DNA of 64,000 bases, from positions 1,116,001 to 1,180,000 of the forward strand of contig CP036352.1 of the NCBI GenBank assembly GCA_007753915.1, given 5' to 3'. The notes beneath the pieces are model-generated. The model did not search any database, was not told the DNA's origin, and saw only the letters and a program-made list of their open reading frames with translations. The translations under genes were made by a program, and so were the position numbers. Shown here one piece after another: positions 1 through 64,000 of this stretch. How positions within the stretch are numbered: the stretch's first letter is position 1; every line of letters begins with the position of its first letter. Source of the stretch: Phycisphaerae bacterium RAS2. GTDB lineage: Bacteria; Planctomycetota; Phycisphaerae; UBA1845; UTPLA1.

Positions 1-193
1 GCATGAACGCTTCGTGAACGAGGCCGGTGGGGTCGAGCGTGTGGCCCCGGCGCTCGCGTCGCAGATACCGCGCGGCGAGGTTTCGCAATTCGTCGTAGAC
101 AAGGGGAAGCAGTTGCGCGGCAACGACGGACGGTTCAGAAGTGGGCAGGGCCGCCAGGATCTGCGTCGCGGGTGAAGATTTGCCGTGTTCCAT
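1..193 (-). CDS. ECF-type RNA polymerase sigma factor, N-terminal part (cut by window edge)
   Basis: The reverse strand from an ATG at 193-191 reads through the window edge with no stop, giving about 64 residues. The segment [18 protein letters not shown] followed by [13 protein letters not shown] is the region-2 start typical of the planctomycete-rich ECF subfamily annotated as TIGR02999. Such sigma factors commonly sit beside Ser/Thr kinases, but the neighbour on that side is outside the window. It would direct RNA polymerase to a small regulon. Only the N-terminus is present here, so the length and the DNA-binding region 4 cannot be judged. Confidence 0.85.
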
Positions 194-355
194 GCATCCG
201 TCGCGGGGAATCGGACTCCATGCCGTTCCGCAAACGGATTATCCGTGACGCCGAATCAAAACTCAAGCTTGACCGTTGAGCGGGTTTCTTTCGCCGTTGC
301 AAGCCAGGGCGGAGGGCACGAAGGATACCAATCGCCCTCCACCCTGACTGCGTAA

Positions 356-826
356 TCAGGCTCGCCCGTCCGGGCGCACAATCCAATCCGTATTCGGTTC
401 GATGACAACGGAGACGCCGTCCAGTTTCATGGTCGCGGCTTTGATATTCGGCTTGAGCAACTGCGCGGCCAATCCCGTCAGCTCACCCAATGCAGCCCGC
501 GTCGATTTGGGGCGGTCGGTGCGAATGACTCGGCAGTTAGTCTGCAATCGTTGCGCCAAGGCTGTGAGCAAACGCATGACAATCAGCCACAGGCTGCGCG
601 GCGCTTCGATCCCGTCGAAGTAGAAAATCACGGCGTCAAACCGGTGATACTCGAAGATTTTCGCAATTCGCTTGAAGACGAGGCAGAACTCCCGCAGGCT
701 CAAATTTGGACCGCGAGGTTGAAGCCAAAGGCTCCCCGTTCCCGAGGCCGCGATGTACCATCGATCGAGCATGTGCTGGATGTGGGCGGTTGAATCCTTC
801 TCCAGTCGGTCGTTGCATTGGATCAT
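356..826 (-). CDS. Hypothetical protein, 156 aa
   Basis: I do not recognise a family. The ATG at 826 is preferred because GAGGAAAG lies just upstream; an open frame continues to 913 but its extra 29 residues look like translated non-coding sequence. The central stretch FDAVIFYFDGIEAPRSLWLI alternates hydrophobic strand and helix in a way reminiscent of STAS or receiver-like alpha/beta folds, but no phosphoacceptor or signature is convincing. There is no signal peptide. It stands alone between the truncated sigma factor and the DUF2092 operon, both on the same strand. Confidence 0.5.
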   Translation of the reverse strand: MIQCNDRLEKDSTAHIQHMLDRWYIAASGTGSLWLQPRGPNLSLREFCLVFKRIAKIFEYHRFDAVIFYFDGIEAPRSLWLIVMRLLTALAQRLQTNCRVIRTDRPKSTRAALGELTGLAAQLLKPNIKAATMKLDGVSVVIEPNTDWIVRPDGRA

Positions 827-1222
827 GGCCTTTCCTCGGTTGGTTTCAATCCCGCCAGCCGGGCGAATCCGGGCAGCCGCATGTGGAACGTTCCACGGTG
901 GTCGTCCGTTCATCCGGGATTGCGGTCCAAAGAGGAAAGCGATTTATTGCCGTCCGGCCCGCAACGGGCGCGGATTGCAGCCGGAAGAGCATTGAATTGA
1001 TCGTCCGTTAACGGGAAAGATCAGCACGAGATGAATTGAGTGGGCATTGCAGGGAACTGAAGTCCGCCGAGGGAGGGAGTATCGGGCGCGGCGGCACAGC
1101 GATCCCAACCGTCGCGCGAGATCGGCACCGACGGGTGGCTCGGCCAATCCGTCACTCGGTATACCGCTTGATTCTTCAGTCAAGGCTGCCGGGCGACCCG
1201 CGCGCCAACGCAAAGATCAGAG
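827..1222. other. Intergenic stretch, nothing recognised
   Basis: About 400 bp between the hypothetical gene and the 3' end of the DUF2092 operon. Short open frames exist in all directions but none has a ribosome binding site with a protein-like composition. I see no clear terminator, repeat or RNA motif. Confidence 0.5.
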
Positions 1223-3004
1223 TTATTTCCCTTTTGCAACCGGCGTCAGTTCGAATCGCTTAACGTCGGCCGGCAGCTTGAACTCAAACGTCTCGGCCGA
1301 GAAGGTCGGGTTGGCGTCCCATTTCAAGACCTCGGCCGAATAGCGGAATCGCTCCGTGTCGATGCCGTAGTCAATCGAAATCTTGCGAAGAATCGGCTGA
1401 TCGCCCGCATCGACCCAGATCTCCCACGTGGAGCTGTCCGTCGTGAAGGCCAGATGATGGCATGCATGGTCGCCGATCTTGGTCTGGCCCACATAGCGCC
1501 CCTGGGCAGCGCGGCTCACCATTCGATCGTACAGATCCTTGTAGAGCAGGTCTTCCATCGGAACAACGATGCCGTACTCATCGGCGAGTTTGTCCAACGC
1601 GGCGTCGACGGTCTCGGGCATCGGTACGGAAGTATAGACATTCTTCTTCATATCGAGCATCGAGACGACTTTGCCGTCGTACACGGCGCGGCGCTTGCCT
1701 GTGTCCGAGCTGACGTCGACCGCGACTTTGCCCGGTCGGTTGAAGCTCAAGGTCCGGCGCTCCGAGACCTGGATCTTCTCGCCGCCTTCTCCCATCTGGT
1801 CGTATGTGCATTGCGCGGAGAAACCAAACGCCGCCAGACCGGTGATGTAGTCGCACATGGTCTTGAGGTACTTGTATGGATTCTCCTGCTCGGCGGCGGC
1901 ATCGGCGGCGGCCTTTTCCGATTCCGGGATTGCCGCCACCACGTAGCCGGGTTTGCCGTCCTGCTGGCCTTCCTGGTAATAGACGCCGTCCGAGACGTAG
2001 TACGTGCTGTTATCGATGACAACCGTCTCACTCTCGTCCGGCAGGCTCGGATAGTAGTAACCCTCCGGAGGATAGGTCCAGCCGTAGTACATGCTGTCGC
2101 CCACCCAGTAGGGTGAGTACCACGCGAAGCCGGCGCACCAGTAGTCATTGCCGTGCCACGGATAATGAATTGATCCGCCGGGGAGGTTCGTCACATAGCG
2201 GTTGCCGAGTGGGCCGCGCGCTGCGGCGATGCCCGTGCCGCCCGGACCGCGCACGGCACCCGCGGCGCCGCCATATGGCCCGCGAATGCCTGCGGCCGCG
2301 CCACCGCGCGGACCGCGCACCGCTGCCGCCGCGCCGCCACCCGGCCCGACGACGCCGACTGCGCCGCCACCGCGCGGACCGCGGATCGCGCCGATGGTGC
2401 TTCCGCCGGGAGTCGTGACGGAACCGCCGTGAATGATCGACCCGCTGTTGCCCGGCCGGTAGATCGGCTGGCTGGGTCGATTGATTCCTGCGCCGCCGGT
2501 CGCCGACCCGATTCGTTGGCCGGACCCGACTCCAGTGCCCGGTCGATAGCTCGGCGTGGAGGGCCGCGCCATGGGCCGATTGATGGTGCTCGACCTGCCG
2601 CCGGCATAGTTCGGGCGGGAGTAAGAAGGAGACGCCGGCCGGGAATAAGTGGGCGACGATGGACGGGAATACCCCGATGAAGGGCGTGAATAGCCGGACG
2701 ACGGCCGGGAGTACCCCGACGACGGGCGCGAATAGGACGACGAAGGCCTCGAATAAGACGAACCTGATCGGGGCGACGAGTAGCGCACGCTTCCATGATT
2801 GGAGTAGGACGGTCGGCTGTAACCACCACCGCGCGATCCGCCGCCGCGATACCCACCGCCGCCGCGATACCCACCTCCGCCGCCACCGCGTCGGCCGCCG
2901 CCGCCCCGGCCGCCGCGCGGATACGAGAAAGTGTCGTTTGCTGTCACCGCGAAGGTGAACAGTCCGATGAGGGCTATGCAGAATCGCTTCTGGTTTCGTG
3001 TCAT
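1223..3004 (-). CDS. Exported Gly/Ser/Tyr-rich protein with C-terminal DUF2092 domain, 593 aa
   Basis: From the ATG at 3004 there is a signal peptide (RFCIALIGLFTFAVTA), then about 110 residues of RGGGG and YSRPSS repeats, then about 100 residues of a second low-complexity zone of GGAA-RGP repeats (gene positions about 2200-2430). After a Tyr/Trp-rich linker, the last 230 residues form a DUF2092 domain (ENPYKYLKTMCDYI to the end), a periplasmic family thought to share a LolA/LppX-type lipid-binding fold. An in-frame ATG eight codons upstream overlaps the preceding gene, so 3004 is preferred; it leaves a 10-bp gap to the paralogous upstream gene. The fusion of a long disordered repeat to DUF2092 is unusual. 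Function unknown; envelope location is likely. Confidence 0.8.
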   Translation of the reverse strand: MTRNQKRFCIALIGLFTFAVTANDTFSYPRGGRGGGGRRGGGGGGYRGGGGYRGGGSRGGGYSRPSYSNHGSVRYSSPRSGSSYSRPSSSYSRPSSGYSRPSSGYSRPSSGYSRPSSPTYSRPASPSYSRPNYAGGRSSTINRPMARPSTPSYRPGTGVGSGQRIGSATGGAGINRPSQPIYRPGNSGSIIHGGSVTTPGGSTIGAIRGPRGGGAVGVVGPGGGAAAAVRGPRGGAAAGIRGPYGGAAGAVRGPGGTGIAAARGPLGNRYVTNLPGGSIHYPWHGNDYWCAGFAWYSPYWVGDSMYYGWTYPPEGYYYPSLPDESETVVIDNSTYYVSDGVYYQEGQQDGKPGYVVAAIPESEKAAADAAAEQENPYKYLKTMCDYITGLAAFGFSAQCTYDQMGEGGEKIQVSERRTLSFNRPGKVAVDVSSDTGKRRAVYDGKVVSMLDMKKNVYTSVPMPETVDAALDKLADEYGIVVPMEDLLYKDLYDRMVSRAAQGRYVGQTKIGDHACHHLAFTTDSSTWEIWVDAGDQPILRKISIDYGIDTERFRYSAEVLKWDANPTFSAETFEFKLPADVKRFELTPVAKGK

Positions 3005-3014
3005 GGGAGGCTCC

Positions 3015-3779
3015 CTAGTTCCGGGCAATCAGGTCTTCCATCGCAACGGCCTGCGCATCGGCCGGCGGCGTGAACTTGAATGTCTCATCCGTCAGCGACG
3101 GCGACAGGTCCCAGCCATCCATCACCGCGACGTATTGCGGCTGGTTGTGCTCTTCGATGTAGGTGATGACCAACTTGCGCGGCAGCGGCTGGCTGCCGGC
3201 GTCGATCCAGATCTGCCAGTCGATGTTCTCCTGCTGGAACAGCAGGTGGTGGCAGGGGGTTTCGCCGACCTGGTGCAGACCGAGATAAGTCCCGACTTCG
3301 ACATTCTCAACCAGCGAGTCGTACGTTTTGCCCACTAACAGATCCGCCATAGGCATGATCAGGTCGTATTCGTCGGCGAGGTAGTCGAGCATGGCGCCCA
3401 CGCTACCGGGCACAGACTCGGTGGCATAGGCGTGATGATCTTCATCGAAGAGCGTCAGCGTGCCGCCCTGGTACCAGGCGGACCAATACCCTTCGTCCGC
3501 GCGAGTCCGGGCTGACAGCCGATCAGGGCGTGACATGGCAATGTCACTTTCCCGGTTGAACTGGGCGAGCTGGCCCGTGTCGAGGACGCCGTCCATCGTC
3601 GCGGCCACGTGCACCCGAAGCGACTTGGCGCCGTCCAGCGTATGGCACATTCGCTTCAGGATCGGGTCGGCCTGTTCATCGATGTCGCGCGTCGCCGTGT
3701 GCGACTGGGCGCAGCCGACGGCCAACGACAACGCCCCTGCGAGCAAAGCGTTCAACGTCAACTTCCGTTTCAACACCAT
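3015..3779 (-). CDS. DUF2092 family lipoprotein, 254 aa
   Basis: The N-terminus MVLKRKLTLNALLAGALSLAVGC is a lipoprotein signal, with the cysteine of LAVGC as the likely lipidated residue. The rest is a full DUF2092 domain, and it aligns by eye with the C-terminal half of the next gene: both share a LADEYDLIMPMADLL-like segment, a CHHL motif and a WQIWIDAGSQPLPRK-like strand. It is the middle gene of a three-gene minus-strand operon with 10- and 21-bp gaps. The DUF2092 function is not established; a carrier or scaffold role in the envelope is inference. Confidence 0.85.
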   Translation of the reverse strand: MVLKRKLTLNALLAGALSLAVGCAQSHTATRDIDEQADPILKRMCHTLDGAKSLRVHVAATMDGVLDTGQLAQFNRESDIAMSRPDRLSARTRADEGYWSAWYQGGTLTLFDEDHHAYATESVPGSVGAMLDYLADEYDLIMPMADLLVGKTYDSLVENVEVGTYLGLHQVGETPCHHLLFQQENIDWQIWIDAGSQPLPRKLVITYIEEHNQPQYVAVMDGWDLSPSLTDETFKFTPPADAQAVAMEDLIARN

Positions 3780-3800
3780 GAGTGAACCTCCGGGAGCGGA

Positions 3801-5318
3801 TTAAAACTCGGTCTTGTGCTTCTGGGTCATGGCAGCGCGGATTTGAGCACGCCCGGCCTCAAGCTCCATCAGGGCCTGTGTCGCCTGCTGCAGGACGCGC
3901 GCCTTCTCCTCGGCCGTGGCGGCGCGTCGCGCGCGGGCGGCATTCTGCCGGTTGATTTCCGCATTGGGATCCACCGAGGCTTCCAGATCGCCCCAGGTGA
4001 CGTTCGCCGCCTCGGGGTTCATGACGCCTTCGGCCCGAGCCCGCGCCTGAAAGCCGCCGACGCCCAGCGCCGATCCGACTTCCAGCAGCTTCATGTTGAC
4101 ATCCAGGCCCCATTTAATCAGCTCGGGATCGACGTTCAGGATCGGCAGGCGGCCGATGTTCCGGGCATCCCGCGCGACATAGGTCGCGCCTGCGGTGAGC
4201 GACGAGGCCTCGCGCACACGCTTTCCGAATCCGTCGATGATCTTTGAAACCGCGCGATAGTATTGCTTCGACGCGGCTGCACTGGGGGCCGTTGCGACCG
4301 CGGGGTCCTTTGCCTTGTCCGCGGTGTCATTCGCGTCGGCAGCGCCTGATTCTTCAGTATGGCCGGGGTTGGGCGGATTGATGATGCTGCACAGCGCGCG
4401 AAGCCCTTCCGTAGAGAGCTTTCCGTTCGCGAGGATCGTCGTGCCCTTCGCGGAGAATTTCCATGTCTTGATGTCGTCGATCGACGCACCCACGCGCTCC
4501 ATCGCGTCGGTCAGCATGGGCTTGGCATACGACGCCAATTCATCGGTGGGCTGGCCAAAGTCGATCGTGCATTTGCCGCTGATCTCGCTACCGACCTCCA
4601 CGAACAGCGTCAACCCCTTCAGGCTGGCGACGATCTCGGAGATGCGACGAGCGTTGATGTCCTTGCCGGCGAGGCTCGCAAACTCATCCATCTCCAGCCG
4701 GCGGCGGCAGCGCTTCTCGCTGACGGCGTCCTGAAGATCAATCGCGAACATGTACTCCGTGTCCGGGACGATCTTCTCCACGGCTGCCCGAAGATACGGC
4801 GTTAGCGCGCCGTCATCACCATCGGTCCGGCCGCACCATCGCGAGGCAAATTGTCGATCGGCCGGGCAAACAACGCCGAGCATCGTCGCTTCGAGGCGGA
4901 TGAAGTAGGCGTTCGCCGGCGTCCAGGCCGCCATGCGATTGCCCATGCCCTCGGTGAAGCCGTTCGCGTTCTTGGCGATGCGATCCATCGAGAGCGTCTT
5001 GCCGACGCGAATCACCGACGCCTCCCAGATCGGCTCCATGTTCGTCGGCTCCAGCCATGATGCCATCATGACATGCTTGGCATCGGGGGGCACGAACAAC
5101 GGCCCCACGGAATAGGCGTCCGACAGCTTGCTGCGCCAGTCTTCTTCCTTGCCCAGCTTGCTGTTGATGAGGCCGTCGACATTGATGAAGGCGATGGCAT
5201 TTGCCCCGGCAGGCAGTCGCCTGGCCAATGCCGAAGCGTCTCCCAATGCCGTTCCGGCGATCATCAGGAGGATGACCAGGCTTCCGATCCACGCTTGTCG
5301 TCTTGCAACTGCAGACAT
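3801..5318 (-). CDS. Exported protein of unknown function, 505 aa
   Basis: The ATG at 5318 follows AAAGGAG with good spacing and opens a signal peptide (QAWIGSLVILLMIAGTALG). An upstream in-frame ATG at 5351 lacks comparable support. The mature protein begins LARRLPAGANAIAFINVD, a pattern I associate with planctomycete exported proteins of about 500 residues with no assigned function. A low-complexity Ala/Asp-rich linker lies near residues 320-350 and the C-terminus is a charged helix rich in Ala, Arg and Glu. It is the first gene of the DUF2092 operon, so the three products probably act together in the envelope. Confidence 0.75.
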   Translation of the reverse strand: MSAVARRQAWIGSLVILLMIAGTALGDASALARRLPAGANAIAFINVDGLINSKLGKEEDWRSKLSDAYSVGPLFVPPDAKHVMMASWLEPTNMEPIWEASVIRVGKTLSMDRIAKNANGFTEGMGNRMAAWTPANAYFIRLEATMLGVVCPADRQFASRWCGRTDGDDGALTPYLRAAVEKIVPDTEYMFAIDLQDAVSEKRCRRRLEMDEFASLAGKDINARRISEIVASLKGLTLFVEVGSEISGKCTIDFGQPTDELASYAKPMLTDAMERVGASIDDIKTWKFSAKGTTILANGKLSTEGLRALCSIINPPNPGHTEESGAADANDTADKAKDPAVATAPSAAASKQYYRAVSKIIDGFGKRVREASSLTAGATYVARDARNIGRLPILNVDPELIKWGLDVNMKLLEVGSALGVGGFQARARAEGVMNPEAANVTWGDLEASVDPNAEINRQNAARARRAATAEEKARVLQQATQALMELEAGRAQIRAAMTQKHKTEF

Positions 5319-5410
5319 CCGATGCTCCTTTGACTTTTCAGGTGATGCCATCCAGTGATCCAGGCAAATGCTTCCTGGGCCGAGCTTCAGCAGCCGCCAG
5401 GAGGTTCCGA

Positions 5411-6214
5411 TCAGTACCGATTCTCAATGAATCGACGCGAGGCCATGGTGGCCTCGTCGTCGTAGGCGTTTTTCTTGTCGCGCTTGGGCAATTCGATGCG
5501 CTTTCGCTTGACCGGCTTGTAGGGGATCAGGCTTAGCAGGTGAGCGATGCAGTTCAGTCTCGCCCGGCGCTTGTCATCCGACGTCACGACGTGCCAGGGC
5601 GCCCACGCTGTGTCGGTCGCGTCGAGCATCATGTCCCGCGCGCGCGAGTAGTCATACCATCGCTCGCGCGAGGGCAGGTCCATGTTGCTTAGCTTCCATT
5701 GGCGAAGCGGGTCTTCGATCCGCGCCTCAAACCGCTTCTTCTGCTCCTCGTTGCTCACCTCGAGCCAGTACTTCACCAGTCGAATGCCGCCGTCCACGAT
5801 GTGCCGCTCGAAAAACGGGCACAACTCGAGAAATCTCCCGTGTTCTTCGTCGGAGCAGAAGCCCATGACGTGTTCCACGCCCGCGCGGTTGTACCAGCTC
5901 CGATCGAAGATAACGATCTCGCCGGCCGCGGGGAAGTGCGGGATGTACCGCTGAATATACAGTTGACTCTTTTCGCGGTCGCTCGGCGCGGGCAGCGCCA
6001 CGACCCGAAACACGCGCGGGCTGACGCGCTCCGTGATCCGGCGGATCAATCCGCCCTTGCCGGCTGCGTCGCGGCCCTCAAAGACCACGATGATCCGTTC
6101 ACCCTTCTCGCGGACCCAGTCCTGAAGAATGCACAACTCGACCTGGAGTTTCTTCAACTCGCGCTCGTAATCCTTGCGCCCGAGCTTCTCTTCAGCGTCG
6201 ATTGCGTCACTCAT
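5411..6214 (-). CDS. ppk2: Polyphosphate kinase 2 (PPK2) family, 267 aa
   Basis: PPK2 enzymes transfer phosphate between polyphosphate and nucleotides. The Walker A motif GRDAAGKGG (about residues 48-56), the DRSWYNRAGVEHVMGF Walker B/lid segment and the conserved WKLSNMD and WYDYSRARD segments are all present, and the length fits the short single-domain PPK2 class. The ATG at 6214 is chosen because GGGAGGTGG precedes it; a frame open to 6277 adds 21 unlikely residues. It is transcribed in the same direction as the DUF2092 operon but 92 bp away. Which nucleotide it uses (ADP, GDP or AMP) cannot be decided here. Confidence 0.95.
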   Translation of the reverse strand: MSDAIDAEEKLGRKDYERELKKLQVELCILQDWVREKGERIIVVFEGRDAAGKGGLIRRITERVSPRVFRVVALPAPSDREKSQLYIQRYIPHFPAAGEIVIFDRSWYNRAGVEHVMGFCSDEEHGRFLELCPFFERHIVDGGIRLVKYWLEVSNEEQKKRFEARIEDPLRQWKLSNMDLPSRERWYDYSRARDMMLDATDTAWAPWHVVTSDDKRRARLNCIAHLLSLIPYKPVKRKRIELPKRDKKNAYDDEATMASRRFIENRY

Positions 6215-6904
6215 GGTGGTGATCCACCTCCCTACGAGGCTCCAGCCGCCCAGCGCCGCATTGTACGCCCTTTTCAATCCCGGCGGGTAGGAACCCGACA
6301 GTGAAATTCGAAGATCGCACCATCAACGATTCAGGGGGCGATTGCTTCCAATTACGGATAGAGAGCCCGTCCTGCCGCCGATGACGGCATACTTCCATCG
6401 AAGGTGCTTTGCTGGCACGATTCATGCCGAGGTTGTCGGGGACGGCGAAGTGGCATCGCCGGCAGCGCTCCGGCATGGCGAGGGCCGTTTCGATCAGGAA
6501 TTCATAACGCGTGGATCGCAAGAGGCCGCATGGAAACGGGGAAAGCGCCGCGGGGGCATTTTCCCCACCTTTGAGTACAGATAGCACTTGAACCGAGCCG
6601 CGCTCTTTAGCACGCGGGTTCGGATATTCTCATACCAAGTGCCCGCTTCCTGGCGGCCGCTTCGGACATCGCGAACCGAAGTCAGGGGTCACGGCTCTGG
6701 TCGAGACTCAAACGCTACCCGCATCCACGGGCTGAAACATATCTTCAAGAAGATGCGAGTTACCATGGCCGCGTTCAACCGGAGCGAAATGCTCTGCCGC
6801 AGGTTCGGCAGCGGCAATCTGTTCCCGCAGTTGAATCCGGAATCGGTTTCGACGTAAATAGGCGTCCATCGGCGAACTGACAGGGCAATGGCGGCCTCGA
6901 TTCA
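6215..6904. other. Intergenic region between divergent genes, nothing recognised
   Basis: About 690 bp separate the start of ppk2 from the LOG-family gene on the other strand, so promoters for both should lie here. Short open frames of 60-126 codons occur but show no ribosome binding site, domain or protein-like composition. I could not identify a convincing promoter, operator or repeat. Confidence 0.5.
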
Positions 6905-7732
6905 ATGGCGAAGAAGAAGCGAACAATTGACGAATGGGAACGGGATTGGAAAGCAACTTGGACCGCGCGCCGTAAGCCGGCATTTGAATTCAAGTCTGTC
7001 AAATCTGTCAAACACGCGAACACCGAGCGAGCGTTCTTGATGGAAGCCCGCACGCCGCAGAAGGAGCGTGCGCGCCTCCAACGCATCAATCAGGAATTCG
7101 AGCGCGGGTTTAAGGCACTTCACCAACTGGGGCCGGCCGTCACGGTGTTCGGCTCGGCGCGATTCAAGGAGAATCATCGCTACTATCAACTCGCGCGCGC
7201 GGTGGGAGGCGAGTTGGCTCGCGCTGGTTTTGCGACGCTCACCGGCGGCGGTCCCGGCATCATGGAGGCCGCCAATCGCGGCGCGAAAGAGGCCGGCGGC
7301 GCGAGTTGCGGGTTAAATATCATTCTGCCGCACGAGCAAAGCGCCAATCCATACGTGGACAAGAGCGTCGAGTTTCATTACTTCTTCGCTCGCAAGGTCA
7401 TGCTCGTGAAGTATTCGTGCGCCTTCATCATCATGCCCGGTGGCTTGGGTACGCTCGACGAGTTCTTTGAAGCCGCGACGCTAATCCAGTGCAAGAAAAT
7501 CGGCCCGTTTCCCGTCGTCCTCATGGGCAGGTCGTTCTGGTCGGGCATGCGGAAGTGGGGCCGCACACTTGTTAAGGAAGGCGTCTTCAATCAGGATGAG
7601 TTGGGCTTCGGGTGGGTCACGGATTCACCGGCCGAAGCGGTTGAGGTTGTTCGTCGAAGTCTGCCGCCCGAAGTGCGACGGCGGTTGACGCCAGTCAAAC
7701 CGAGACGGGTCACTCGCGCGAGGAAGGCATGA
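6905..7732 (+). CDS. LOG family (TIGR00730) Rossmann-fold nucleosidase-like protein, 275 aa
   Basis: The LOG family, often mislabelled lysine decarboxylase, includes cytokinin riboside monophosphate phosphoribohydrolases and related purine nucleotide nucleosidases. Visible here are VTVFGSARF, LTGGGPGIMEAANRGA and the catalytic-site motif PGGLGTLDEFFE, spaced as in the family. The first 60 residues are a Lys/Arg-rich extension with a helical ERGF-type segment. The stop overlaps the next gene's start in an ATGA, so translation is probably coupled to the RNase downstream. The physiological substrate is not evident. Confidence 0.93.
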   Translation: MAKKKRTIDEWERDWKATWTARRKPAFEFKSVKSVKHANTERAFLMEARTPQKERARLQRINQEFERGFKALHQLGPAVTVFGSARFKENHRYYQLARAVGGELARAGFATLTGGGPGIMEAANRGAKEAGGASCGLNIILPHEQSANPYVDKSVEFHYFFARKVMLVKYSCAFIIMPGGLGTLDEFFEAATLIQCKKIGPFPVVLMGRSFWSGMRKWGRTLVKEGVFNQDELGFGWVTDSPAEAVEVVRRSLPPEVRRRLTPVKPRRVTRARKA

Positions 7733-9120
7733 AAATAAGAATCATCGGCGCTGCGGGCGGAGAGGTCACCGGCTCGGCCTACATGGTCGAGACACGCCAG
7801 TCGCGCGTCCTGATTGATTGCGGACTGTTTCAGGGAGGCAGGAAAAGCGAATCGCTGAATCGCCCGCCGGCCAAACCCAACATGAAGCTCGATGCGGTGC
7901 TCCTGACCCACGGCCACCTCGACCATACCGGGCGCCTGCCGCTCCTGGCCAAGCTCGGTTGGCGCGGACCGATCCATGCGACACCTGCAACGGGCCAGAT
8001 GACCTCGCTCATCGTGCGCGATTCCGCCCGGCTTCAAGTTGCCGATGCCGATCGGCAGACGCGCAAGAACCTTCGTGCAGGCAAGCCGCCCGCGCAGCCG
8101 CTCTACACGCAGGAAGAAGCACAAGCGGTGCTCGGCATGCTGCGGGAGGTCCCGTACCAGAAGCCCGTTGACGTTGCACCGGGGATTCGCGCGTTATGGA
8201 CTGAAGCAGGGCACATGCTCGGCTCGTCCAGCATCAAGCTCCTCGTGCGCGAGGATGGGAAAGAGAAGAGTGTCGTTTTTTCCGGGGATCTCGGCCCCTT
8301 GAGCATTCCGCTGCTGCGCGGCTTCGAGCCGTTCAAGCAGGCCGACCTCGTCTTTCTCGAGTCAACCTACGGCGACCGCGACCACCGGCCCTTTCTCGAC
8401 ACCGTCGAGGAGTTTGTCGAAATCGTGAGGCGAACCTCGAAATCCGGCGGCAAGATTCTCGTGCCCACGTTCGCCGTGGGCAGGGCGCAACTTCTGACCA
8501 GTTTATTGGGATGGATGTTTCGCAAGAAAGGCGTCAAGCCCTTCCCGATTTTTCTCGACAGCCCGATGGCCATCGAAGCCTTGAAGATTTACACGAATCA
8601 CCGTGAGTTGTTTCACGAGGCCATGACCAAGTTCATTCAGGAAAAGCCTCTGCGCGAAGACCTCCGCACGATGAAGCTGACGGCCGGCACCGATGAAAGC
8701 CGGGCCATCAACGACGCCAAAGGGCCGTGCCTCGTCATGGCCGGCGCGGGCATGTGCAACGGCGGCCGGATTCTGCACCACTTGAAGCAGAACCTTTGGA
8801 AACCCGAGACCCATGTATTGATTGTTGGGTATCAAGGGCACGGTTCGCTTGGTCGCCAGTTAGTCGATGGGGCGAAGGAAGTCCGCATCCATGGCGAGAA
8901 AATCGTAGTGCGTGCGAGGGTTCACTCCCTAAGCGGCTTCAGTGCTCATGCGGGTCAGACGGACCTCCTCAAGTGGTTCGCCGTCATTGCCCCGAGCAAG
9001 CCGCGAGTCGTCCTGACGCATGGGGAAAACGGTCCTCGCAGGGAGTTGGCCCGTCAAATTCAAAGTCGTTTCAAACTAAAATGCACTCTGCCTGATATGG
9101 GCGACGTGATTGAACTGTGA
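7729..9120 (+). CDS. MBL-fold beta-CASP ribonuclease / RNA-specificity-domain hydrolase, 463 aa
   Basis: The protein starts directly with the metallo-beta-lactamase fold (IRIIGAAGGEVTGSAYMVE) and carries the zinc motif THGHLDHTG near residue 60, the downstream GHMLGS and FSGDLG metal-binding segments, and then the beta-CASP domain with LESTYGDRDHR, FAVGRAQ and the C-terminal motif VHSLSGFSAHAGQTDL. Length and order match the YSH1/CPSF73-like bacterial RNases (COG1236). It is likely cytoplasmic and acts on RNA; an exact substrate is unknown. It is coupled to the LOG gene by a 4-bp overlap. Confidence 0.93.
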   Translation: MKIRIIGAAGGEVTGSAYMVETRQSRVLIDCGLFQGGRKSESLNRPPAKPNMKLDAVLLTHGHLDHTGRLPLLAKLGWRGPIHATPATGQMTSLIVRDSARLQVADADRQTRKNLRAGKPPAQPLYTQEEAQAVLGMLREVPYQKPVDVAPGIRALWTEAGHMLGSSSIKLLVREDGKEKSVVFSGDLGPLSIPLLRGFEPFKQADLVFLESTYGDRDHRPFLDTVEEFVEIVRRTSKSGGKILVPTFAVGRAQLLTSLLGWMFRKKGVKPFPIFLDSPMAIEALKIYTNHRELFHEAMTKFIQEKPLREDLRTMKLTAGTDESRAINDAKGPCLVMAGAGMCNGGRILHHLKQNLWKPETHVLIVGYQGHGSLGRQLVDGAKEVRIHGEKIVVRARVHSLSGFSAHAGQTDLLKWFAVIAPSKPRVVLTHGENGPRRELARQIQSRFKLKCTLPDMGDVIEL

Positions 9121-9158
9121 CACAGAAGACCTCCCAATAACGAGCAAAGGAGACACCC

Positions 9159-9575
9159 ATGCAGCCTGCTCTCAAGCCAATTCGATGGTCGTACCGACTA
9201 GCATGCTTCGCGCTGATCGCCGCTTCGACCGGATGCGTCAACCTCACGGGCCACTGGATCGGCAGTGATCTCAAACCCGAGATGGCCCGGGATCAGTTTC
9301 AGTTTCTGCGCGGCGGCGAGCAGACCGACAACTTTGTAAATACCGACTTGCGCCTTCAGCAGGACGGCAGCTACACCGCGGTCACGAACTACGGCGGAAC
9401 GCTGCACAACAACACCGGCACCTGGAAATACGACGACAAGGGCTACGTCACGTTCTCGGATTCACAGGGCCATTCGTACGTCTATGCAGCGAAAAAGATC
9501 GACGACAACACGCTGCAGATCATTCGCGGCATCAAGGGAACGGACGTCACGCTGACGTTGAAGAAAGCCCCCTGA
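9159..9575 (+). CDS. Small lipoprotein, 138 aa
   Basis: AAAGGAG sits seven bases before the ATG. The N-terminus has a lipoprotein signal ending in AASTGC. The mature part contains TGHWIGSD, a run of alternating polar strands and TGTWKYDDKGYVTFSD, so a small all-beta, lipocalin-like domain is plausible. I do not recognise a named family. It is 38 bp after the RNase gene on the same strand, and is followed by another lipoprotein gene. Confidence 0.8.
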   Translation: MQPALKPIRWSYRLACFALIAASTGCVNLTGHWIGSDLKPEMARDQFQFLRGGEQTDNFVNTDLRLQQDGSYTAVTNYGGTLHNNTGTWKYDDKGYVTFSDSQGHSYVYAAKKIDDNTLQIIRGIKGTDVTLTLKKAP

Positions 9576-9748
9576 TCGCCGATCGGACGGATTCGATCCT
9601 GCGCGGTGGCCTGTGCAGCAGCGCCTTGCGGTGCAGCCGTCTTGGCTAATTAACATGGTCTCGCATCGTGGCCAAGCGTGTTGCCACGTCGATGTCGCGC
9701 ACCGTGGCGTCTCATCGCGCCGACTCGTTCAAGAGAGGTGGTGTTCCC

Positions 9749-11086
9749 ATGTGGACGTCAGCAATCACGTCGAACAAACGCCGCGCCTTGGGCTACGGTC
9801 TGTTGCCCGCGCTGATCCTGCTGGGGAACCTGATCGGCTGTTCGATGCCCTTGCCCGACCGAGCCGAGCGCATGACGCATGGCTACGTCTACTACTTCGA
9901 CGGAGCCGGCGGCGGCGGTCTGATCGGCAACTGGGCCGGTGGTGTGAAGCAGGGCTTGCTCGATGCCGGGTATGCCGGGGCCGGTGAGATCGTCCATTGG
10001 AACACCGGCATGGGCGTTGTTCCCGATCAGGACGCGACGGTTGAATACAAGCGTGGCAAGGCCGCGGACTGCGCGCGAGAGATTCGACAATACGCGCGAG
10101 AAAACCCCGGCGCTCCCATCACGCTCATGGGGCTGTCCGCGGGGACCGCCGTCGCCGTGTTCACCCTCGAAGCGCTGCCGCCGGATTGTCAGGTCGACAA
10201 CGTTGTGTTGCTTGGGGCGTCGATCGCCGCGAACTACGACCTGACTCGCGCGTTGCAGCGCGTTCGCGGCCGGTTGTATGTCTTCACTTCCGAGCGAGAC
10301 GCGGTGCTCGCCTACATGGTTCCCATGGCGGGGACGGCCGACCGGCAGCAGGGCGTCGACTCCGCGGGGCTGCGGGGGTTTCAGATTCCTCTGCGCGGAT
10401 CGACCGATACGCGCGCGCAATACGCCAAACTCGTGCACATCCGATGGAAGCCCGAGTTCGCGTCGGCCGGCAACCTCGGCGGGCATGTCGACACGGTCAA
10501 GGCGCCTTTTGTTCAGCAGTACATCGCGCCGCTCATCATGGCCGGAATGGCGAAGCAGTCCTCAACGCTCTCGATGAGCGGCAAGATCGTCAATCCGGAT
10601 TTCAAACGCTGGTCGCGGTTCGGACGCGGCGCCTGGGTTCGGTTTGAGGGGGAACAACTGGTCGATGGCAGGCCGCAGCCGGCCCGCGTCACCGCCCGGC
10701 TGGTCTCGCATCATGAGGATCGGCTCATTGTCGAACGGACCTACGAGACCGTCGGCGGCGACCACTCCTCGACGCCGCGCGTGCATCAGTTCCTGATCGA
10801 AGCCATGATCGATCCCGGCGAGCACCCGCTGACGAGTCCTGCGGCGAGAACGTCCGATCTGCCGACCGAGTCGATCGCGATCATGGGCAAGACCTACACC
10901 TGCCGCGGCCGCGCGACCAGGGCGACCGGGACCTTTCCCGAGTACGGCAGCGATGTTGATGCCAAGGTGTTTGAGTGCGACGCGCTCCCCGGCGGCATTG
11001 CAAAAGTCCAACTCCGTTCGCGCCAGGGCGGTAGGCCGTTCGAGTTCCGCGGGCAGGTCGTCGCGTTTGATACCCGTGGAAGTTAG
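9749..11086 (+). CDS. Lipoprotein with alpha/beta-hydrolase-like domain, 445 aa
   Basis: The ATG at 9749 follows AGAGAGGTGG; an open frame starting at 9668 adds 27 unlikely residues. A signal peptide ends in NLIGC. Residues about 45-280 resemble an alpha/beta hydrolase: a strand YVYYFDGAGGGG (oxyanion-like), the nucleophile elbow LMGLSAGT, and GGHVDTVK as a possible His. The C-terminal 160 residues are a beta-rich domain (GAWVRFEG, VTARLVS) of unknown kind. A lipase, esterase or inactive relative are all possible; I would not assign a substrate. Confidence 0.75.
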   Translation: MWTSAITSNKRRALGYGLLPALILLGNLIGCSMPLPDRAERMTHGYVYYFDGAGGGGLIGNWAGGVKQGLLDAGYAGAGEIVHWNTGMGVVPDQDATVEYKRGKAADCAREIRQYARENPGAPITLMGLSAGTAVAVFTLEALPPDCQVDNVVLLGASIAANYDLTRALQRVRGRLYVFTSERDAVLAYMVPMAGTADRQQGVDSAGLRGFQIPLRGSTDTRAQYAKLVHIRWKPEFASAGNLGGHVDTVKAPFVQQYIAPLIMAGMAKQSSTLSMSGKIVNPDFKRWSRFGRGAWVRFEGEQLVDGRPQPARVTARLVSHHEDRLIVERTYETVGGDHSSTPRVHQFLIEAMIDPGEHPLTSPAARTSDLPTESIAIMGKTYTCRGRATRATGTFPEYGSDVDAKVFECDALPGGIAKVQLRSRQGGRPFEFRGQVVAFDTRGS

Positions 11087-11277
11087 GATTCGTTGTCAGC
11101 GACAGGCCGGCGGCGACAGTAATATGTTGACGAATGCTGAGATGTCCTGCGAGCCGATGATCAGAACCGCCACGACGCCGGCGCTCCGAATGGATGACGG
11201 CCATGGCAACGGCTGTACCGCTCGCGTGTGCTCGCACTGCCTGGGCAGCGCCTCGAAGCAACCGCGGCAAAGCCTCG

Positions 11278-12150
11278 TTATGGGCACGCCGTTGCGCTCA
11301 ACAAGTCCTCAACGAAGGCGGCGACATCGGCCAGCGTGAGACCGGGGGTCTCGTCCATTTCAGCACAGATGCAGCTCCCACCGGAGAAGATGCATTGGGT
11401 GAACTGCTGGATATCGCGACCGTCAATGAAGCCGTCCGCGTTCATGTCGCCGGGGCAGGAACAACTGATCGCCGGTGACACGTCAAGCGTGAAGTTGTCG
11501 ATGAAGGGCGGAAGCAGCGAACCCGAGATCATTCCGATGGAGTGAATGTTGGCGAGCGAGATCGGCGTGGGTGGAGACGAAATCACCTGGTTGGTGGGAG
11601 CCAATTCGACCGCGACCGCCACCCAATTATTGGGGGTGGTTTCATACAGACGCACACCGAACGTGACGCCGTTGGTACCATCGGCCACGAAAATGTCTGT
11701 CCCGATGAACCCCGTAAGGATGTTATTCACTCCGTGCTGGTTGTTGCGCGGCGCTATGGCGATCGCGTGGCCTTCGTCCACGGCGGCGCTGGCATTCCAC
11801 GATGGCGTCGCATCAAAGAAGCCGAAGATCATGATGGCCGTGTTGTCCGTCGAAAGCCCGCGGTAGGTCGTCGCCGATAGCGTGTAAACGTTGCCGCTGG
11901 TGATGGGCACGGGGAGGGGCAGATAAGCCGCCTCTGTGAAACCGAATAACGAGAACGCCGCGTTCACCCTGGTCCCGTCGGTTGCGAATCCGGAGTGAGC
12001 CGTCCATGCGCCGCCGGGCGTGATCGTCGGCGTGGTGCCATGAAGCGGGCCGCTGCGATTGAAATTGTCATGGAGGATGATGGCGGCGTGAGCCGACGTC
12101 GCAATAATCGAAACCAGGACAACCACTCCGCACATACTCTTCTTTGTCAC
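11278..12150 (-). CDS. Exported protein with C-terminal dockerin-like module, 290 aa
   Basis: Translation starts at GTG 12150: AAGGAG lies eight bases upstream, and the GTG overlaps the stop of the preceding gene (GTGA), so the two are coupled. After a signal peptide ending in SAHA comes a roughly 200-residue beta-rich domain starting ILHDNFNRSG, as in lectin/LamG-like exported proteins, then CSCPGDMNADGFIDGRDIQQF and a second calcium-loop-like half (CAEMDETPGLTLADVAAFVE). This planctomycete dockerin-like tail recurs in two other genes nearby. Its partner is unknown; no cohesin gene is visible. Confidence 0.8.
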   Translation of the reverse strand: MTKKSMCGVVVLVSIIATSAHAAIILHDNFNRSGPLHGTTPTITPGGAWTAHSGFATDGTRVNAAFSLFGFTEAAYLPLPVPITSGNVYTLSATTYRGLSTDNTAIMIFGFFDATPSWNASAAVDEGHAIAIAPRNNQHGVNNILTGFIGTDIFVADGTNGVTFGVRLYETTPNNWVAVAVELAPTNQVISSPPTPISLANIHSIGMISGSLLPPFIDNFTLDVSPAISCSCPGDMNADGFIDGRDIQQFTQCIFSGGSCICAEMDETPGLTLADVAAFVEDLLSATACP

Positions 12151-14318
12151 TTGATGCTCCTTGAAGACGATCCCGTATTTTCAGTGCGCAACGGCAACTT
12201 CCGTCGGTTCCGCTGCATCGATCGTTTGACCCGGAACGTCACGAACGCGAGCGGCATCAACCCAGTCATGCCCATGCCGCAAGTCGTGCCCTGCTGTCCA
12301 CAGGCATTTGCAGTCGGCTGCGGCGCAGGGTCTTCTTCGCAGGCGTCGCCTATGCCGTCGCCGTCTGCATCCGTTTGATTGGCGTTGGCGACGGCAGCGC
12401 AGTTGTCCACGCAGTCGGGATCACCGTCACCGTCCGTGTCGGTCTCGGCATTGCCGCATCCGCAGGCGCCCGGCACGATCTTGTTTGAATCGTTTGGGCA
12501 GCCATCAATGCAGTTCGGCGTACCGTCGCCGTCGGTGTCGGTATCGGGCACGCCGCAACCGCACTCGCCGGCAGCGACCTTGTTTGCATCGTTCGGACAT
12601 CCATCCACGCAATCGAACATGCCATCGCCATCTGTGTCGGTGGCGTCGGCGATGCCGCAACCGCAGACGCCGGGCGCGGTCTTGGTCGCATCGGTGGGAC
12701 AGCCGTCGAGACAATCAACGGTGCCGTCACCGTCCGTATCGATGGTGTCAGAGTTGCCGCACCCGCAAATCCCCGGCGCCGTCTTCAACGTGTCCGTGGG
12801 GCAGCCATCATTGCAATCCGCCGTGCCGTCGGCATCGGTGTCCGCATCCGCGACGCCGCACCCGCAGATGCCCGGTGCGATCTTTTGCGAATCGTTCGGA
12901 CAGCCGTCATTGCAATTGGCTGTGCCGTCTCCATCGGAATCCGTGTCGGCCACGCCGCAGCCGCAGGCACCGGGTGCCGTCTTGGTGGCATCGTTCGGGC
13001 AGCCGTCGTTGCAGTTGGCGGTGTCATCGCCGTCCGTGTCGGTATCGGCCACGCCACAACCGCATTGGCCCGGTGCGGTCTTGCCGGGATCGTTCGGGCA
13101 TCCGTCCTGGCAGTCGACCGTTCCGTCGCGGTCGGTGTCCACTGCGCAGCCGGGCGCGGGCGTGGCGATGGCGACGCCGTGCCGACCGTCGGCCAGTTGG
13201 TAGAAGAATCCGACCTGGCCTGCGTCATTGAGTGCGTCGCGGCCTATTGAGATGCCAACTACAGTCGAACCAAAGAGTGCGTTTCCGGTCCCAATCACTT
13301 TGATCGTCGTCGTCCCGTCGCCGACGTAGATCCCCCCGCCTCCAGCTTCGAGGTTCGCTCGAAAAGCCGTTGCGCCTGTCGAATTGATCGACACCACGGA
13401 ACTGAACCCGCTGTAGATCAGGCCTCTCATGGCGATGATGGTGTTTGTCGTCCCATCACCCGTGAAGACACCATAAGCCCCCGAGTCGAGGCTCGCGGTG
13501 AAGGCGAGCGTTCCCGCCGAGTTGATCGAGGGTTCAGTGAAGCCGCTGAAATACGGGCCGCTGCTCAAGGCGATGGTTGTCGTCGTCGTCCCATCGCTGG
13601 TGAAAAGCCCTCTGTCCTCGTCTTCGAGGTATGCGCTGAAGCCCAACGTGCCCGCCGAGTTGATCATGGGTGCAATTCCCAGGTACTTGAAGATCGGGCC
13701 GCTAGTCAGGGCAATGGTCGTCGTCGCGGTCCCATCACTGGTGAAGAGTCCTTCGCCTCCTCCGTCGAGGCTCGCGTGGAAGCCCAGCGTACCTGCCGAG
13801 TTCATCGAGGGAGATTGAAAAAAGCTGTAGGTCGGGCTGGTGTCCAGGGCAATCGTGGTCGTCGTCGTTCCATCGCTTCTGAATAGTCCGGTGACCCCGG
13901 TATCGAGCACCGCCCGAAAGCCCACCGCGCCGGAAGCAGTCAATGGTGTAAAAGAGCCTGGTGACGTGATGCCGAAGGCGATGTAGGGCGGACCGGTCGT
14001 CACGGCAATAGTCGTCGTCGTCGTCGTCCCATCGCCGGTAAAGAGGCCTTGCCCTCCGGCAGAAAGGAACGCCCAGTAGCCCAATGTGCCTGCCGCGTTT
14101 ATTGAAGGCGTGGTACCGTCGAAGCCGCTGACGACCGCGTTGCTGGTGTCGGCGATATTGGTGAAGGTGTACTGTGCCTGCGCCTCCGAAGCGGCGACGA
14201 CGAAGAGCAGGGCGGCGGCAGCGAGCAGGCGTTGAGGCAGATTGCGCAGTGTGCGACCTTGTTTCGGAGGGCATGTTCTCAAAAGCCCGGTCGCGCACGT
14301 TTGTATTTGATGTTGCAT
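12147..14318 (-). CDS. Exported DUF7453-like repeat and thrombospondin type 3 repeat protein, 723 aa
   Basis: The ATG at 14318 has AGGGAG six bases upstream. A signal peptide (LLAAAALLFVVAASEAQA) is followed by about seven repeats of roughly 50 residues with the pattern SINSAGTLGF-x-A-x-LD-xx-GLFTSDGTTTTTIAL, as in DUF7453-type proteins. Then come eight acidic repeats DTDGDGT-x-NC-x-DGCPND-x-K-xx-APG-x-CGCG, which are calcium-binding thrombospondin type 3 modules (nucleotides about 12380-13150). The tail has CGQQGTTCGMG, a hydrophobic stretch and a run of basic residues, which looks like a C-terminal sorting signal. It is probably surface displayed; no enzymatic domain is seen. Confidence 0.85.
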   Translation of the reverse strand: MQHQIQTCATGLLRTCPPKQGRTLRNLPQRLLAAAALLFVVAASEAQAQYTFTNIADTSNAVVSGFDGTTPSINAAGTLGYWAFLSAGGQGLFTGDGTTTTTTIAVTTGPPYIAFGITSPGSFTPLTASGAVGFRAVLDTGVTGLFRSDGTTTTTIALDTSPTYSFFQSPSMNSAGTLGFHASLDGGGEGLFTSDGTATTTIALTSGPIFKYLGIAPMINSAGTLGFSAYLEDEDRGLFTSDGTTTTTIALSSGPYFSGFTEPSINSAGTLAFTASLDSGAYGVFTGDGTTNTIIAMRGLIYSGFSSVVSINSTGATAFRANLEAGGGGIYVGDGTTTIKVIGTGNALFGSTVVGISIGRDALNDAGQVGFFYQLADGRHGVAIATPAPGCAVDTDRDGTVDCQDGCPNDPGKTAPGQCGCGVADTDTDGDDTANCNDGCPNDATKTAPGACGCGVADTDSDGDGTANCNDGCPNDSQKIAPGICGCGVADADTDADGTADCNDGCPTDTLKTAPGICGCGNSDTIDTDGDGTVDCLDGCPTDATKTAPGVCGCGIADATDTDGDGMFDCVDGCPNDANKVAAGECGCGVPDTDTDGDGTPNCIDGCPNDSNKIVPGACGCGNAETDTDGDGDPDCVDNCAAVANANQTDADGDGIGDACEEDPAPQPTANACGQQGTTCGMGMTGLMPLAFVTFRVKRSMQRNRRKLPLRTENTGSSSRSIK

Positions 14319-14469
14319 TTCATGCTCCCTCTGTCGCAAGATCTCGGGACAGGCGTTCCCGCCGTGAGCCGCTGTTCGTCCGGATAAGGAAAGAAGCGGA
14401 AGGTCGTGCTTCGCATACACGCCGGAGCGCTGTTGCTTCATATCGCTTGGTTAAACTGGTGAAGCTTCG

Positions 14470-15255
14470 CTATGGACAGGTCGCAGCGTTCAGCAGATCA
14501 ACGACGAAGGCGGTGATGTCGGCACCAGTGAGCCCCCAAGTTCCATCCATCTCCGCGCATATGCAGCTACCGCCAATGATCATGCAGTCGGTGAATTGTT
14601 GGATATCAAGGCCGTTCTTAAGGCCATCGCCGTTCATGTCGCCCGGGCATGCGCAGCCGACAACAGCCTCGACCGACACGTTATCGAGCGCGCTTAGGAA
14701 GTTGTTCGATGCGCTTCCGTTGTAAAACGTGATAGTGGTTGCTGCGCTCGTCGCGGTGAATTGCACAGTAAACAACTTCCAATTCAGCATGTTCGTCGGG
14801 CCGGTGGAGTTGAAGTAACTCACGCGGGCGCCGCCATTAATGCTGAGGTCCACGGTGGCGGGAAAGAAGATGCCGCCGCCGGTTGCCGAGCCGACGTAGA
14901 AGCTGAGTTGGTAAACCCCGCCAATCGTTGTCGCGATGTTCTGTGTCACGCCACTTGAACTCGAATTGGAAGTGACGCCTGCAAGATCGATCCATTGGTT
15001 GCCGTTCTGGGCTTGGAACGTAATGCCGGCCTGCGTGAAGGATCCGTTGACTACTGACGAGTCAACGCCCACTACGGTCCACCCCGTGATGGCCGTTGAC
15101 CCGGCTGGATAATTGTTGAATCCGCCGATCGGAACCACAGGGGTCTCGAACGAGCCATTGACGATCGATCCGCCCTCAACCGTCGCGAGCGCCAGTGTCA
15201 ACGCCGCGAGGTACGCCGCATTCAGTTGAACCGCGAACGCTCTCTTGTTGAACAT
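14470..15255 (-). CDS. Exported DUF642/choice-of-anchor-like protein with dockerin-like tail, 261 aa
   Basis: The ATG at 15255 is supported by AAGGAGATTGGG; the frame is open to 15399 but without such a site. The signal peptide is followed by IVNGSFETPVVP and a WTVVG-type segment, the hallmark of DUF642/choice-of-anchor carbohydrate-binding-like domains, and ALDNVSVEAVVG at its end. The last 55 residues are CACPGDMNGDGLKNGLDIQQF plus CAEMDGTWGLTGADITAFV, closely matching the tail of the gene at 11278. It probably binds glycan or a cell-surface scaffold; both are inference. Confidence 0.82.
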   Translation of the reverse strand: MFNKRAFAVQLNAAYLAALTLALATVEGGSIVNGSFETPVVPIGGFNNYPAGSTAITGWTVVGVDSSVVNGSFTQAGITFQAQNGNQWIDLAGVTSNSSSSGVTQNIATTIGGVYQLSFYVGSATGGGIFFPATVDLSINGGARVSYFNSTGPTNMLNWKLFTVQFTATSAATTITFYNGSASNNFLSALDNVSVEAVVGCACPGDMNGDGLKNGLDIQQFTDCMIIGGSCICAEMDGTWGLTGADITAFVVDLLNAATCP

Positions 15256-15461
15256 CCCAATCTCCTTGTCGATCTCGGGAACAGCGTGCCGTGAGCCGGG
15301 ATCCGTCTGGATATGGAAAGAAGCGGAAACTCGCGGTCTGCCTACACGCCCAGTCGCCGGCCAGGGAGGCTTCGGCTTATCCGGCGCAGAATCGGCCAAA
15401 TCCGGCTAAAATGGGGGTTCAGCGACACCCGACCGCAGGCTCGCAAGGAACTGCGTTTCAA

Positions 15462-16079
15462 ATGATTGAATCCGAAGACGATTTGGTGAAGCGAGCCGTG
15501 GGCGGGGACATGGCTGCCTTGGCGACGTTGCTGGAACAGAATTGCGCCGCGGTGCGCGCCATGCTGAACATCGATCGAAAATGGGCCAGCGTGCTCGACC
15601 CGGACGACGTGCTGCAGGTGACCTGCCTTGAGGCGTTTCTACAAATCGGCAAGTTCAATGCGAAGGGCCCCGGCGCTTTCCTGGGTTGGTTGAGTCGAAT
15701 TGCCCAGAACAATCTTTGCGATGCGGTGCGCGAACTGTCGGCGGTCAAGCGCTCGCCGCCGGGGCAGCGTATCGGGGTTGCGGGCCAGCAGGACTCGACA
15801 GCGCTTCTGCTTGCCAACCTGGGCATGACGACCACCACACCCAGCCGCAACGCGGCGAGCGCGGAGGTCTGCGCCGCCATCAACAACGCGATCTCACTGA
15901 TGCCGCCGGATTATGGCACGGTGGTGCGGCTGTATGACCTTGAGAGCATGCCGATCGGGGACGTCGCCGCCGCCATGAAGCGGACCCCCGGTGCCGTTCA
16001 CATGCTCCGCACACGGGCACACGAGCACCTTCGCGAGATTCTCGGTTCCGACACCGCTTTTTTTTCGCAGTGCGCGTAA
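15462..16079 (+). CDS. RNA polymerase sigma-70 family (ECF-like) factor, 205 aa
   Basis: The ATG at 15462 opens MIESEDDLVKRAVGGD, a standard ECF region-2 start. LDPDDVLQVTCLEAFLQIGKF is region 2.2-2.3, and the end contains the region-4 helix-turn-helix LPPDYGTVVRLYDLESMPIGDVAAAMKRTPGAVHMLRTRA. A longer frame begins at 15291 without a ribosome binding site. It lies 61 bp before a Ser/Thr kinase on the same strand, the planctomycete arrangement in which a kinase is thought to control its adjacent sigma factor. The linker between regions 2 and 4 is long and Thr-rich. Confidence 0.9.
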   Translation: MIESEDDLVKRAVGGDMAALATLLEQNCAAVRAMLNIDRKWASVLDPDDVLQVTCLEAFLQIGKFNAKGPGAFLGWLSRIAQNNLCDAVRELSAVKRSPPGQRIGVAGQQDSTALLLANLGMTTTTPSRNAASAEVCAAINNAISLMPPDYGTVVRLYDLESMPIGDVAAAMKRTPGAVHMLRTRAHEHLREILGSDTAFFSQCA

Positions 16080-16140
16080 ATGTCCGGAGGCCGTTTCCGC
16101 TTAATTCAAGGTGCGTGTCCGCGCCGGTCCGTGAGTTGGC

Positions 16141-18816
16141 ATGATCAACAATCGCATTCCTCCCGGTCACTCGAGCTTCCACCACCTCATCGCCGATGCA
16201 CGGCGTCAGGCGGAGGCGGCTCGCGATCTGCCGGATCGCAGCGATCGAATCGCCGCGGTGCGCGCCGTCGTAACCAGCGCGGGCTCGCTTAACCTCGGTG
16301 CGCTTGATCACGACGCTCTGCCGAAAGAGCTGCTCGAACACTACCGCATCACGGATCAGGTCTTTCGCGGCGGCCAGGGCGTCGTCTGCGTGGCGATTCA
16401 GAAGTCAACCGGTCGCCGAGTCGCCATCAAGATCATGCGAGACGGTCCCTTTTCGGGCCGGGAGGATTGCCTGCGCTTCGAGCGTGAAGCGCGGATACTC
16501 GCGCAGCTCGATCATCCCAACATCGTGGGCATCATCGACAGCGGACTGTCGCGGGGGCTTCTCTATTTCGTCATGGAGTACGTCGAGGGCGAGCCGCTCG
16601 GTTCGTGGATGAGCAGCCGGACCGGGTCGCTCGTGCAGCCGAATCTGGAAAAATCGTCTGCGCGCCGCTCGTTTGGAATCCACCGTGGCAGGAGCCGTAA
16701 CCGCGAGGAGTTGGACGACGTCGTGGGACTTTTTCTCAAGGTTGCCGGCGCCATACATGCGGCCCATCTGCGAGGCGTCATTCACCGCGATCTCAAACCG
16801 GGGAACATCCAGGTCGATTCCGCGGGCGAACCGCACATCCTCGATTTTGGAATGGCCAAGGTCGATCTCGACGGCGGCGACGGCAGTGCCTTGTCGATGA
16901 CGCAAAGTGGCCGATTCTTCGGATCGCTGCCATGGGCTTCGCCGGAGCAGGCGGCCGGGCGGTTTACCGACGTCGATGTCCGCAGCGACGTCTACGCGCT
17001 GGGCGTCATCCTTTACCAGATGCTCACTGGTGCATTTCCCTATTCGCTGGACGGCGGGCCGGCGAACGTGATGAGCGCCATTCAGAACGCGGAGCCGGCG
17101 CGCGTCCGATCGCGCAATGCGAGCATCGACGATGAATTGGAAACAATTGTTCACAAGTGTCTCCAGAAGGACCCGGCGCGGCGCTACCAATCCGCCGGCG
17201 AACTCGCCGAGGACCTTCGTCGGCACCGGGCAGGCGAGCCGATTGCCGCCAAACGCGACGCGCTGCCTTACCTGATCCGGAAGGCCGCCCGCCGTTACGC
17301 CTTGCCGCTGGGCATCGCAGCCGCGTTCATGGTTCTCGTGGTCAGTGGGTTGATCGTGTCGGTCTGGCTCTGGCGGGTCGCGGCCGACGCCGAAAAGACT
17401 GCAACGGCCGAGGCGGCACACGCGCGCTCGGTCAATTCGCTGCTGCAGCAGATCCTGACCGGTTCAAGCCCGTATCACAATTCCGATCGTGAATTGACCG
17501 CACGCGAGCTGCTTCAGGATGCGGCGCGCAAGCTAGAAGTCGGCGCGGCAGACCAGCCGGAAGTGGAGGCCCGCGCGCGCATGACGCTGGGAGCGGCGTT
17601 TTTCGGCATCGGGCATCCAAAGGAGGCTGCCCAGCAGTTGACCACCGCCTTGAAGATGTGGACTGACCTTCGTGGCGAAGAATCTGCGGAGATGGCCGAA
17701 ACCCTTGGATTGCTGTCGCTGGTGCGTCTGGTGGAGGTTGACCGAGACGAGGCCGAGTCGCTGGCCCGCCGCGCCCTGGACATGTCGCGGCGCATTTACC
17801 CGAGCGATCATATTCAAAAGGGCATTGCACTCGAGTGCATGGCCAAGGCGCTGATCGAACAGGGAAAATCAGCCGAGGCGGAGCCGCTCATTCACGATGC
17901 AATTGCCCTGTATCGCAGGCTCGAAGGACCGGACAGCCTTCGCGTCTCGCGCGGGCTTGTCAACTTGGCGCGAGCGCTGTTCCACGATCGCCCCAGGGTC
18001 AGCGAGTCGCTGCGAACACTCGAAGACGCGCTGGCCATCAATCGCAGGCATTTCGGAGGGAAGCATGCCGACATGGTTCAAAACCTGGCTGCCCTGGCCA
18101 ACGCGTTGACCATGACGGGGAACGATACCGAGGCCGAGGCGCGCTACGCTGAATCCATCGCGCTGGGGCGCGAGGTCTTTGGCCCTGACCACCCGGATGT
18201 GATCACGCCGCAAGTCAATCTCGTCACCCTGTACATTCGCAACAACAGGCTTGCGGAGGCAGAAGCTTTGGCGCATCAGGTCCATGAGGCCGAGCTGCGC
18301 GTTTTCGGGCCGGACAATCCCCGTGTCCTCTGCCATGAGCAGACATTGGGTGAGATTCGAGAGCGCGTGCCGGACCTGGCCGGCGCGGAGACATACTACC
18401 GCACGGCTCTGGCGAATGCCGCCCGCATCAAGGCGGAGCGGCACACGACCGCGTGCATCGTCAGGTCGAATCTCGCGATCCTGCTCGTAGATGCCGGTCG
18501 GCTCGATGACGCCCAATCGCTCCTTGAGGAGCAGGTCTCGAATGCGGGCATGGATGCAGTTCTCACAAGGTGGTTCGTCTTTCATGCCAAATCGCTGCTG
18601 GGCGAAATCCAAATGGCCCGCGGCCGGCTCGCGGAGGCCGAGCTGCTTTTGAAGGAGGGCGCCGACGGACTGCGGACCGCCGCGATGGTCCCCGCGCGTC
18701 GCCGCCGCCGCGCGATGGAACAGCTCATTCGCTGCTACGATCAGTTGAATGTTGCATCGCCCGGCGCCGGATACGACACAAAATCGGCACTGTTGCGCGA
18801 GCAACTCGTGCCCTAG
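16141..18816 (+). CDS. Membrane Ser/Thr protein kinase with C-terminal TPR-like repeats, 891 aa
   Basis: The kinase domain spans about residues 68-350 and has all catalytic elements: glycine loop FRGGQGVV, VAIKIM with the ATP-binding Lys near 97, HRDLKPGN with Asp near 217, DFG near 235, and ASPEQAAG as the APE equivalent. A single transmembrane helix (LGIAAAFMVLVVSGLIVSVWLW) lies near 389-412. The outer part has repeated helical units with LG-x-EH or FGPDHPDV motifs, typical of tetratricopeptide repeats in planctomycete kinases. It follows a sigma factor gene by 61 bp and may regulate it. The outside TPR region probably senses a protein partner. Confidence 0.95.
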   Translation: MINNRIPPGHSSFHHLIADARRQAEAARDLPDRSDRIAAVRAVVTSAGSLNLGALDHDALPKELLEHYRITDQVFRGGQGVVCVAIQKSTGRRVAIKIMRDGPFSGREDCLRFEREARILAQLDHPNIVGIIDSGLSRGLLYFVMEYVEGEPLGSWMSSRTGSLVQPNLEKSSARRSFGIHRGRSRNREELDDVVGLFLKVAGAIHAAHLRGVIHRDLKPGNIQVDSAGEPHILDFGMAKVDLDGGDGSALSMTQSGRFFGSLPWASPEQAAGRFTDVDVRSDVYALGVILYQMLTGAFPYSLDGGPANVMSAIQNAEPARVRSRNASIDDELETIVHKCLQKDPARRYQSAGELAEDLRRHRAGEPIAAKRDALPYLIRKAARRYALPLGIAAAFMVLVVSGLIVSVWLWRVAADAEKTATAEAAHARSVNSLLQQILTGSSPYHNSDRELTARELLQDAARKLEVGAADQPEVEARARMTLGAAFFGIGHPKEAAQQLTTALKMWTDLRGEESAEMAETLGLLSLVRLVEVDRDEAESLARRALDMSRRIYPSDHIQKGIALECMAKALIEQGKSAEAEPLIHDAIALYRRLEGPDSLRVSRGLVNLARALFHDRPRVSESLRTLEDALAINRRHFGGKHADMVQNLAALANALTMTGNDTEAEARYAESIALGREVFGPDHPDVITPQVNLVTLYIRNNRLAEAEALAHQVHEAELRVFGPDNPRVLCHEQTLGEIRERVPDLAGAETYYRTALANAARIKAERHTTACIVRSNLAILLVDAGRLDDAQSLLEEQVSNAGMDAVLTRWFVFHAKSLLGEIQMARGRLAEAELLLKEGADGLRTAAMVPARRRRRAMEQLIRCYDQLNVASPGAGYDTKSALLREQLVP

Positions 18817-19419
18817 GCAGTGAGTCACCAGCCAATCGCGTAAGGATTTTGGCCGGCCGCTGTCGCGCGGAACTCCAGCCAGTCAACGATGGGCCGTGAA
18901 ACGGAATCGAACGGTTACGTGGGCGAATCCGCGCGACCCGCGCGGGGCACCAGATGACAGGCGATCAATTTGATTTGATGTGAACTAAAACAGCGGGCGA
19001 TGGGATTCGAACCCACGACGTCCAGCTTGGGAAAATCCCGGAAATTCCGTGGCGGAAATCCCGAAAGTTCTTTTCTGTCAGCACTTTAGCAAGCCAATTC
19101 GTGTTTCGCAATCCTTCGCACGGCATCGCGTTTTTTCGCGTTGAATCGCGGTATCGGGAACGCAAAACGGTATCAAGACGGTAGATCGTTCTCGGAAAAA
19201 CGCATGTCCCTTTAAGCTGCCTTTCATCGCTCGCGCATATCGACAACTATCCGAAAACCGTGCGAGTGGCATCTCCAGAATTGATGACCCAGTATACGCG
19301 ACGCCGAGCCACAATCCTTTGCCTCCATCAAGAAGCATCCGCCACGCGCAATTCGACCAGTTCGCTCGGCCTTGTCCCCTTTTTGCTCATTGCTCCATGG
19401 GTTTGCGGCCTGCCGCGGG
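18817..19419. other. Intergenic region with tRNA-Gly remnant
   Basis: About 600 bp between the kinase gene and the 3' end of yebC. It contains the first tRNA-Gly remnant (listed separately) and a flanking block shared with the second copy. Outside those I see no gene, promoter or terminator. Open frames reading through the remnant give tRNA-derived peptides and are not genes. Confidence 0.6.
18992..19140 (-). repeat. tRNA-Gly(CCC) 3'-half remnant, copy 1, with flanking block
   Basis: On the minus strand 19038-18992 reads from an anticodon loop TTCCCAA (anticodon CCC) through the anticodon-stem 3' strand GCTGG, a five-base variable loop, a T arm with GTTCGAATCC and an acceptor 3' strand CGCCCGC plus T. 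The 5' half of the tRNA is missing: the bases before the loop, GGATT, do not pair with GCTGG. The same 47 bp recur exactly at 20593-20639. A second block (19098-19140) matches 20701-20742 at about 85 percent and at the same distance. This looks like an attachment-site scar left by a tRNA-targeting element. Confidence 0.75.
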
Positions 19420-20139
19420 TTATGGGAGCACGATATTGTGATAGACCTCCTGCACGTCATCGTTCTCTTCGAGCTGCTGCAGAAACTTCTCGAAAGTGGG
19501 CAGCTCTTCCGCGCCGAGCGTCTTGGTGGCCTGCGGGAGGAAAGTGATCTCCTGCACGTCCAACTCCACGCCCGGCATCGCTTCGAGCACGGCCGTCTTG
19601 GCCTTGTAGAACTCGGCGGGCGGGGCGAAGACCGTGATGACGCCGTCCTTGCTCTCGACTTCTTCGACGGCGACGTCCGCGGCGAACAGCGCCTCGATCA
19701 CCTTCTCCTCCGAGTCGCCCTTGAACGAGATAACTGCCAGGTGGTCGAACGACATCACCACCGACCCGCTGGTGGCCAGCTTGGCGCCCGCTCTGGCAAA
19801 ATAACTTCGGATTTCGGCGACCGTGCGCACGTTGTTGTCGGTCAGGCACTCGACGATGATCAGCGCGCCGCCGGGGCCGAACCCCTCGTAACGCACGGAT
19901 TGGAAGTCTTCGCCTCCCTTGCCGGCAGCTTTCTGGATCGCCTTGTCAATCACGTGGCTCGGAACATTTTCCTTCTTGGCTTTCTCAACGAGGCTGCGCA
20001 GGACCGGGTTGGCTGCCGGGTCCGGGACGCCGTTCTTGGCCGCCACGTACAACTGCTTGCTGTATTTGGCATAGAGCTTTGAGTTCTGGGCCGCCGTCTT
20101 GAAGATGGAGGCCTTACGTCTTTCGAATGCTCTTCCCAT
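19420..20139 (-). CDS. yebC: YebC/PmpR (TACO1) family regulator, 239 aa
   Basis: YebC proteins act as DNA-binding regulators or, as shown for some members, as translation factors at proline-rich stretches. The start MGRAFERRKASIFKTAAQNSKLYAKYSKQLYVAAKNG is a variant of the family N-terminus, and NPVLRSLVEKAKKENVP, GKGGEDF-x-VRYEGFGPGGA and LTDNN-RT follow as expected. The ATG at 20139 is preferred over 20181, which adds 14 residues without family similarity. The gene is alone, and is bracketed by the two tRNA-Gly remnants 1.6 kb apart. Confidence 0.93.
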   Translation of the reverse strand: MGRAFERRKASIFKTAAQNSKLYAKYSKQLYVAAKNGVPDPAANPVLRSLVEKAKKENVPSHVIDKAIQKAAGKGGEDFQSVRYEGFGPGGALIIVECLTDNNVRTVAEIRSYFARAGAKLATSGSVVMSFDHLAVISFKGDSEEKVIEALFAADVAVEEVESKDGVITVFAPPAEFYKAKTAVLEAMPGVELDVQEITFLPQATKTLGAEELPTFEKFLQQLEENDDVQEVYHNIVLP

Positions 20140-21032
20140 ACGCGTTCTACCTTTTTTATGTTCTGCCACTGACCGGACCACGAGCGATCCGGTTCCTGCC
20201 GGGTCTCACGGCGCGGCCCGAGTTTCTGTCGGGGATGATACATTCCAGAGTGCGTTTCTTCTTCACGGCGGCTCCGCCGCCCGCCCTGTCGCGAGGAAGA
20301 GCCATTCAATCCCCTCCGAAGCCGGGAATAACTGCTGCAGGTCGTCGCAACTCTAACGAGCGCAAGAGGGCAAGCAATTCGAATTGGACTTAAAGACACC
20401 CAGCTAGCATGGCTGGACATCATGGGTGCATCCCATGGCGCGCAACTTATTATGGCCTCACAGCTTTGGAAGAGAATCAGGGCAAAAAGACCTACCGGAG
20501 CAAAACGGTATTACCATCTTGCGCGACGATTTGCTTCTACGTCAGCCACACGAGTAGAAGCCGTAAGTGTTGATTTTTCAGTTAGGTATCAAAGCGGGCG
20601 ATGGGATTCGAACCCACGACGTCCAGCTTGGGAAAATCCACGGGCCAACCGTCAAAACGGCGTGGAAACCTCGTGCTGTGCAACACGTTAGCGACGGAAA
20701 GTTCGTTTCGCAAGGCTTCGCACCGCATCGCGTTTTTTCGCGTCTTATCGGGGTAATTCCATAACTTGGGGGTAGAAGGGGTACGAGCGAAGGACGTCGT
20801 TGGCACCAAGCTGGACGACGTTCGTTTGATTCCGTCCTAGCAAACAAACTTCTTCGCTGGTCTCGGGCACCGCGCTGATCCAATGATCAGCATCATCGGC
20901 GGCGGCGTCCTGACCGCGTGCCGGAGATGTGAAAAAAAGGAGACGGAGAGGCTTGGAAGCGCTGGTGGTGCTGCTGTACAACCCGTCGGCCTCTGCGACC
21001 TCGGCGGCGGTTGCGGAGACGCGTGTAGTGAG
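20140..21032. other. Intergenic region with second tRNA-Gly remnant
   Basis: About 890 bp upstream of yebC and downstream of the phosphatase gene. The yebC promoter must lie near 20150-20250. The second tRNA-Gly remnant is listed separately. Remaining sequence shows no supported gene; the frame around 20567-20764 that reads DGIRTHDVQLGK is the familiar artefact of translating tRNA 3' ends. Confidence 0.6.
20593..20742 (-). repeat. tRNA-Gly(CCC) 3'-half remnant, copy 2, with flanking block
   Basis: Positions 20639-20593 on the minus strand are identical over 47 bp to copy 1 and again lack any 5' half of a tRNA. The block at 20701-20742 is the diverged partner of 19098-19140, and the spacing to the tRNA part is 61 bp against 59. 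In one minus-strand frame both copies encode a TRKNAM-x-CE-x-LRN peptide just before the tRNA part, which could be the tail of a former integrase reading frame. Identity confined to the tRNA part, with diverged flanks, fits repeated integration at one tRNA target. Confidence 0.75.
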
Positions 21033-22517
21033 TCACTCATGTTGTTTGGCTAGACAGATCAATGTCGCATCGTCTGCGAGGTCGGTTGCTTGCCCGAATA
21101 GGCGGACATGTTCAATTACATGACGGACTTGATCAAGCGGGGAATACGATATGGTGTCGCGCAGCAATTCTTTCAACCGCTCCCGACCAAAGAGTTTGCC
21201 TTCCCTGTTGAAGACCTCATGCAATCCGTCCGTGTAGAGGAATAGCCGATCGTGACAAGCGATCTTCTCCTGCGCAGACACATAAGAAACTGACGGCAAA
21301 ACACCGAGGGGTAGACCTCCGGTTTCGAGTTCCAGCAATGTGCCATCTGCGCGGATTAGTATGGCGGGATCGTGCCCCGCTCTTGCATAAGAGACGAGAT
21401 CGTCACCGGGGGCGATTTGGAGAAGAAAACACGTTGCGAAGTCTTCGAGACGAGTGACCGCGTGCAATTGAGCGTTCATTTCGGCGAGGACCGTGGCCGG
21501 ATCCTGGGCCCTGTCCGCCTCGTACCTGAACACGGTTCGCAAGAGCGCCGTGTATAGTGCCGCCGGAACGCCGTGTCCGGACACATCCAACACGGCAACC
21601 AAGACCGACCCGTCCTGCTGACGAACGAGATCAAAGAGGTCACCGCCGACATTATCCGCGGGGAGAAACTGTGCAGCGCATAGAAACCCGTTGACTTCTT
21701 CCGTAAGCACCGGCAACAAGCTCTCTTGAATCTCCTTGGCGCGCAGCATTTCGGCCAGCCTAGCCCGTTCGACACGTTCCAGAGACTCTGCCATGGTGTT
21801 GACGCCGTCTGAAAGCAACCGGAGATCCGTGGTGCCCGTGATTTTCGCACGAACAGCGAAGCCGCGCGCGCCAATTTCCCCGACGACATCTAACAAATTG
21901 GAGAGCGGCCGACGAACCCAAACCAGGAGGCCAAGACTGGTGACAATGAAAACCACCAGGCTCAGAACGACCACACTGATGGCGCGACCCACCGCTTCCT
22001 GGCGAATTACTTTCCGTACCGGATCGGTTGACTGTGCGACGGCAATCGTGAGTCGTCCACTGGTGGGAGCGGTCGCCAAGATGAAACCCTCCGCGCGTGA
22101 CGTGAATTGCTGGGTACCTTCGCGTACCGCCCGTACGATTTCGGTTTCGAGCGCCGCCTCCGCTCGTGCATGGGCCCTTAAGAGAATCTGACCATCCTCA
22201 TCCAGCGCGATGATGTGATGTCCCGGTGAGACCGCCACGCTCATCTGGTGGCAGAATTCGTCAAGAAAACTGCGGAAGACCTCTGGATCCGGCATCCTTG
22301 CGCGAGCGACCGCGATAATCTTCGCTTCTTCCTTCAGCCGCTCGGTCTCAGCCGCAAGAAGCCCGGCATGTTCCTGACGGTAGCCGAGTAAGGCCGCCAT
22401 GCCGAGAACCAACAGCACTGCGAGGTTTACAAGGACCCCGACGCGGAAGGCCAGGGTATCCCAGAACCTCGGAACCGGGCGCACCGGCGCGCGGGCACCT
22501 GCGATTTGATGAGGCAT
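21033..22517 (-). CDS. Membrane-anchored SpoIIE/RsbU-type protein phosphatase with HAMP region, 494 aa
   Basis: AAAAGGTAAAGC precedes the ATG. Two transmembrane helices (LVNLAVLLVLGMAALLGY near 30-48 and VVVLSLVVFIVTSLGLLVWV near 185-205) enclose an extracytoplasmic sensor domain. A HAMP-like linker (RRPLSNLLDVVGEIGARGFAVR) leads to a PP2C-type SpoIIE domain with FLPADNVGGDLFDL, LDVSGHGVPAAL, the LFLYTDGLHEV metal site and ADDATLICL. Such phosphatases dephosphorylate anti-sigma-factor antagonists in partner-switching pathways. No antagonist or RsbW-type kinase is adjacent, so its target is unknown. Confidence 0.93.
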   Translation of the reverse strand: MPHQIAGARAPVRPVPRFWDTLAFRVGVLVNLAVLLVLGMAALLGYRQEHAGLLAAETERLKEEAKIIAVARARMPDPEVFRSFLDEFCHQMSVAVSPGHHIIALDEDGQILLRAHARAEAALETEIVRAVREGTQQFTSRAEGFILATAPTSGRLTIAVAQSTDPVRKVIRQEAVGRAISVVVLSLVVFIVTSLGLLVWVRRPLSNLLDVVGEIGARGFAVRAKITGTTDLRLLSDGVNTMAESLERVERARLAEMLRAKEIQESLLPVLTEEVNGFLCAAQFLPADNVGGDLFDLVRQQDGSVLVAVLDVSGHGVPAALYTALLRTVFRYEADRAQDPATVLAEMNAQLHAVTRLEDFATCFLLQIAPGDDLVSYARAGHDPAILIRADGTLLELETGGLPLGVLPSVSYVSAQEKIACHDRLFLYTDGLHEVFNREGKLFGRERLKELLRDTISYSPLDQVRHVIEHVRLFGQATDLADDATLICLAKQHE

Positions 22518-22690
22518 GCTTTACCTTTTCACCAATCTGTCACCACATCGGTGTTGGTCGTTACCCCGCAATCGTGCCGTGTTAATTTGATGCGGCCGAG
22601 TAAGGGTTTCTTCCCGGTTGATGTCTCCGTCTACAGGATCGTACCTTCCACGCGAATACGTAAGTTGTCGGAAGAAAGGAGTTTGCTTTC

Positions 22691-22714
22691 GCATCCAATT
22701 GATAAACTGGATGC
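22691..22714. promoter_or_regulatory. Inverted repeat upstream of the receiver gene
   Basis: GCATCCA and its exact complement TGGATGC are separated by ten A/T-rich bases, centred about 35 bp before the receiver-gene ATG. The position between the divergent phosphatase and receiver genes suits an operator, but a chance 7-bp repeat cannot be excluded. Confidence 0.3.
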
Positions 22715-22737
22715 CGCACAGCAAGGGAGGTCAAGCG

Positions 22738-23100
22738 ATGAATACGGTTCTTTTGCTCTATCACTGCCGGCGGCTTCGCCACGAACTTTGCACGATCCTG
22801 GCCGGCAAATACAGGGTTGTCGCGGCTCACGGCGCTGGTGCGGCACAACGGTTGCTTCGCGGCCATAAGCCTGACGTGATCGTCATGGACTATGGTGGCC
22901 ACAATGGAAGTGCACCCGTCGTGTTGGCGCGGCTACGATTTAGCCATCCCCAAACGCCCGTCATCGCGCTGTCGCGTTTTGACGCCCCTCATGGCGCTCG
23001 GAGGGCTCGCCAGTTCGGGGCGAGAGCCGTCGTACGCTGGCCGGGGCCGGTCAAGCGGCTGTTGGAAGCGATCGCCAGGACGGCGGACGTAGCCGCCTAA
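22738..23100 (+). CDS. Small stand-alone response-regulator receiver-like protein, 120 aa
   Basis: The start is fixed by AAGGGAGGTC six bases before the ATG. The fold follows CheY-like receivers: strand NTVLLLYHC, strand PDVIVMDYGG with the phosphoacceptor-type Asp, strand TPVIALSRFDAP with Ser at the conserved Thr/Ser site, and an end ARAVVRWPGPVKRLLEAI where the usual Lys-Pro is Arg-Trp-Pro. The acidic pair near the N-terminus is not evident (LLYHCRRL), so phosphorylation ability is doubtful. It is divergent from the SpoIIE phosphatase gene. Its C-terminal half is duplicated as a degenerate copy at 23839-24005. Confidence 0.8.
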   Translation: MNTVLLLYHCRRLRHELCTILAGKYRVVAAHGAGAAQRLLRGHKPDVIVMDYGGHNGSAPVVLARLRFSHPQTPVIALSRFDAPHGARRARQFGARAVVRWPGPVKRLLEAIARTADVAA

Positions 23101-23330
23101 GCGGCCACCGTCTGTTTTTTGGTCGGGGGCCGAGCGATTCGCGCCATCGAGAATCCTGGTGTTCTTCGCGCTTCGTTTTCAGACCGCCCTTCACTATCGG
23201 CTTTGGCTTCGAAGCGAGTTTACTGCGTTTCGTGCGGGGTGAAAGCGATCCTCCTATCAAGCGGCCGGAAGAGAATGCCGCTCAACTGCATCAAAAGGAT
23301 TGAGTGGAGCGTGAGAAAAAGGAGACCATC

Positions 23331-23861
23331 ATGACCCGGAAACGCGTCCTGTTGCTGATGGACTTCTCACGGTGGGGTTATGCAGCTCAGCGTGCCGTAC
23401 TGGGGATGGAAACCACGGAACGGTTGGACGTCGTGCTACTCGTGGTGGGACAGCCCGGCCGATCCCCCGCTTCAGCATCGGCTCTGCGATTCGCTGAAAT
23501 GATGGCGGAGGCACACGCCTCACGAGGTGCGGTGGCGCAGGTGGTCATGGCCTCCGATGATACGATGCGCGCCGTACGCGAAGGGTGGTGCGAGGGCTTT
23601 GATCTTGTCGTGACGGGCGAGAATCTTGCCGATTGGCGAAGCTGCGATGATTCGACGGCTTGGCTGATAGTCGACGCCGCGGGACAGGTATCCCGCCGAT
23701 TGGAGGCCAACGCCGCCTCACGGGCGCAAACGTACTCCCGCGAGCCGATGCGTGGCCGTGTGATGCGCGGCAGGCGAATTCCAGGAATTGCGGCCACCTC
23801 ACCTATCGAAACGACCATCGACGCCTGGAGCAACCGCCGTGTTGGCGCGGCTGCGATTTAA
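23331..23861 (+). CDS. Uncharacterised alpha/beta protein, possibly universal-stress-like, 176 aa
   Basis: AAAAAGGAG precedes the ATG at 23331. The N-terminus KRVLLLMDFSRWGYAAQRAV and the segment FDLVVTGENLADW resemble Rossmann-like stress-protein folds, but the signature glycines of UspA are not clear. The last residues (NRRVGAAAI) are read out of frame from the first bases of a duplicated receiver-gene segment starting at 23839, so the original C-terminus may have been replaced by this insertion. It lies 230 bp after the receiver gene on the same strand. Confidence 0.55.
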   Translation: MTRKRVLLLMDFSRWGYAAQRAVLGMETTERLDVVLLVVGQPGRSPASASALRFAEMMAEAHASRGAVAQVVMASDDTMRAVREGWCEGFDLVVTGENLADWRSCDDSTAWLIVDAAGQVSRRLEANAASRAQTYSREPMRGRVMRGRRIPGIAATSPIETTIDAWSNRRVGAAAI

Positions 23862-24005
23862 CCACCCCCAGACGTTCGTAATCGCGCTGTCGGGTTTTGA
23901 CGCCCCTCCTGGCACCCCGGATGGCTCGACAGCTCCGGGCGAGAGCCGTCGTACGCTGACCGGGGCCTGTCAAGCGGCTGCTGGGGGCTATCGCCAGGAC
24001 GGCGG
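23839..24005 (+). pseudogene. Degenerate duplicate of receiver-gene 3' half
   Basis: This stretch matches 22921-23086 over its whole length at roughly 80-85 percent identity by eye, including GTGTTGGCGCGGCT, the ATCGCGCTGTCG segment and CGAGAGCCGTCGTACGCTG. A one-base insertion near 23900-23925 shifts the frame, so VLARLRFNHPQTFVIALSGFD is intact but the rest is not. It has no start of its own. It is a remnant of a duplicated receiver gene. Confidence 0.8.
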
Positions 24006-24233
24006 GCTTGGTCTCCGATGGCTCCGATATTTCCATCAGGCGCCTTCAAACGGCGAAAACGGGGGTCGGCTGTAAAGCTGAAGCTTCTCCCGGGCCGGGT
24101 TAAGGAAAACCGAGACGCCGGCGGGAAGAAGTTCGTCCGTTCAGGCATCAAACCAACGAGCGGCAAGACAACGGTCCCTCCGGCGGCATGGAGCCTCTGT
24201 AATCGAACCCATATCTGTTGAAAAAGGGAAACC

Positions 24234-24710
24234 ATGAGACGCGTTTTATTCAAGTGGCGGTCTGCCGTCGTGGTTTTGGCGCTGGTCATTTCGGTTACCG
24301 GCTTTCTTGCTGCACAAGCGCAGCCGACAAAAGCCTCGACGCAAGATGGCAAGCGCATTCTCATCCACATGAAGGAATACATCTCGCAGATTCACGAAAC
24401 CGCCATGGGGCTGGAACTCGCCGACTGGCTTCAGCGCAGCGGGGCGAAGGTTACGCTGTGGCTGGAGCTTCGGGCCGTGCGGCTTGCGGATGATCGGATT
24501 GTACGCGCGGTTCCACCAGGCCCCGGAGCCCGATCATTCTCAGCGATTTTCAAGTCGTTGATCGATCATGGCGCCCAGGTTCTCGTGTGCCGTCACTGCG
24601 CCGAGCTGGAGGAGGTCGGACAGGAGCACCTACGCGAGGGCGCCAGACTCGTCGGTGTCGACGATGTGGCGAAGGCGATCATCGAGACGGACAAGATCCT
24701 CGATTACTAG
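24234..24710 (+). CDS. Exported DsrE-family protein, 158 aa
   Basis: A signal peptide (SAVVVLALVISVTGFLAAQAQ) precedes a DsrE/DsrF-like domain: KRILIHMKEYISQIHETAMGLELADWLQ, a middle strand VTLWLELRAVRL, and VLVCRHCAELEEVGQEHL, where CRHC resembles the catalytic or metal-binding cysteine site of the family. Cytoplasmic DsrE proteins relay sulfur; exported versions are seen in metal-resistance loci and their role is not settled. It heads the plus-strand metal island. Confidence 0.8.
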   Translation: MRRVLFKWRSAVVVLALVISVTGFLAAQAQPTKASTQDGKRILIHMKEYISQIHETAMGLELADWLQRSGAKVTLWLELRAVRLADDRIVRAVPPGPGARSFSAIFKSLIDHGAQVLVCRHCAELEEVGQEHLREGARLVGVDDVAKAIIETDKILDY

Positions 24711-24776
24711 GAATCCAAAGGCGTGACGCGAGGGGCTTCGTTGCTGATAAACCTTGAGACTCAACAAGGCGCCAAC

Positions 24777-25028
24777 ATGGTTACTACATCCTTCCGATTG
24801 GTATGGTGGTTTCTCTTCTTCGTAGGACTTATATCCATCTCCGGCTGCGTGTGTATGGGAGGCGGCGAATCTCTTGACCGATTGGCGCGCTCCCGGCCTG
24901 AGCAGCACGAGATGGGTGGGGGCATGTGCGGCGGTGGAATGATGACACACGGCGTCGCGAGCAGTCAACCCGCACATGCCAACGAAAAAGACATCAACGA
25001 AGTGAGGAACAGTCATGGACTGCATTGA
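24777..25028 (+). CDS. Small Met/Gly-rich lipoprotein, 83 aa
   Basis: The ATG at 24777 gives a lipoprotein signal FLFFVGLISISGC; an earlier ATG at 24723 would add 18 residues. After the Cys the protein is rich in Cys, Met and Gly (CVCMGGG, HEMGGGMCGGGMMTHG), a composition that suits copper(I) binding. The 3' end overlaps the next gene by 14 bp, indicating an operon. No family is recognised. Confidence 0.6.
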   Translation: MVTTSFRLVWWFLFFVGLISISGCVCMGGGESLDRLARSRPEQHEMGGGMCGGGMMTHGVASSQPAHANEKDINEVRNSHGLH

Positions 25029-25269
25029 TGCGCGTCCGCTCCTGTTCGCATTCGCCGACCAGGAACTTGAGGTCGGGCGGTATGTCAAGGTGATGGACCA
25101 CCTCAAAGTCTGCCGGCGGTGTGTTGAGACCGTTGCCGATTACCAGTCGCTGGGCTCCGGATTGGGCCGGATAGTGGAAGGCGAACCGATGCCGGTGGAC
25201 TTATTCGCGCGCGTTATGACGCGAATCAACGGAGAACAAGTGGCCCGGCTTTACTCTCCGGCATGGTGA
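25015..25269 (+). CDS. Zinc-finger anti-sigma-factor-like protein without membrane part, 84 aa
   Basis: GAGGAACAG stands before the ATG. MDCIDARPLLFAFADQELEVGRYVKVMDHLKVCRRCVETV has the Cys, His and CxxC pattern of the zf-HC2 anti-sigma zinc finger. Unlike most anti-sigma factors it ends after 84 residues with no transmembrane helix, and no sigma-factor gene is adjacent; the nearest lie about 9 kb and 31 kb away. It may be a soluble metal- or redox-sensing anti-sigma factor, or may have acquired another role. Confidence 0.7.
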   Translation: MDCIDARPLLFAFADQELEVGRYVKVMDHLKVCRRCVETVADYQSLGSGLGRIVEGEPMPVDLFARVMTRINGEQVARLYSPAW

Positions 25270-25360
25270 AACGCCACTCCCAGGCTTGGCGAGCGAAGCC
25301 CGCTTCTGGATAACGCCGCAGTGAACGCCCAGGCGTGGGATTGAATGGAAGCGACAACCG

Positions 25361-25669
25361 ATGACGAAGTCGCAACGAAAACGCAAACCTAACTGCACCC
25401 TCTTTAGGTGCCGGGCTCCCGATGCCAGACAGGTTTTCGTGGCCGGCACCTTCAATAACTGGGATTCGAACGCGAATCCTATGGAGCCTTCGGGCGACGG
25501 TACCTGGTCGCTGAGGCTCGACCTGCCTCCAGGGCGTCACGAGTACAGATACGTCATCGACGGGGAGTGGAGTTGTGCGCCGGGCGACGATGATGCGGCG
25601 TGCAATAATGTACCGAACGCGTTTGGCACGATGAACCTCATCATCGACGTTTCGGAGGCTCGGGCATGA
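25361..25669 (+). CDS. Stand-alone CBM48/isoamylase early-set domain protein, 102 aa
   Basis: CRAPDARQVFVAGTFNNWDSNANPMEPSGDGTW and the closing GRHEYRYVIDGEWSCAPGD are the classic glycogen-binding CBM48/AMPK-beta-like fold with the conserved NNW and YRYVIDG motifs. The protein is just this module plus a basic N-terminus. The stop overlaps the next start (ATGA). Presence in a metal-resistance operon is unexpected. It may bind a glycan or act as a protein-protein module. Confidence 0.88.
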   Translation: MTKSQRKRKPNCTLFRCRAPDARQVFVAGTFNNWDSNANPMEPSGDGTWSLRLDLPPGRHEYRYVIDGEWSCAPGDDDAACNNVPNAFGTMNLIIDVSEARA

Positions 25670-26121
25670 GAGCGGTCAATGTTACGGAAAACGAATCGTT
25701 TTGTGGCACACCCGTCCCCGGTGCATACGAGTGGGCTAGCGAGTTCGACTTAAGGTTGACCACAGCCTTGGACGGTGCAGCCGGAAGGGCGTCCATGAAC
25801 GAAAAAAACAAGCCTGTGGCCACGCCTTTGGATGAGAGGAGCACCGCCGATTACGAGTACACACGATGGCACCGCGAGATTTGGCCATTACTCGTCCGGC
25901 ACACGGATGCCGAATGCTTGAACCCTGTCGACGCGGACTCGTGGAGACGGCTTTGGGGAAGGCTGGGATTGGAATACTTCCAGTTGTTCATCCATGGCGA
26001 CGATTGCGTTCGTCGGGACATGATGGGGCGTGCCATCTCAATTGGTTCCTGGCGAGCGGAGGTCGTCGTGCAGCGATTATTGAGATGGGCGGAGGAGCTT
26101 CGCAATCGCGGGTCGCGCTAG
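25666..26121 (+). CDS. Hypothetical protein coupled to CBM48 gene, 151 aa
   Basis: The start overlaps the previous stop by four bases and is preceded by GAGGCTCGGGC. No signal peptide or transmembrane helix is visible. Tryptophan- and arginine-rich helices (WHREIWPLLVRHTDAECL, SWRRLWGRLGLEYFQLF) make a small helical protein likely. I recognise no family; the coupling suggests it works with the CBM48 protein. Confidence 0.6.
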   Translation: MRAVNVTENESFCGTPVPGAYEWASEFDLRLTTALDGAAGRASMNEKNKPVATPLDERSTADYEYTRWHREIWPLLVRHTDAECLNPVDADSWRRLWGRLGLEYFQLFIHGDDCVRRDMMGRAISIGSWRAEVVVQRLLRWAEELRNRGSR

Positions 26122-26376
26122 GGAAGAACCAGGTTGAACGTATCTGCCTAGGCGGACGTCGCTTATGGTTCCTGAGTCGGTGATTCGATGGCGCGGCCTC
26201 ATTGCGCATTCCTTACGCTGCAGATGAGGTGACCGGTACGGGCAAAGGTGGTCCTTAGAGGTGGCGGACGGTGTTAGGAACAAGGTGACGGCGAAGGTTC
26301 TGGAACCTTGGTGACCGGGATGCAAAAAGACCGGCATCGGCGTAGTAGCTTCATCAAGCGAAAGGGAGAATCTATC

Positions 26377-27020
26377 ATGAAACGACTCGGACTGACGACG
26401 CTCATCGTTGGAGTAGCGGTCTTGCCACGAGCCTGATCGCCGCTTGGGCTCAGACGCGCGACGGGCCAGAGACGAAAGGAGGGACAAGTGGCGTTGCTGA
26501 CCTGCCGGTTTGCCCGGTAGGCGGGCAGCCGATCAACTTGGCTGTTCGCACGGCGACGGCTGAGGGCCCGGTATTCTTCTGCTGCGACAACTGTATCAAG
26601 AAGTACGGGGCAGACCCCAAAAAGTACGCCGAACAGGTCGTCACGCAACGAAAGGCCCTGGAGAAGCTTGCCCGCGTTCAAGTAACCTGTCCGATCAGCG
26701 GTGAGCCTGTAAAGCCCGCTATCTTCGTCGAGGACAAGGGCACAAAAATATTCTTTTGCTGCAAGAATTGCCGCGGGAAATACGAAGACGATCGAGCCAA
26801 GTACACGCCCAGGCTCGCGGATACGTTCACCTACCAGACGAAGTGTCCCGTCACCGGAAAGGGTATCGATCCACAGATTTCAGCATCGGCACCGGCGGGA
26901 GAGACCGTCTTCTTCTGCTGCAAAGATTGCCCCGAAAAGTTCCGCAAGGATCCGGAAAAGTTCGCTCCAAAGTTGGAAGAGCAAGGCTTTCGGCTGGATC
27001 TGTCCAGAAAGAAGCCCTGA
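26377..27020 (+). pseudogene. Exported TRASH/YHS-type metal-domain protein with a frameshift in the signal peptide
   Basis: An ATG at 26377 with GGGAG upstream starts MKRLGLTTLIVGVAVL and then meets a stop at 26434. Shifting the frame by one missing base near 26421-26424 restores ATSLIAAWAQTRDGP, a sensible signal-peptide end, and joins it to the frame that continues to 27020. That frame has three tandem Cys motifs: CPVGGQPI with FFCCDNC, CPISGEPVKP with FFCCKNC, and CPVTGKGIDP with FFCCKDC, spaced as TRASH-like metal-binding units. It precedes the CusB-like gene. The shift may be a true mutation or a sequencing error. Confidence 0.75.
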
Positions 27021-27242
27021 TCAGAGCTGCATCGGTTCTGTGCGGCGCGGTCGGGCGAGAGCACTACTCGCCCAGACATCGAAACGACTCGGCTAACGAC
27101 CACGCCGCAGGCTAATGATCCGCAGACAAAGTAGAACCCGCTGCGGGGCGCTCCTGAGTTGACCGAGTCGTTTAACAGGGGCGCTCCCGCACGCGGTGTT
27201 ATTGTCGCCCTACGGCATGCGGCGGCAAGAAGGGTAGCAACG

Positions 27243-29198
27243 ATGTCGCAAGAATCGCCTGCTTCGGGCCCGTCGAAATCTTCGGAAACATCACTTGTTG
27301 GTCGAATATGGGCTTTCGTTCGAATCATGAACGTGCGGCTCCGCTTCATCTTTCTGATGGTGCTAGTCGGCGTGATTTCGTCGAACTGGGAGAAACTCCA
27401 GAACTACTACGACCGCTGGCGCCGCCCGGCCATGGCGTCGGAGACGGTGCAGGCTCAAGAGATCGAGTACTACTGCCCAATGCACCCCAACATCATCCGC
27501 GCACAAGCGGGGAGTTGCCCCATTTGCGGAATGCCGCTTGCGAAGCGTGCGAAAACCGGGCGTAAGGTTCTGGTCGAGGGCGTGCTAGCGCAGGTTCAGA
27601 TGAGCCCGCAGAAGGTTCAAATGGGCCGCATTGCCACGTCTCCCGTCCAGTACCAGCTCCTGAGTCGGGAAATCCGCACTGTGGGGATCGTCGACTACGA
27701 TGAGACTCGTCGCGCGTTCGTCGCCGCGCGGATCAAGGGACGTCTTGACAAACTCTTCGTCAATTACGTTGGGCAAAAGGTAAAGAAGGGCGACCCACTG
27801 GCAGCAATCTATAGCCCCGATCTGCTGGTGGCCCAGGAAGAGCTTCTAACGGCCGTGCGCCAGATGGGGGAGCAGCAGGGCGGTAGTGAGGTCGCGCCGG
27901 GCGTGGGGAAAATGCTGGTAGAGGCGGCTCGGAGGAAGCTCACTCTATGGGGTATTACGGAGCATCAGGTCGAGGAGATCCTAAAGCGCGGCAGTGTGGA
28001 AACGCATTTGACGATTTTCTCACCCATCGAGGGCATCGTGACCGAGAAAAAAGTCCTCGAAGGCAATTACGTCATGGAGGGTGACAACATCTACACCATC
28101 GCCGACTTGAGCGGTGTGTGGATGCAGGCGAAGGTGTTTGAGGACCAAATCAGCGGGGTGGGAATCGGCACGGCGGTCGAAGTCACAAGCGTAGCGAATC
28201 CCAACGAAATCTTCGCCGGAAAGATCACATTCATTGCGTATACGGTCGATCCGGCAACGCGGACACTGGCTGCTCGTGTTGAGATCAGTAACCCGGATTT
28301 CAAGCTTAAGCCCGGAATGTACGCGAACGCGACCATCCGTCTGCCGGTCGGCCGCGTAGTCGAGGCTACGACATCGGCGCCGGCCATTGCGAACGGTCCT
28401 TCGACGGACGGTCTGGCGAATGCGTACACAGCGCTGGTCGCCTCATTCGCGAAGGACAAATCCGATTCGGGCTTGATTTCCAACGTTGGCCAGGAGGCCC
28501 AGCGGCTTGCACAGGAAAAGAACAAAGTCGTCCGGTTGGCGGCGTCGGCGATTGCGGAGTTCGCGAAGCAAATGTCGGCGGTGGACCTGAAGGATCAACG
28601 CGCGATTCTCAAATCGCTGAGTACGAAAGTGATCGAGCTTCTGCGGGCGTACCCGCCCCGGACGTCGACATTCTTTAAGGTGCATTGTCCGATGGTGGAC
28701 GCGGACTGGATTCAAACGTCGGAAGAAGTGGCCAACCCGTACTACGGCTCGGAGATGCTCAAGTGCGGCAAGGTCACTGGGCGACTACAGCGCGGAGGCA
28801 GCGGACCGAACGAGGAGATGGCGGAAGGATATTTTTGCCCGATCTATCCGGACCGGCTTTTCGACCATCCTCGCGAATGCCCGATCGACAAGTTCCCCAT
28901 GAAGTTCGTGAGAATCGCGAAAGTCCTGGCCGTGCCTGCGTCGGCCGTTGTCAACACCGGACAGCGCATGGTCGTTTATCGGGAGAGCGATCCCGGAACG
29001 TACGACATGATCGAAGTGCGCCTCGGCGCCAAGGCAGGCGAGTTCTATCCCGTGCTCGCAGGGCTAAAGGCTGGGGACCGCTTGGCCACATCCGGTGCCT
29101 TTGTTGTGGATGCCGAGAACCGCCTGAATCCGGCGGCCGGCGCGCAGTACTTCGGCGCCAGCGGCGGGGAAAGCAAACCGCATCAGCAAGAACATTGA
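27243..29198 (+). CDS. cusB: CusB-like RND efflux periplasmic adaptor with metal-binding domains at both ends, 651 aa
   Basis: After one N-terminal membrane anchor (LRFIFLMVLVGVISSNW) comes a heavy-metal-binding domain (YYCPMHPNIIRAQAGSCPICGMPL), then the HlyD-type adaptor core (KLFVNYVGQKVKKGDPLAAIYSPDL; FSPIEGIVTEKKVLEG; ADLSGVWMQAKV), a DUF3347 domain ending HCPMVDADW and NPYYGSEMLKCGKV, and a second degenerate metal domain (YFCPIYPDRLFDHPRECPIDKFPM). The final part is the membrane-proximal domain. The ATG at 27243 follows AAGGG. Adaptors of this type link a CusA pump to an outer membrane channel and hand it Cu or Ag. CusA follows 24 bp downstream. Confidence 0.9.
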   Translation: MSQESPASGPSKSSETSLVGRIWAFVRIMNVRLRFIFLMVLVGVISSNWEKLQNYYDRWRRPAMASETVQAQEIEYYCPMHPNIIRAQAGSCPICGMPLAKRAKTGRKVLVEGVLAQVQMSPQKVQMGRIATSPVQYQLLSREIRTVGIVDYDETRRAFVAARIKGRLDKLFVNYVGQKVKKGDPLAAIYSPDLLVAQEELLTAVRQMGEQQGGSEVAPGVGKMLVEAARRKLTLWGITEHQVEEILKRGSVETHLTIFSPIEGIVTEKKVLEGNYVMEGDNIYTIADLSGVWMQAKVFEDQISGVGIGTAVEVTSVANPNEIFAGKITFIAYTVDPATRTLAARVEISNPDFKLKPGMYANATIRLPVGRVVEATTSAPAIANGPSTDGLANAYTALVASFAKDKSDSGLISNVGQEAQRLAQEKNKVVRLAASAIAEFAKQMSAVDLKDQRAILKSLSTKVIELLRAYPPRTSTFFKVHCPMVDADWIQTSEEVANPYYGSEMLKCGKVTGRLQRGGSGPNEEMAEGYFCPIYPDRLFDHPRECPIDKFPMKFVRIAKVLAVPASAVVNTGQRMVVYRESDPGTYDMIEVRLGAKAGEFYPVLAGLKAGDRLATSGAFVVDAENRLNPAAGAQYFGASGGESKPHQQEH

Positions 29199-29222
29199 TC
29201 CAGAATCCATGAGAGGCGCACC

Positions 29223-32200
29223 ATGATTTCGCAGGTCGTTGAGTACTCGATCCGCAACCGGTTCATCGTGATTCTCCTCACAGGTGCTGTCGCCGTGTGG
29301 GGGGCGTACTGTCTGATGAAGACGCCGGTCGATGCAATCCCGGACCTGTCGGAAAACCAGGTCATCGTCTTCGCGGACTGGATGGGGCGATCTCCGCAGG
29401 AGATCGACGATCAGATTACCTATCCACTTTCGGTGAACCTTCAGGGCCTGGCGGGCATTAAGTCGGTACGATCCGCAAGCGAATTCAACTTCTCGATGAT
29501 CAGCATCATCTTCGACGAGAAGACCGACTTCTATTTCGCCCGCACGCGCGTCCTGGAACGATTGAACATCGCCTCGACGTTTCTACCGGCCGGAGTCACG
29601 CCCTATCTGGCGCCGGACTCCACAGCGCTCGGACAGATCTTCTGGTATACAGTGGAGGGCGACGGATACAGCCCGGATGAGCTTCGCGCGATACAGGACT
29701 GGTACGTTCGCTATCAACTCTACGTGTCGGGCGTCGCGCAAGTATCAAGCGTCGGCGGTTTTGTGCGCGAATATCAGATCGACGTCGATCCGGACAAGCT
29801 ACGTGCTTACGACCTCGCGCTCGGGTCGGTCTTCAACGCCGTCGCGCGCAGCAACATCGCCGTAGGCGGAAAGGTCTATTTCGAGAATAACGCGGAGTAC
29901 CTCATTCGAGGAGTGGGCTGGCTGCGCGGCGTGAAGGACCTGGACAACGTCGTCGTGGCCGAACGCAGCGGCGTGCCCATTTACCTGCGCAACCTCGCAG
30001 CCGTGCAATTGGGACCCGAGTACCGCCGCAGCATGCTGGAGAAGAACGGCCAAGAGGCCACCGGCGGCGTGGTCATGATGCGCTACGGCGAAAATCCGCT
30101 GGAAGTCACCAAGGCGATCAAGAAGCGAATTGAGGAACTTCAGCCGGGCCTGCCGCCGGGCGTGCGGATCGTGCCCTTCTATGATCGCACGCGTCTGATC
30201 GGGGACGCCATCCACACGCTGACCTCCGCCTTGCGCGAGGAAATCATCGTGGCCAGTCTCGTCGTCATCCTGATCCTGCGACACGTCCGCGCTGCATTAC
30301 TGATGTGCGTGACGCTGCCCCTGGCCATGCTGGTCTCCTTCATCCTGATGTATTACCTCGGGATTCCCAGCAACATCATGTCGCTGTCCGGGTTGGCCAT
30401 CTCGATCGGCGTACTGGTGGACGCCGGGATTGTGATGGTGGAGAACGCCGTGCACGAACTGCACGGCCACTACGGCGACCAGAAGGTCCGCGGCGATACG
30501 ACCGAAGTCTGCGTACGCGCGTGCCGGCTGCTCGGAAAGCCGATCTTCTTCTCCGTGCTCATCATGTTGATCTCCTTCCTGCCGGTCTTCGCCTTGAGCG
30601 GCCAGGAAGGCAAGATGTTCCACCCCCTGGCCTTCACCAAGTCGTTCGCCATGGTGGGTGTTTCCGTCCTCGCCATCACGTTCGTGCCGGCGATGATCCC
30701 GATCCTCATTAAGGGCCGAATGAGGAGGGAGGAAGATAACTGGTTTGTCCGCAGCTTCGTCAATATCTACAAACCTGTGCTGCTGTGGCTGCTCAAGATT
30801 CCGGCGGCCGGCATCTGGTTTCTCGCGTTCCTGTTCTTGCTCGGCGCCGGCTTCATCGGCAGCCAGATGCTCTTCTTGGGTGTGCTCGCGGTCGCTCTGT
30901 TTTTCGGCACGGTCTTTTTCCGCAAAGCCCGGGGCAAAGTGATTGCCTTTTCGCTCCTGTTGCTGACCGCCCACTGGGCGTCTGGTTTTCCGAAGTTGGG
31001 TCGCGAGTTCATGCCGCCGTTGAATGAGGGAAGTATTCTGGACATGCCGGTCACCGTGCCGCGGACCTCCATCACGCAGGCTGCGGAGGATGTGCGGCTT
31101 CGAGACCGCATTATGGCGGGTTTTCCGGAGGTGGAGCAGGTCGTCGGAAAAGTCGGTCGGGCCGACACACCGACCGATCCATCCGGCATTGATATGGTGG
31201 AGACCGTTGTGACGCTCCGCCCCAAAGAGTGGTGGCCGAAGCGAAAGATCCTCTTCGAAGACGCTGTGTCTGAAGCCGAACAGATCGTCATCGCCATGCA
31301 GAAAGACGCCCTGATTCAAATGGCGATCACGCCGGAGCAAATCGACGAACTCGTCAATGCTGCCGCCATGGATGCAATGACGGAATTCGATCGGACCATG
31401 CGCGAGTTCTCCCACCGCCGCGAGGTCGAGCACGAACCCGTCATGGCCAGGACACTTGTGTCGGCCACGCTTGATGATCTGCTTAACCTGTTCCGGAAAA
31501 AAGAGGAGCTTAGGCGCGAGCCCACGCCCGCGGAGCTGGGTACGATTGCAGATCGCCTGACCAAGGATCATGGATTGCACTTGGTCGAGGTACTCCGGCG
31601 CGAGGAGATGGGCCGCCTGCTTGCGTCTGCAGTCGATCAATTGGCGGCCGTGGGGGGTGTCGAGAAGAAACCTGAACTGCTTCTTAAAGCGCCGTCACTG
31701 TGGTCCGACGTGAGGGACGCCGTGGTCACCGTCCTGGGCGGCGAGAACACGTCCGTCCTCAGCGAGGCGTTCGACGCCTTTGAGGAACGATTGGACCGCG
31801 AATGGGTCGCGCGGACGAAAATCATCAACTGGGAGCTTGAAGATCAGTCTCGCGGCGCGATGGTCTGGGCCTTGGCGCAGAACCTGGCACGACACGCCAA
31901 AGCGAAGAACCTACTGTCGCGCGAGCCCACGGACTCGGACCACCAGCAAATCCGGCAAGCCCGGGAGAACGAATTCGGCCGGAACGTCTTCCTGTGGCAC
32001 AAGACCAAGAACGACCTCGTCAAGGAGATGGACAGCGAGCTTCAAGCGCCGGGCTGGGGCAATATCTGGACGCAGCCCATCATCAACCGGGTGGACATGC
32101 TGGCCACCGGCGTTCGCACGATGATCGGCGTCAAGGTCTTTGGACCGCGCCAAGAGGACCAGACCGAGGAAGTCGTCGAAAACGGCGTCAAGACCGTGGC

Positions 32201-33410
32201 GGTCAAGGAGCCGGGAATCCAGACGATCTCCAATCAGGTCGCCGGCGTGCTGCGCAACGTCCGCGGAGCCGTAGACGTGTTCCCGGACCAGATCGTCGGT
32301 CGAAGCTACCTCCAGATTGACGTCGACCGCGAGAAGGCCGCCCGCTACGGCGCGAACGTCGGTGATATCCAAGAGGCAATCGAGGTCGCGATGGGCGGAA
32401 AGACGATCATGACCACGGTCGAAGGACGCCGGCGGTTTCCCGTGCGCGTCCGCTATGCCCGCGATTACTGGCAGACGCAGGAGGCCTTGCGCCGCATTCT
32501 GGTGACCGGCCGCCGCGGCTCCGCCACGGCACAGGCCGACAGTGCCGGCATGGGCGGCGCGGCCATGACGAGCGACGCTGGTGGAACTGAGGGAACGGCC
32601 GACAGTGAGGTGTATCAGATTCCAATCACCGAAGTCGCAGATATCAAAGTGGTTGAAGGCCCCAGCGTGATCAAGAGCGAGAATGGGATGCTGCGGTCTT
32701 ACGTGCAGCTCAACGTCCGCGACCGTGACATCGTCGGCTTCGTCGAGGAGGCCCAGCGAGTCGTAGCACAGCAGGTCAAGCTGCCGCCGGGCTTCTTTAT
32801 TGAATGGAGCGGACAGTTTGAGCACCAGGTTCGTGCGAAAAAAACGCTGCAAATCGTCTTCCCGATGGTCATCCTTCTGATCTTCGTCATTCTCTACATG
32901 ACGTTCAACGACATTCGTGATGCCCTCGTCATCATGCTGGCCGTTCCCGGAGCGCTGGTCGGAGGCGTCATTTTCCAGAGCCTCTTCGGGTTCAACTTCA
33001 GCGTGGCCGTCTGGGTCGGTTACATCGCATGCTTCGGCCTGGCGACCGAGACCGGCATCGTCATGCTCATCTACCTCCACGATGCCATCAACCGCCGCGG
33101 CGGTCTGGGCAAGATCGCCTCGTTGGCCGAACTCACTGAGGCCATTGTGGCGGGCGCGGTCCATCGGCTGCGGCCAAAGCTCATGACCGAAGGGACGACG
33201 ATCATCGGGCTCGTGCCCATGCTCTGGGCAACCGGGACCGGGGCCGAGGTCATGCGGCCCATGGCGGCGCCTGTGCTCGGCGGTCTGCTCGTCGCGGACG
33301 AGGTCATCGACCTGCTCATTCCGGTCATCTTCAACTGGTATCAGTGCCGGAAGTGGCGGCGGTTGCATCCGGTCGCCGAGGAGAAAATTGCTTCTGTATC
33401 GCACGTGTGA
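29223..33410 (+). CDS. cusA: CusA/CzcA-type heavy-metal RND efflux pump with a large periplasmic insertion, 1395 aa
   Basis: The start MISQVVEYSIRNRFIVILLTGAVAVWGAYC and GVLVDAGIVMVENAVHE (proton-relay Asp) define the heavy-metal RND family, which exports Cu, Ag, Co, Zn or Cd across the inner membrane with proton influx. Usual length is about 1040-1080 residues; this one has about 320 extra. Between VTLRPKEWWPKRK (near 665) and IWTQPIINRVDMLATG (near 947), where relatives have a short loop, there are some 270 mostly helical residues. There are also additional hydrophobic segments near 520-590 and a Gly/Ala/Met-rich loop near 1100. Copper or silver is the likely substrate from the CusB domains. 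Confidence 0.93.
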   Translation: MISQVVEYSIRNRFIVILLTGAVAVWGAYCLMKTPVDAIPDLSENQVIVFADWMGRSPQEIDDQITYPLSVNLQGLAGIKSVRSASEFNFSMISIIFDEKTDFYFARTRVLERLNIASTFLPAGVTPYLAPDSTALGQIFWYTVEGDGYSPDELRAIQDWYVRYQLYVSGVAQVSSVGGFVREYQIDVDPDKLRAYDLALGSVFNAVARSNIAVGGKVYFENNAEYLIRGVGWLRGVKDLDNVVVAERSGVPIYLRNLAAVQLGPEYRRSMLEKNGQEATGGVVMMRYGENPLEVTKAIKKRIEELQPGLPPGVRIVPFYDRTRLIGDAIHTLTSALREEIIVASLVVILILRHVRAALLMCVTLPLAMLVSFILMYYLGIPSNIMSLSGLAISIGVLVDAGIVMVENAVHELHGHYGDQKVRGDTTEVCVRACRLLGKPIFFSVLIMLISFLPVFALSGQEGKMFHPLAFTKSFAMVGVSVLAITFVPAMIPILIKGRMRREEDNWFVRSFVNIYKPVLLWLLKIPAAGIWFLAFLFLLGAGFIGSQMLFLGVLAVALFFGTVFFRKARGKVIAFSLLLLTAHWASGFPKLGREFMPPLNEGSILDMPVTVPRTSITQAAEDVRLRDRIMAGFPEVEQVVGKVGRADTPTDPSGIDMVETVVTLRPKEWWPKRKILFEDAVSEAEQIVIAMQKDALIQMAITPEQIDELVNAAAMDAMTEFDRTMREFSHRREVEHEPVMARTLVSATLDDLLNLFRKKEELRREPTPAELGTIADRLTKDHGLHLVEVLRREEMGRLLASAVDQLAAVGGVEKKPELLLKAPSLWSDVRDAVVTVLGGENTSVLSEAFDAFEERLDREWVARTKIINWELEDQSRGAMVWALAQNLARHAKAKNLLSREPTDSDHQQIRQARENEFGRNVFLWHKTKNDLVKEMDSELQAPGWGNIWTQPIINRVDMLATGVRTMIGVKVFGPRQEDQTEEVVENGVKTVAVKEPGIQTISNQVAGVLRNVRGAVDVFPDQIVGRSYLQIDVDREKAARYGANVGDIQEAIEVAMGGKTIMTTVEGRRRFPVRVRYARDYWQTQEALRRILVTGRRGSATAQADSAGMGGAAMTSDAGGTEGTADSEVYQIPITEVADIKVVEGPSVIKSENGMLRSYVQLNVRDRDIVGFVEEAQRVVAQQVKLPPGFFIEWSGQFEHQVRAKKTLQIVFPMVILLIFVILYMTFNDIRDALVIMLAVPGALVGGVIFQSLFGFNFSVAVWVGYIACFGLATETGIVMLIYLHDAINRRGGLGKIASLAELTEAIVAGAVHRLRPKLMTEGTTIIGLVPMLWATGTGAEVMRPMAAPVLGGLLVADEVIDLLIPVIFNWYQCRKWRRLHPVAEEKIASVSHV

Positions 33411-33447
33411 CTGAAATGAAGGCTTGTTTCTGCGAAAGGGTGAAAAC

Positions 33448-33789
33448 ATGAAATCGCATACAACTTGGTCAATTCTGGTGGTTGGTATCAGCTTGGTTGG
33501 CATGGCCCTCATGGGTTGTGAGAAGCCCGAGCACCGGATGGCTCAGCCCAAGCCTGGAACGAAAATCGCTTGTCAGCAGTGCTACGACGAAATCAGCACG
33601 ATTTGGCGCACGCCGCACCGCTCAGATACACCGTGGAACATAGTCGTCCGGACTCACATGTGCCCGGCGTGCAAATCTGAGATGTCGCTCTACCGTGAGA
33701 ATGGCGTGCTGATGGTCAAGTGCGCACGGTGCGCGCCCGAGGGATTAGCGTGTGACAGGTGCTTGCCGCCAGACGCGCCAGTACGGTAA
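33448..33789 (+). CDS. Cys-rich lipoprotein, 113 aa (paralogue of the gene at 35658)
   Basis: GAAAGGGTG precedes the ATG. A lipoprotein signal ends MALMGC. The mature part has CQQCYDE, MCPACKS, VKCARCAPEG and CDRCLPP, four CxxC pairs, which suits a zinc or copper site. The same order CxxCYDE, C-xx-C, CARCAPEG and CDRCLPP recurs in the protein at 35658. I know no named family. It follows the cusA-like gene by 37 bp. Confidence 0.7.
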   Translation: MKSHTTWSILVVGISLVGMALMGCEKPEHRMAQPKPGTKIACQQCYDEISTIWRTPHRSDTPWNIVVRTHMCPACKSEMSLYRENGVLMVKCARCAPEGLACDRCLPPDAPVR

Positions 33790-33846
33790 TCACTGCAAAG
33801 GATGGACGGTTGCGTCCGGATGGCCGGAAATTGAAGCGAGGTGGCT

Positions 33847-34581
33847 ATGATGATGGACGAAATGTCAGCCTGGACGGATAACATTCACCGCAGCCTACCG
33901 CATCAGTATTGCTGGGTGATCGTGACCGTCCTGGCCATTGCGTGCGGCGCAATCATCGGCGTGGAGCGGGGCAAACGCCAAAAGCCCGCCGGCTTGCGAA
34001 CGATGATGCTCATCTGTCTCGGCGCCAGCATCTTCGCCCAGGCCAGCATTCTGGTTGTTGGTGACCGGGCAGATCCAGGTCGTATCGCCGCTCAAGTCGT
34101 AACGGGCATCGGGTTCTTAGGCGCGGGCGCGATCATCCACGGGCGCGGCAGCGTGACCGGCTTCACCACAGCCGCTGCGATCTGGGTCGTGGCCGCAATC
34201 GGTGTTGTGCTAGGCATCGGCTACGCTGCGGCGGGTGTACTCTTCACGCTGCTGGTAGTTGGCACATTGGCGGCCGAACGCACCATTGAGTCCTTTCTTT
34301 GCGGTCGGTGCCGATGGGCCACGATGCGTATCGACTTCGATCTCACTGACGGTAGAACTCATTGGCGCATCCAGGAAATCCTCGACGATCATCAGGTCCC
34401 AGACGAGCTTGTGTCCTTCGCAACCACCACTGAAGAGATCGGGGCCGTGTCGGTTCGATGCTGCGTACGTCATCGCCAGCATCGCGGGTTTCTGGCGACC
34501 CTTGCTGCGATGCCGGGCGTGCGCCGGATCGTTGAAACGGCGACGCCGGCTTCTGCTCAGGCACAGGAGCAAACGCGATGA
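33847..34581 (+). CDS. MgtC/SapB family membrane protein, 244 aa
   Basis: Several hydrophobic helices with GAIIGVERGKRQKPAGLRTMM and VTGIGFLGAGAIIHGRGSVTGFTTAAAIWVVAAIG are the MgtC/SapB signature, and a soluble ACT-like C-terminal domain follows (MRIDFDLTDGRTHWRIQEIL). Three ATG codons in a row begin at 33847 and GAGGT lies close before them, so the exact start is uncertain; a GTG at 33841 is also possible. MgtC proteins are tied to magnesium or phosphate stress, and their function remains debated. The stop overlaps the next gene in ATGA. Confidence 0.88.
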   Translation: MMMDEMSAWTDNIHRSLPHQYCWVIVTVLAIACGAIIGVERGKRQKPAGLRTMMLICLGASIFAQASILVVGDRADPGRIAAQVVTGIGFLGAGAIIHGRGSVTGFTTAAAIWVVAAIGVVLGIGYAAAGVLFTLLVVGTLAAERTIESFLCGRCRWATMRIDFDLTDGRTHWRIQEILDDHQVPDELVSFATTTEEIGAVSVRCCVRHRQHRGFLATLAAMPGVRRIVETATPASAQAQEQTR

Positions 34582-35033
34582 GAGTGACAACCGCTCATGA
34601 GCGGAAGGTACTTAGTCGGCCGTCCTTGCGCGTGGAGGCGCGATGGCGAACCATCCTGTTTGGTATAGGTGACCTTGTGTTCCTGGTTGCCGTCGGGATG
34701 ATCGCCACGTTGGTGATGCACGGCATGCACCAACTGGACTGGAACTTCGCCGTGACGTGCCTCGTCGGGATGGCGGCTGCGATGCTGGTTCAGATGCTTA
34801 TGGCATTCTGCGCCGCGCCGCTCCTGGGCTCTATCGAAACCATGACTCCTTCGATGGTCGTTGGGATGGTGAGCCCGATGTCCGTTTGCACGTTGCATAT
34901 GCTCGGATGCGAATCGAATTGCACAGTCGTACTTGTGCTCGGGGCAGGTTTTGGCATGGCGATGTTCATACTTGTGACGATCTACGGCGCGATGGTCAAA
35001 CGTTCCTTGAGCCAATCGTACTCGGTGCAGTGA
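34578..35033 (+). CDS. Uncharacterised four-helix membrane protein, 151 aa
   Basis: The start overlaps the MgtC-like gene by four bases. Four hydrophobic segments are visible (ILFGIGDLVFLVAVGMIATLVM, VTCLVGMAAAMLVQMLMAF, PSMVVGMVSPMSVCTLHML, VVLVLGAGFGMAMFILVTIY). They are notably rich in methionine, and the third loop has CTLHMLGCESNC. Such Met/Cys enrichment would suit copper handling. I do not recognise the family. Coupling to MgtC and the downstream methyltransferase indicates one transcript. Confidence 0.7.
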   Translation: MRVTTAHERKVLSRPSLRVEARWRTILFGIGDLVFLVAVGMIATLVMHGMHQLDWNFAVTCLVGMAAAMLVQMLMAFCAAPLLGSIETMTPSMVVGMVSPMSVCTLHMLGCESNCTVVLVLGAGFGMAMFILVTIYGAMVKRSLSQSYSVQ

Positions 35034-35041
35034 GGTGTGGC

Positions 35042-35665
35042 ATGCCGATAATCTGGGACCTGCGAGCCAAGCTGTACGACGTATGCGAGGCTTCAAGCAT
35101 TCGCCGCGGACCCGCTAAAGCGGCGCTGTTCCGGGAGATGAAAGGCCGTGTGCTGTTTGTAGCCATTGGCACCGGAGTGGACATACCGCATTTTCCACCC
35201 GGCCAAGTGATCGTAGCGGTGGACATCAGCAAAGAAATGCTCCGTCGAGCGGAGGCGCGGCGGGCGAGTTACGCCGGCACCCTCCAACTGGTCGAGGCGG
35301 ACGCGACGAACCTTCGTTTCCCCGATGCTTCGTTCGACACGGTCGCAACGTCGTGTACGTTTTGTTCCGTGCCCGATCCGGTCGATGCGCTGAGGGAATT
35401 ATTCCGAGTATTACGGCCGGGTGGCCGGCTACTCATGTTCGAGCATGTACGCAGCCGCAATCCCATCCTGGGGCTTACCCTTGACTTGATGACGCTCTGG
35501 ACGCGGCGAGCGGGCACGGAAATGAACCGCGATACGGTTGGCAACGTCCTGAAAGCCGGTTTTGAAATCACGAGGATTGATAGTGTTTATCTGGACATCA
35601 TACTTGCGATCCGTGGACGCAAGCCCTGGTCTGGGATATCACAAACGGAGAATCAACATGGGTAG
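35042..35665 (+). CDS. Class I SAM-dependent methyltransferase, 207 aa
   Basis: GAGGTGTGG precedes the ATG at 35042. Motif I is VLFVAIGTGVDIPHFPPG, motif II VAVDISKEMLRRAEA, then VEADATNLRFPDASFDTVATSCTFCSVPD and LRELFRVLRPGGRLLMFEHV, matching the UbiE-like group (Methyltransf_11). Small-molecule or lipid methylation is most likely; arsenic methylation cannot be excluded but the Cys pattern of ArsM is not clear. It is eight bp after the membrane-protein gene and overlaps the next gene by eight bp. Confidence 0.9.
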   Translation: MPIIWDLRAKLYDVCEASSIRRGPAKAALFREMKGRVLFVAIGTGVDIPHFPPGQVIVAVDISKEMLRRAEARRASYAGTLQLVEADATNLRFPDASFDTVATSCTFCSVPDPVDALRELFRVLRPGGRLLMFEHVRSRNPILGLTLDLMTLWTRRAGTEMNRDTVGNVLKAGFEITRIDSVYLDIILAIRGRKPWSGISQTENQHG

Positions 35666-36038
35666 GTTATTAGGGCGACGCATGCGAATCCTCCTCCCCG
35701 GCCTATGTATGTTCGCTCCGGTCGATTGCACGGAGCCTGAACCGAAGGTGGTTCACAATGTCGTTCCGACAGGAGAAGGGCATCGTCTCGGCTGCCGGCT
35801 TTGCTACGACGAGACGGCCCGCGTTCTCAGGGGGCCGCCGAAGCACCGCCGATACAAGTCGATAGCGCGCCATCGTTGTGACGAGTGCATGACGGATGCC
35901 TCCTTCTATGTTGGCGACGACGGCAACTTAATGTTTCGCTGCGCTCGATGCGCGCCTGAAGGAATGCCCTGCGATCGGTGTCTGCCGCCCGAGCCGGCGA
36001 CAACCCAACCGGCCTCCGCATCAAGAGTCGGACTGTAA
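35658..36038 (+). CDS. Cys-rich exported protein, 126 aa (paralogue of the gene at 33448)
   Basis: AACGGAGAATC precedes the ATG at 35658. A basic start and hydrophobic run (RILLPGLCMFAPVDC) act as an export signal, although the lipobox is poor. The mature part repeats the pattern of the other copy: CRLCYDET, CDECMTD, YVGDDGNLMFRCARCAPEG, CDRCLPP. Conservation is concentrated at the cysteines, suggesting a shared metal-binding fold. It ends the plus-strand island; the next gene converges 3 bp away. Confidence 0.7.
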   Translation: MGRLLGRRMRILLPGLCMFAPVDCTEPEPKVVHNVVPTGEGHRLGCRLCYDETARVLRGPPKHRRYKSIARHRCDECMTDASFYVGDDGNLMFRCARCAPEGMPCDRCLPPEPATTQPASASRVGL

Positions 36039-36041
36039 TCA

Positions 36042-37010
36042 CTATTGCGTCGCAAGTGTTTCTCGAAGGGTTTCTTGAAGCCATCGAGTCATGTTGGGGT
36101 GGGGGCAGAAGCCACGGCCGTCAGCCACGTAGTTCAATCCGTCCAGCACCTCCTTGTATGGCCCAAACCCTGCTACTCGAAACGGCACGACAATTACACG
36201 ACCGCCATCGCGATTACCCTCTTCCACGAATTGCCGGATGCGCTTCTCCGCGTCGACCCGCTTCTCGGGCCAATCTTCGCGCAACGTCTCGCATTTCACG
36301 GCTCGAAAGTGCCCGACTTCACTGATCCGAGCGGCTCGTTGCTGCATCGATGCGAGCCACCTCTCGTTTTCCGAATCGTCACCCGGTCCATGACCGAGAA
36401 TCAGGATCGATTCGCGAGTCGAGTCGCGGCTGAGTGTTCGGACCCGGTCGACGAGGATCTGGTCGATCAACGGCGACTCCGCAACGCCTTGACGGCTCAG
36501 GACGAACTGGGCGTTAGCGCGAATGCGCCGCGGTGGTTCCATGTGGTGATGATCGTGCTCATCGGGCTTCGTTGAACCGTTCGTCCCGCCGGTGGCCTCG
36601 GAGGCTGTCAATGTTGCCATCGGTTCATGATGACCGTCATGCGCGTGCCCCGAGTGGTCTTGGTCCGGTGATTGGTGGGCGCCATGCGATGGTGCCGGCG
36701 GTGCGCTGCGGTGACCGAGGATAAACTCGGTCGAGTCCAGGAAACTGTCGCCTGATACGAACATCCGGACCACCGCGATCTTCTCGACACCGCAGGCTTC
36801 CAGTTTCTGGACGGCCGCTTCAAGAGTTGACGGTGTTGCCATGCCGAACGCAACCTCCGTGGGGTATTCCGCCTTCAACGGAGCAACCGCAGTCTGGACG
36901 TCCTGGTTCCATTCCGGGTCACCACCATGCGCCATGATCAGCAGGCCGGTTTTCGGCAGGGCGCAACCTGCTACAAGAATCAAACCGAGAGACAATAAAA
37001 TCCGTGGCAT
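36042..37010 (-). CDS. CbiX-like (sirohydrochlorin chelatase family) lipoprotein with His-rich linker, 322 aa
   Basis: GGGAGG stands five bases before the ATG and the signal peptide ends LILVAGC. Two chelatase-like halves follow: TGLLIMAHGGDPEWN with a KIAVVRMFVSGDSF strand, and ILILGHGPGDDSENERW with GRVIVVPFRVAGFGP. Each keeps the HG at the metal-binding position of CbiX. Between them is a roughly 50-residue linker very rich in His and Asp. CbiX normally inserts metal into sirohydrochlorin in the cytoplasm; a lipidated form is more likely a periplasmic metal chaperone or buffer. A Fur-like palindrome covers its promoter. Confidence 0.82.
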   Translation of the reverse strand: MPRILLSLGLILVAGCALPKTGLLIMAHGGDPEWNQDVQTAVAPLKAEYPTEVAFGMATPSTLEAAVQKLEACGVEKIAVVRMFVSGDSFLDSTEFILGHRSAPPAPSHGAHQSPDQDHSGHAHDGHHEPMATLTASEATGGTNGSTKPDEHDHHHMEPPRRIRANAQFVLSRQGVAESPLIDQILVDRVRTLSRDSTRESILILGHGPGDDSENERWLASMQQRAARISEVGHFRAVKCETLREDWPEKRVDAEKRIRQFVEEGNRDGGRVIVVPFRVAGFGPYKEVLDGLNYVADGRGFCPHPNMTRWLQETLRETLATQ

Positions 37011-37022
37011 AAAACCTCCCCT

Positions 37023-37043
37023 AATTGAGACTGAGTCTCAATT
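37023..37043. promoter_or_regulatory. Perfect 21-bp palindrome, Fur-family operator candidate
   Basis: The half-site AATTGAGACT, a central G and the exact reverse complement of the half-site form a perfect 10-1-10 palindrome, 12 bp before the CbiX-like lipoprotein ATG and about 145 bp before the divergent oxidase gene. The core TTGAGA-x5-TCTCAA resembles the 7-1-7 Fur box (TGAGAAT-N-ATTCTCA in related bacteria). It probably binds Fur, Zur or another FUR-family repressor and blocks the lipoprotein gene. Confidence 0.75.
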
Positions 37044-37187
37044 CCGCAATGCTAGCGGCGTTTTCGGCCCCGGCAAGTGGGCACGCGGTGGGTTTTGTTA
37101 TCGCCATCGACTGACCGGTCGTTGCCGGCATCCGAATTACAATAGGAGACTGGCCGCAACCTGTGCGGATTTCAGGAGCCTAACATA

Positions 37188-38807
37188 ATGTCAAACAAAA
37201 GCTTGGTCACCGCAACGCTCATCGTCGTTCTTTCGCTGAGTGGGCTGATTCCTGCTCGGGGCCAGACACCAGCACAGGATGGACAATGGTCGACGCCGTT
37301 CTCTCTGCCGCTGATCGCGATTCACTCGGCCGTTCTGCCAACGGGAAAAGTCTTGATGTTCTCCGCCGAGCACGGTGTGCCTGGTATCCACGCGTGGTTG
37401 TTTGATCCCGCATCAATTCTAGGAACTCCGGTGCTGACCAATGTACCTCCGCCCACTGGCTGGAATCCAGACTGCGCCGGGCACAGTTTTCTGCCCGACG
37501 GTCGCCTCCTCGTGGCAGGGGGGACGCTGCAATTCAATCCTCTGCTTGGTTCGAAACTGGCGTATCTCTTCGATCCCTGGATCGAGCAATGGATACAAGT
37601 CGAGGACATGCGTGCGGGACGTTGGTACCCGACAAACGTCACTCTACCTGACGGCCGCGTCGTCACCATGTCTGGGATAAACGATACCGACGGGGGTCTC
37701 AATCCGGACATCGAACTTTGGGATGTCAACGGAGCAAACAACTGGGAGTTGCTCGGTCAAAAGTACATTCCGTACTATCCGTATCTCCACGTATTGCCAA
37801 GCGGCTTGGTTTTTCGCTCCGGACCCGACAGCCAGACCGAGACGTTCAACCCAGCGACGTCTATATGGACGCCGGTGGATGGCACAAATGCGTCCGCACG
37901 CTTTGAGGCGCCATCGGTTCTCCTGCCGCCCACCTTGAATCGAGTCATGCTCATCGGCGGTTACACCGGCGGTTCTAGTTTGCCCACGAATTCGGCCGAG
38001 ATCATCGACTTCTCAACAGGGACCCCAACATGGACCCTCACCGCTCATATGGGCTTTCGCCGCATGGAATTCAACGCCGTGATTCTTCCGACGCAAAAGG
38101 TCCTCGTTGTGGGCGGGAAGGCCAGCGCCGACGGTTCGCCCGATCAGCCTGTTCTCACTCCCGAGATTTTCGACCCGGCGAATCCATCGTGGGATCAAGT
38201 CGCACCGCATCAGATTCCACGCATGTACCATTCGACGGCAATACTTCTCCCGGACGCCCGAGTGCTGGCAGCCGGCGGGGACTTCCAGCCAACTGGAGAG
38301 ATCTATTCTCCCCCCTATCTCTTTCAAGGCCTTCGTCCGACGATTACGTCTGCTCCGGGCTGGATCGCCTACGGGTCAAACTTCGCGCTTGGGTTTACGA
38401 GTGCAACCGGAAACAATCGAGTGGCTCTGATCAGCCTGTCAAGCGTTACGCATTCAGTGAACATGGGGCAACGATATGTTCTGCTTGCTCAGGGTCTCGC
38501 GGCAGGAGGTGCCGTCAGTGTGCCAGCGCCAGCCAGCGGATACCTTGCGCCGCCCGGCTATTACATGCTGTTCGTAGTAAACGCCAACGGTGTTCCATCG
38601 GTGTCGCAAATCGTGCGAGTTGGAGAGCGTATCCCCGGCGACTTGAATTGCGATGGGATGGTGAATGCATCGGATCAGTCGCCGTTCGTAAACGCTCTGC
38701 TGGACCCAGCCGGCTTCAGCGGCTGCGCCATTCTCAATGCAGATATGAACGGGGACACCCTCATCGACGGGCAAGATATTCCCGGCTTCGTAGCCGCCCT
38801 GCTATAA
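37188..38807 (+). CDS. Galactose/glyoxal-oxidase-like copper radical oxidase with dockerin-like tail, 539 aa
   Basis: A signal peptide precedes a kelch-type propeller (DGRLLVAGG, KVLVVGG, RVLAAGG) and a DUF1929 C-terminal domain. The copper-radical site is complete: Cys96 (NPDCAGHSF), Tyr147 (GRWYPT), Tyr347-His348 (PRMYHST) and His422 (VTHSVNMGQR), in the order of Cys228, Tyr272, Tyr495, His496 and His581 of galactose oxidase. The last 70 residues are GDLNCDGMVNASD and ADMNGDTLIDGQD calcium loops of dockerin type. It would oxidise an alcohol or aldehyde to yield H2O2; the substrate is unknown. GGAG lies before the ATG. Confidence 0.87.
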   Translation: MSNKSLVTATLIVVLSLSGLIPARGQTPAQDGQWSTPFSLPLIAIHSAVLPTGKVLMFSAEHGVPGIHAWLFDPASILGTPVLTNVPPPTGWNPDCAGHSFLPDGRLLVAGGTLQFNPLLGSKLAYLFDPWIEQWIQVEDMRAGRWYPTNVTLPDGRVVTMSGINDTDGGLNPDIELWDVNGANNWELLGQKYIPYYPYLHVLPSGLVFRSGPDSQTETFNPATSIWTPVDGTNASARFEAPSVLLPPTLNRVMLIGGYTGGSSLPTNSAEIIDFSTGTPTWTLTAHMGFRRMEFNAVILPTQKVLVVGGKASADGSPDQPVLTPEIFDPANPSWDQVAPHQIPRMYHSTAILLPDARVLAAGGDFQPTGEIYSPPYLFQGLRPTITSAPGWIAYGSNFALGFTSATGNNRVALISLSSVTHSVNMGQRYVLLAQGLAAGGAVSVPAPASGYLAPPGYYMLFVVNANGVPSVSQIVRVGERIPGDLNCDGMVNASDQSPFVNALLDPAGFSGCAILNADMNGDTLIDGQDIPGFVAALL

Positions 38808-38946
38808 GAAGTAGTGATGAAAGTAAGGCTCTCTGGGCTTGAAAGAACACGGCGTTTTTCAACAATATATTCTTTTGGGCAACCTCATCGACCCCACTGG
38901 ACGCGAAGAGGTAACGTGGTGGACGCGTAGCATCCGTGAACGGCGC

Positions 38947-40248
38947 TCAGAGCAGGATGCGGGACACCGCTACAACCGACTTTAGTCCGCTGCCGAAGCG
39001 GGCCATTACGTCGCGGTTCTTTGCAAGTTCACTGTATGGCAGGAAGCGAACCTTCAGGTCGGCCACGCGGCGGAACGCTGGACGGGCAAGCTGCTGCCGA
39101 ACGTCGTCCTCACGAGCGTCAGGGGCGACAAGGTACAGCCCCACTGCGGCTCGATCGGGCGCGCCCAGTGCCAAGTCGAGCATTCGCACGATGCCGGAAT
39201 AGATGCTCGTCGTGTGCTCGACTTCGAATGCGGCGGCGACTTTGCCACGAGCATCTAGCCAAAGGACGTCGATCAATCGCACCGCCTCGCCCCCGGGGCC
39301 GTCGTCCAGCCCGCCCGGGAGCGATTCGACACACCCGTCGCACAGCCGCCCGCCATCATGGGGTCGATTCCGGTCGTTCGCCGCAATCCACACGTCGTAC
39401 CCAAGCGCCTTCCCGAGATCCCGCAGCCAGCCCTGCACCTGCGTGTGAGATCGTTCCTCATCTTCTGCGGCCTTGGACGTCTTCTTCGCGGCGGCGGACT
39501 CCTCGCGGACCTTGGCTAGGTCCGCCTCCCACGCCGCCAGCAGCGCGGCGTCATCCGAGCACGGCGGAGGCTGATACCGTCCAGTGCCCACATCGAAAAG
39601 TAGCCCCGCGATGGCGCCCAAGTCGTTCGACAGCACGGCGCGGTCCTCGGCATTGAGCCGCAGGATGCCCGCGCGCATGGCCAAGTATTCTTCCCACGAG
39701 CCGAGCTTCACCTTCGCGCCGGTCAAAAGGTTGTAGCCCTTCACGATAGCGGTATTGAACGGCGTAGCGAGGGTTGGGTGCAGGAAGTACAAGAGATTCG
39801 CGGCTGCCGGCCCCAGCCCCTTGATTCGTAGTTCGTCAAGGTTGCGAACTGCCGCGATGATAGCGCCCTCCGTATCACAACACGCGCACGTGTGGAGAAA
39901 CCGGCCAAAGGCTCGCTGATGGTCCTGGTTCTCGTAAATGTCCGGGATGCGCAGCTTGGGCTTCCATAAAAAGGCGTGGTCGGCGCCCTTGAATATCTGC
40001 CGCTGTTCGGCAATGGAGTGCACGACCGTCTCCAGCGACGAACCTTTGTAAACGTTGCCAAACGTCCCGGCCTCGATCTCGCGGACCACCTCCGCGATCC
40101 CGGTGCGGATGGATCGGAAGTTCTTAAGCCGCTGGTCCCACAGAAACCACGACAGGTACGTGCTGCCGGGGTCGTCTTTCCAGCGTTGAATGAGTGTTGT
40201 CAGCCCGCTTGAAATCATGGCGATCATGTTAAAACGCAGCCGTTTCAC
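38947..40248 (-). CDS. Probable type II-like restriction endonuclease, 433 aa
   Basis: The C-terminal third has IDVLWLDARGKVAAAFEVEHTTSIYSGIVRMLDL, which I read as a PD-(D/E)XK-type nuclease core in which the usual Lys is replaced (D, then ExE), seen in restriction-enzyme-like proteins. Residues about 140-180 contain IKGLGPAAANLLYFLHP, resembling a helix-hairpin-helix DNA-binding segment. GTG at 40248 or ATG at 40227 may be the start. No methyltransferase lies nearby, so it would be orphan or have a cognate elsewhere. The nuclease call is moderately sure; specificity unknown. Confidence 0.6.
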   Translation of the reverse strand: MKRLRFNMIAMISSGLTTLIQRWKDDPGSTYLSWFLWDQRLKNFRSIRTGIAEVVREIEAGTFGNVYKGSSLETVVHSIAEQRQIFKGADHAFLWKPKLRIPDIYENQDHQRAFGRFLHTCACCDTEGAIIAAVRNLDELRIKGLGPAAANLLYFLHPTLATPFNTAIVKGYNLLTGAKVKLGSWEEYLAMRAGILRLNAEDRAVLSNDLGAIAGLLFDVGTGRYQPPPCSDDAALLAAWEADLAKVREESAAAKKTSKAAEDEERSHTQVQGWLRDLGKALGYDVWIAANDRNRPHDGGRLCDGCVESLPGGLDDGPGGEAVRLIDVLWLDARGKVAAAFEVEHTTSIYSGIVRMLDLALGAPDRAAVGLYLVAPDAREDDVRQQLARPAFRRVADLKVRFLPYSELAKNRDVMARFGSGLKSVVAVSRILL

Positions 40249-40272
40249 TTGCCAGCTTGAAAGAGTAGTTGG

Positions 40273-41289
40273 CTATGGGAGCAAGGGCTGCACGAAGCGA
40301 ATCGGAACGCCGAAGTTGGAGCCTTGGAAGTCGCGCAGAATGGCGAAATTGACGCCGATTACGTCGCCGTCGGGACCGAACACGGGACCACCAGAGCCGC
40401 CGGAAGTCGTAACGGCGTCGTAGATGAGTTGGCGGCCCGTGGCGTCGCTCAGCGTTCCATGCGTAATCACCGGCGTAATCGCATGACGGCGGCTCAACGC
40501 TTCGATCAGCGTGGTGGTGTCGTGAGCCTCGGCCAACGCTGCATGAGCAACATCGGGGTCGGCTCGGGCTAGCAAGGCCGATAGCCCTGTCGGATAGCCC
40601 AAAAGCATGAGCCTCTCGCCGCGCAGTTCGCGCGGATCGCGATCGGAGAGCGGAAGGACAGGAATGCCTTTGACCGATACCACGAAGACGGCCACGTCCA
40701 CGCTCTCGGTACTGACTCGGATCGTTTTGGCGTCGATGGACAGAGGCTCATGGTCTGGAAATGTGGCCGTCAACTGGATGAACGTAGGTTCCAAGCCGGC
40801 GGCCAGGAGCGGTGCGACGCGCTCGTTGTTCCACCAGGGCTCGGCTACATGGCGATTGGTGACAACATGGCCGTGATCGCTTACGAGAAAGCCAGATCCG
40901 AGATACTCCAGCTCGATGGGCTTTTCCTCAGCGTCCTTAACAGGCGCGGATGTTACACCGCGGCGCTCGTGAAACGTGAAGACACCGTGGATCAGACAAA
41001 CGCCCCGGCTGTACGAATCCATGACGCGTCGCATGGCCGCACGACGATGCCCCTCCTCCTCCGCGACGCCATCGTAGCGGCGTAGTTTTGCCCGGAGAAC
41101 TTCAACCTCGGCGGTAGAGACCTGAGCGGCATGTTGTTTGCGGCAGGCTTCGAGTTGCTGTTGGAGATCCCCAGCCGTGGTCTGGATTCCATGCCGCGCG
41201 TTGGCGCCGCCGTCACGGCAAGAGGCCACCGCCAGCATGAGCATCGCCGCCACTGATACAACTGAAAAAAACGGCTTGACGCTGAACAC
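40273..41289 (-). CDS. Trypsin-like serine protease lipoprotein, 338 aa
   Basis: GTG at 41289 is the start, with AAGGA eleven bases before it. The lipoprotein signal ends LAVASC, then a coiled-coil-prone helix (LQQQLEACRKQ, LRAKLRRYD) leads to the protease: TNRHVAEP (catalytic His), STESVDVAVFVV (Asp) and TSGGSGGPVFG (Ser). No PDZ domain follows, unlike DegP or HtrA. It is probably an envelope protease with a narrow task. It lies 24 bp before the nuclease gene on the same strand. Confidence 0.9.
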   Translation of the reverse strand: MFSVKPFFSVVSVAAMLMLAVASCRDGGANARHGIQTTAGDLQQQLEACRKQHAAQVSTAEVEVLRAKLRRYDGVAEEEGHRRAAMRRVMDSYSRGVCLIHGVFTFHERRGVTSAPVKDAEEKPIELEYLGSGFLVSDHGHVVTNRHVAEPWWNNERVAPLLAAGLEPTFIQLTATFPDHEPLSIDAKTIRVSTESVDVAVFVVSVKGIPVLPLSDRDPRELRGERLMLLGYPTGLSALLARADPDVAHAALAEAHDTTTLIEALSRRHAITPVITHGTLSDATGRQLIYDAVTTSGGSGGPVFGPDGDVIGVNFAILRDFQGSNFGVPIRFVQPLLP

Positions 41290-41394
41290 TGCGCACTCGT
41301 TCCTTCTTCAGGCCCTTACTCATCCTCATGCGTTGCCTTAAACCTATCCTCCGAACCTCTCCGTACGGATACGTTCCTGGCCCGCATGTAAGTG

Positions 41395-42825
41395 TCAACG
41401 AATTGGCAAGCCGCGGGACTGGGCTTCCTGAAGTCTACGTGACTTAACCTGCTCGCGTGCCTGCGCCGTATCGCTATCAGCGAAATTGCGGTCATAAACG
41501 AAACCAAAGCCATACGAGAACCGGAAGGCGTTTCTCGCAACGGAGAGAAAGGGCGCGAGGGCGGTGGTGCCAACATTCACTAGATCATTGGGCTTTAGCA
41601 GCACATCGGCCTCGGTACCGGCGAAGATCGCATCCAGATTCACTTGAAATGTCTGCTCCTCGTCATTATTGAGCCGACGCACGATTTGAACCCTGGACGG
41701 CCAAGCAAGCGGACCAAAGCCGCCAGCCGCGGCAATCGCTTGCTTCAGCGTCGGACCATGTCCGTGGGTCTCATACGCGCCGGGTCGTGCGACGTTACCA
41801 GCCATGTAGTATTCGCCCATCGCACCGTGCGAGACATATATCAGGTCAAGGGGGCGGATGACGATGTTTTGGCTAGGCACGCCGTTCATCAAATCCTCAA
41901 CTTCGATCGTGATTACTCTGTTCGCTCCCGGCTGGCTCGTGGGCGGTCCACCATGTTCGTGCAGCAACAGAGGATCCGACGGGCCTCCTTGCAGAGACTG
42001 TTGCGCTCTTGTACCGGATTGTGCCGTCACGAGTGGGAAAGCATCCCGTTTAGGAGCGGCAGAATGATGTTCATGTCGATGAATTGGTTGGGAGGCCGGC
42101 GCTGAGCCGCCTTGAATTTCCCTTTTTGCCCCCTGACGGATTACGTAAAGTTCGTGCAATTCAGGCGGGACGCCGCCCGCATCGGCAAGTGCGTTCAGCA
42201 ACCGATACTCAGGGGTCGGAATCGAGTAGGCCCCGGAACGACGAACTTGTCCAAGAATCGAGTACGTCAATCCAGGGGATTCCAAAAGCTGGACCTGCAC
42301 GTCGGCATCTTCAAGGATCTGTCTGGCTCTAAGCTGTGACTTGATCTCAAGCTCGATCTCGCGCGGCGTCATCCCGGCGACGCGGAGCGAACCCAAGATG
42401 GGAAGTGTAATCGACCCACCGTCTCCCACTTTGATTTGTTGTGAAGTTTTCTCTCCGGGTGAGAGCAATTCAAAGATCGAAACTATGATCGTATCTCCGC
42501 CCGCAATCTTTGACTCTTCATAGATTGGGACCAGGTCCTCCGCTGTTGGAGGCTCTGCTCTTTCAAGATGCATGGGTTCCTCAAGAAGGCTGAGCGAGTG
42601 GCGGATTGGATTTCGCTTCGGCTCGCGGAACTGACCTACCTGCGTGGGATCGAGGAAGCCGTTTTTCACCCAATTCGCGGTCTCTGCTTTCTCGCAACCA
42701 AGAGCGACAACCAGCAGGCACGCCGAGGTGCTAAGAAGCGGAGCGCCGATCGACTGCTGCCGTCGGGTCGGAAAGGGTCGCAATTTGCTAAGACGGTCCA
42801 CAATAAGCGAGAATTCCATGGGCAT
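41395..42825 (-). CDS. Wza-like polysaccharide biosynthesis/export lipoprotein, 476 aa
   Basis: The family (Poly_export plus SLBB domains) forms outer membrane channels for exopolysaccharide. GGDTIIVSIFELLSPGEKTSQQIKVGDGGSITLPILGSLRVAGMTPREIELEI is the Poly_export domain; SYSILGQVRRSGAYSIPTPEYRLLNALADAGG-like and YMAGNVARPGAYETHGHGPTLKQAIAAAGGF are SLBB repeats. A lipoprotein signal ends VVALGC about 45 residues in. The start is uncertain: ATG 42825, ATG 42819 or GTG 42912. A His/Gly-rich insertion lies between the SLBB units. No glycosyltransferase genes are near. Confidence 0.85.
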   Translation of the reverse strand: MPMEFSLIVDRLSKLRPFPTRRQQSIGAPLLSTSACLLVVALGCEKAETANWVKNGFLDPTQVGQFREPKRNPIRHSLSLLEEPMHLERAEPPTAEDLVPIYEESKIAGGDTIIVSIFELLSPGEKTSQQIKVGDGGSITLPILGSLRVAGMTPREIELEIKSQLRARQILEDADVQVQLLESPGLTYSILGQVRRSGAYSIPTPEYRLLNALADAGGVPPELHELYVIRQGAKREIQGGSAPASQPIHRHEHHSAAPKRDAFPLVTAQSGTRAQQSLQGGPSDPLLLHEHGGPPTSQPGANRVITIEVEDLMNGVPSQNIVIRPLDLIYVSHGAMGEYYMAGNVARPGAYETHGHGPTLKQAIAAAGGFGPLAWPSRVQIVRRLNNDEEQTFQVNLDAIFAGTEADVLLKPNDLVNVGTTALAPFLSVARNAFRFSYGFGFVYDRNFADSDTAQAREQVKSRRLQEAQSRGLPIR

Positions 42826-43126
42826 GGGTTTTTCGAGAGCCAGTTGACCGGCGATGCGCACAAACTCCCCGCTGACGCTCCTCGCAGCGAGCGCACGTAC
42901 GCCCCTATCCACTACTTGATTTGATGCACGACACGAGACTTTTCTTCCCCTTCCTCAAAAATGCAAGTTTTGACCCTATCCGCACGGCCTGAACAGGAGC
43001 CGCCCGCCGTGCTAATTCCAACCTTCGGGTTCCACTCGTGTCTGACGCAATAGAACGGCCGGTGTTGACGCCGTCGGGGTTGTCAACACATAGGCCATGA
43101 CTTTCAGGTTGTTAGGAGAATCCAAA
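42826..43126. other. Divergent promoter region
   Basis: About 300 bp between the export lipoprotein and the Gly/His/Tyr-rich gene on opposite strands. It must hold promoters for both. I see no certain operator or RNA; the leftmost 90 bp could belong to the export gene if it starts at GTG 42912. Confidence 0.45.
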
Positions 43127-43543
43127 ATGACTCAGGTTCTACGGAAGGTCGCAATGCTGGCCGCTTTGGGGGTGGCAGTCGTTCTTGGCGGTGCCCAACA
43201 AGCAAAAGCGGACCATGAGTGTGGTTCCGGCGGCTACTACCGAGGTGGATATTCGTCTAGCGGCCACTCTTACCGTTCAGGAACCATGTACTACGCCCGT
43301 CCCTCGTACCCTACGCACGGCCACGGCTACTCGTATCGGCCGGCGCCGGACTACAGCTACGGACACTCGTACCGCTACTATGGCCACGGGTACTCCGGGT
43401 TCTCAGGCGGGCATCAAGGGTATTCGCCCTCCTGGTCCCATTCGCGCGGCGGGAGCCATCACTCGTATCGATCACACGGCTACGGCGGACATTCCGGCTA
43501 CGGCGGGCATTCGCGATGGGGCAGCGGGCATCGCGGCCACTGA
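43127..43543 (+). CDS. Exported Gly/Ser/Tyr/His-rich protein, 138 aa
   Basis: TTAGGAGAATCC precedes the ATG at 43127. A clear signal peptide (VAMLAALGVAVVLGGAQQAKA) is cut before DHEC. The remaining 105 residues are almost only Gly, Ser, Tyr, His, Arg and Pro, with repeats such as GYSYR, SHGYGGHSGYGGHS. It is disordered and could bind metal through the histidines or form a surface material. It has its own terminator downstream and no operon partner. No family is recognised. Confidence 0.75.
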   Translation: MTQVLRKVAMLAALGVAVVLGGAQQAKADHECGSGGYYRGGYSSSGHSYRSGTMYYARPSYPTHGHGYSYRPAPDYSYGHSYRYYGHGYSGFSGGHQGYSPSWSHSRGGSHHSYRSHGYGGHSGYGGHSRWGSGHRGH

Positions 43544-43581
43544 TACGTACCGAACGATTCTGAAGTGTCTCCTTTAATGGT

Positions 43582-43619
43582 GGGCACGGCTTCGAGACTC
43601 ATCGACGCCGTGCCCTTTT
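43582..43619 (+). terminator. Rho-independent terminator
   Basis: GGGCACGGC pairs exactly with GCCGTGCCC, with an inner TCGA/TCGA extension, and is followed at once by TTTT. It lies 38 bp after the Gly/His/Tyr-rich gene. Confidence 0.85.
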
Positions 43620-43796
43620 CTCGCGCTTTTCGTTGGCTGGGGTGACCGCAAGGGGTGATCGACTTATGGCGGCGGCGCGAAGCGCCTCATCGGGCGTTGC
43701 AGCCCGAGTCGACTCTCTCTGCGTGGTTTTCCGCCTTTGAGCACCGATGGGGGTCTCGGCCGCTTACTCGTTTTCACGACTCCGAATGCGTCGCAA

Positions 43797-45143
43797 CTAT
43801 GGGGGCGGCGGATCAAAAACCGACGATCCGTCGAGGAGAACTTCGACGAATGCCGGTATGTCGGAAAGCGTGACAAGTCCATCGCGGTCTGCGTCAGCGC
43901 CGCAGCGCTCAACCTCAGGCGCGGTCTCAGGGTCTAATAACACATAAAGGAAGGTCTGTACATCGTTCCCATCGCGAAAGGTGTCGCCGTTCACATCACC
44001 GGTCAGGCAGTCGACGTTGGCGAACCGGAATGTGAAGGGCTCAGAATCCGCGTATCCCGTCGAGCCCGTGTCCACGAACTTGCACGTCGCCCGCCATACG
44101 GTGCGCGTCGGATCAAATGCGGGAGCCTCGGAATTGATGTGCCAGGTCAAGTGAATGTGCAGGTTCTCATTTCCGAGCAAGATACGTTCGCCGGGTTCGT
44201 CGATGATGACGAAACTCGGACTGATTGCCCGAAAGCCGGTATCGAACTGAACGGCTTCAATTCGAATCTGCGCTCCGGGTTCCAGCGGAAAGAGGTCGTT
44301 TTCCGGATCGGGCGTAATCAGCCGGTCGAATCCGGGGTCGTTGTCGGCCCAGCCTTCAAACAGTCCGGTCACGGGAGGCAGTGCAATCACGTTGATATCT
44401 GGCTGAAATCCCCCCCACGTAAGCTGTCCTGAAGCGGTCCGGGCCGGAACGACGTCACCGGCGTGCTGCGCCATTGTCTGAGACGTTGGTGCGATCACTA
44501 TGAAGGCGACCCACAGGCCGCCAATTTGTATGGTTCGATTCGACGTGCTTGGTCGTCGGCTGCGCACTGCAAAAAAAAGCGCTCCGAACGCGAGCAGGGC
44601 TAGACTGGTCGGCTCAGGCACGGGAACGAACGTGAGCGTCACCGGATCACTGGGCAGATAGCCGGTCGCCCCTGTATCAAGCAGTCTGAACGTGGCGCTC
44701 CACTGCGTCTGTATCGGGGGTGGAACAAACCCTGGGTCGTTCGAATCAATGTGCCAGAACGCATGTTCGTCGAAGGGGACCGGTCCGATGTTCCACGTCT
44801 CCGCGGGATCGTTGAAGACGGAGGCGAACCCGGGCGTCCACCCTTTAAGCGCGGCGTCGAAGGCGATCACTTCCAGCACGATGTTGGCGCCATTCGCCGG
44901 GACGAACAGGCCTTCGGCCGGGATGGGGTTCTCGATCGTGAAGAAACCGGGGTCGATATCCCCCCAGCCGAAAAGAGGACCATTGATCTCGGGCAATTCA
45001 ACGGGTCCCTCGAAATAGACTCCTCTGAGCTGGCCGGCGGCGGTGACACCGATGTTCACGTCTCCTTCCTTTACGCCGGCATAGACGGGCGATGCCGCAA
45101 TCAGCGCGGCCACCGTCAGAAACTTGCCAATTCGATTCTTCAT
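43797..45143 (-). CDS. Fused pair of paralogous exported proteins: PEP-CTERM protein joined to dockerin-like protein, 448 aa
   Basis: GAGGAGAATGAC precedes the ATG. The first half has a signal peptide, a domain starting GDVNIGVTAAGQLRG, and a complete PEP-CTERM signal VPEPTSLALLAFGALFFAVRSRR near residues 175-197. Without a stop it continues into GGLWVAFIVIAPTSQTMAQ, a second signal-peptide-like segment, then a paralogue of the first domain (GDVVPARTASGQLTW, with EGWADNDPGFD matching FGWGDIDPGFF) and a dockerin-like end. So two tandem genes appear to have lost the stop between them. An eight-base A run near 44572 lies beside the junction. Confidence 0.8.
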   Translation of the reverse strand: MKNRIGKFLTVAALIAASPVYAGVKEGDVNIGVTAAGQLRGVYFEGPVELPEINGPLFGWGDIDPGFFTIENPIPAEGLFVPANGANIVLEVIAFDAALKGWTPGFASVFNDPAETWNIGPVPFDEHAFWHIDSNDPGFVPPPIQTQWSATFRLLDTGATGYLPSDPVTLTFVPVPEPTSLALLAFGALFFAVRSRRPSTSNRTIQIGGLWVAFIVIAPTSQTMAQHAGDVVPARTASGQLTWGGFQPDINVIALPPVTGLFEGWADNDPGFDRLITPDPENDLFPLEPGAQIRIEAVQFDTGFRAISPSFVIIDEPGERILLGNENLHIHLTWHINSEAPAFDPTRTVWRATCKFVDTGSTGYADSEPFTFRFANVDCLTGDVNGDTFRDGNDVQTFLYVLLDPETAPEVERCGADADRDGLVTLSDIPAFVEVLLDGSSVFDPPPP

Positions 45144-45225
45144 GTCATTCTCCTCTTTGCAAAGTGTTCAGGTATCTCGCAAGCGTCCGCTGAGTCGAAC
45201 CTTGCGGTCCACACGTTGGTAACGC

Positions 45226-45954
45226 CTACCAACCGATGCGTGGATCGTACTTGTTATGAATCCATGCGATGTCCGGGAAATTGCTGGCCTCGACGTCGAT
45301 GCCGTACGTTTGCTCAAACGTGAGCGTCTCCGCATGACCGTCAACCATCCCATAGTTGGCCTTCTTGCGGTGACGTTCGATGGCGACTTCCTGCGACGCG
45401 AACGACCTTGGATTGGCGAACCAGTTTTCTGGATGCACGTGATCGCTCACCGCCCAAGAGCCCGACTCGACCAAATCGACCCACAGAATCGTGGTTGAAG
45501 GTCGCAGGATTCTCGTCATCACCGTGTACTCTTCGCGATTCTCGATGACGCCAACCGTGTAGTAATTCGTCGCGTAGCTCACACGGCGGTAGGTCGTCGT
45601 GCCTTCCAGGGGTCGGTCCCAATACGGACTTTGATCCGATGGACAGCGTGTGACCGCCGAACCGCCGGTCTCTTGCTGCATCGAGTTCACCCAGGCATTG
45701 GACTCGTAGCCATCTTGCCCTCCATGCGGAAGCCCAACGTTTGGCAAATGCCCATCGTTGTTGTCGGAGTATTCGTGCAACGCCTGGCCCAAGCTGTGCA
45801 GATTTGCCAGGCACTTCAGGGATTGGGATTGCCTGCGACTATTGGACAACGCCGGAAGCAGGATGCCGATCAACAGGGCGATGATGGCTATAACAACGAG
45901 CAGTTCAATCAGCGTGAAGCCCGCGCAGCGGCGGGCACAGCCGATGGCTGTCAT
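45226..45954 (-). CDS. Prepilin-type protein (type II secretion pseudopilin-like), 242 aa
   Basis: CARRCAGFTLIELLVVIAIIALLIGILLPAL is the type IV prepilin N-terminal motif, with cleavage expected between Gly and Phe and the conserved Glu at position 5. The rest resembles the short relatives of DUF1559 proteins: CLANLHSLGQALHEYSDNNDGHLP and the C-terminal YGMVDGHAETL close to the HX9DG motif. GAAAGGG precedes the ATG. Such genes are multiplied in planctomycetes. It lies 82 bp upstream of the fused PEP-CTERM gene on the same strand and may share its transcript. Confidence 0.9.
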   Translation of the reverse strand: MTAIGCARRCAGFTLIELLVVIAIIALLIGILLPALSNSRRQSQSLKCLANLHSLGQALHEYSDNNDGHLPNVGLPHGGQDGYESNAWVNSMQQETGGSAVTRCPSDQSPYWDRPLEGTTTYRRVSYATNYYTVGVIENREEYTVMTRILRPSTTILWVDLVESGSWAVSDHVHPENWFANPRSFASQEVAIERHRKKANYGMVDGHAETLTFEQTYGIDVEASNFPDIAWIHNKYDPRIGW

Positions 45955-46066
45955 GGGATGGCCCTTTCAATTAAGAAAGAAGGCGAAACGGATTAGTCGC
46001 GGCCGACGATTTCGGCATCGCCGGCGCGCACGTTTATCGAGTGATGTATGGGTGACGGATGCCGGT

Positions 46067-46444
46067 CTAGACGATGGGGGGGCCGCGCAGGCAGATCGAG
46101 CCGATGTGGACTTGATGAGACTTGTCGCGCTCGAAATCGATTGGGCGCTCGGTGCGAATGGGAAGGGCGATCAAAAGGCAGATTTCGACCAGCGGTTCAG
46201 GACGAGATCCCTTCGAAAGCACCGCGGCGCAGACCGCGCAGTGATCGGCATGTGGATCAGAGTGCGATTGGCCGGGAGCGTGTCCGCAATCGCCGTTCTG
46301 GTGAGCGGCGAGATCGTGCTCGTTGTGGGCGTTCAGGGCATGGCTGTGTGAAACGGACAGCACGCTTTGACAAAGGAGCGTCGCTACCATCGTGGAAGCA
46401 ACAACGCGGCGTGCGTGTAATCGGCATGTAATCCGGTTCAACAT
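46067..46444 (-). CDS. DUF2946-like His-rich exported protein, 125 aa
   Basis: The ATG at 46444 begins a hydrophobic signal (VVASTMVATLLCQSVLSVSHSHA). The middle is rich in His, and HADHCAVCAAVL resembles the C-x2-C motif of DUF2946 proteins found beside copper genes. It is the last gene of the minus-strand metal-efflux locus. Metal binding is likely; function unknown. Confidence 0.65.
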   Translation of the reverse strand: MLNRITCRLHARRVVASTMVATLLCQSVLSVSHSHALNAHNEHDLAAHQNGDCGHAPGQSHSDPHADHCAVCAAVLSKGSRPEPLVEICLLIALPIRTERPIDFERDKSHQVHIGSICLRGPPIV

Positions 46445-46585
46445 AATCGCCAATTCGCCGGGCGCTTCGCTTCTGAATCTCATGGGCGATGCTCCCGGAA
46501 CGGAAACCCACAGCGTGCATTGTAGCGAGTCGACTGGCGGTGGCCAAGCGGGCCAGTCTGCGGTCCGAAAGTCCGAAAGTCCGCA

Positions 46586-46774
46586 TCAGAACAGGAACGC
46601 GGCCAGCAACTGCCGGGCGAAGTCGATCGCAAACGTCACGACCTGGTCAACGCCGCTCTGAATAAGGATGGTCGCCGAATCATCGGGTGCCACATGCGTG
46701 CAGCCGGTGAGAAGAACGAGAAGGGCGAAGCTCACAATGCTCGTAGCGATGGGGAAACGTGTCCGCTTGTGCAT
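46586..46774 (-). CDS. Small lipoprotein, 62 aa
   Basis: GGAGAATGAACC leads to the ATG, overlapping the end of the outer-membrane-factor gene region. The lipobox is LVLLTGC and the mature part only about 38 residues with an amphipathic helix. It probably is translated with the channel gene and may assist it; no family is known. Confidence 0.7.
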   Translation of the reverse strand: MHKRTRFPIATSIVSFALLVLLTGCTHVAPDDSATILIQSGVDQVVTFAIDFARQLLAAFLF

Positions 46775-46777
46775 GGT

Positions 46778-48349
46778 TCATTCTCCGGGTTGACCGGGTT
46801 GTGTCGTCGGAGTTGGTTGTCGGCCAGCGCCGGCGGGCTGGGTCGTCGCCGCGGGCTGCGTAGGCAGCGGCTGAAGCAATGACTCCGGAATGCGCCCTGA
46901 GAGTTCACGTTCCAATGCGGCTGTCGCCGTTTCGAGGTCGCGCAAGGCGGCTGCGTGGCTGAGTTGAGTGCGGATCAACGTCTCCTGGGCAAGCAACACG
47001 GTTACGATGGATTCACGACCAGCTAGAAAAGTCTGTCGGGCCACAGTTAGGTTTGCGTGCCACTGCGGTAGAAGCGAGTGCTCCAAGAGACGGACGCGCT
47101 CCTCGGCGAGACGGCGACGAATCAACGCCGCGCGGACGCCCTCGATCACACGTTGTTCGACCTCCTCCCAACGCTTCTGAAGCTCCCGAGTCCTGGCCTG
47201 GGCTTTCGCAACCTGCGCCTGGTTCTGGTCAAAGATGGGCAGTGGCACCTCGATCGTGGGACCGAGCACCAGGTCGATCATTTGTCTACGTTCTTGGTTG
47301 CGCTGGCCTCGCGATTCGATTTCTGGCGCCGTTAACGCTCCGTTGGCGATCGAGGAACGGGCGGTATCGGCGAGGATTTTCCGTCCGGGCAGCGCACGTC
47401 GCTCCGGTCGTTCGCCTCCGAGACCAACGCCAAAGGTCGGGATAAGGCGGAGTTTTTGTTGCTGAAAATCGGCCAGCGAAGCTTCCAGTTCCCACTGAGC
47501 CGCTTGAGCGTCCAGGCGCTGTCGCAACGCGGCATCAACCAATTCCGCTTCAGGGGCTGTGATAACGTTTAGGACAACATCGAGCGGTTTGGGCTTCCAA
47601 TCGGCTGCGGCGTTGGCCACGCCCATCTGCCGCATCAGCGTTTGTCGGGTAATCTGCTCATCCGCCCGTAGCGTTACCTGATCAAGCTGAGCCTCCAGAA
47701 GGCGGCCTCGGATGAAGTACACGTCGAGCTGACCGGACTCGCCGGCGCGCAAACGAGCTTCGAGGATTCGAGAGATGTCCTCCAGCAGCTTGATGTTTTG
47801 ACCCTGTAGATCGACGGCCCGTACTTGATACTGAAGCGAGTAATAGTTCGACCGAAGGTCGTTCACCAGGACGACCGCGGTATCTGCGAAGGACAGAATC
47901 CGCTGCCGCAGCATTCCTTGGGCGGCCTTCTTTCGAGACGGAATCAGCCACAAGCTGGCGAGGTCTTGAGAAAGGCCAAACTCAATCCGGGAGCGTCCGC
48001 CCCCTTCAGGGAATGCCAGCAGCATGGAGAGCATTGGATTTGGCAAAAGGCCCGCTTGGACCAAATCCGCTTTCGCCTGTGCGATAGTCTGTAAATCCGC
48101 GCGAAGCGCACGGTTATTCGACAACGCCAGATGCAGGACACTATCGAGAGACATGATGTTGTCTGGGCCCGGTTCGAGGGGGTGTATCTCCGCGTCAACC
48201 GTCCAGTCGGTTGCAACACCGGTTGCATTCCCGAACTCACCGCTTGCCTTTTGCCACTCTGTTGTGTGCTCCACGCGGGCGCACGAAGTCAACAGGATGG
48301 CCACGCAGGCCAGCCAGACGGCCCTTCCACTCACACCGCGCCGTGTCAT
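46778..48349 (-). CDS. CusC/TolC-type outer membrane efflux lipoprotein, 523 aa
   Basis: The lipoprotein signal ends ILLTSC. Two outer-membrane-efflux repeats of long helices are visible: SLDSVLHLALSNNRALRADLQTIAQAKADLVQAGLLPNPML and, in the second half, GPTIEVPLPIFDQNQAQVAKAQAR with REL-QKRWEEVEQ and LRDLETATAALERELSG. This is the channel part of a tripartite RND export system. It lies downstream of the pump and adaptor genes of the same strand. The C-terminus is Thr/Pro/Gln-rich. Confidence 0.93.
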   Translation of the reverse strand: MTRRGVSGRAVWLACVAILLTSCARVEHTTEWQKASGEFGNATGVATDWTVDAEIHPLEPGPDNIMSLDSVLHLALSNNRALRADLQTIAQAKADLVQAGLLPNPMLSMLLAFPEGGGRSRIEFGLSQDLASLWLIPSRKKAAQGMLRQRILSFADTAVVLVNDLRSNYYSLQYQVRAVDLQGQNIKLLEDISRILEARLRAGESGQLDVYFIRGRLLEAQLDQVTLRADEQITRQTLMRQMGVANAAADWKPKPLDVVLNVITAPEAELVDAALRQRLDAQAAQWELEASLADFQQQKLRLIPTFGVGLGGERPERRALPGRKILADTARSSIANGALTAPEIESRGQRNQERRQMIDLVLGPTIEVPLPIFDQNQAQVAKAQARTRELQKRWEEVEQRVIEGVRAALIRRRLAEERVRLLEHSLLPQWHANLTVARQTFLAGRESIVTVLLAQETLIRTQLSHAAALRDLETATAALERELSGRIPESLLQPLPTQPAATTQPAGAGRQPTPTTQPGQPGE

Positions 48350-48411
48350 TTCTCAACATCTCCAAGCTTCCCGCCGCCCCGGGAATCCAAAGCTATAATC
48401 CCACCGCGCCT

Positions 48412-49200
48412 TCACTGTTTATCGGCAGGCGTGTGCTCTTCGCCGCCGTGCCGGTGGCCCGCTTCGGTCTTGGCGGAATCCGGCGTTGCGTCGATAGCCG
48501 CGGGCCTTTTCTCCGCTCGGCTCGACCAGTGCAGGTGCGCGATCCTGGGCGTCCCGCCGTCGTCCACCACGACGTAGGTTACGGCCGCGAGGTATTTCTT
48601 CGTGAGTTCCTGATGTTGGGGGTCGGGGAAGCTGAACGTGCCGATCTGCCGCACGATGGAAGTCGTGCCGAAGGTCTGTGCATCTTCCTTTGTGACCGTC
48701 ATCACGAAGCCGGGCATCTCTTTGAGTTCGGGCATCAGGTGATGGTCGCGGTAGGTTTCCCACGTCCCCTCATCGCTCGCATTCTCGCTAACCGTCGCGC
48801 GCCGCTTGTCCAGGAACAAACCGTTGAGCGCGTCGGCGTCGGCCTTTGCGCAGGCTGCCAAGTAAGCGCGGGCGACTTTCACGGCCGGATTTCTTGGCAG
48901 CGCGTTGGCGTCATTGGCGGCAATCGTTCCCGATCGCGGTACGTCGGACTTTGCCGCATTTGGAACATACTTGATCAGGAAGGCCATTTTGTCCGCCTCG
49001 GGTTTGGCGGCCCACTTCTTCTCGCACCCAGGGCAGCAAAAACCGATCAAATGCCCCTTATATGTCGTGGTCGGCGGGTCCTCGTCGAGCTTCTCGTCGA
49101 CCATGATCGGGCATTTGTCGTTAACAGGACCGCCGGGGGAGTCGAAGCCTATCAATGCGTTGGCGGAGAGGATAACGGTGGATAGTAAGATACTTGGCAT
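48412..49200 (-). CDS. Exported YHS-like metal-domain protein fused to SnoaL/NTF2-like domain, 262 aa
   Basis: The ATG at 49200 is favoured because GGAG is seven bases away; an ATG two codons earlier is too close. A signal peptide leads to DKCPIMVDEKL and YKGHLIGFCCPGCEKKW, a YHS/TRASH-like site. After a linker, VKVARAYLAACAKADADALNGLFL and the later TYVVVDDGGTPRIAHLHW fit an NTF2-like fold. The C-terminus is His-rich. It may bind copper in the periplasm next to the pump. The NTF2-like call is by pattern only. Confidence 0.7.
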   Translation of the reverse strand: MPSILLSTVILSANALIGFDSPGGPVNDKCPIMVDEKLDEDPPTTTYKGHLIGFCCPGCEKKWAAKPEADKMAFLIKYVPNAAKSDVPRSGTIAANDANALPRNPAVKVARAYLAACAKADADALNGLFLDKRRATVSENASDEGTWETYRDHHLMPELKEMPGFVMTVTKEDAQTFGTTSIVRQIGTFSFPDPQHQELTKKYLAAVTYVVVDDGGTPRIAHLHWSSRAEKRPAAIDATPDSAKTEAGHRHGGEEHTPADKQ

Positions 49201-49269
49201 GAGCATTCTCCATTACGGTTTGTGAGTTTGAGGTAGTAACAGCACGACCCCTGGTTGAATTGTGATCGA

Positions 49270-50223
49270 TCAATTGCCGCCGTGCCCCTTGCCTTCCTGC
49301 TGGCCTTTCGTTTCGTCGTCGTGTCCTGCGGGCGGCTTGCTTGGTCCGTCGAAGTCGAAATCAAAAACCTGCGGTTCCTTACCATCCTTGAAGTCGATGA
49401 AGACCTTCACGGATACCGGGAACTTGACCGGACGGTGGGGCTTGGCGGTCAGAAACGTCTTCCCTGGTTCAATAGACAGCTTGATTTCCTGCTGAGTCTC
49501 GGGCTCCTTGGTGCGCAAAGTACCATTTCCCGAAAATCTGTCCGCCGAGATTGGCTTGGTGTACTCGTCATAGAAATAAATCCGCATCTCGTATGTGGCG
49601 GAAATCGTGCCTTCAAGGTGATGCGTCTGATCGGGCGCCATGAAAAAAACGCCGCCGTGCTTGGGACTGTGGTCCATATGAGAGAGGACATCCTGGAGCT
49701 TCATACCACATGTCGGACACTTCCCGGCCGCTGGGTACGTCTTTTCGCCTTCGCAGCGCATGGGGCAGACATAGTCCTTGGGCGCGTACTTTTCCAGGAC
49801 GGCGGCGAGCTTGATCATTTCACCATGAACTTTTCGCGTTCCAACAGCGTCTCCGGAATCGCCGGCCAAATCGATGGCATCAAACTTTGCGGCCAGCGCT
49901 CGACCTGCCTTGTTGACTTCCTTGACCGCCGTTTTGGGAACGCCGGAGTCGGCCTTGAGCGCTAGTTGGCCTACGACGTTGCCGACTTTCTGGATTACAT
50001 CCGCCTGGGCGTGAACATCGGCAAGCTTCTTTGTGACGATCAGCGCATCGATCTCATGAAGGCGCATGCGGATCTCGGCGACGGCTCCCTTGTACGTTGT
50101 CGGCATCTTGAATTCGACGGGCTTGCCGTGCTGGTGACCGCCATGTTGATGTTGAGCCCGCACTGACGTTGCAGTCGGCCCCAGAAGCAGGGTCATTACA
50201 ACAATTACTTGTCGACCGGACAT
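49270..50223 (-). CDS. Periplasmic heavy-metal-binding-domain protein, 317 aa
   Basis: AAAGGAG eight bases before the ATG at 50223 fixes the start. The signal peptide ends SVRA and is followed by HQHGGHQHG. A helical stretch leads to YVCPMRCEGEKTYPAAGKCPTCGMKL, the heavy-metal-binding domain also present in CusB proteins. The last 120 residues form a beta domain (FFMAPDQTHHLEGT, IRIYFYDEY-like) and a His/Gly-rich tail. It follows the pump gene by 21 bp. It is a probable periplasmic copper chaperone. Confidence 0.8.
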   Translation of the reverse strand: MSGRQVIVVMTLLLGPTATSVRAQHQHGGHQHGKPVEFKMPTTYKGAVAEIRMRLHEIDALIVTKKLADVHAQADVIQKVGNVVGQLALKADSGVPKTAVKEVNKAGRALAAKFDAIDLAGDSGDAVGTRKVHGEMIKLAAVLEKYAPKDYVCPMRCEGEKTYPAAGKCPTCGMKLQDVLSHMDHSPKHGGVFFMAPDQTHHLEGTISATYEMRIYFYDEYTKPISADRFSGNGTLRTKEPETQQEIKLSIEPGKTFLTAKPHRPVKFPVSVKVFIDFKDGKEPQVFDFDFDGPSKPPAGHDDETKGQQEGKGHGGN

Positions 50224-50243
50224 GTTCAATACTCCTTTCGGAA

Positions 50244-53200
50244 TTAGCGAGACAGCGGCGGTCCAGGGGGCTGACCCGCTCCGGCGAATGCGCCGGAAGG
50301 TGGAACGACTACGTCCCTTCCGAAGTCACGTACCGTGGTTCCGACGGGACGGTGGTCGGAATCGGGCGACGTTTCAGGCTGTGCGTGTGTGGCCCGCCAC
50401 AGAGCCACGACATGTTCGGACGCACGCCGGCCAAAGTGCAGGAAGACCGTCGGCGTGATGAAAAAGTCCAAGAGTGTGGTTGTGAACATGCCGCCCACGA
50501 CAACGAGGCCAACCGGGTAGAGGATCTCTTTGCCTGGCTGTCCGGCGGATAGGATGAGCGGGACAAGGCCAAGCCACGTCGTAAGCGCCGTCATGAGCAC
50601 CGGCGCCACGCGCTCCTGGCTGCCTCGAATCACCATCTCGCGGCCGAACTCCATTCCCTCCTCGGTCATGAGATGGATGTAATGGCTGATCATCATGATG
50701 CCGTTCCGCGCGGCGATACCGCACAGACTCACAAAGCCGACCAGACTCGCAACGCTGAACGTCTGCCCCGCCAACCACAAGGCGATGGCACTGCCGATAA
50801 AGGCAAACGGGATGTTGAGCATCACCTGAATGACCATTTCGGTAGACCGGAAGTGCGAGTAGAGCAGCGCGAACATGGCCACGAGCGACATCGCGCCGAG
50901 GATCAGGATTCGCCGCGTCGCGGACTGCTGGGCCTCAAATTGTCCACCGATACTCAATGCGTACCCGGGCGGCATCTTCTCAGGCGGTAGGTCCATCGCG
51001 AGAGATTGCTTGATCTCTTCCACCGTGCTTCCAAGATCGCGCCCCTGAACGTTGGCGGACACGACCATACGCCTCTGCACGTTCTCGCGGTTGATCAGGT
51101 TCGGTCCCGGCGTCTCTGTGATCGACGCAACATCCGACAACAGCACCACCGCCCTGGCCGGCGAGAGCAGCCGAACGTCGTTCAGCTTTCGAACGTCATT
51201 GCGAACGGATTCGTCCAGCAGGAGGATCAGATCGAAGGACTTAAGCCCGTCCAAGACCTGCGACACAACTTTGCCCTTGAGCGCCGTCTCCAGTGCCCGC
51301 ACGAGGTCGCCCGGCTGAAAGCCGACCCTAGCCGATTCTTCGCGCTTCACGCGAATTCGCACCTGCGGGACGAGCACCTGTTTTTCAAGTTGCAGGTCGA
51401 CCACGCCGGGAATGCCGTTCATGGCCGCCTGCGCCTGCTCCGCCAGGTTTCTGAGCGTATTGAGATCTTGACCCGTAACCTTGACGACGATCTGGGCACG
51501 CACGCCGGAGAGCAGGTGATCGATTCGATGGCTGATCGGTTGGCCGACTCCGACGGAGACGCCGGACAGCGTCTCCAGCTTGCTGCGAACGTCTGCAAGG
51601 ACCACAGGCTTGTCGCGGATTTGAGAGGGCGGCGTTCGCCCTCCCATTGCCTGATGTTCGGATACTGCCGCGACGTCATCGGGCGTCCAGAAATCGACAT
51701 CGATCTCACTGTAATGCACGCCCTCGGCGTGCTCATCATTCTCCGCCCGACCTGTTCGACGCCCGGTGGATTTCACCTCGGGGACTGACAGGATCATCTC
51801 CTCGGCACGCCTCCCCAATCGATCCGATTCGGCCAACGAGATGCCCGGTTCGGCGATCACGTTGATCGTCGCGGTGCCTTCGTTGAATGCGGGTAGGAAT
51901 TCGCGGCCCAGGCGGAAGACAAAGAACCCACCCAGAACCACGAGGACAGCCGCGGCGCCCACCATCGTCCACGGACGAGGCAGCGTCAGCGCGTACACCT
52001 TTTGTGCCGCCCACTTGCACGCCCTGAGGATCGGGCCGTCGCGTTCATCGGCCATGCGTTTCATGTTGGGAAGTAGGTACAAACACATGGCCGGCGTGAC
52101 GGTCAGTGCAACGAGCAACGAGGCCAGAATGCTCACGACGTACGCCGTCGCCAATGGCTGGAAAATGCGGCCCTCGATTCCTGCAAGTGCGAACAAAGGA
52201 AGGAAAACGAGAAGAACGATGAAGGTCCCAAACACAATGGAGCTACGGACCTCCATTGACGCGCCAAACACGACTTCCAGGGCGGGCCGAGGCTTCGCCG
52301 CGTGTCGGTTCTCGCGAAGCCGCCGGAAGACATTCTCCACATCGACGATGGAATCATCCACCAATTCGCCAATGGCAACCGCGATGCCGCCGAGCGTCAT
52401 TGTGTTGATCGTTTGTCCCGACAGTTTGAAAACAAGAACCGTGATGAGAAGAGAGAGCGGCATCGCGGTCAAACTGATGATCGTTGTGCGGAAGTTTAGG
52501 AGGAACAGGGCCAGGATGATCGCGACGAGGATCGCGCCTTCCTGTAGCGCTTCCGTAACATTGTCAATCGACGACTGAATGAAATGGGACTGCCGAAAGA
52601 GATCGGAATTGACCACGAGGTCGTCCGGAAGGCTCGGGCGCATTTGCGCCAATGCCTGATCGATGCGAGACGTCAAGTCGCGTGTGTCGACGCCCGGCTG
52701 CTTTTGAATGGCCATGATCACGGCCGCACCGGCATTCATGGATCCGTCGCCGCGCTTAATCGGTGCAGGGCCTTCTTTCACCGCCGCAACATCACGCACG
52801 AGGATAGGCCGTACCGCGCCCTCGCTTATGCGGGTCGCGACGAGGGAATTCTCGATATCGGCGACCGAGGACACGCGGCCGAGGTTGCGAATAACGAACT
52901 CCTGGCTCCCGGCGACAATGAATCCTCCACCCGAGTTTTCGTTCGCCTTTTCCAGTGCCTCTTCCAAATCCGCGAAGGCGAGATCGAATCGGCGCAGCTT
53001 CTCCGGATCAGCGAGCACTTGAAACTGCTTCACTTGCCCGCCCATTACAGTGATCTGCCCCACGCCGGCCACAGCAAGGAGGCTGGGACGGATCGTCCAG
53101 TCGGCTAGCGTCCGCACGTCCATGGGAGAGAGCGAATCACTTCGCAGGCCCAGCAGCATGATCTCACCCATGATGGACGTGACCGGACCCATGAGCGGAA

Positions 53201-53576
53201 TAACGCCGGGAGGCAGCTTCTCCGTGACTTGGTTAATGCGTTCCTGAACGACTTGTCGGTCATAACGGATGTCCGTATCCCAGCCAAACTCCACGAACAC
53301 CAACGCAAGTCCCAATCCGGAGCTGCTTCGCACCCGTTCCACGCCGGGAGCGCCATTGAGCGCCGTCTCAAGCTGAAACGTGACCTGCGTTTCAACCTCT
53401 TCGGGCGCGAGCCCCACGGCTTCGGCGAAGATCGTGACAGTTGGACGGTTCAGGTCCGGGAGGACATCGGTGGGAAGCTGCGCAGCGGTGAAGAGGCCGT
53501 ACGCCGCCACGAGACCGGCTCCGGCCAAGAGGATCAGGCGGTTGTGGAGCGAGAATCGAATGATGGCGTTTAGCAC
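50244..53576 (-). CDS. CusA/CzcA-type RND efflux pump, 1110 aa
   Basis: GTG at 53576 is the start, with GGAG eleven bases upstream. MLNAIIRFSLHNRLILLAGAGLVAAYGLF, LPTDVLPDLNRPTVTIF, IAVAIGELVDDSIVDVENVFRRL (proton-relay Asp pair) and the twelve-helix layout are typical of the heavy-metal RND group. Unlike the pump at 29223 it has the normal length and no large insertion. The C-terminus has a Pro/Gly-rich tail after the last helix. It is flanked by its adaptor, HMA-MauE and metal-domain genes. Copper or silver is the likely substrate, by context. Confidence 0.93.
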   Translation of the reverse strand: MLNAIIRFSLHNRLILLAGAGLVAAYGLFTAAQLPTDVLPDLNRPTVTIFAEAVGLAPEEVETQVTFQLETALNGAPGVERVRSSSGLGLALVFVEFGWDTDIRYDRQVVQERINQVTEKLPPGVIPLMGPVTSIMGEIMLLGLRSDSLSPMDVRTLADWTIRPSLLAVAGVGQITVMGGQVKQFQVLADPEKLRRFDLAFADLEEALEKANENSGGGFIVAGSQEFVIRNLGRVSSVADIENSLVATRISEGAVRPILVRDVAAVKEGPAPIKRGDGSMNAGAAVIMAIQKQPGVDTRDLTSRIDQALAQMRPSLPDDLVVNSDLFRQSHFIQSSIDNVTEALQEGAILVAIILALFLLNFRTTIISLTAMPLSLLITVLVFKLSGQTINTMTLGGIAVAIGELVDDSIVDVENVFRRLRENRHAAKPRPALEVVFGASMEVRSSIVFGTFIVLLVFLPLFALAGIEGRIFQPLATAYVVSILASLLVALTVTPAMCLYLLPNMKRMADERDGPILRACKWAAQKVYALTLPRPWTMVGAAAVLVVLGGFFVFRLGREFLPAFNEGTATINVIAEPGISLAESDRLGRRAEEMILSVPEVKSTGRRTGRAENDEHAEGVHYSEIDVDFWTPDDVAAVSEHQAMGGRTPPSQIRDKPVVLADVRSKLETLSGVSVGVGQPISHRIDHLLSGVRAQIVVKVTGQDLNTLRNLAEQAQAAMNGIPGVVDLQLEKQVLVPQVRIRVKREESARVGFQPGDLVRALETALKGKVVSQVLDGLKSFDLILLLDESVRNDVRKLNDVRLLSPARAVVLLSDVASITETPGPNLINRENVQRRMVVSANVQGRDLGSTVEEIKQSLAMDLPPEKMPPGYALSIGGQFEAQQSATRRILILGAMSLVAMFALLYSHFRSTEMVIQVMLNIPFAFIGSAIALWLAGQTFSVASLVGFVSLCGIAARNGIMMISHYIHLMTEEGMEFGREMVIRGSQERVAPVLMTALTTWLGLVPLILSAGQPGKEILYPVGLVVVGGMFTTTLLDFFITPTVFLHFGRRASEHVVALWRATHAQPETSPDSDHRPVGTTVRDFGRDVVVPPSGAFAGAGQPPGPPLSR

Positions 53577-53603
53577 TTATGCCATACTCCGTCGTCAGAC
53601 CGA

Positions 53604-54335
53604 TTACCGCGCAATCACCAACATGATGGCCGCCATGACGGCCATCCCAAGATCTTCGACCAGTGTGACTTTGGTCATGGGGAGCTTCAGGGCTGTCCCG
53701 AGACAGGCACAACGAATCGCGCTTCGCCGGAGCAGCGCACGGAGTACGCCGATGCTACCGATCAGCATGACGACCAGCGTCGCGGAATTGAGAATCGTGG
53801 GATTCCAGTTCGCAACGTAACCCACCCCCAACGCCAACTCGACGAACGGGTACGCATAGGCCCAAGTCGGCGAAGCCTTCGCGACGATGTCGTAAGAGCG
53901 ATACGCGCTCACGAAGCCATTCAAGTCCAGGAGCTTGAAAAACGAGAAAATCATGAAGAAGCCGCCCATGAACCAGGTCATAAGCGAATGCAAAGAGAAA
54001 TCTCGCGTGGTCCACGCCACAAGCGCAACCGTGCCCGTCAGATAGGCGAGAATCAAAATGAGAGGGAAGAAACTTGTGTTGTCCGCCTCCGTCGAGGCCG
54101 TTGAGGCGGGGCTCTCGACGGGCGATCCCTGCTCGGTCAACCGATACGCGCCCACCTGACTTAGAGTGTCGTTAAGCTCCGAAAAGGGGACGTGCCGCTG
54201 CATCTGCACGACCGCGCGCGGCGGGGAAAGAGTTACATGTGCCTTGAGGACACTGTCGACGCGCTGTAGTGCTTCGGTGATCCTCTGCACGCAGCTCGCA
54301 CAGTGCATCCCGGCAATTTCGTAGGTATGAGTCAC
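53604..54335 (-). CDS. HMA-domain protein fused to MauE/DoxX-like membrane domain, 243 aa
   Basis: The first 65 residues are a heavy-metal-associated domain with IAGMHCASCVQRI. After a Ser/Thr-rich linker, four transmembrane helices (FFPLILILAYLTGTVALVAW, LMTWFMGGFFMIFSFFKLLDL, YPFVELALGVGYV, ATLVVMLIGSIGVLRALL) and CACLGTALKLPM match MauE/DoxX redox-type proteins. GTG 54335 and TTG 54341 are the only close starts. It may receive copper from the periplasm or cytoplasm and reduce or transfer it; this is inference. Confidence 0.88.
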   Translation of the reverse strand: MTHTYEIAGMHCASCVQRITEALQRVDSVLKAHVTLSPPRAVVQMQRHVPFSELNDTLSQVGAYRLTEQGSPVESPASTASTEADNTSFFPLILILAYLTGTVALVAWTTRDFSLHSLMTWFMGGFFMIFSFFKLLDLNGFVSAYRSYDIVAKASPTWAYAYPFVELALGVGYVANWNPTILNSATLVVMLIGSIGVLRALLRRSAIRCACLGTALKLPMTKVTLVEDLGMAVMAAIMLVIAR

Positions 54336-54356
54336 GGCCAATGTCTCTTTGTGTTC

Positions 54357-55664
54357 TTAGTGTTTCTGGGTGCCTGTCGCCGGCGGAGCTGCGGCGATTG
54401 CGACGGGCGCTGACGGGCGCAATTGGGTGAGCGAGTACGCGCCCTGTGTGACCACAACGTCGCCCGGCGCCAATCCGCCAAGCACCTCTACAACCTGGTC
54501 ATTTGAAAGGCCCGGTGTAATGTCCTGCTTTTTGTACACGTCACCGGCCTTGATAAAGACAAAGTGCATCGGCCCGCTTTGCACGACCGCCGCCGTTGGT
54601 ACAACAACAGCCGTCTTCTCCTCGCGGAGAACGATGGCGAGATCCACGAACATGCCGTCGCGGAGCATGCCGTTCTTGTTGTCGCACTCGATGAGGACGT
54701 GCGCGGTGCGCTTGACTGGGTCCAGCGCCGGACTGATGAACCTGATTTGCCCCCCAACTAGGAAGGTCGGCTGCGCGGGAATCCGAACCCGAACCGCGTC
54801 GGACGAACGCGATGCGACGCGCGGGATCAAGGACTCCGGCAATTCGCCTTCGATCTGAACGACGCTGTAGTCAGCAACGGATAAGAGCGTCTCTCCGGCG
54901 GCAGCCCAGTGGCCGGGCCGAGCGGCCCGTTCAACGACGACGCCGTCAGCCGGCGCGACAAGGCGCAGCAGGTTAATCGGTTGGGTGTCGGACAGATCCG
55001 CTGGTACGGAATCCGCCTGCGTCCCAACGCTGTCACGAGACCATCGTAGGGCCTGCTGCCTGAGGACCGCGATTTCCTTAGTGGTCACCTCTAAGTCAAC
55101 GGACTTGAGCTTGGCCTCGCCTCTTGCTCGAAGCGCGGCTACCCGCCGCTCGGAAACCGCATTGATCGGAACGACGCCTTCGCCCGACGACTCGACGCGG
55201 TGAAATTCCGCTTCGGCCAGGGCGGCGGTCTCTTCGGCGTTTTGGGCTTCGACGCGAAGCTGTTGGACTCGCCCCTCACCGCGAACGACATCGAGCAGCA
55301 GCTTGGCCAGCTCCGGCGAATCGATTTCGACGAGAAGATCGCCCCGGCGTACTACGCTCCCCACCTGGACATGTACCGCGAGCACCTTACCAGCCGTTAG
55401 AGTTGAGATGGTCCAGTGCCGGTCGGGGGCCGCGCGGACCATCCCCGTGAGGGCCAACACGTCCTCAACGGCGCCGAAATCGACCTCCGCGGTCTTGAGG
55501 CCGATGTGCGCCGCAGTCTCGGGCGAGACCTGACGAGGCGAATCCAACTCGTAGGCCCCGACCTCTTTGTCACCATGACCTTCGTGGGCGAAAGCGACAC
55601 CGGTCCCGCCGAACAGCAAGACTAAACCGACGCAAATAACGCCATTCCAGGGCGACGAGCGCAT
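54357..55664 (-). CDS. RND efflux periplasmic adaptor (HlyD/CusB-like), 435 aa
   Basis: GGAGGTG lies before the ATG at 55664; the frame extends to 55970 without a site. The signal peptide ends VAFA and HEGHGD follows. The adaptor core has TAGKVLAVHVQVGSVVRRGDLLVEIDSPEL, an alpha-hairpin rich in Glu and Ala, then LRLVAPADGVVVERAARPGHWAAAGETLLSVADYS and VVVPTAAVVQSGPMHFVFI. No metal-binding domain is fused here, unlike the other adaptor. It is the first gene of the minus-strand efflux operon and shares its promoter region with the sigma-factor gene. Confidence 0.9.
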   Translation of the reverse strand: MRSSPWNGVICVGLVLLFGGTGVAFAHEGHGDKEVGAYELDSPRQVSPETAAHIGLKTAEVDFGAVEDVLALTGMVRAAPDRHWTISTLTAGKVLAVHVQVGSVVRRGDLLVEIDSPELAKLLLDVVRGEGRVQQLRVEAQNAEETAALAEAEFHRVESSGEGVVPINAVSERRVAALRARGEAKLKSVDLEVTTKEIAVLRQQALRWSRDSVGTQADSVPADLSDTQPINLLRLVAPADGVVVERAARPGHWAAAGETLLSVADYSVVQIEGELPESLIPRVASRSSDAVRVRIPAQPTFLVGGQIRFISPALDPVKRTAHVLIECDNKNGMLRDGMFVDLAIVLREEKTAVVVPTAAVVQSGPMHFVFIKAGDVYKKQDITPGLSNDQVVEVLGGLAPGDVVVTQGAYSLTQLRPSAPVAIAAAPPATGTQKH

Positions 55665-55913
55665 AAAAAACACCTCCGCTCCCTTGCGAGCCTTAGGTCG
55701 ACGGCAACGGCCCTCATTTGCTATTGGATGCACAGACCTGCTAGAATCTTCCCGCTCCAGCCTACAAATGTTGAATGACGTCGCGAAAAGACGGTTTTGG
55801 AGGTTGGACTTGGGTGGTCCACGCATAAGCTGGCTGGGCGACGGGATTAAGCGAACGGACGCGTGCCTTACCCGGTCTGGTTTGGCGATCCTCTTTTGCC
55901 CCCTGGAATGACC
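55665..55913. promoter_or_regulatory. Shared divergent promoter region of the efflux operon and sigma-factor gene
   Basis: About 250 bp separate the adaptor ATG (minus) and the ECF sigma factor ATG (plus). Both promoters must lie here, which makes autoregulation and control of the efflux operon by this sigma factor plausible. I could not pick out a convincing -35/-10 pair or palindrome. Confidence 0.5.
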
Positions 55914-56483
55914 ATGACCGACGCTGAATTGATCCAAGGATGTAAATGCGGTGATCGTGAGGCCCAACACGAGTTGTACGTTCGCACCTCCGAGAGGATT
56001 TACGGCCTCCTTTTGCGGATGACGCGTAATCCAGATGCGGCCTTTGACCTCGCCCAGGACGCTTACTTGCGAGCATTCAGTCGAATCGGGCAGTTCAACG
56101 GGGATTCATCGCTCGGGACATGGCTCTACCGAATAGCCGTCAACGAAGCCTTCCAATTCATGCGGCGCAAGGGCACTCGGGCGCATCACGCGGACGTGAT
56201 TCCACTGGACGCGTCAGCCGCGAATGAGGGCGATCACGTAACGACCCGGATGGACGTGAAGGAAGCCTTAGACCGGCTCGACGAGTCCGATCGGACGATC
56301 CTTGTCCTCCGCTACCAGGACGGCTTGGATTATCGGGAGATCGCCGACGTGCTGGATTGTGCCTCGGGGACGGTGGCTTCAAGTCTCAACCGTGCCAGAA
56401 ACCGGTTACGACAGATTCTAGGCGGGGGATATGGGATTTCGGAAGAAATGGCTGAGGCCAAGCATCTAACGGATGCGGAGTGA
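55914..56483 (+). CDS. ECF-type RNA polymerase sigma factor, 189 aa
   Basis: MTDAELIQGCKCGDREAQHELYVRTSERIYGLLLRM is region 2, DLAQDAYLRAFSRIGQF region 2.2-2.4, and LDESDRTILVLRYQDGLDYREIADVLDCASGTVASSLNRARNRLRQIL region 4.2. ATG 55914 is chosen over 55908 because GGA lies at a usable distance only for the former. It is followed by a zinc-finger anti-sigma gene and diverges from the efflux operon, as in metal-responsive ECF systems such as CnrH. Confidence 0.92.
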   Translation: MTDAELIQGCKCGDREAQHELYVRTSERIYGLLLRMTRNPDAAFDLAQDAYLRAFSRIGQFNGDSSLGTWLYRIAVNEAFQFMRRKGTRAHHADVIPLDASAANEGDHVTTRMDVKEALDRLDESDRTILVLRYQDGLDYREIADVLDCASGTVASSLNRARNRLRQILGGGYGISEEMAEAKHLTDAE

Positions 56484-56553
56484 ATCCGCGCGGTTACGAC
56501 GCCTTCAACGGGTGCCTTGAGCCCGCTGATGGTGCGATTGGAATGGTATTATC

Positions 56554-57420
56554 ATGAACTGCCACTCAGTGAGAGAATCGCTCGGCGCTTACCTCGATGG
56601 GGAATTGCCTGTCGAGGCCTGCGCGCCCATCGAAGCGCATCTCGCCGGATGCCCGGTCTGTACCTCAGAATTGGACATCATGCGCTCGGTCACGGAGTCG
56701 ATAGCGGAATCGGCAGCAGTTCAGGTCCCAACGCGACTTTGGACCGAAATCGAGCGTCGCCTCGACTATCCTGTTCAACGAGGGTCTAAACTCAGGATCC
56801 GATTCCTGCGAGTTCGTCGCTACGCTCTAGCCGCGAGCATCTTGATAGCGGTGGGACTTGGAGCATGGGCCTTTCTTTCGCTCGGGGGTGACGCTTCCAT
56901 TGCGAGGGCTTCGACGGTCGACTTCAGCATGCTGCTTGACGGCTTACCAAAGGACGCAGTCGCGGCATTCGAGAAATTCTTGAGCCGATACAATGCCCGG
57001 CCGGTGTTAGCGTCCGAAGCAAAGAACTTGGCGCCCCAGTTAGACTTCGAGATCCCCGCCATGCTGCCGGGGGGATTTCGTCTAGAGCAAGCCTACACCT
57101 TGCGGTTCGGCGATGAAACCGGCGCCGCCGCAAGCTACTCGCGCAACGGCGAGTTCCTTGGGGCGATCTTTCATCGGCCCGTCCATCGCGAGGAGTTTGG
57201 AACGCACAAGGATTACGAGTGCGTGATCGGCCAACACCGTGGTCACGCGGTTGCCGTTGGAGACTGGAAGCTCGTGCATGTGACGGATGCGTCGACATGC
57301 CATTGCGTCTTGAGCAAGCTGGACGACCGCTCTGAATTGCCTGATGTTCTCAAGGCTGTCGCGCCGCGCTCGATGCCTCAGTCTAATTCGGAGGAACATC
57401 CCCATGAGCAGGGATCGTAG
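56554..57420 (+). CDS. Membrane zinc-finger anti-sigma factor, 288 aa
   Basis: The N-terminus MNCHSVRESLGAYLDGELPVEACAPIEAHLAGCPVC is a zf-HC2 anti-sigma domain with the HxxxCxxC motif. A transmembrane helix (YALAASILIAVGLGAWAFLSL) is near residue 90. The outside part (about 180 residues) has the segment FEIPAMLPGGFRLEQAY and a Cys/His end (HVTDASTCHCVL) that might sense metal. It would hold the adjacent sigma factor until the signal arrives. The next gene begins inside its last codons. Confidence 0.9.
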   Translation: MNCHSVRESLGAYLDGELPVEACAPIEAHLAGCPVCTSELDIMRSVTESIAESAAVQVPTRLWTEIERRLDYPVQRGSKLRIRFLRVRRYALAASILIAVGLGAWAFLSLGGDASIARASTVDFSMLLDGLPKDAVAAFEKFLSRYNARPVLASEAKNLAPQLDFEIPAMLPGGFRLEQAYTLRFGDETGAAASYSRNGEFLGAIFHRPVHREEFGTHKDYECVIGQHRGHAVAVGDWKLVHVTDASTCHCVLSKLDDRSELPDVLKAVAPRSMPQSNSEEHPHEQGS

Positions 57421-58267
57421 GTTTTCCCCGAATGGGAACCGAACAATGCACTGTCTAACGACTGACTGGTTTTGTTCAACCATGCGCATTCCGTTGGTGA
57501 TCCCGGTTGCACTCGCTTTTTCGGTGACCGGATGTGGATTACTTACGAATCTGCCTTTCTTCCCCGGACATGTGCCAGGTGCTTCCAAAGTCGAAGTAGC
57601 AACGAAGCGACGGGGTTGTTCTGAATTCAGTCGGACAGCGGTTTTGACTGTGGTCGAGCCGGAACAAAACGGCACCTATCAGTGGTTTTTCACTGATGGC
57701 ACTGTCCAAGTCGGCCCGTCGGTCGTGCACACTTTTGACAAATCGGGCCGGCAACAAGTGCATCTAATCATCGGCAACGCGTCTCAGGATGTCACCGTGA
57801 ACATACCCGTTCAGGGTGACACAGATGGCGGTCCCGATCCATTTGGTGACACGTGTCTTCCGCCCGCAGGCGATCAGCACGTCCCGCAAGGGACCACCGT
57901 GAACTACCGTGACAAACCGCCGGCATCGGGCCCGCACTATTCGGTAGACGGTGTTGCTCCAATTGCGCCGGGCTTTTACCCGGACCCTGTGCGTCCGGAG
58001 GTATGGGTGCATAACTTGGAGCATGGCGACATCGTTATCCTTTTCGATTGCCCTGGAAACTGCGACCCGGAACTTCTTCAAGACCTACAGTCATTATTCA
58101 ACTCTGCCGTTTCACACGACATGGTGATCACGCGGTTTCCCGGCTTGCCGTCTCCAATCATGGCCATCGCTTGGCGGGTGCAGCGTAGTTTTGACTCATT
58201 CAACGCCGCCGAGCTGAAGGCATTCCATGATCGTCGCGTTGGGCAAGCCCCCGAAGGGGACGAATAG
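57404..58267 (+). CDS. DUF3105 domain lipoprotein, 287 aa
   Basis: GGAGGAAC lies before ATG 57404, which overlaps the anti-sigma gene; ATG 57482 would begin nearer the signal peptide but lacks such a site. A hydrophobic run ends AFSVTGC. A PKD-like beta domain (TYQWFFTDGTVQVGPSVVHTF) precedes the DUF3105 domain: VNYRDKPPASGPHYS, EVWVHNLEHGDIVILFDCP. The His in GPH and LEHG may bind metal; family function is unknown. Its place after sigma/anti-sigma genes suggests it belongs to the regulon. Confidence 0.85.
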   Translation: MSRDRRFSPNGNRTMHCLTTDWFCSTMRIPLVIPVALAFSVTGCGLLTNLPFFPGHVPGASKVEVATKRRGCSEFSRTAVLTVVEPEQNGTYQWFFTDGTVQVGPSVVHTFDKSGRQQVHLIIGNASQDVTVNIPVQGDTDGGPDPFGDTCLPPAGDQHVPQGTTVNYRDKPPASGPHYSVDGVAPIAPGFYPDPVRPEVWVHNLEHGDIVILFDCPGNCDPELLQDLQSLFNSAVSHDMVITRFPGLPSPIMAIAWRVQRSFDSFNAAELKAFHDRRVGQAPEGDE

Positions 58268-58534
58268 GATGTATCACAAACGAAACACCCAGACCACGTC
58301 TGGACCGTCCGGTTTCGATCTGCTCGCGCGGCTCCCGGCCGCAACGTCGCCGTCAGAAAGATGCGGAAGTTACCACACGACTTCGAGGACAACCATGCCC
58401 CCGACGATTGAATTGAGCGTCCAGAAGCACTCGTGTGTGGCGAGGTATCCGGCGCGCCAATTGCTAGAGCAATGTAGAAAAGCCGTAAATTCGGAAGCGG
58501 CAAGCGTCATTTCGAACCGTTGGGAGTCCAAGAA

Positions 58535-58666
58535 ATGATGGGTGTCAAGAAATCCTTAATCGGCGTGGTTTTCTGTGGCGGCTGCCTTGCCTCTTCCAAC
58601 GGGTATGGGCACAATGATGGGTGGATAAGGCTGGTGCTGACATTCTTAGCACGCGTCGCGGTGTGA
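58535..58666 (+). CDS. Possible small exported peptide, 43 aa
   Basis: GGGAG about ten bases upstream and two ATG codons in a row begin MMGVKKSLIGVVFCGGCLASSNGYGHNDGW, which looks like a signal peptide or a truncated exported protein. Its TGA is immediately before the next gene. It could be a leader or a relic; evidence is limited to start context and composition. Confidence 0.4.
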   Translation: MMGVKKSLIGVVFCGGCLASSNGYGHNDGWIRLVLTFLARVAV

Positions 58667-58700
58667 TATGAATTGGCTCCGGATAACCGAGAGGAAAGGC

Positions 58701-59735
58701 ATGTTCATCGGAAAGAATTCCGCGATCGTTTTCCGTTACAGCATCTACACATTTATGCTCGTCATGTTCGCTCACCGCTCCGCGCTGGCGCAGTGCGGCG
58801 GGAGGGGTGGGGGAATGTCCTGCGGCGGACATTCGATGTCAGGTCATGACATGGGACATGCAAGTCATTCCAGTGGACTTTCTAACGGGCATTCGACAAC
58901 CGGCCATACTCCGGGAACCCCCCATTCGAGTACTATCAGGAACCATTCGTGGGGCGGTGCGGCACCCAGTAATTGGATGTTGCCAAGCGGACACGGCACA
59001 CATGCTGAACAAGGTCGTCCCGGAAACTCCCCGAGTTGGTCGAGTACCCCGATCGGAATCCGCCAAAGCGGCGCACGCCTCGCCAACGGCTTGGTGGATC
59101 CAACCATCCGCAGTCGTGCGTCAATCGCCTTTCGAACTTCGTTACCCGGGCATGCCATGAACCACTGGAATGGCGCAGGCAATTCCGCAGGTCGGATGAA
59201 TTCTGGCGTCGATGATACTGCACCGGTCGGTTCGCCACGACTTCAACGGACGATATCCTCATCCTCTCTACTCCCTCGATTGCCATCTACTGACTCCAAC
59301 GGAATCCAGTTCAGCAATCACTCGGCCCACCGACCCTATCAAGATCTGACATCGGACTCGTCTCCGGGTTTGGCCGCGAAGCTCCGGAGCCGAGCACGGT
59401 CAGGTATGTCCTTGCCGGGTTCCCTTGGTTTACGATCGCAAACACAATCTGACCAAACGGCATTGCAAACGTCTCGCATCCGCTCCTTGGATTCAACCCA
59501 CGCGAGCCACACTTGGCCAAACCCGAATTCTCGATTTGAAGAGAGCGTTCCTCCGACGAACGTCTGGACGCCTTGGGGGGCATCAGGCACGCGTCCGGTT
59601 CTTAGGTCTTCGTTGGACGGTTTCAGCGCCATCGAGTTGCCGGCAACTGGTGGCTTGGAAGCCTTCATGGCCCGAACTCGCAAAGCCCCAACCACGCAGC
59701 CAGGGAACGAGCCCTCAACGCAAACTGGAATATAA
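58701..59735 (+). CDS. Exported Cys/Met/His-rich protein, 344 aa
   Basis: GAGGAAAGGC precedes ATG 58701, better than ATG 58668. The signal peptide ends SALA. The mature N-terminus CGGRGGGMSCGGHSMSGHD and nearby HASHSSG, NGHSTTGH, THAEQG clusters form a likely metal-binding head of about 45 residues. The remaining 270 residues are Ser/Arg/Pro-rich and look disordered. It follows the sigma/anti-sigma/DUF3105 genes on the same strand and could be a periplasmic copper sink. No family is recognised. Confidence 0.7.
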   Translation: MFIGKNSAIVFRYSIYTFMLVMFAHRSALAQCGGRGGGMSCGGHSMSGHDMGHASHSSGLSNGHSTTGHTPGTPHSSTIRNHSWGGAAPSNWMLPSGHGTHAEQGRPGNSPSWSSTPIGIRQSGARLANGLVDPTIRSRASIAFRTSLPGHAMNHWNGAGNSAGRMNSGVDDTAPVGSPRLQRTISSSSLLPRLPSTDSNGIQFSNHSAHRPYQDLTSDSSPGLAAKLRSRARSGMSLPGSLGLRSQTQSDQTALQTSRIRSLDSTHASHTWPNPNSRFEESVPPTNVWTPWGASGTRPVLRSSLDGFSAIELPATGGLEAFMARTRKAPTTQPGNEPSTQTGI

Positions 59736-59886
59736 TGCTCGCTGCGCCGGTGGTTTCAGTCGCAAGGCCGGAATCGGTGCATCCGTTTCGCATCCTTGGT
59801 AAGGTTTCTATACGGTTTCGTGCCCAGAGACGATGAAAACTGGCCGTGGGGGTGACTTATGTTCCCATTTGCGCTACTCTAGCCGG

Positions 59887-61172
59887 GTGAAACACCGTTT
59901 GTTTCACGATCGTCAGAATCATGCGAACGCGTGGCCTGACGTCTGAATCGTGGGATCGGACAACCGGTAAACCTGACCACCAATCAGGCTAAGGAGGCGG
60001 AGTTCATCACCCGCCATGTTCGAGTGCTCGTAGCGCTGGATGCCAGGAGACTGGCTCGTCCAGTGCGAGGGAGGCTCGGCTGAGTAATCCCAAGCTTTTG
60101 GAGTAATCCAGCCGTTCGATCCCATACACATCATGGGCGAGTCGCTCGTACCTGGCCGCGCCGTGGTTCGCCACGGGGGCAAGCCTCGTCGAAAGCGTCC
60201 GCTTCGTTCTTTGAATATGAAAACTGGGCGACCGGGACAAACTCGTGCTTTTGCGCGAGCCGGATCAGCCAAAGTGGGTGATGCCGCCACACGGCGGCTA
60301 ATCCCCCTGCGGGGTTCGGGACCGTCTGACGCACGCAAGTGCGGCAGCGGCCCGTTCAACGCCAGCCCGGGCAGGGAGCTTGTCTGCGGTGACGCAGACG
60401 ACCGGCGCGATGATAAGCGTCGGCATTCCGCTTCAAACGGCGGATGGTGAAAAGCTCAACTGCGAAAGGCGGGAAACCGCTTCTGGGTGAGATCGATCGG
60501 AGACGTGCCGAACTGCGATAGAAAGACCTTCGCTGACGGGTAAGGGGAGCTTCTAGATTCGTACCCCGAAATCGTCCGTCATGATTGCGGACGAAACGAT
60601 GTCAACGGCGGAAGCCGTCGGCATACAGCGATGTGAGCAACGTGTGCGGGAGAGACGCACATGATGCTTCCAGGTCAAGCGACGTGAACGATCGATCGAA
60701 GACTGGTTCTAACCGGGGAAGGACTCTGGCAGCCGGGGTGATGCCCGGTGCCCGCTAGTCGAGCGGGTGCTTCAAACGCCGGAGTCTGGGAGCGGGGCCT
60801 CAGTAGGAGCACGCGGAAGCGTGGTGGCAAAGCGGCAAGGCAGTCGCGATGCCGTTCGAGTGTTACGGGTGGTGCCGGGCACAAGATCGACGACGAAAGG
60901 GCCGACGAGCAATTTCCCATGTTTGCAGACGTGTCGGCGCGGCGCCGGGGCAGGAGAGGCCTGCCTCGGCCCGCTTCGATGGGTCGGAAGACAGCCAATG
61001 CGGTCAAACGAGGACCCTCGGGAGAGGGCCGTCGTTTGGCAGCGGAATGACGATCCACAGTCGGGGTGTACCCGTCGGTGGATCGTTGGTTTTTACCCGC
61101 AACCGCTATGTGAACGCGGTTGCGATCATCGTCGTGCGAAGCACGCCGGTTTCTCGAACGAAATCGAGAACC
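59887..61172 (+). ncRNA. Large ornate structured RNA candidate (about 1.3 kb)
   Basis: No frame in either direction looks protein-like, but perfect hairpins follow one another: GTGAAAC/GTTTCAC (59887-59907), CCGTGG-TTCG-CCACGG (60161), GCCGCC-ACAC-GGCGGC (60283), CGCAC-GCAA-GTGCG (60330), GTCTGCG-GTGA-CGCAGAC (60382), GCGG-GAAA-CCGC (60469), TCGTCCG/CGGACGA (60572-60594), ACGGC-GGAA-GCCGT (60605), CCCGCT/AGCGGG (60751-60767), CACGC-GGAA-GCGTG (60810), an 11-bp stem at 60944-60970, CAAACGA/TCGTTTG enclosing CCCTC-GGGA-GAGGG (61005-61038), CGATCCAC/GTGGATCG (61051-61085) and CGCAACCGC/GCGGTTGCG (61098-61124). Six loops are GNRA and one UUCG, only when read on the plus strand. Exact ends and function are unknown. 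Confidence 0.65.
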
Positions 61173-61458
61173 TATGTGCATGAAGCACGATGATGAATGC
61201 GTGTTGCTACGCAATAGGCAACTGCGATGAATGAATCTAGCGCGGGCGGCGTGAGCGGCAAGGGTCGCAGGCGATGGAGCGACCGAATGCCGCATTTCGC
61301 GAGGGCGAGCTGATTCAAACAAGGCATGACTCATGCGTAGCGAACGCGATGGTTTATTGAAAGGAGGTGGTTCTGCACGCTGAGCCGAGAATCGTGAGAC
61401 GTACCGCGGGGCACGGCGTGGAGGAGGTTTGTGTATCGAGCGAAAGGAGGTGATTCGC
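61173..61458. other. Linker between structured RNA and companion ORF
   Basis: About 290 bp with weaker structure. It contains a first GAAAGGAGGT element near 61359-61368, followed at five bases by a CTG that opens a 26-codon frame ending at 61453 inside the ribosome binding site of the next gene. This may be a leader frame or chance. Confidence 0.4.
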
Positions 61459-61680
61459 ATGGGTTGGTGGCGCACGAGGAGCGGTAGCGTCATCGGCGAC
61501 AGTCCGGCCGACATCATCGAGGAATTCGATGAACGGTATTGGCCGGAGCCGACGAATATTCCGCCTGACGTGCGGGCACGCATCGTTGCGTGCTATCAAG
61601 AGGATTTCGACCGGGAGCCGACAATGCAGGAGCTTCGCGACTTGCTGGCGTTCTGCGGTCCGGGTCCAGAGAAGGATTGA
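61459..61680 (+). CDS. Small acidic protein next to structured RNA, 73 aa
   Basis: GAAAGGAGGTGATTCGC, almost a perfect anti-16S complement, precedes the ATG. The sequence MGWWRTRSGSVIGDSPADI, DERYWPEPTNIPPDVRARIV and PTMQELRDLLAFCGPGP suggests a compact helical protein of about 70 residues. I do not recognise a family, although the start resembles small proteins of unknown function with a GD-x-PADI motif. It lies between the RNA and the 222-aa ORF and is probably co-transcribed with both. Confidence 0.7.
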   Translation: MGWWRTRSGSVIGDSPADIIEEFDERYWPEPTNIPPDVRARIVACYQEDFDREPTMQELRDLLAFCGPGPEKD

Positions 61681-61712
61681 AGCTCGAACGAAAGGAGGTT
61701 TAAGCAGGCTTC

Positions 61713-61736
61713 GCGGGTTGTGCCAGAACAACCCGC
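61713..61736 (+). promoter_or_regulatory. Perfect hairpin between the two companion ORFs
   Basis: GCGGGTTG and CAACCCGC flank an eight-base loop and are followed by ATTTT, then the ribosome binding site of the next gene. An orphan GAAAGGAGGT lies 14 bases before it. It could act as an attenuator, a processing site, or a weak terminator. Confidence 0.55.
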
Positions 61737-61756
61737 ATTTTGGAAGGAGAAAATGC

Positions 61757-62425
61757 ATGGAGTATCGTCGCGTCGCAACATCGGTGGAGGGATTCGTTCA
61801 GCAACTTGCCGTCGCGTACATCACGCATGGCTATTGGTTCTACGTGGCCGGGGAGATTCCGGAAGGGAAAGATCCGGCCGTAGTTGATTCGAAGCTGATC
61901 GAGCGGTACGGCATCACCATCTCGAAGTGGGCACGCTGCCGTCGCAAGAAGCAGGGCTTGGCGAATATGCAGTACCTCCGGCATGAGCGATTCTTCGTGC
62001 TCCTCGCGACAAAGGGGCAGCACGAGTTCTTTGAGCGCGAGCGGGCATCGTTCCGCGACGTTCGCCGCGTGCCGATCAAGTTCGCCGGCTACAGCATCGC
62101 CTGTAAGAAGGGACGCGATGGACGATGGCACGCATCGGTCAGAATCTCCCGTGAACATCATGCTGGCCTGAAAGCGTTGCTCGTGGAGATCGGGCTACGC
62201 CGTGGAACGAAAGCTGTCGCTCACGAGTTCGCGAGGCTTCAGTACCAACCTTATGCGCCCGTCAGACGGCAGATGCTTGGAACACTTCGCGCCGTGAATC
62301 GGGCGAGGCGGACGGCAGGGATGGGAATGGTGGGAGCTGATTGCCTGCCTCTGAGACGGCGGATTGAGAACCCGTTTGGTGAAGCGGTGGCTGACGCCTC
62401 TTCTGTAGAGTTTGGCAATCTTTGA
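61757..62425 (+). CDS. Basic protein of unknown function next to structured RNA, 222 aa
   Basis: GGAAGGAG precedes ATG 61757. The protein is basic, without signal peptide or membrane helix: GYWFYVAGEIPEGKDP, KLIERYGITISKWARCRRKKQGLANMQYLRHERFFVLLATKG, RRVPIKFAGYSIACKKG and YAPVRRQMLGTLRAVNRARRTAG. The two Arg/Lys-rich helices suit RNA or DNA binding. I recall similar uncharacterised proteins in other planctomycetes but cannot name a family. Position after the structured RNA suggests it is its protein partner. Confidence 0.7.
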   Translation: MEYRRVATSVEGFVQQLAVAYITHGYWFYVAGEIPEGKDPAVVDSKLIERYGITISKWARCRRKKQGLANMQYLRHERFFVLLATKGQHEFFERERASFRDVRRVPIKFAGYSIACKKGRDGRWHASVRISREHHAGLKALLVEIGLRRGTKAVAHEFARLQYQPYAPVRRQMLGTLRAVNRARRTAGMGMVGADCLPLRRRIENPFGEAVADASSVEFGNL

Positions 62426-62468
62426 CAGACCTGTGCCCTGACAATAACCTTTTGCTGGTCTAATTGAT

Positions 62469-63476
62469 GTGGAGCGTTTTGACGTGCCCAAGGCCAGCCC
62501 GAAACCAGTTCGACTCAACGATTTCTTGACCGTCAGCCTAGCGGCGGAGTTTCTTGGCGTCTCTCCATCGACTCTCCGAAACTGGGACCGGGGCGGCAAG
62601 CTGCGGGCGATTCGTCATCCGGTGATCGCCGCAGCGGACGAGTTTCAGGATCTAAACGCCATCGGTAGCAATGCGGCTGTCGATTGGCTTCGATCCGTTG
62701 TTGCGCCAACATCGCTGAACCAGAATCACCGAACAACTTGCGCTGACTTACTGGCAAGTGCCGCTGACCTGCGGGAAGGACGACCGCTTCCGAGTCGAGA
62801 CCGTTGCAAGATTCTGTCAGCGGCAAACCCGAATGCGGCTGCTGGGATAATTGCCTGCAATCTGGTGTGGTTCGGGATTGCGGGTACCGTGGTGTTAACA
62901 CCGACCGGGCCAGACAGCTCCGCCTTCGTCAAAAAAGTAATCGCGAGACAACAGGCGAAGTCGATCAAGTCGACCGCGCTCAAAGGGGCAGAAGTCGGTC
63001 CCTTTCGTATCGACTGGGAGTCCCATGCGTCGCTCGACGCCTCTCGGCTTGTGGAGTGTCTCAACCTTCAGGCTGGTGCTACTGACGTAGACACCCGCAC
63101 TCTGTGCGTTCCCCAGTCTGTTCGTGGCGGCCGCTCACTCCAAGAGTGGGTTGATCGCCAAAGACGAGTCCTTGGGCGCGATCGCATTCCGGTGCAGGTA
63201 CTCCAAGTGGAAGCGTCGAGGGTGTGCCAGCAGCTCCGTGCAATGCGACCGACGAGCGAAGATCGCCTTGTATCGATGACACTTCATCAAGCGAAAAACA
63301 GGGAGTTCGACCGGGTGATCGTATTGTGGCCGTACGAGATATCGGGAGCGCCGGAGAAGCTTCGTCGTCTGCTCTACAATGGAATTACACGTGCGCGCCA
63401 GCGGGCGATAATCGTCGTACAGAATCCACCCACAAGCAACCCGAGTCGCCTCACGGTTGCTCCGTTCGCGGTGTGA
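62469..63476 (+). CDS. Chimera of MerR-type HTH and UvrD-like helicase C-terminal part, 335 aa
   Basis: The first 50 residues hold a MerR/excisionase-type HTH (LTVSLAAEFLGVSPSTLRNWDRGGKLRAIRHPV). Right after it, ADEFQDLNAIGSNAAVDWL is helicase motif II of superfamily I, TSLNQNHRTTC a motif-III/IV region, SMTLHQAKNREFDRVIVLWP motif V and RRLLYNGITRARQRAIIVV motif VI. The Walker A motif I and the intervening N-terminal ATPase part are missing, so helicase activity is unlikely. Start is GTG 62469. It seems to be two gene fragments joined at an HPV sequence, either a relic or a new regulator. Confidence 0.7.
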   Translation: MERFDVPKASPKPVRLNDFLTVSLAAEFLGVSPSTLRNWDRGGKLRAIRHPVIAAADEFQDLNAIGSNAAVDWLRSVVAPTSLNQNHRTTCADLLASAADLREGRPLPSRDRCKILSAANPNAAAGIIACNLVWFGIAGTVVLTPTGPDSSAFVKKVIARQQAKSIKSTALKGAEVGPFRIDWESHASLDASRLVECLNLQAGATDVDTRTLCVPQSVRGGRSLQEWVDRQRRVLGRDRIPVQVLQVEASRVCQQLRAMRPTSEDRLVSMTLHQAKNREFDRVIVLWPYEISGAPEKLRRLLYNGITRARQRAIIVVQNPPTSNPSRLTVAPFAV

Positions 63477-63694
63477 CTTACTGACTTAAGAAGTGCTTCA
63501 GGCTACATTAATCGATGCGGAAACCGCACGAAAAGCGGCCGACAAGCTTGATCTCCTTCTTGCAGGTCAGGGCTGTAATGACGGGTTCGTACATGAATGA
63601 AAACTGAAACCGGCCGAAGGAGATTGGTCTATTCTGCCGTCCCCGGCACTGTCGCGACTTTGGCACGGAATAGTTGCACTGCCTCTCGGCGTTC
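63477..63694. other. Intergenic stretch, nothing recognised
   Basis: About 220 bp between convergent genes. I see no clear terminator or repeat. Confidence 0.4.
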
Positions 63695-63946
63695 CTAGTC
63701 CGTCAAGCCAGCAGCGTCAAGCAAACGGTTCCAGTTGTTTCGCATGTCGGTCAGGCTTTGCACCCCGTCGAAGCCGACGGCGCCTGCCTTGCGGATGTAC
63801 ACGAGGTCTTCGGTTTCGCTCACTTTGATCTCGGCGATTGGTGGATCAGTCCATGATTCCCCGAAAACGTAGGCGACGATCGCCGCCATAAACGGCGACA
63901 TCTCGGTGAATCTTTTGGGGTGCAACTTCTCAACGAGCGTCGGCAT
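63695..63946 (-). CDS. Hypothetical protein, 83 aa, possibly 5'-truncated
   Basis: The frame from ATG 63946 encodes MPTLVEKLHPKRFTEMSPFMAAIVAYVFGESW and IAEIKVSETEDLVYIRKAGAVGFDG. Upstream codons RDRFTEWLES are in frame and protein-like but end at a TGA with no start codon, so the gene may have lost its 5' end or carry a frameshift near 63976. No ribosome binding site is clear. No family is recognised. Confidence 0.45.
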   Translation of the reverse strand: MPTLVEKLHPKRFTEMSPFMAAIVAYVFGESWTDPPIAEIKVSETEDLVYIRKAGAVGFDGVQSLTDMRNNWNRLLDAAGLTD

Positions 63947-64000
63947 CGATTCCAGCCATTCGGTGAAACGGTCGCGTGATCAATGCTACGGTCGGGTTGA

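Follow-up and report, generated by a model that had tools for sequence, protein, structure and literature searches.

The window, the whole 64,000-nucleotide stretch of DNA analysed here, carries a cassette in which a circularly permuted (CP) group II ribozyme is followed on the same strand by an acidic 73-aa protein, a conserved hairpin and a basic 222-aa protein identified by profile comparison as a distant AcpG. We read these parts together as a ribonucleoprotein cassette in which the acidic protein is an accessory and AcpG would be a displaced, catalytically dead maturase, a reading to which we assign a probability of roughly 0.68. We know of no role for CP group II ribozymes. The association of AcpG with CP group II RNA has been on record since 2021 (Roth et al.; PMC8637638), and the pair as a whole is thus not new; the present analysis adds to that RNA–protein pair an explanation at the level of the fold, a likely operator and a further protein that is clade-specific.

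Locus organization and coding sequences

The elements of the locus lie in the order CP group II RNA, 73-aa ORF, hairpin and acpG, with the following coordinates:

59887–61172, + strand: CP group II ribozyme RNA (nhmmer homology 59882–61176), from nhmmer across loci and the D5/D6 covariance model R1
60031–60125, + strand: D5 and D6, at the 5' part of the ribozyme (RF00029; covariation)
60126–60225, + strand: predicted circle, between D6 ending ...CCCAT and GGGCGACCGGGA
60226–61172, + strand: D1–D4 part, starting with the 5' splice-site motif GGGCG (nhmmer homology, splice-site motif)
61459–61680, + strand: ORF 1, 73 aa, ATG to stop, behind AAAGGAGGTGAT (61443–61454)
61713–61736, + strand: conserved hairpin GCGGGTTGT-GCCAGA-ACAACCCGC, a proposed AcpG operator (pattern counts, double changes)
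61757–62425, + strand: ORF 2, 222 aa, ATG to stop, behind GGAAGGAG; distant AcpG homologue by profile comparison, with a compact RT-like (palm plus thumb) predicted fold

The initial annotation had described two ORFs directly after a structured RNA and behind ribosome binding sites, an arrangement that holds as stated (AAAGGAGGTGAT and GGAAGGAG), and had called the 222-aa protein basic, in agreement with its net charge of +19 (+14 to +29 across 59 aligned sequences). The 73-aa protein has a net charge of −8 (−4 to −10 across 15 sequences). Median pairwise dN/dS is 0.17 for the 222-aa protein (45 pairs from 10 of the 74 loci gathered here) and 0.23 for the 73-aa protein (45 pairs from 10 of the 16 small-ORF loci); both ORFs are real and conserved, and purifying selection acts on both. 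GAAAGGAGGT is present three times around the small ORF (61359, 61442 and 61690), with an obvious start codon following the middle copy only. An ORF at 62469–63476 may be a remnant or a fusion: it joins an N-terminal MerR/excisionase-like HTH to the C-terminal end, and no other part, of a UvrD-type helicase.

Neither protein matched Pfam at E 0.1 or NCBIfam, and their homologues gave only sub-threshold Pfam matches (best E 0.012). PHROGs yielded no match for the 222-aa protein and a single weak one for the 73-aa protein (E 0.061), while PADLOC returned none for the 222-aa protein and none for one homologue of the 73-aa protein.

The 74 loci were all gathered via the 222-aa protein and comprise the window, a second copy in the same genome, four plasmid loci (drawn from seven matched plasmid records), 61 loci from named genomes and seven from the window's phylum. 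The named-genome loci were found by two peptide patterns taken from three close sequences, which favours near relatives.

A circularly permuted group II ribozyme

Rfam model RF00029 (D5/D6) matches 60031–60125 with 46.3 bits, in the 5' part of the structured region; in group II introns, D5 and D6 sit at the 3' end. The matched segment shows an AGC triad, a GAGA tetraloop, a bulge and a D6 ending in CCCAT. D5 and D6 precede D1–D4, the latter assigned by nhmmer homology among the gathered loci together with the GGGCG start, and across loci the 3' and 5' splice-site motifs (NU and GGGCG) are reversed and located between D6 and D1. Covariation accompanies this arrangement, with double-sided changes in 21 of 27 consensus D5–D6 pairs among 38 sequences from the gathered loci. 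These features place the RNA in the CP group II class that Roth et al. described in 2021 (PMC8637638), and an unknown RNA class, considered as a candidate, was rejected on this identification.

Model R1 scores the window RNA at 105.5 bits, the window itself being one of the 38 training sequences, and also finds the element of Polaromonas plasmid pPNAP05 (35.5 bits), which was absent from training. According to Roth et al., the pPNAP05 ribozyme was tested biochemically and releases a circle of 32 nt (PMC8637638); our splice-site rule, which cuts after D6 and before GGGCG, likewise gives 32 nt for this element. Applied to the window, the rule predicts a 100-nt circle (60126–60225), slightly longer than the published range of 15–86 nt (PMC8637638), and applied to the second copy in the same genome it predicts one of 16 nt. 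A nearer GGGCGA at offset 9 in the window was set aside, as the consensus that should follow it is missing. The match of R1 to Thermus pTT8 is weak (15.4 bits, E 0.043), and the kinship of the Thermus RNA therefore rests on its description in PMC8637638.

The 222-aa protein as a distant AcpG

Roth et al. gave the name AcpG to Thermus TTHC007, a protein associated with CP group II RNA for which they reported no detectable homology to a known class (PMC8637638). BLASTP of the 222-aa protein against TTHC007 found nothing. Profile comparison by hhalign with TTHC007 and four relatives gave a probability of 88 (E 2.8e-6) over 168 columns, with a score of 46.6 against a maximum of 23.0 in 199 column shuffles and one reversal. 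A bridge is provided by hypothetical proteins encoded divergently to CP RNAs on Burkholderia glumae and Sulfuriferula plasmids, which match the family HMM at E 1.6e-8 and 2.5e-10; a third plasmid examined, from Thiothrix unzii, gave no AcpG match. These Proteobacterial proteins align by hhalign to the 222-aa family with a probability of 96.5 (E 9.3e-10) and to the Thermus proteins with 94.7, such that homology to TTHC007 can be routed through them at E 9.3e-10 and 5.6e-8. On these profile alignments, the 222-aa protein is a distant AcpG. The earlier statement that the two ORFs match no family thus stands for Pfam and NCBIfam and gives way for the 222-aa protein, whose family was linked to CP group II RNA in the 2021 account. 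A resemblance of AcpG to PDB entry 6xxv (E 0.017) was taken as chance.

Linkage of the RNA and AcpG

The RNA lies at most 2 kb upstream of acpG in 68 of the 74 loci, at a gap of 83–1979 nt, and every matched RNA in these loci is on the acpG strand; the count includes one locus (L008) whose RNA comes from model R1 (35.3 bits). Where the upstream DNA extends to 2.4 kb or more, the figure is 55 of 57 loci, the exceptions being L050 and L056. These two, L077 and the short contigs L033, L040 and L046, each with less than 470 nt of upstream DNA, make up the six loci without RNA in this interval. In L056, a D5/D6 lies ~6 kb upstream of acpG; no RNA was located in L050 or L077, and R1 finds none in the genome of L077. 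On a Calothrix plasmid (L011), two CP-type D5/D6 elements (1628–1731 and 3779–3873) lie upstream of one AcpG gene.

The converse search, starting from the RNA, covered 392 genomes of the window's phylum, 38 of which gave any match to R1, and identified 10 CP-type places (at least 65 bits) in nine genomes. Nine of these have the independently found protein within 2 kb, and at the tenth the contig ends 396 nt after D6; starting from the RNA or from the protein leads to the same places in these genomes. We interpreted places scoring 28.7–46.6 bits as canonical group II introns; in 9 of 21 such loci (L104–L124) a YADD protein was seen. Nine equal weak D5/D6 matches (36 bits) in one genome (G389) probably represent a family of canonical group II introns, and the window's own genome holds no D5/D6 other than the two CP ones under R1 with stricter filters. 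In 14 genomes behind the loci, including other phyla, three further R1 places reach at least 50 bits; two have the protein downstream, in one case in two frames, and the contig of the third ends 873 nt after D6. The two-frame case (L183, G397 C227), in which two open frames adjoining the CP RNA match AcpG, is possibly a broken copy.

In this branch of the family, the 222-aa protein is linked to the CP RNA in fixed order and strand. The initial annotation had proposed that both ORFs are linked to the RNA, to be judged by counting homologues within 2 kb of a related RNA. The count upholds the proposal for AcpG (68 of 74 loci; 9 of 10 RNA places), with only 2 of 57 loci lacking RNA within 2 kb where wide occurrence without it would have spoken against the link, and not for the 73-aa protein, which is found in 16 of 74 loci and is no constant part.

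Roth et al. report many CP RNAs without nearby acpG and caution that linkage need not imply binding (PMC8637638). The two could merely be neighbours in plasmid rep/par backbones, AcpG acting as a plasmid regulator or replication accessory whose RT-like fold serves DNA or another RNA. As raw counts, Rep-like or ParA-like genes indeed occur in the fetched flanks of 31 of the 74 loci, and of 28 of the 54 whose upstream sequence reaches at least 3.5 kb, and the protein is divergent to the RNA in Thermus (PMC8637638) and on the two Proteobacterial plasmids. However, RNA and AcpG occur together even where no Rep-like or ParA-like genes flank them, as in both copies of the window's genome; none of the 16 small-ORF loci has such genes in its flanks; and the RNA-first search leads to the same places as the protein-first search. 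We therefore regard mere neighbourhood as unlikely and retain the functional pairing of AcpG and ribozyme. Among the flanking genes themselves, one ParA-like member has strong Pfam matches. For the Rep-like family upstream of the RNA (L034, L035, L060, L082 and others; 21 loci, open frames of up to 515 codons), neither Pfam nor the PDB gave a credible match, and the family's name rests on a single annotation, K2D_46550, 'Replication initiator protein A'.

Predicted fold and absent YADD aspartates of AcpG

An AlphaFold model of AcpG was built from 59 sequences, an alignment without L069, L080 and L081 (split or short frames) and without the loci gathered outside the related-locus search, and reached a pLDDT of 90.1. 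In a Foldseek search against the PDB, the retron Eco8 RT ranked first and a group II intron RT fourth, with low TM-scores (0.27 for the best) and all matches at E above 0.001. VIA-align, run on the 1000 best Foldseek matches, gave a consistent list: of rows 1–8, seven are group II intron RT entries and one is the group II-like G2L4 RT (Z 8.4–10.1 over all eight), led by 8h2h_D (Z 10.1, 188 residues, 3.8 Å) and including 6ar1_A (Z 8.4). Spliceosome entries follow (Z 8.2), whose chain A we take to be Prp8, then the Prp8:Aar2 crystal structure 4i43_B (Z 8.1), DRT9, retron and HCV polymerase entries. The model match covers AcpG residues 1–204. Unmatched models usually reach a best Z of 7–8, and the 8–10 of AcpG is only moderately above this; given these modest values, we place weight on the consistency of the list, the coverage of residues 1–204 and the prior expectation of a maturase partner.

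Sequence profiles point weakly in the same direction. A profile of 26 group II IEPs from the phylum scored 34.8 against AcpG (E 4.4e-4, probability 33), with none of 300 shuffles as high (maximum 30.2), and a trimmed 9-IEP profile scored 32.7 against a maximum of 27.0 in 400 shuffles; IEP profile matches reach probabilities of 21–38 only. The trimmed and 26-IEP versions were used in place of the untrimmed alignment, which was unusable as a control (shuffles up to 140.8). Thermus AcpG alone and Proteobacterial AcpG alone gave no match to IEPs (E 0.38 and 0.025), and Pfam RT or maturase models none to the 222-aa protein at E 0.1.

In the IEP alignment, YLRHERFFVLLAT aligns with the RYADD box and IKFAGYSI with the FLGY box. 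The YADD position corresponds to residues 76–79, which read HERF in the window, and in none of the 59 sequences is the aspartate pair present at 78–79. An FFDD string occurs in L055 and L065, in both outside residues 70–85, and in L086, which is not among the 59. At motif A, residue 33 (placed by eye) is without Asp in the 59 rows, and the low-confidence IEP alignment puts the motif in a gap. Pfam detected no endonuclease domain in the 222-aa protein, and the window's own genome has no GIIM match anywhere.

The structure prediction proposed in the initial annotation as a check for a nucleic-acid-binding fold thus points to one of the group II intron RT/Prp8 type, and the guess made there of a basic RNA-binding partner stands up well. 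It is well supported by the model comparisons that AcpG has the predicted palm–thumb fold of group II intron RTs, cut down to ~205 residues, with YADD replaced. From the fold list, the weak IEP profile agreement, the loss of YADD and the lack of GIIM in its own genome, we read AcpG as probably a miniature, catalytically dead maturase; we nevertheless leave it outside the group II IEPs, since it lacks defining features of that class. The predicted RT-like fold is new relative to Roth et al. 2021, in which no fold is given. Searches of the open-access literature for AcpG and TTHC007 listed only that paper as apparently relevant, and a prior remark on the RT fold may exist elsewhere.

A conserved hairpin upstream of acpG

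The hairpin was first seen in the window, between the small ORF and acpG, and in the second copy. A strict hairpin pattern, drawn from the same 74 loci in which it was then counted, occurs in 34 of them, 39–164 nt upstream of acpG. Of 1480 shuffled windows 1 contains it, and of 1554 windows from elsewhere in these loci 5 do. Its stem shows 65 double-change cells, against 0 of 500 shuffles; the alignment holds only rows chosen for pairing, so that its cells are 100% paired by selection, and the counts of the pattern and of TGTGCC are the better test. Upstream of acpG, 50 of the 74 loci contain TGTGCC; the same string is present in 119 of the 1554 other windows. In the group II intron Ll.LtrB, domain IVa is bound by its maturase LtrA, which controls its own translation there. 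The hairpin resembles domain IVa in position and may be an AcpG-binding operator.

The 73-aa acidic protein

The small protein family is defined by the motif MGWW..GxVIGD, and a homologous small ORF lies upstream of acpG in 16 of the 74 loci, between RNA and acpG in 15 of them; the sixteenth (L033) is on a contig too short for the RNA. Among the 392 genomes, five had a small-protein match at E 0.001, of which only the two copies of the window's own genome are trusted. On the AcpG tree, which includes 72 of the 74 loci and 15 of the 16 with the small ORF, its distribution takes three changes to explain and is strongly clustered (0 of 500 shuffles). The 73-aa protein is accordingly a clade-specific accessory and not a core part. 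Its model reached a pLDDT of 88.8, and in the fold search no Foldseek match fell below E 0.88, while VIA-align peaked at Z 3.8. A tblastn search of plasmids for this protein found nothing.

Two apparent kinships of the small protein were discarded. One, to PSD1/DUF1553, was rejected on four weak matches (23.5–26.2 bits) lying inside frames of 760–1103 aa; one homologue touches PSD1 at E 0.094, and we read the likeness as a shared C-terminal helix-pair motif. The other, to the designed proteins 8cwy_A and 8cws_A (residues ~29–63, E ~4e-6, with no stretch passing alone), was taken as chance, probably a generic helix pair.

The opposite charges of the two proteins, together with the plasmid setting, the AcpG-tree relatives in several phyla and the retron and DRT RTs among the fold matches, would also suit a toxin–antitoxin-like or abortive-infection module, in which structured RNA, acidic protein and basic protein form an addiction or defence unit on mobile elements. 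We hold this to be improbable: PADLOC gave no match, 58 of the 74 loci gave no small ORF, AcpG was not found in phage records, viral contigs held no relatives of either protein, and YADD is lost.

Second copy, genomic setting and distribution

A second, diverged copy of the whole cassette is present in the same genome (G000 C1:2186932–2189105; L006), the matched DNA pieces of the two copies being 69–74% identical. A DUF3105 gene precedes the window's copy (Pfam) and a similar-looking ORF the second (by eye). Both copies also have heavy-metal-type genes in their vicinity, assigned by Pfam for the window and by eye for L006. On the AcpG tree, the window groups with Planctomycetota loci and with one Nitrospira and one Deltaproteobacteria MAG, in which the close relatives reach 75–79% identity, a grouping across phyla that suggests transfer, with the usual caution for MAGs.

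Two diverged copies in one genome and close relatives in MAGs of other phyla are what a self-mobile retroelement might leave behind. Such an element is disfavoured and has only a very slight chance of being correct: the YADD aspartates are absent and Pfam shows no endonuclease domain, the two copies differ as given above, and splicing does not free the element, since according to Roth et al. the splice sites are internal to the RNA (PMC8637638). A retroelement with its own active RT was likewise rejected for want of YADD. The cassette looks instead like cargo of plasmids and integrated elements. Of the mobile or regulatory ribonucleoprotein unit suggested in the initial annotation, the idea of a unit fares well, given the linkage, and self-mobility is not indicated.

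Proposed model and comparison with known systems

In the model that we favour, AcpG would be the displaced, catalytically dead maturase of the permuted ribozyme, binding the CP RNA and stabilizing its active fold, in a role comparable to that of Prp8 around the core of the spliceosome. The RNA thus held would back-splice out a small circle, leaving a branched RNA, while the hairpin before acpG would serve as an AcpG-binding operator and the acidic 73-aa protein would tune or chaperone the basic AcpG. ParA-like and Rep-like genes are frequent nearby and hint at a function in maintaining plasmids or in controlling RNA on these elements. A more specific proposal, which we consider somewhat favoured over its negation, is that AcpG is a bacterial Prp8-like protein: a non-catalytic RT shrunk to its palm–thumb core, split from the intron and turned into a dedicated CP-ribozyme scaffold with its own hairpin operator, carried in different phyla by plasmids and integrated elements. 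Should AcpG prove to be a dead maturase, the CP ribozyme class would have its missing intron protein. Nature would then offer a second example, besides Prp8, of a group II-type RNA active site held by an inactive RT, and how CP ribozymes act in cells could be addressed by simple binding and splicing assays.

The closest known system is the CP group II ribozyme with AcpG of Roth et al. (PMC8637638), which shares D5–D6 at the 5' part, the reversed splice sites, GGGCG and a nearby AcpG gene. The systems described here differ from that account in that the RNA is always on the acpG strand and at most 2 kb upstream in 68 of 74 loci, with a hairpin before acpG in 34 of 74 and the 73-aa protein in 16 of 74.

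Group II IEPs such as LtrA and the GsI-IIC RT share with AcpG the predicted palm–thumb fold, a basic character, partnership with a group II-type ribozyme and alignable RT5- and RT7-like stretches. AcpG, in contrast, is about half their size or less, has lost the YADD aspartates and shows no N-terminal finger part or endonuclease; its gene lies outside and downstream of the matched RNA, whereas the IEP gene lies within intron domain IV. Domain IVa of Ll.LtrB is likewise a stem–loop near the maturase start codon, but the putative operator hairpin described here lies outside the matched ribozyme and 39–164 nt upstream of acpG.

In Prp8, an RT fold that lacks polymerase activity sits next to an RNA active site resembling that of group II introns. 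Its RT-like core shares the RT fold predicted for AcpG (VIA-align Z 8.1 to the Prp8:Aar2 entry), although Prp8 is a very large eukaryotic protein and AcpG a 222-aa bacterial protein.
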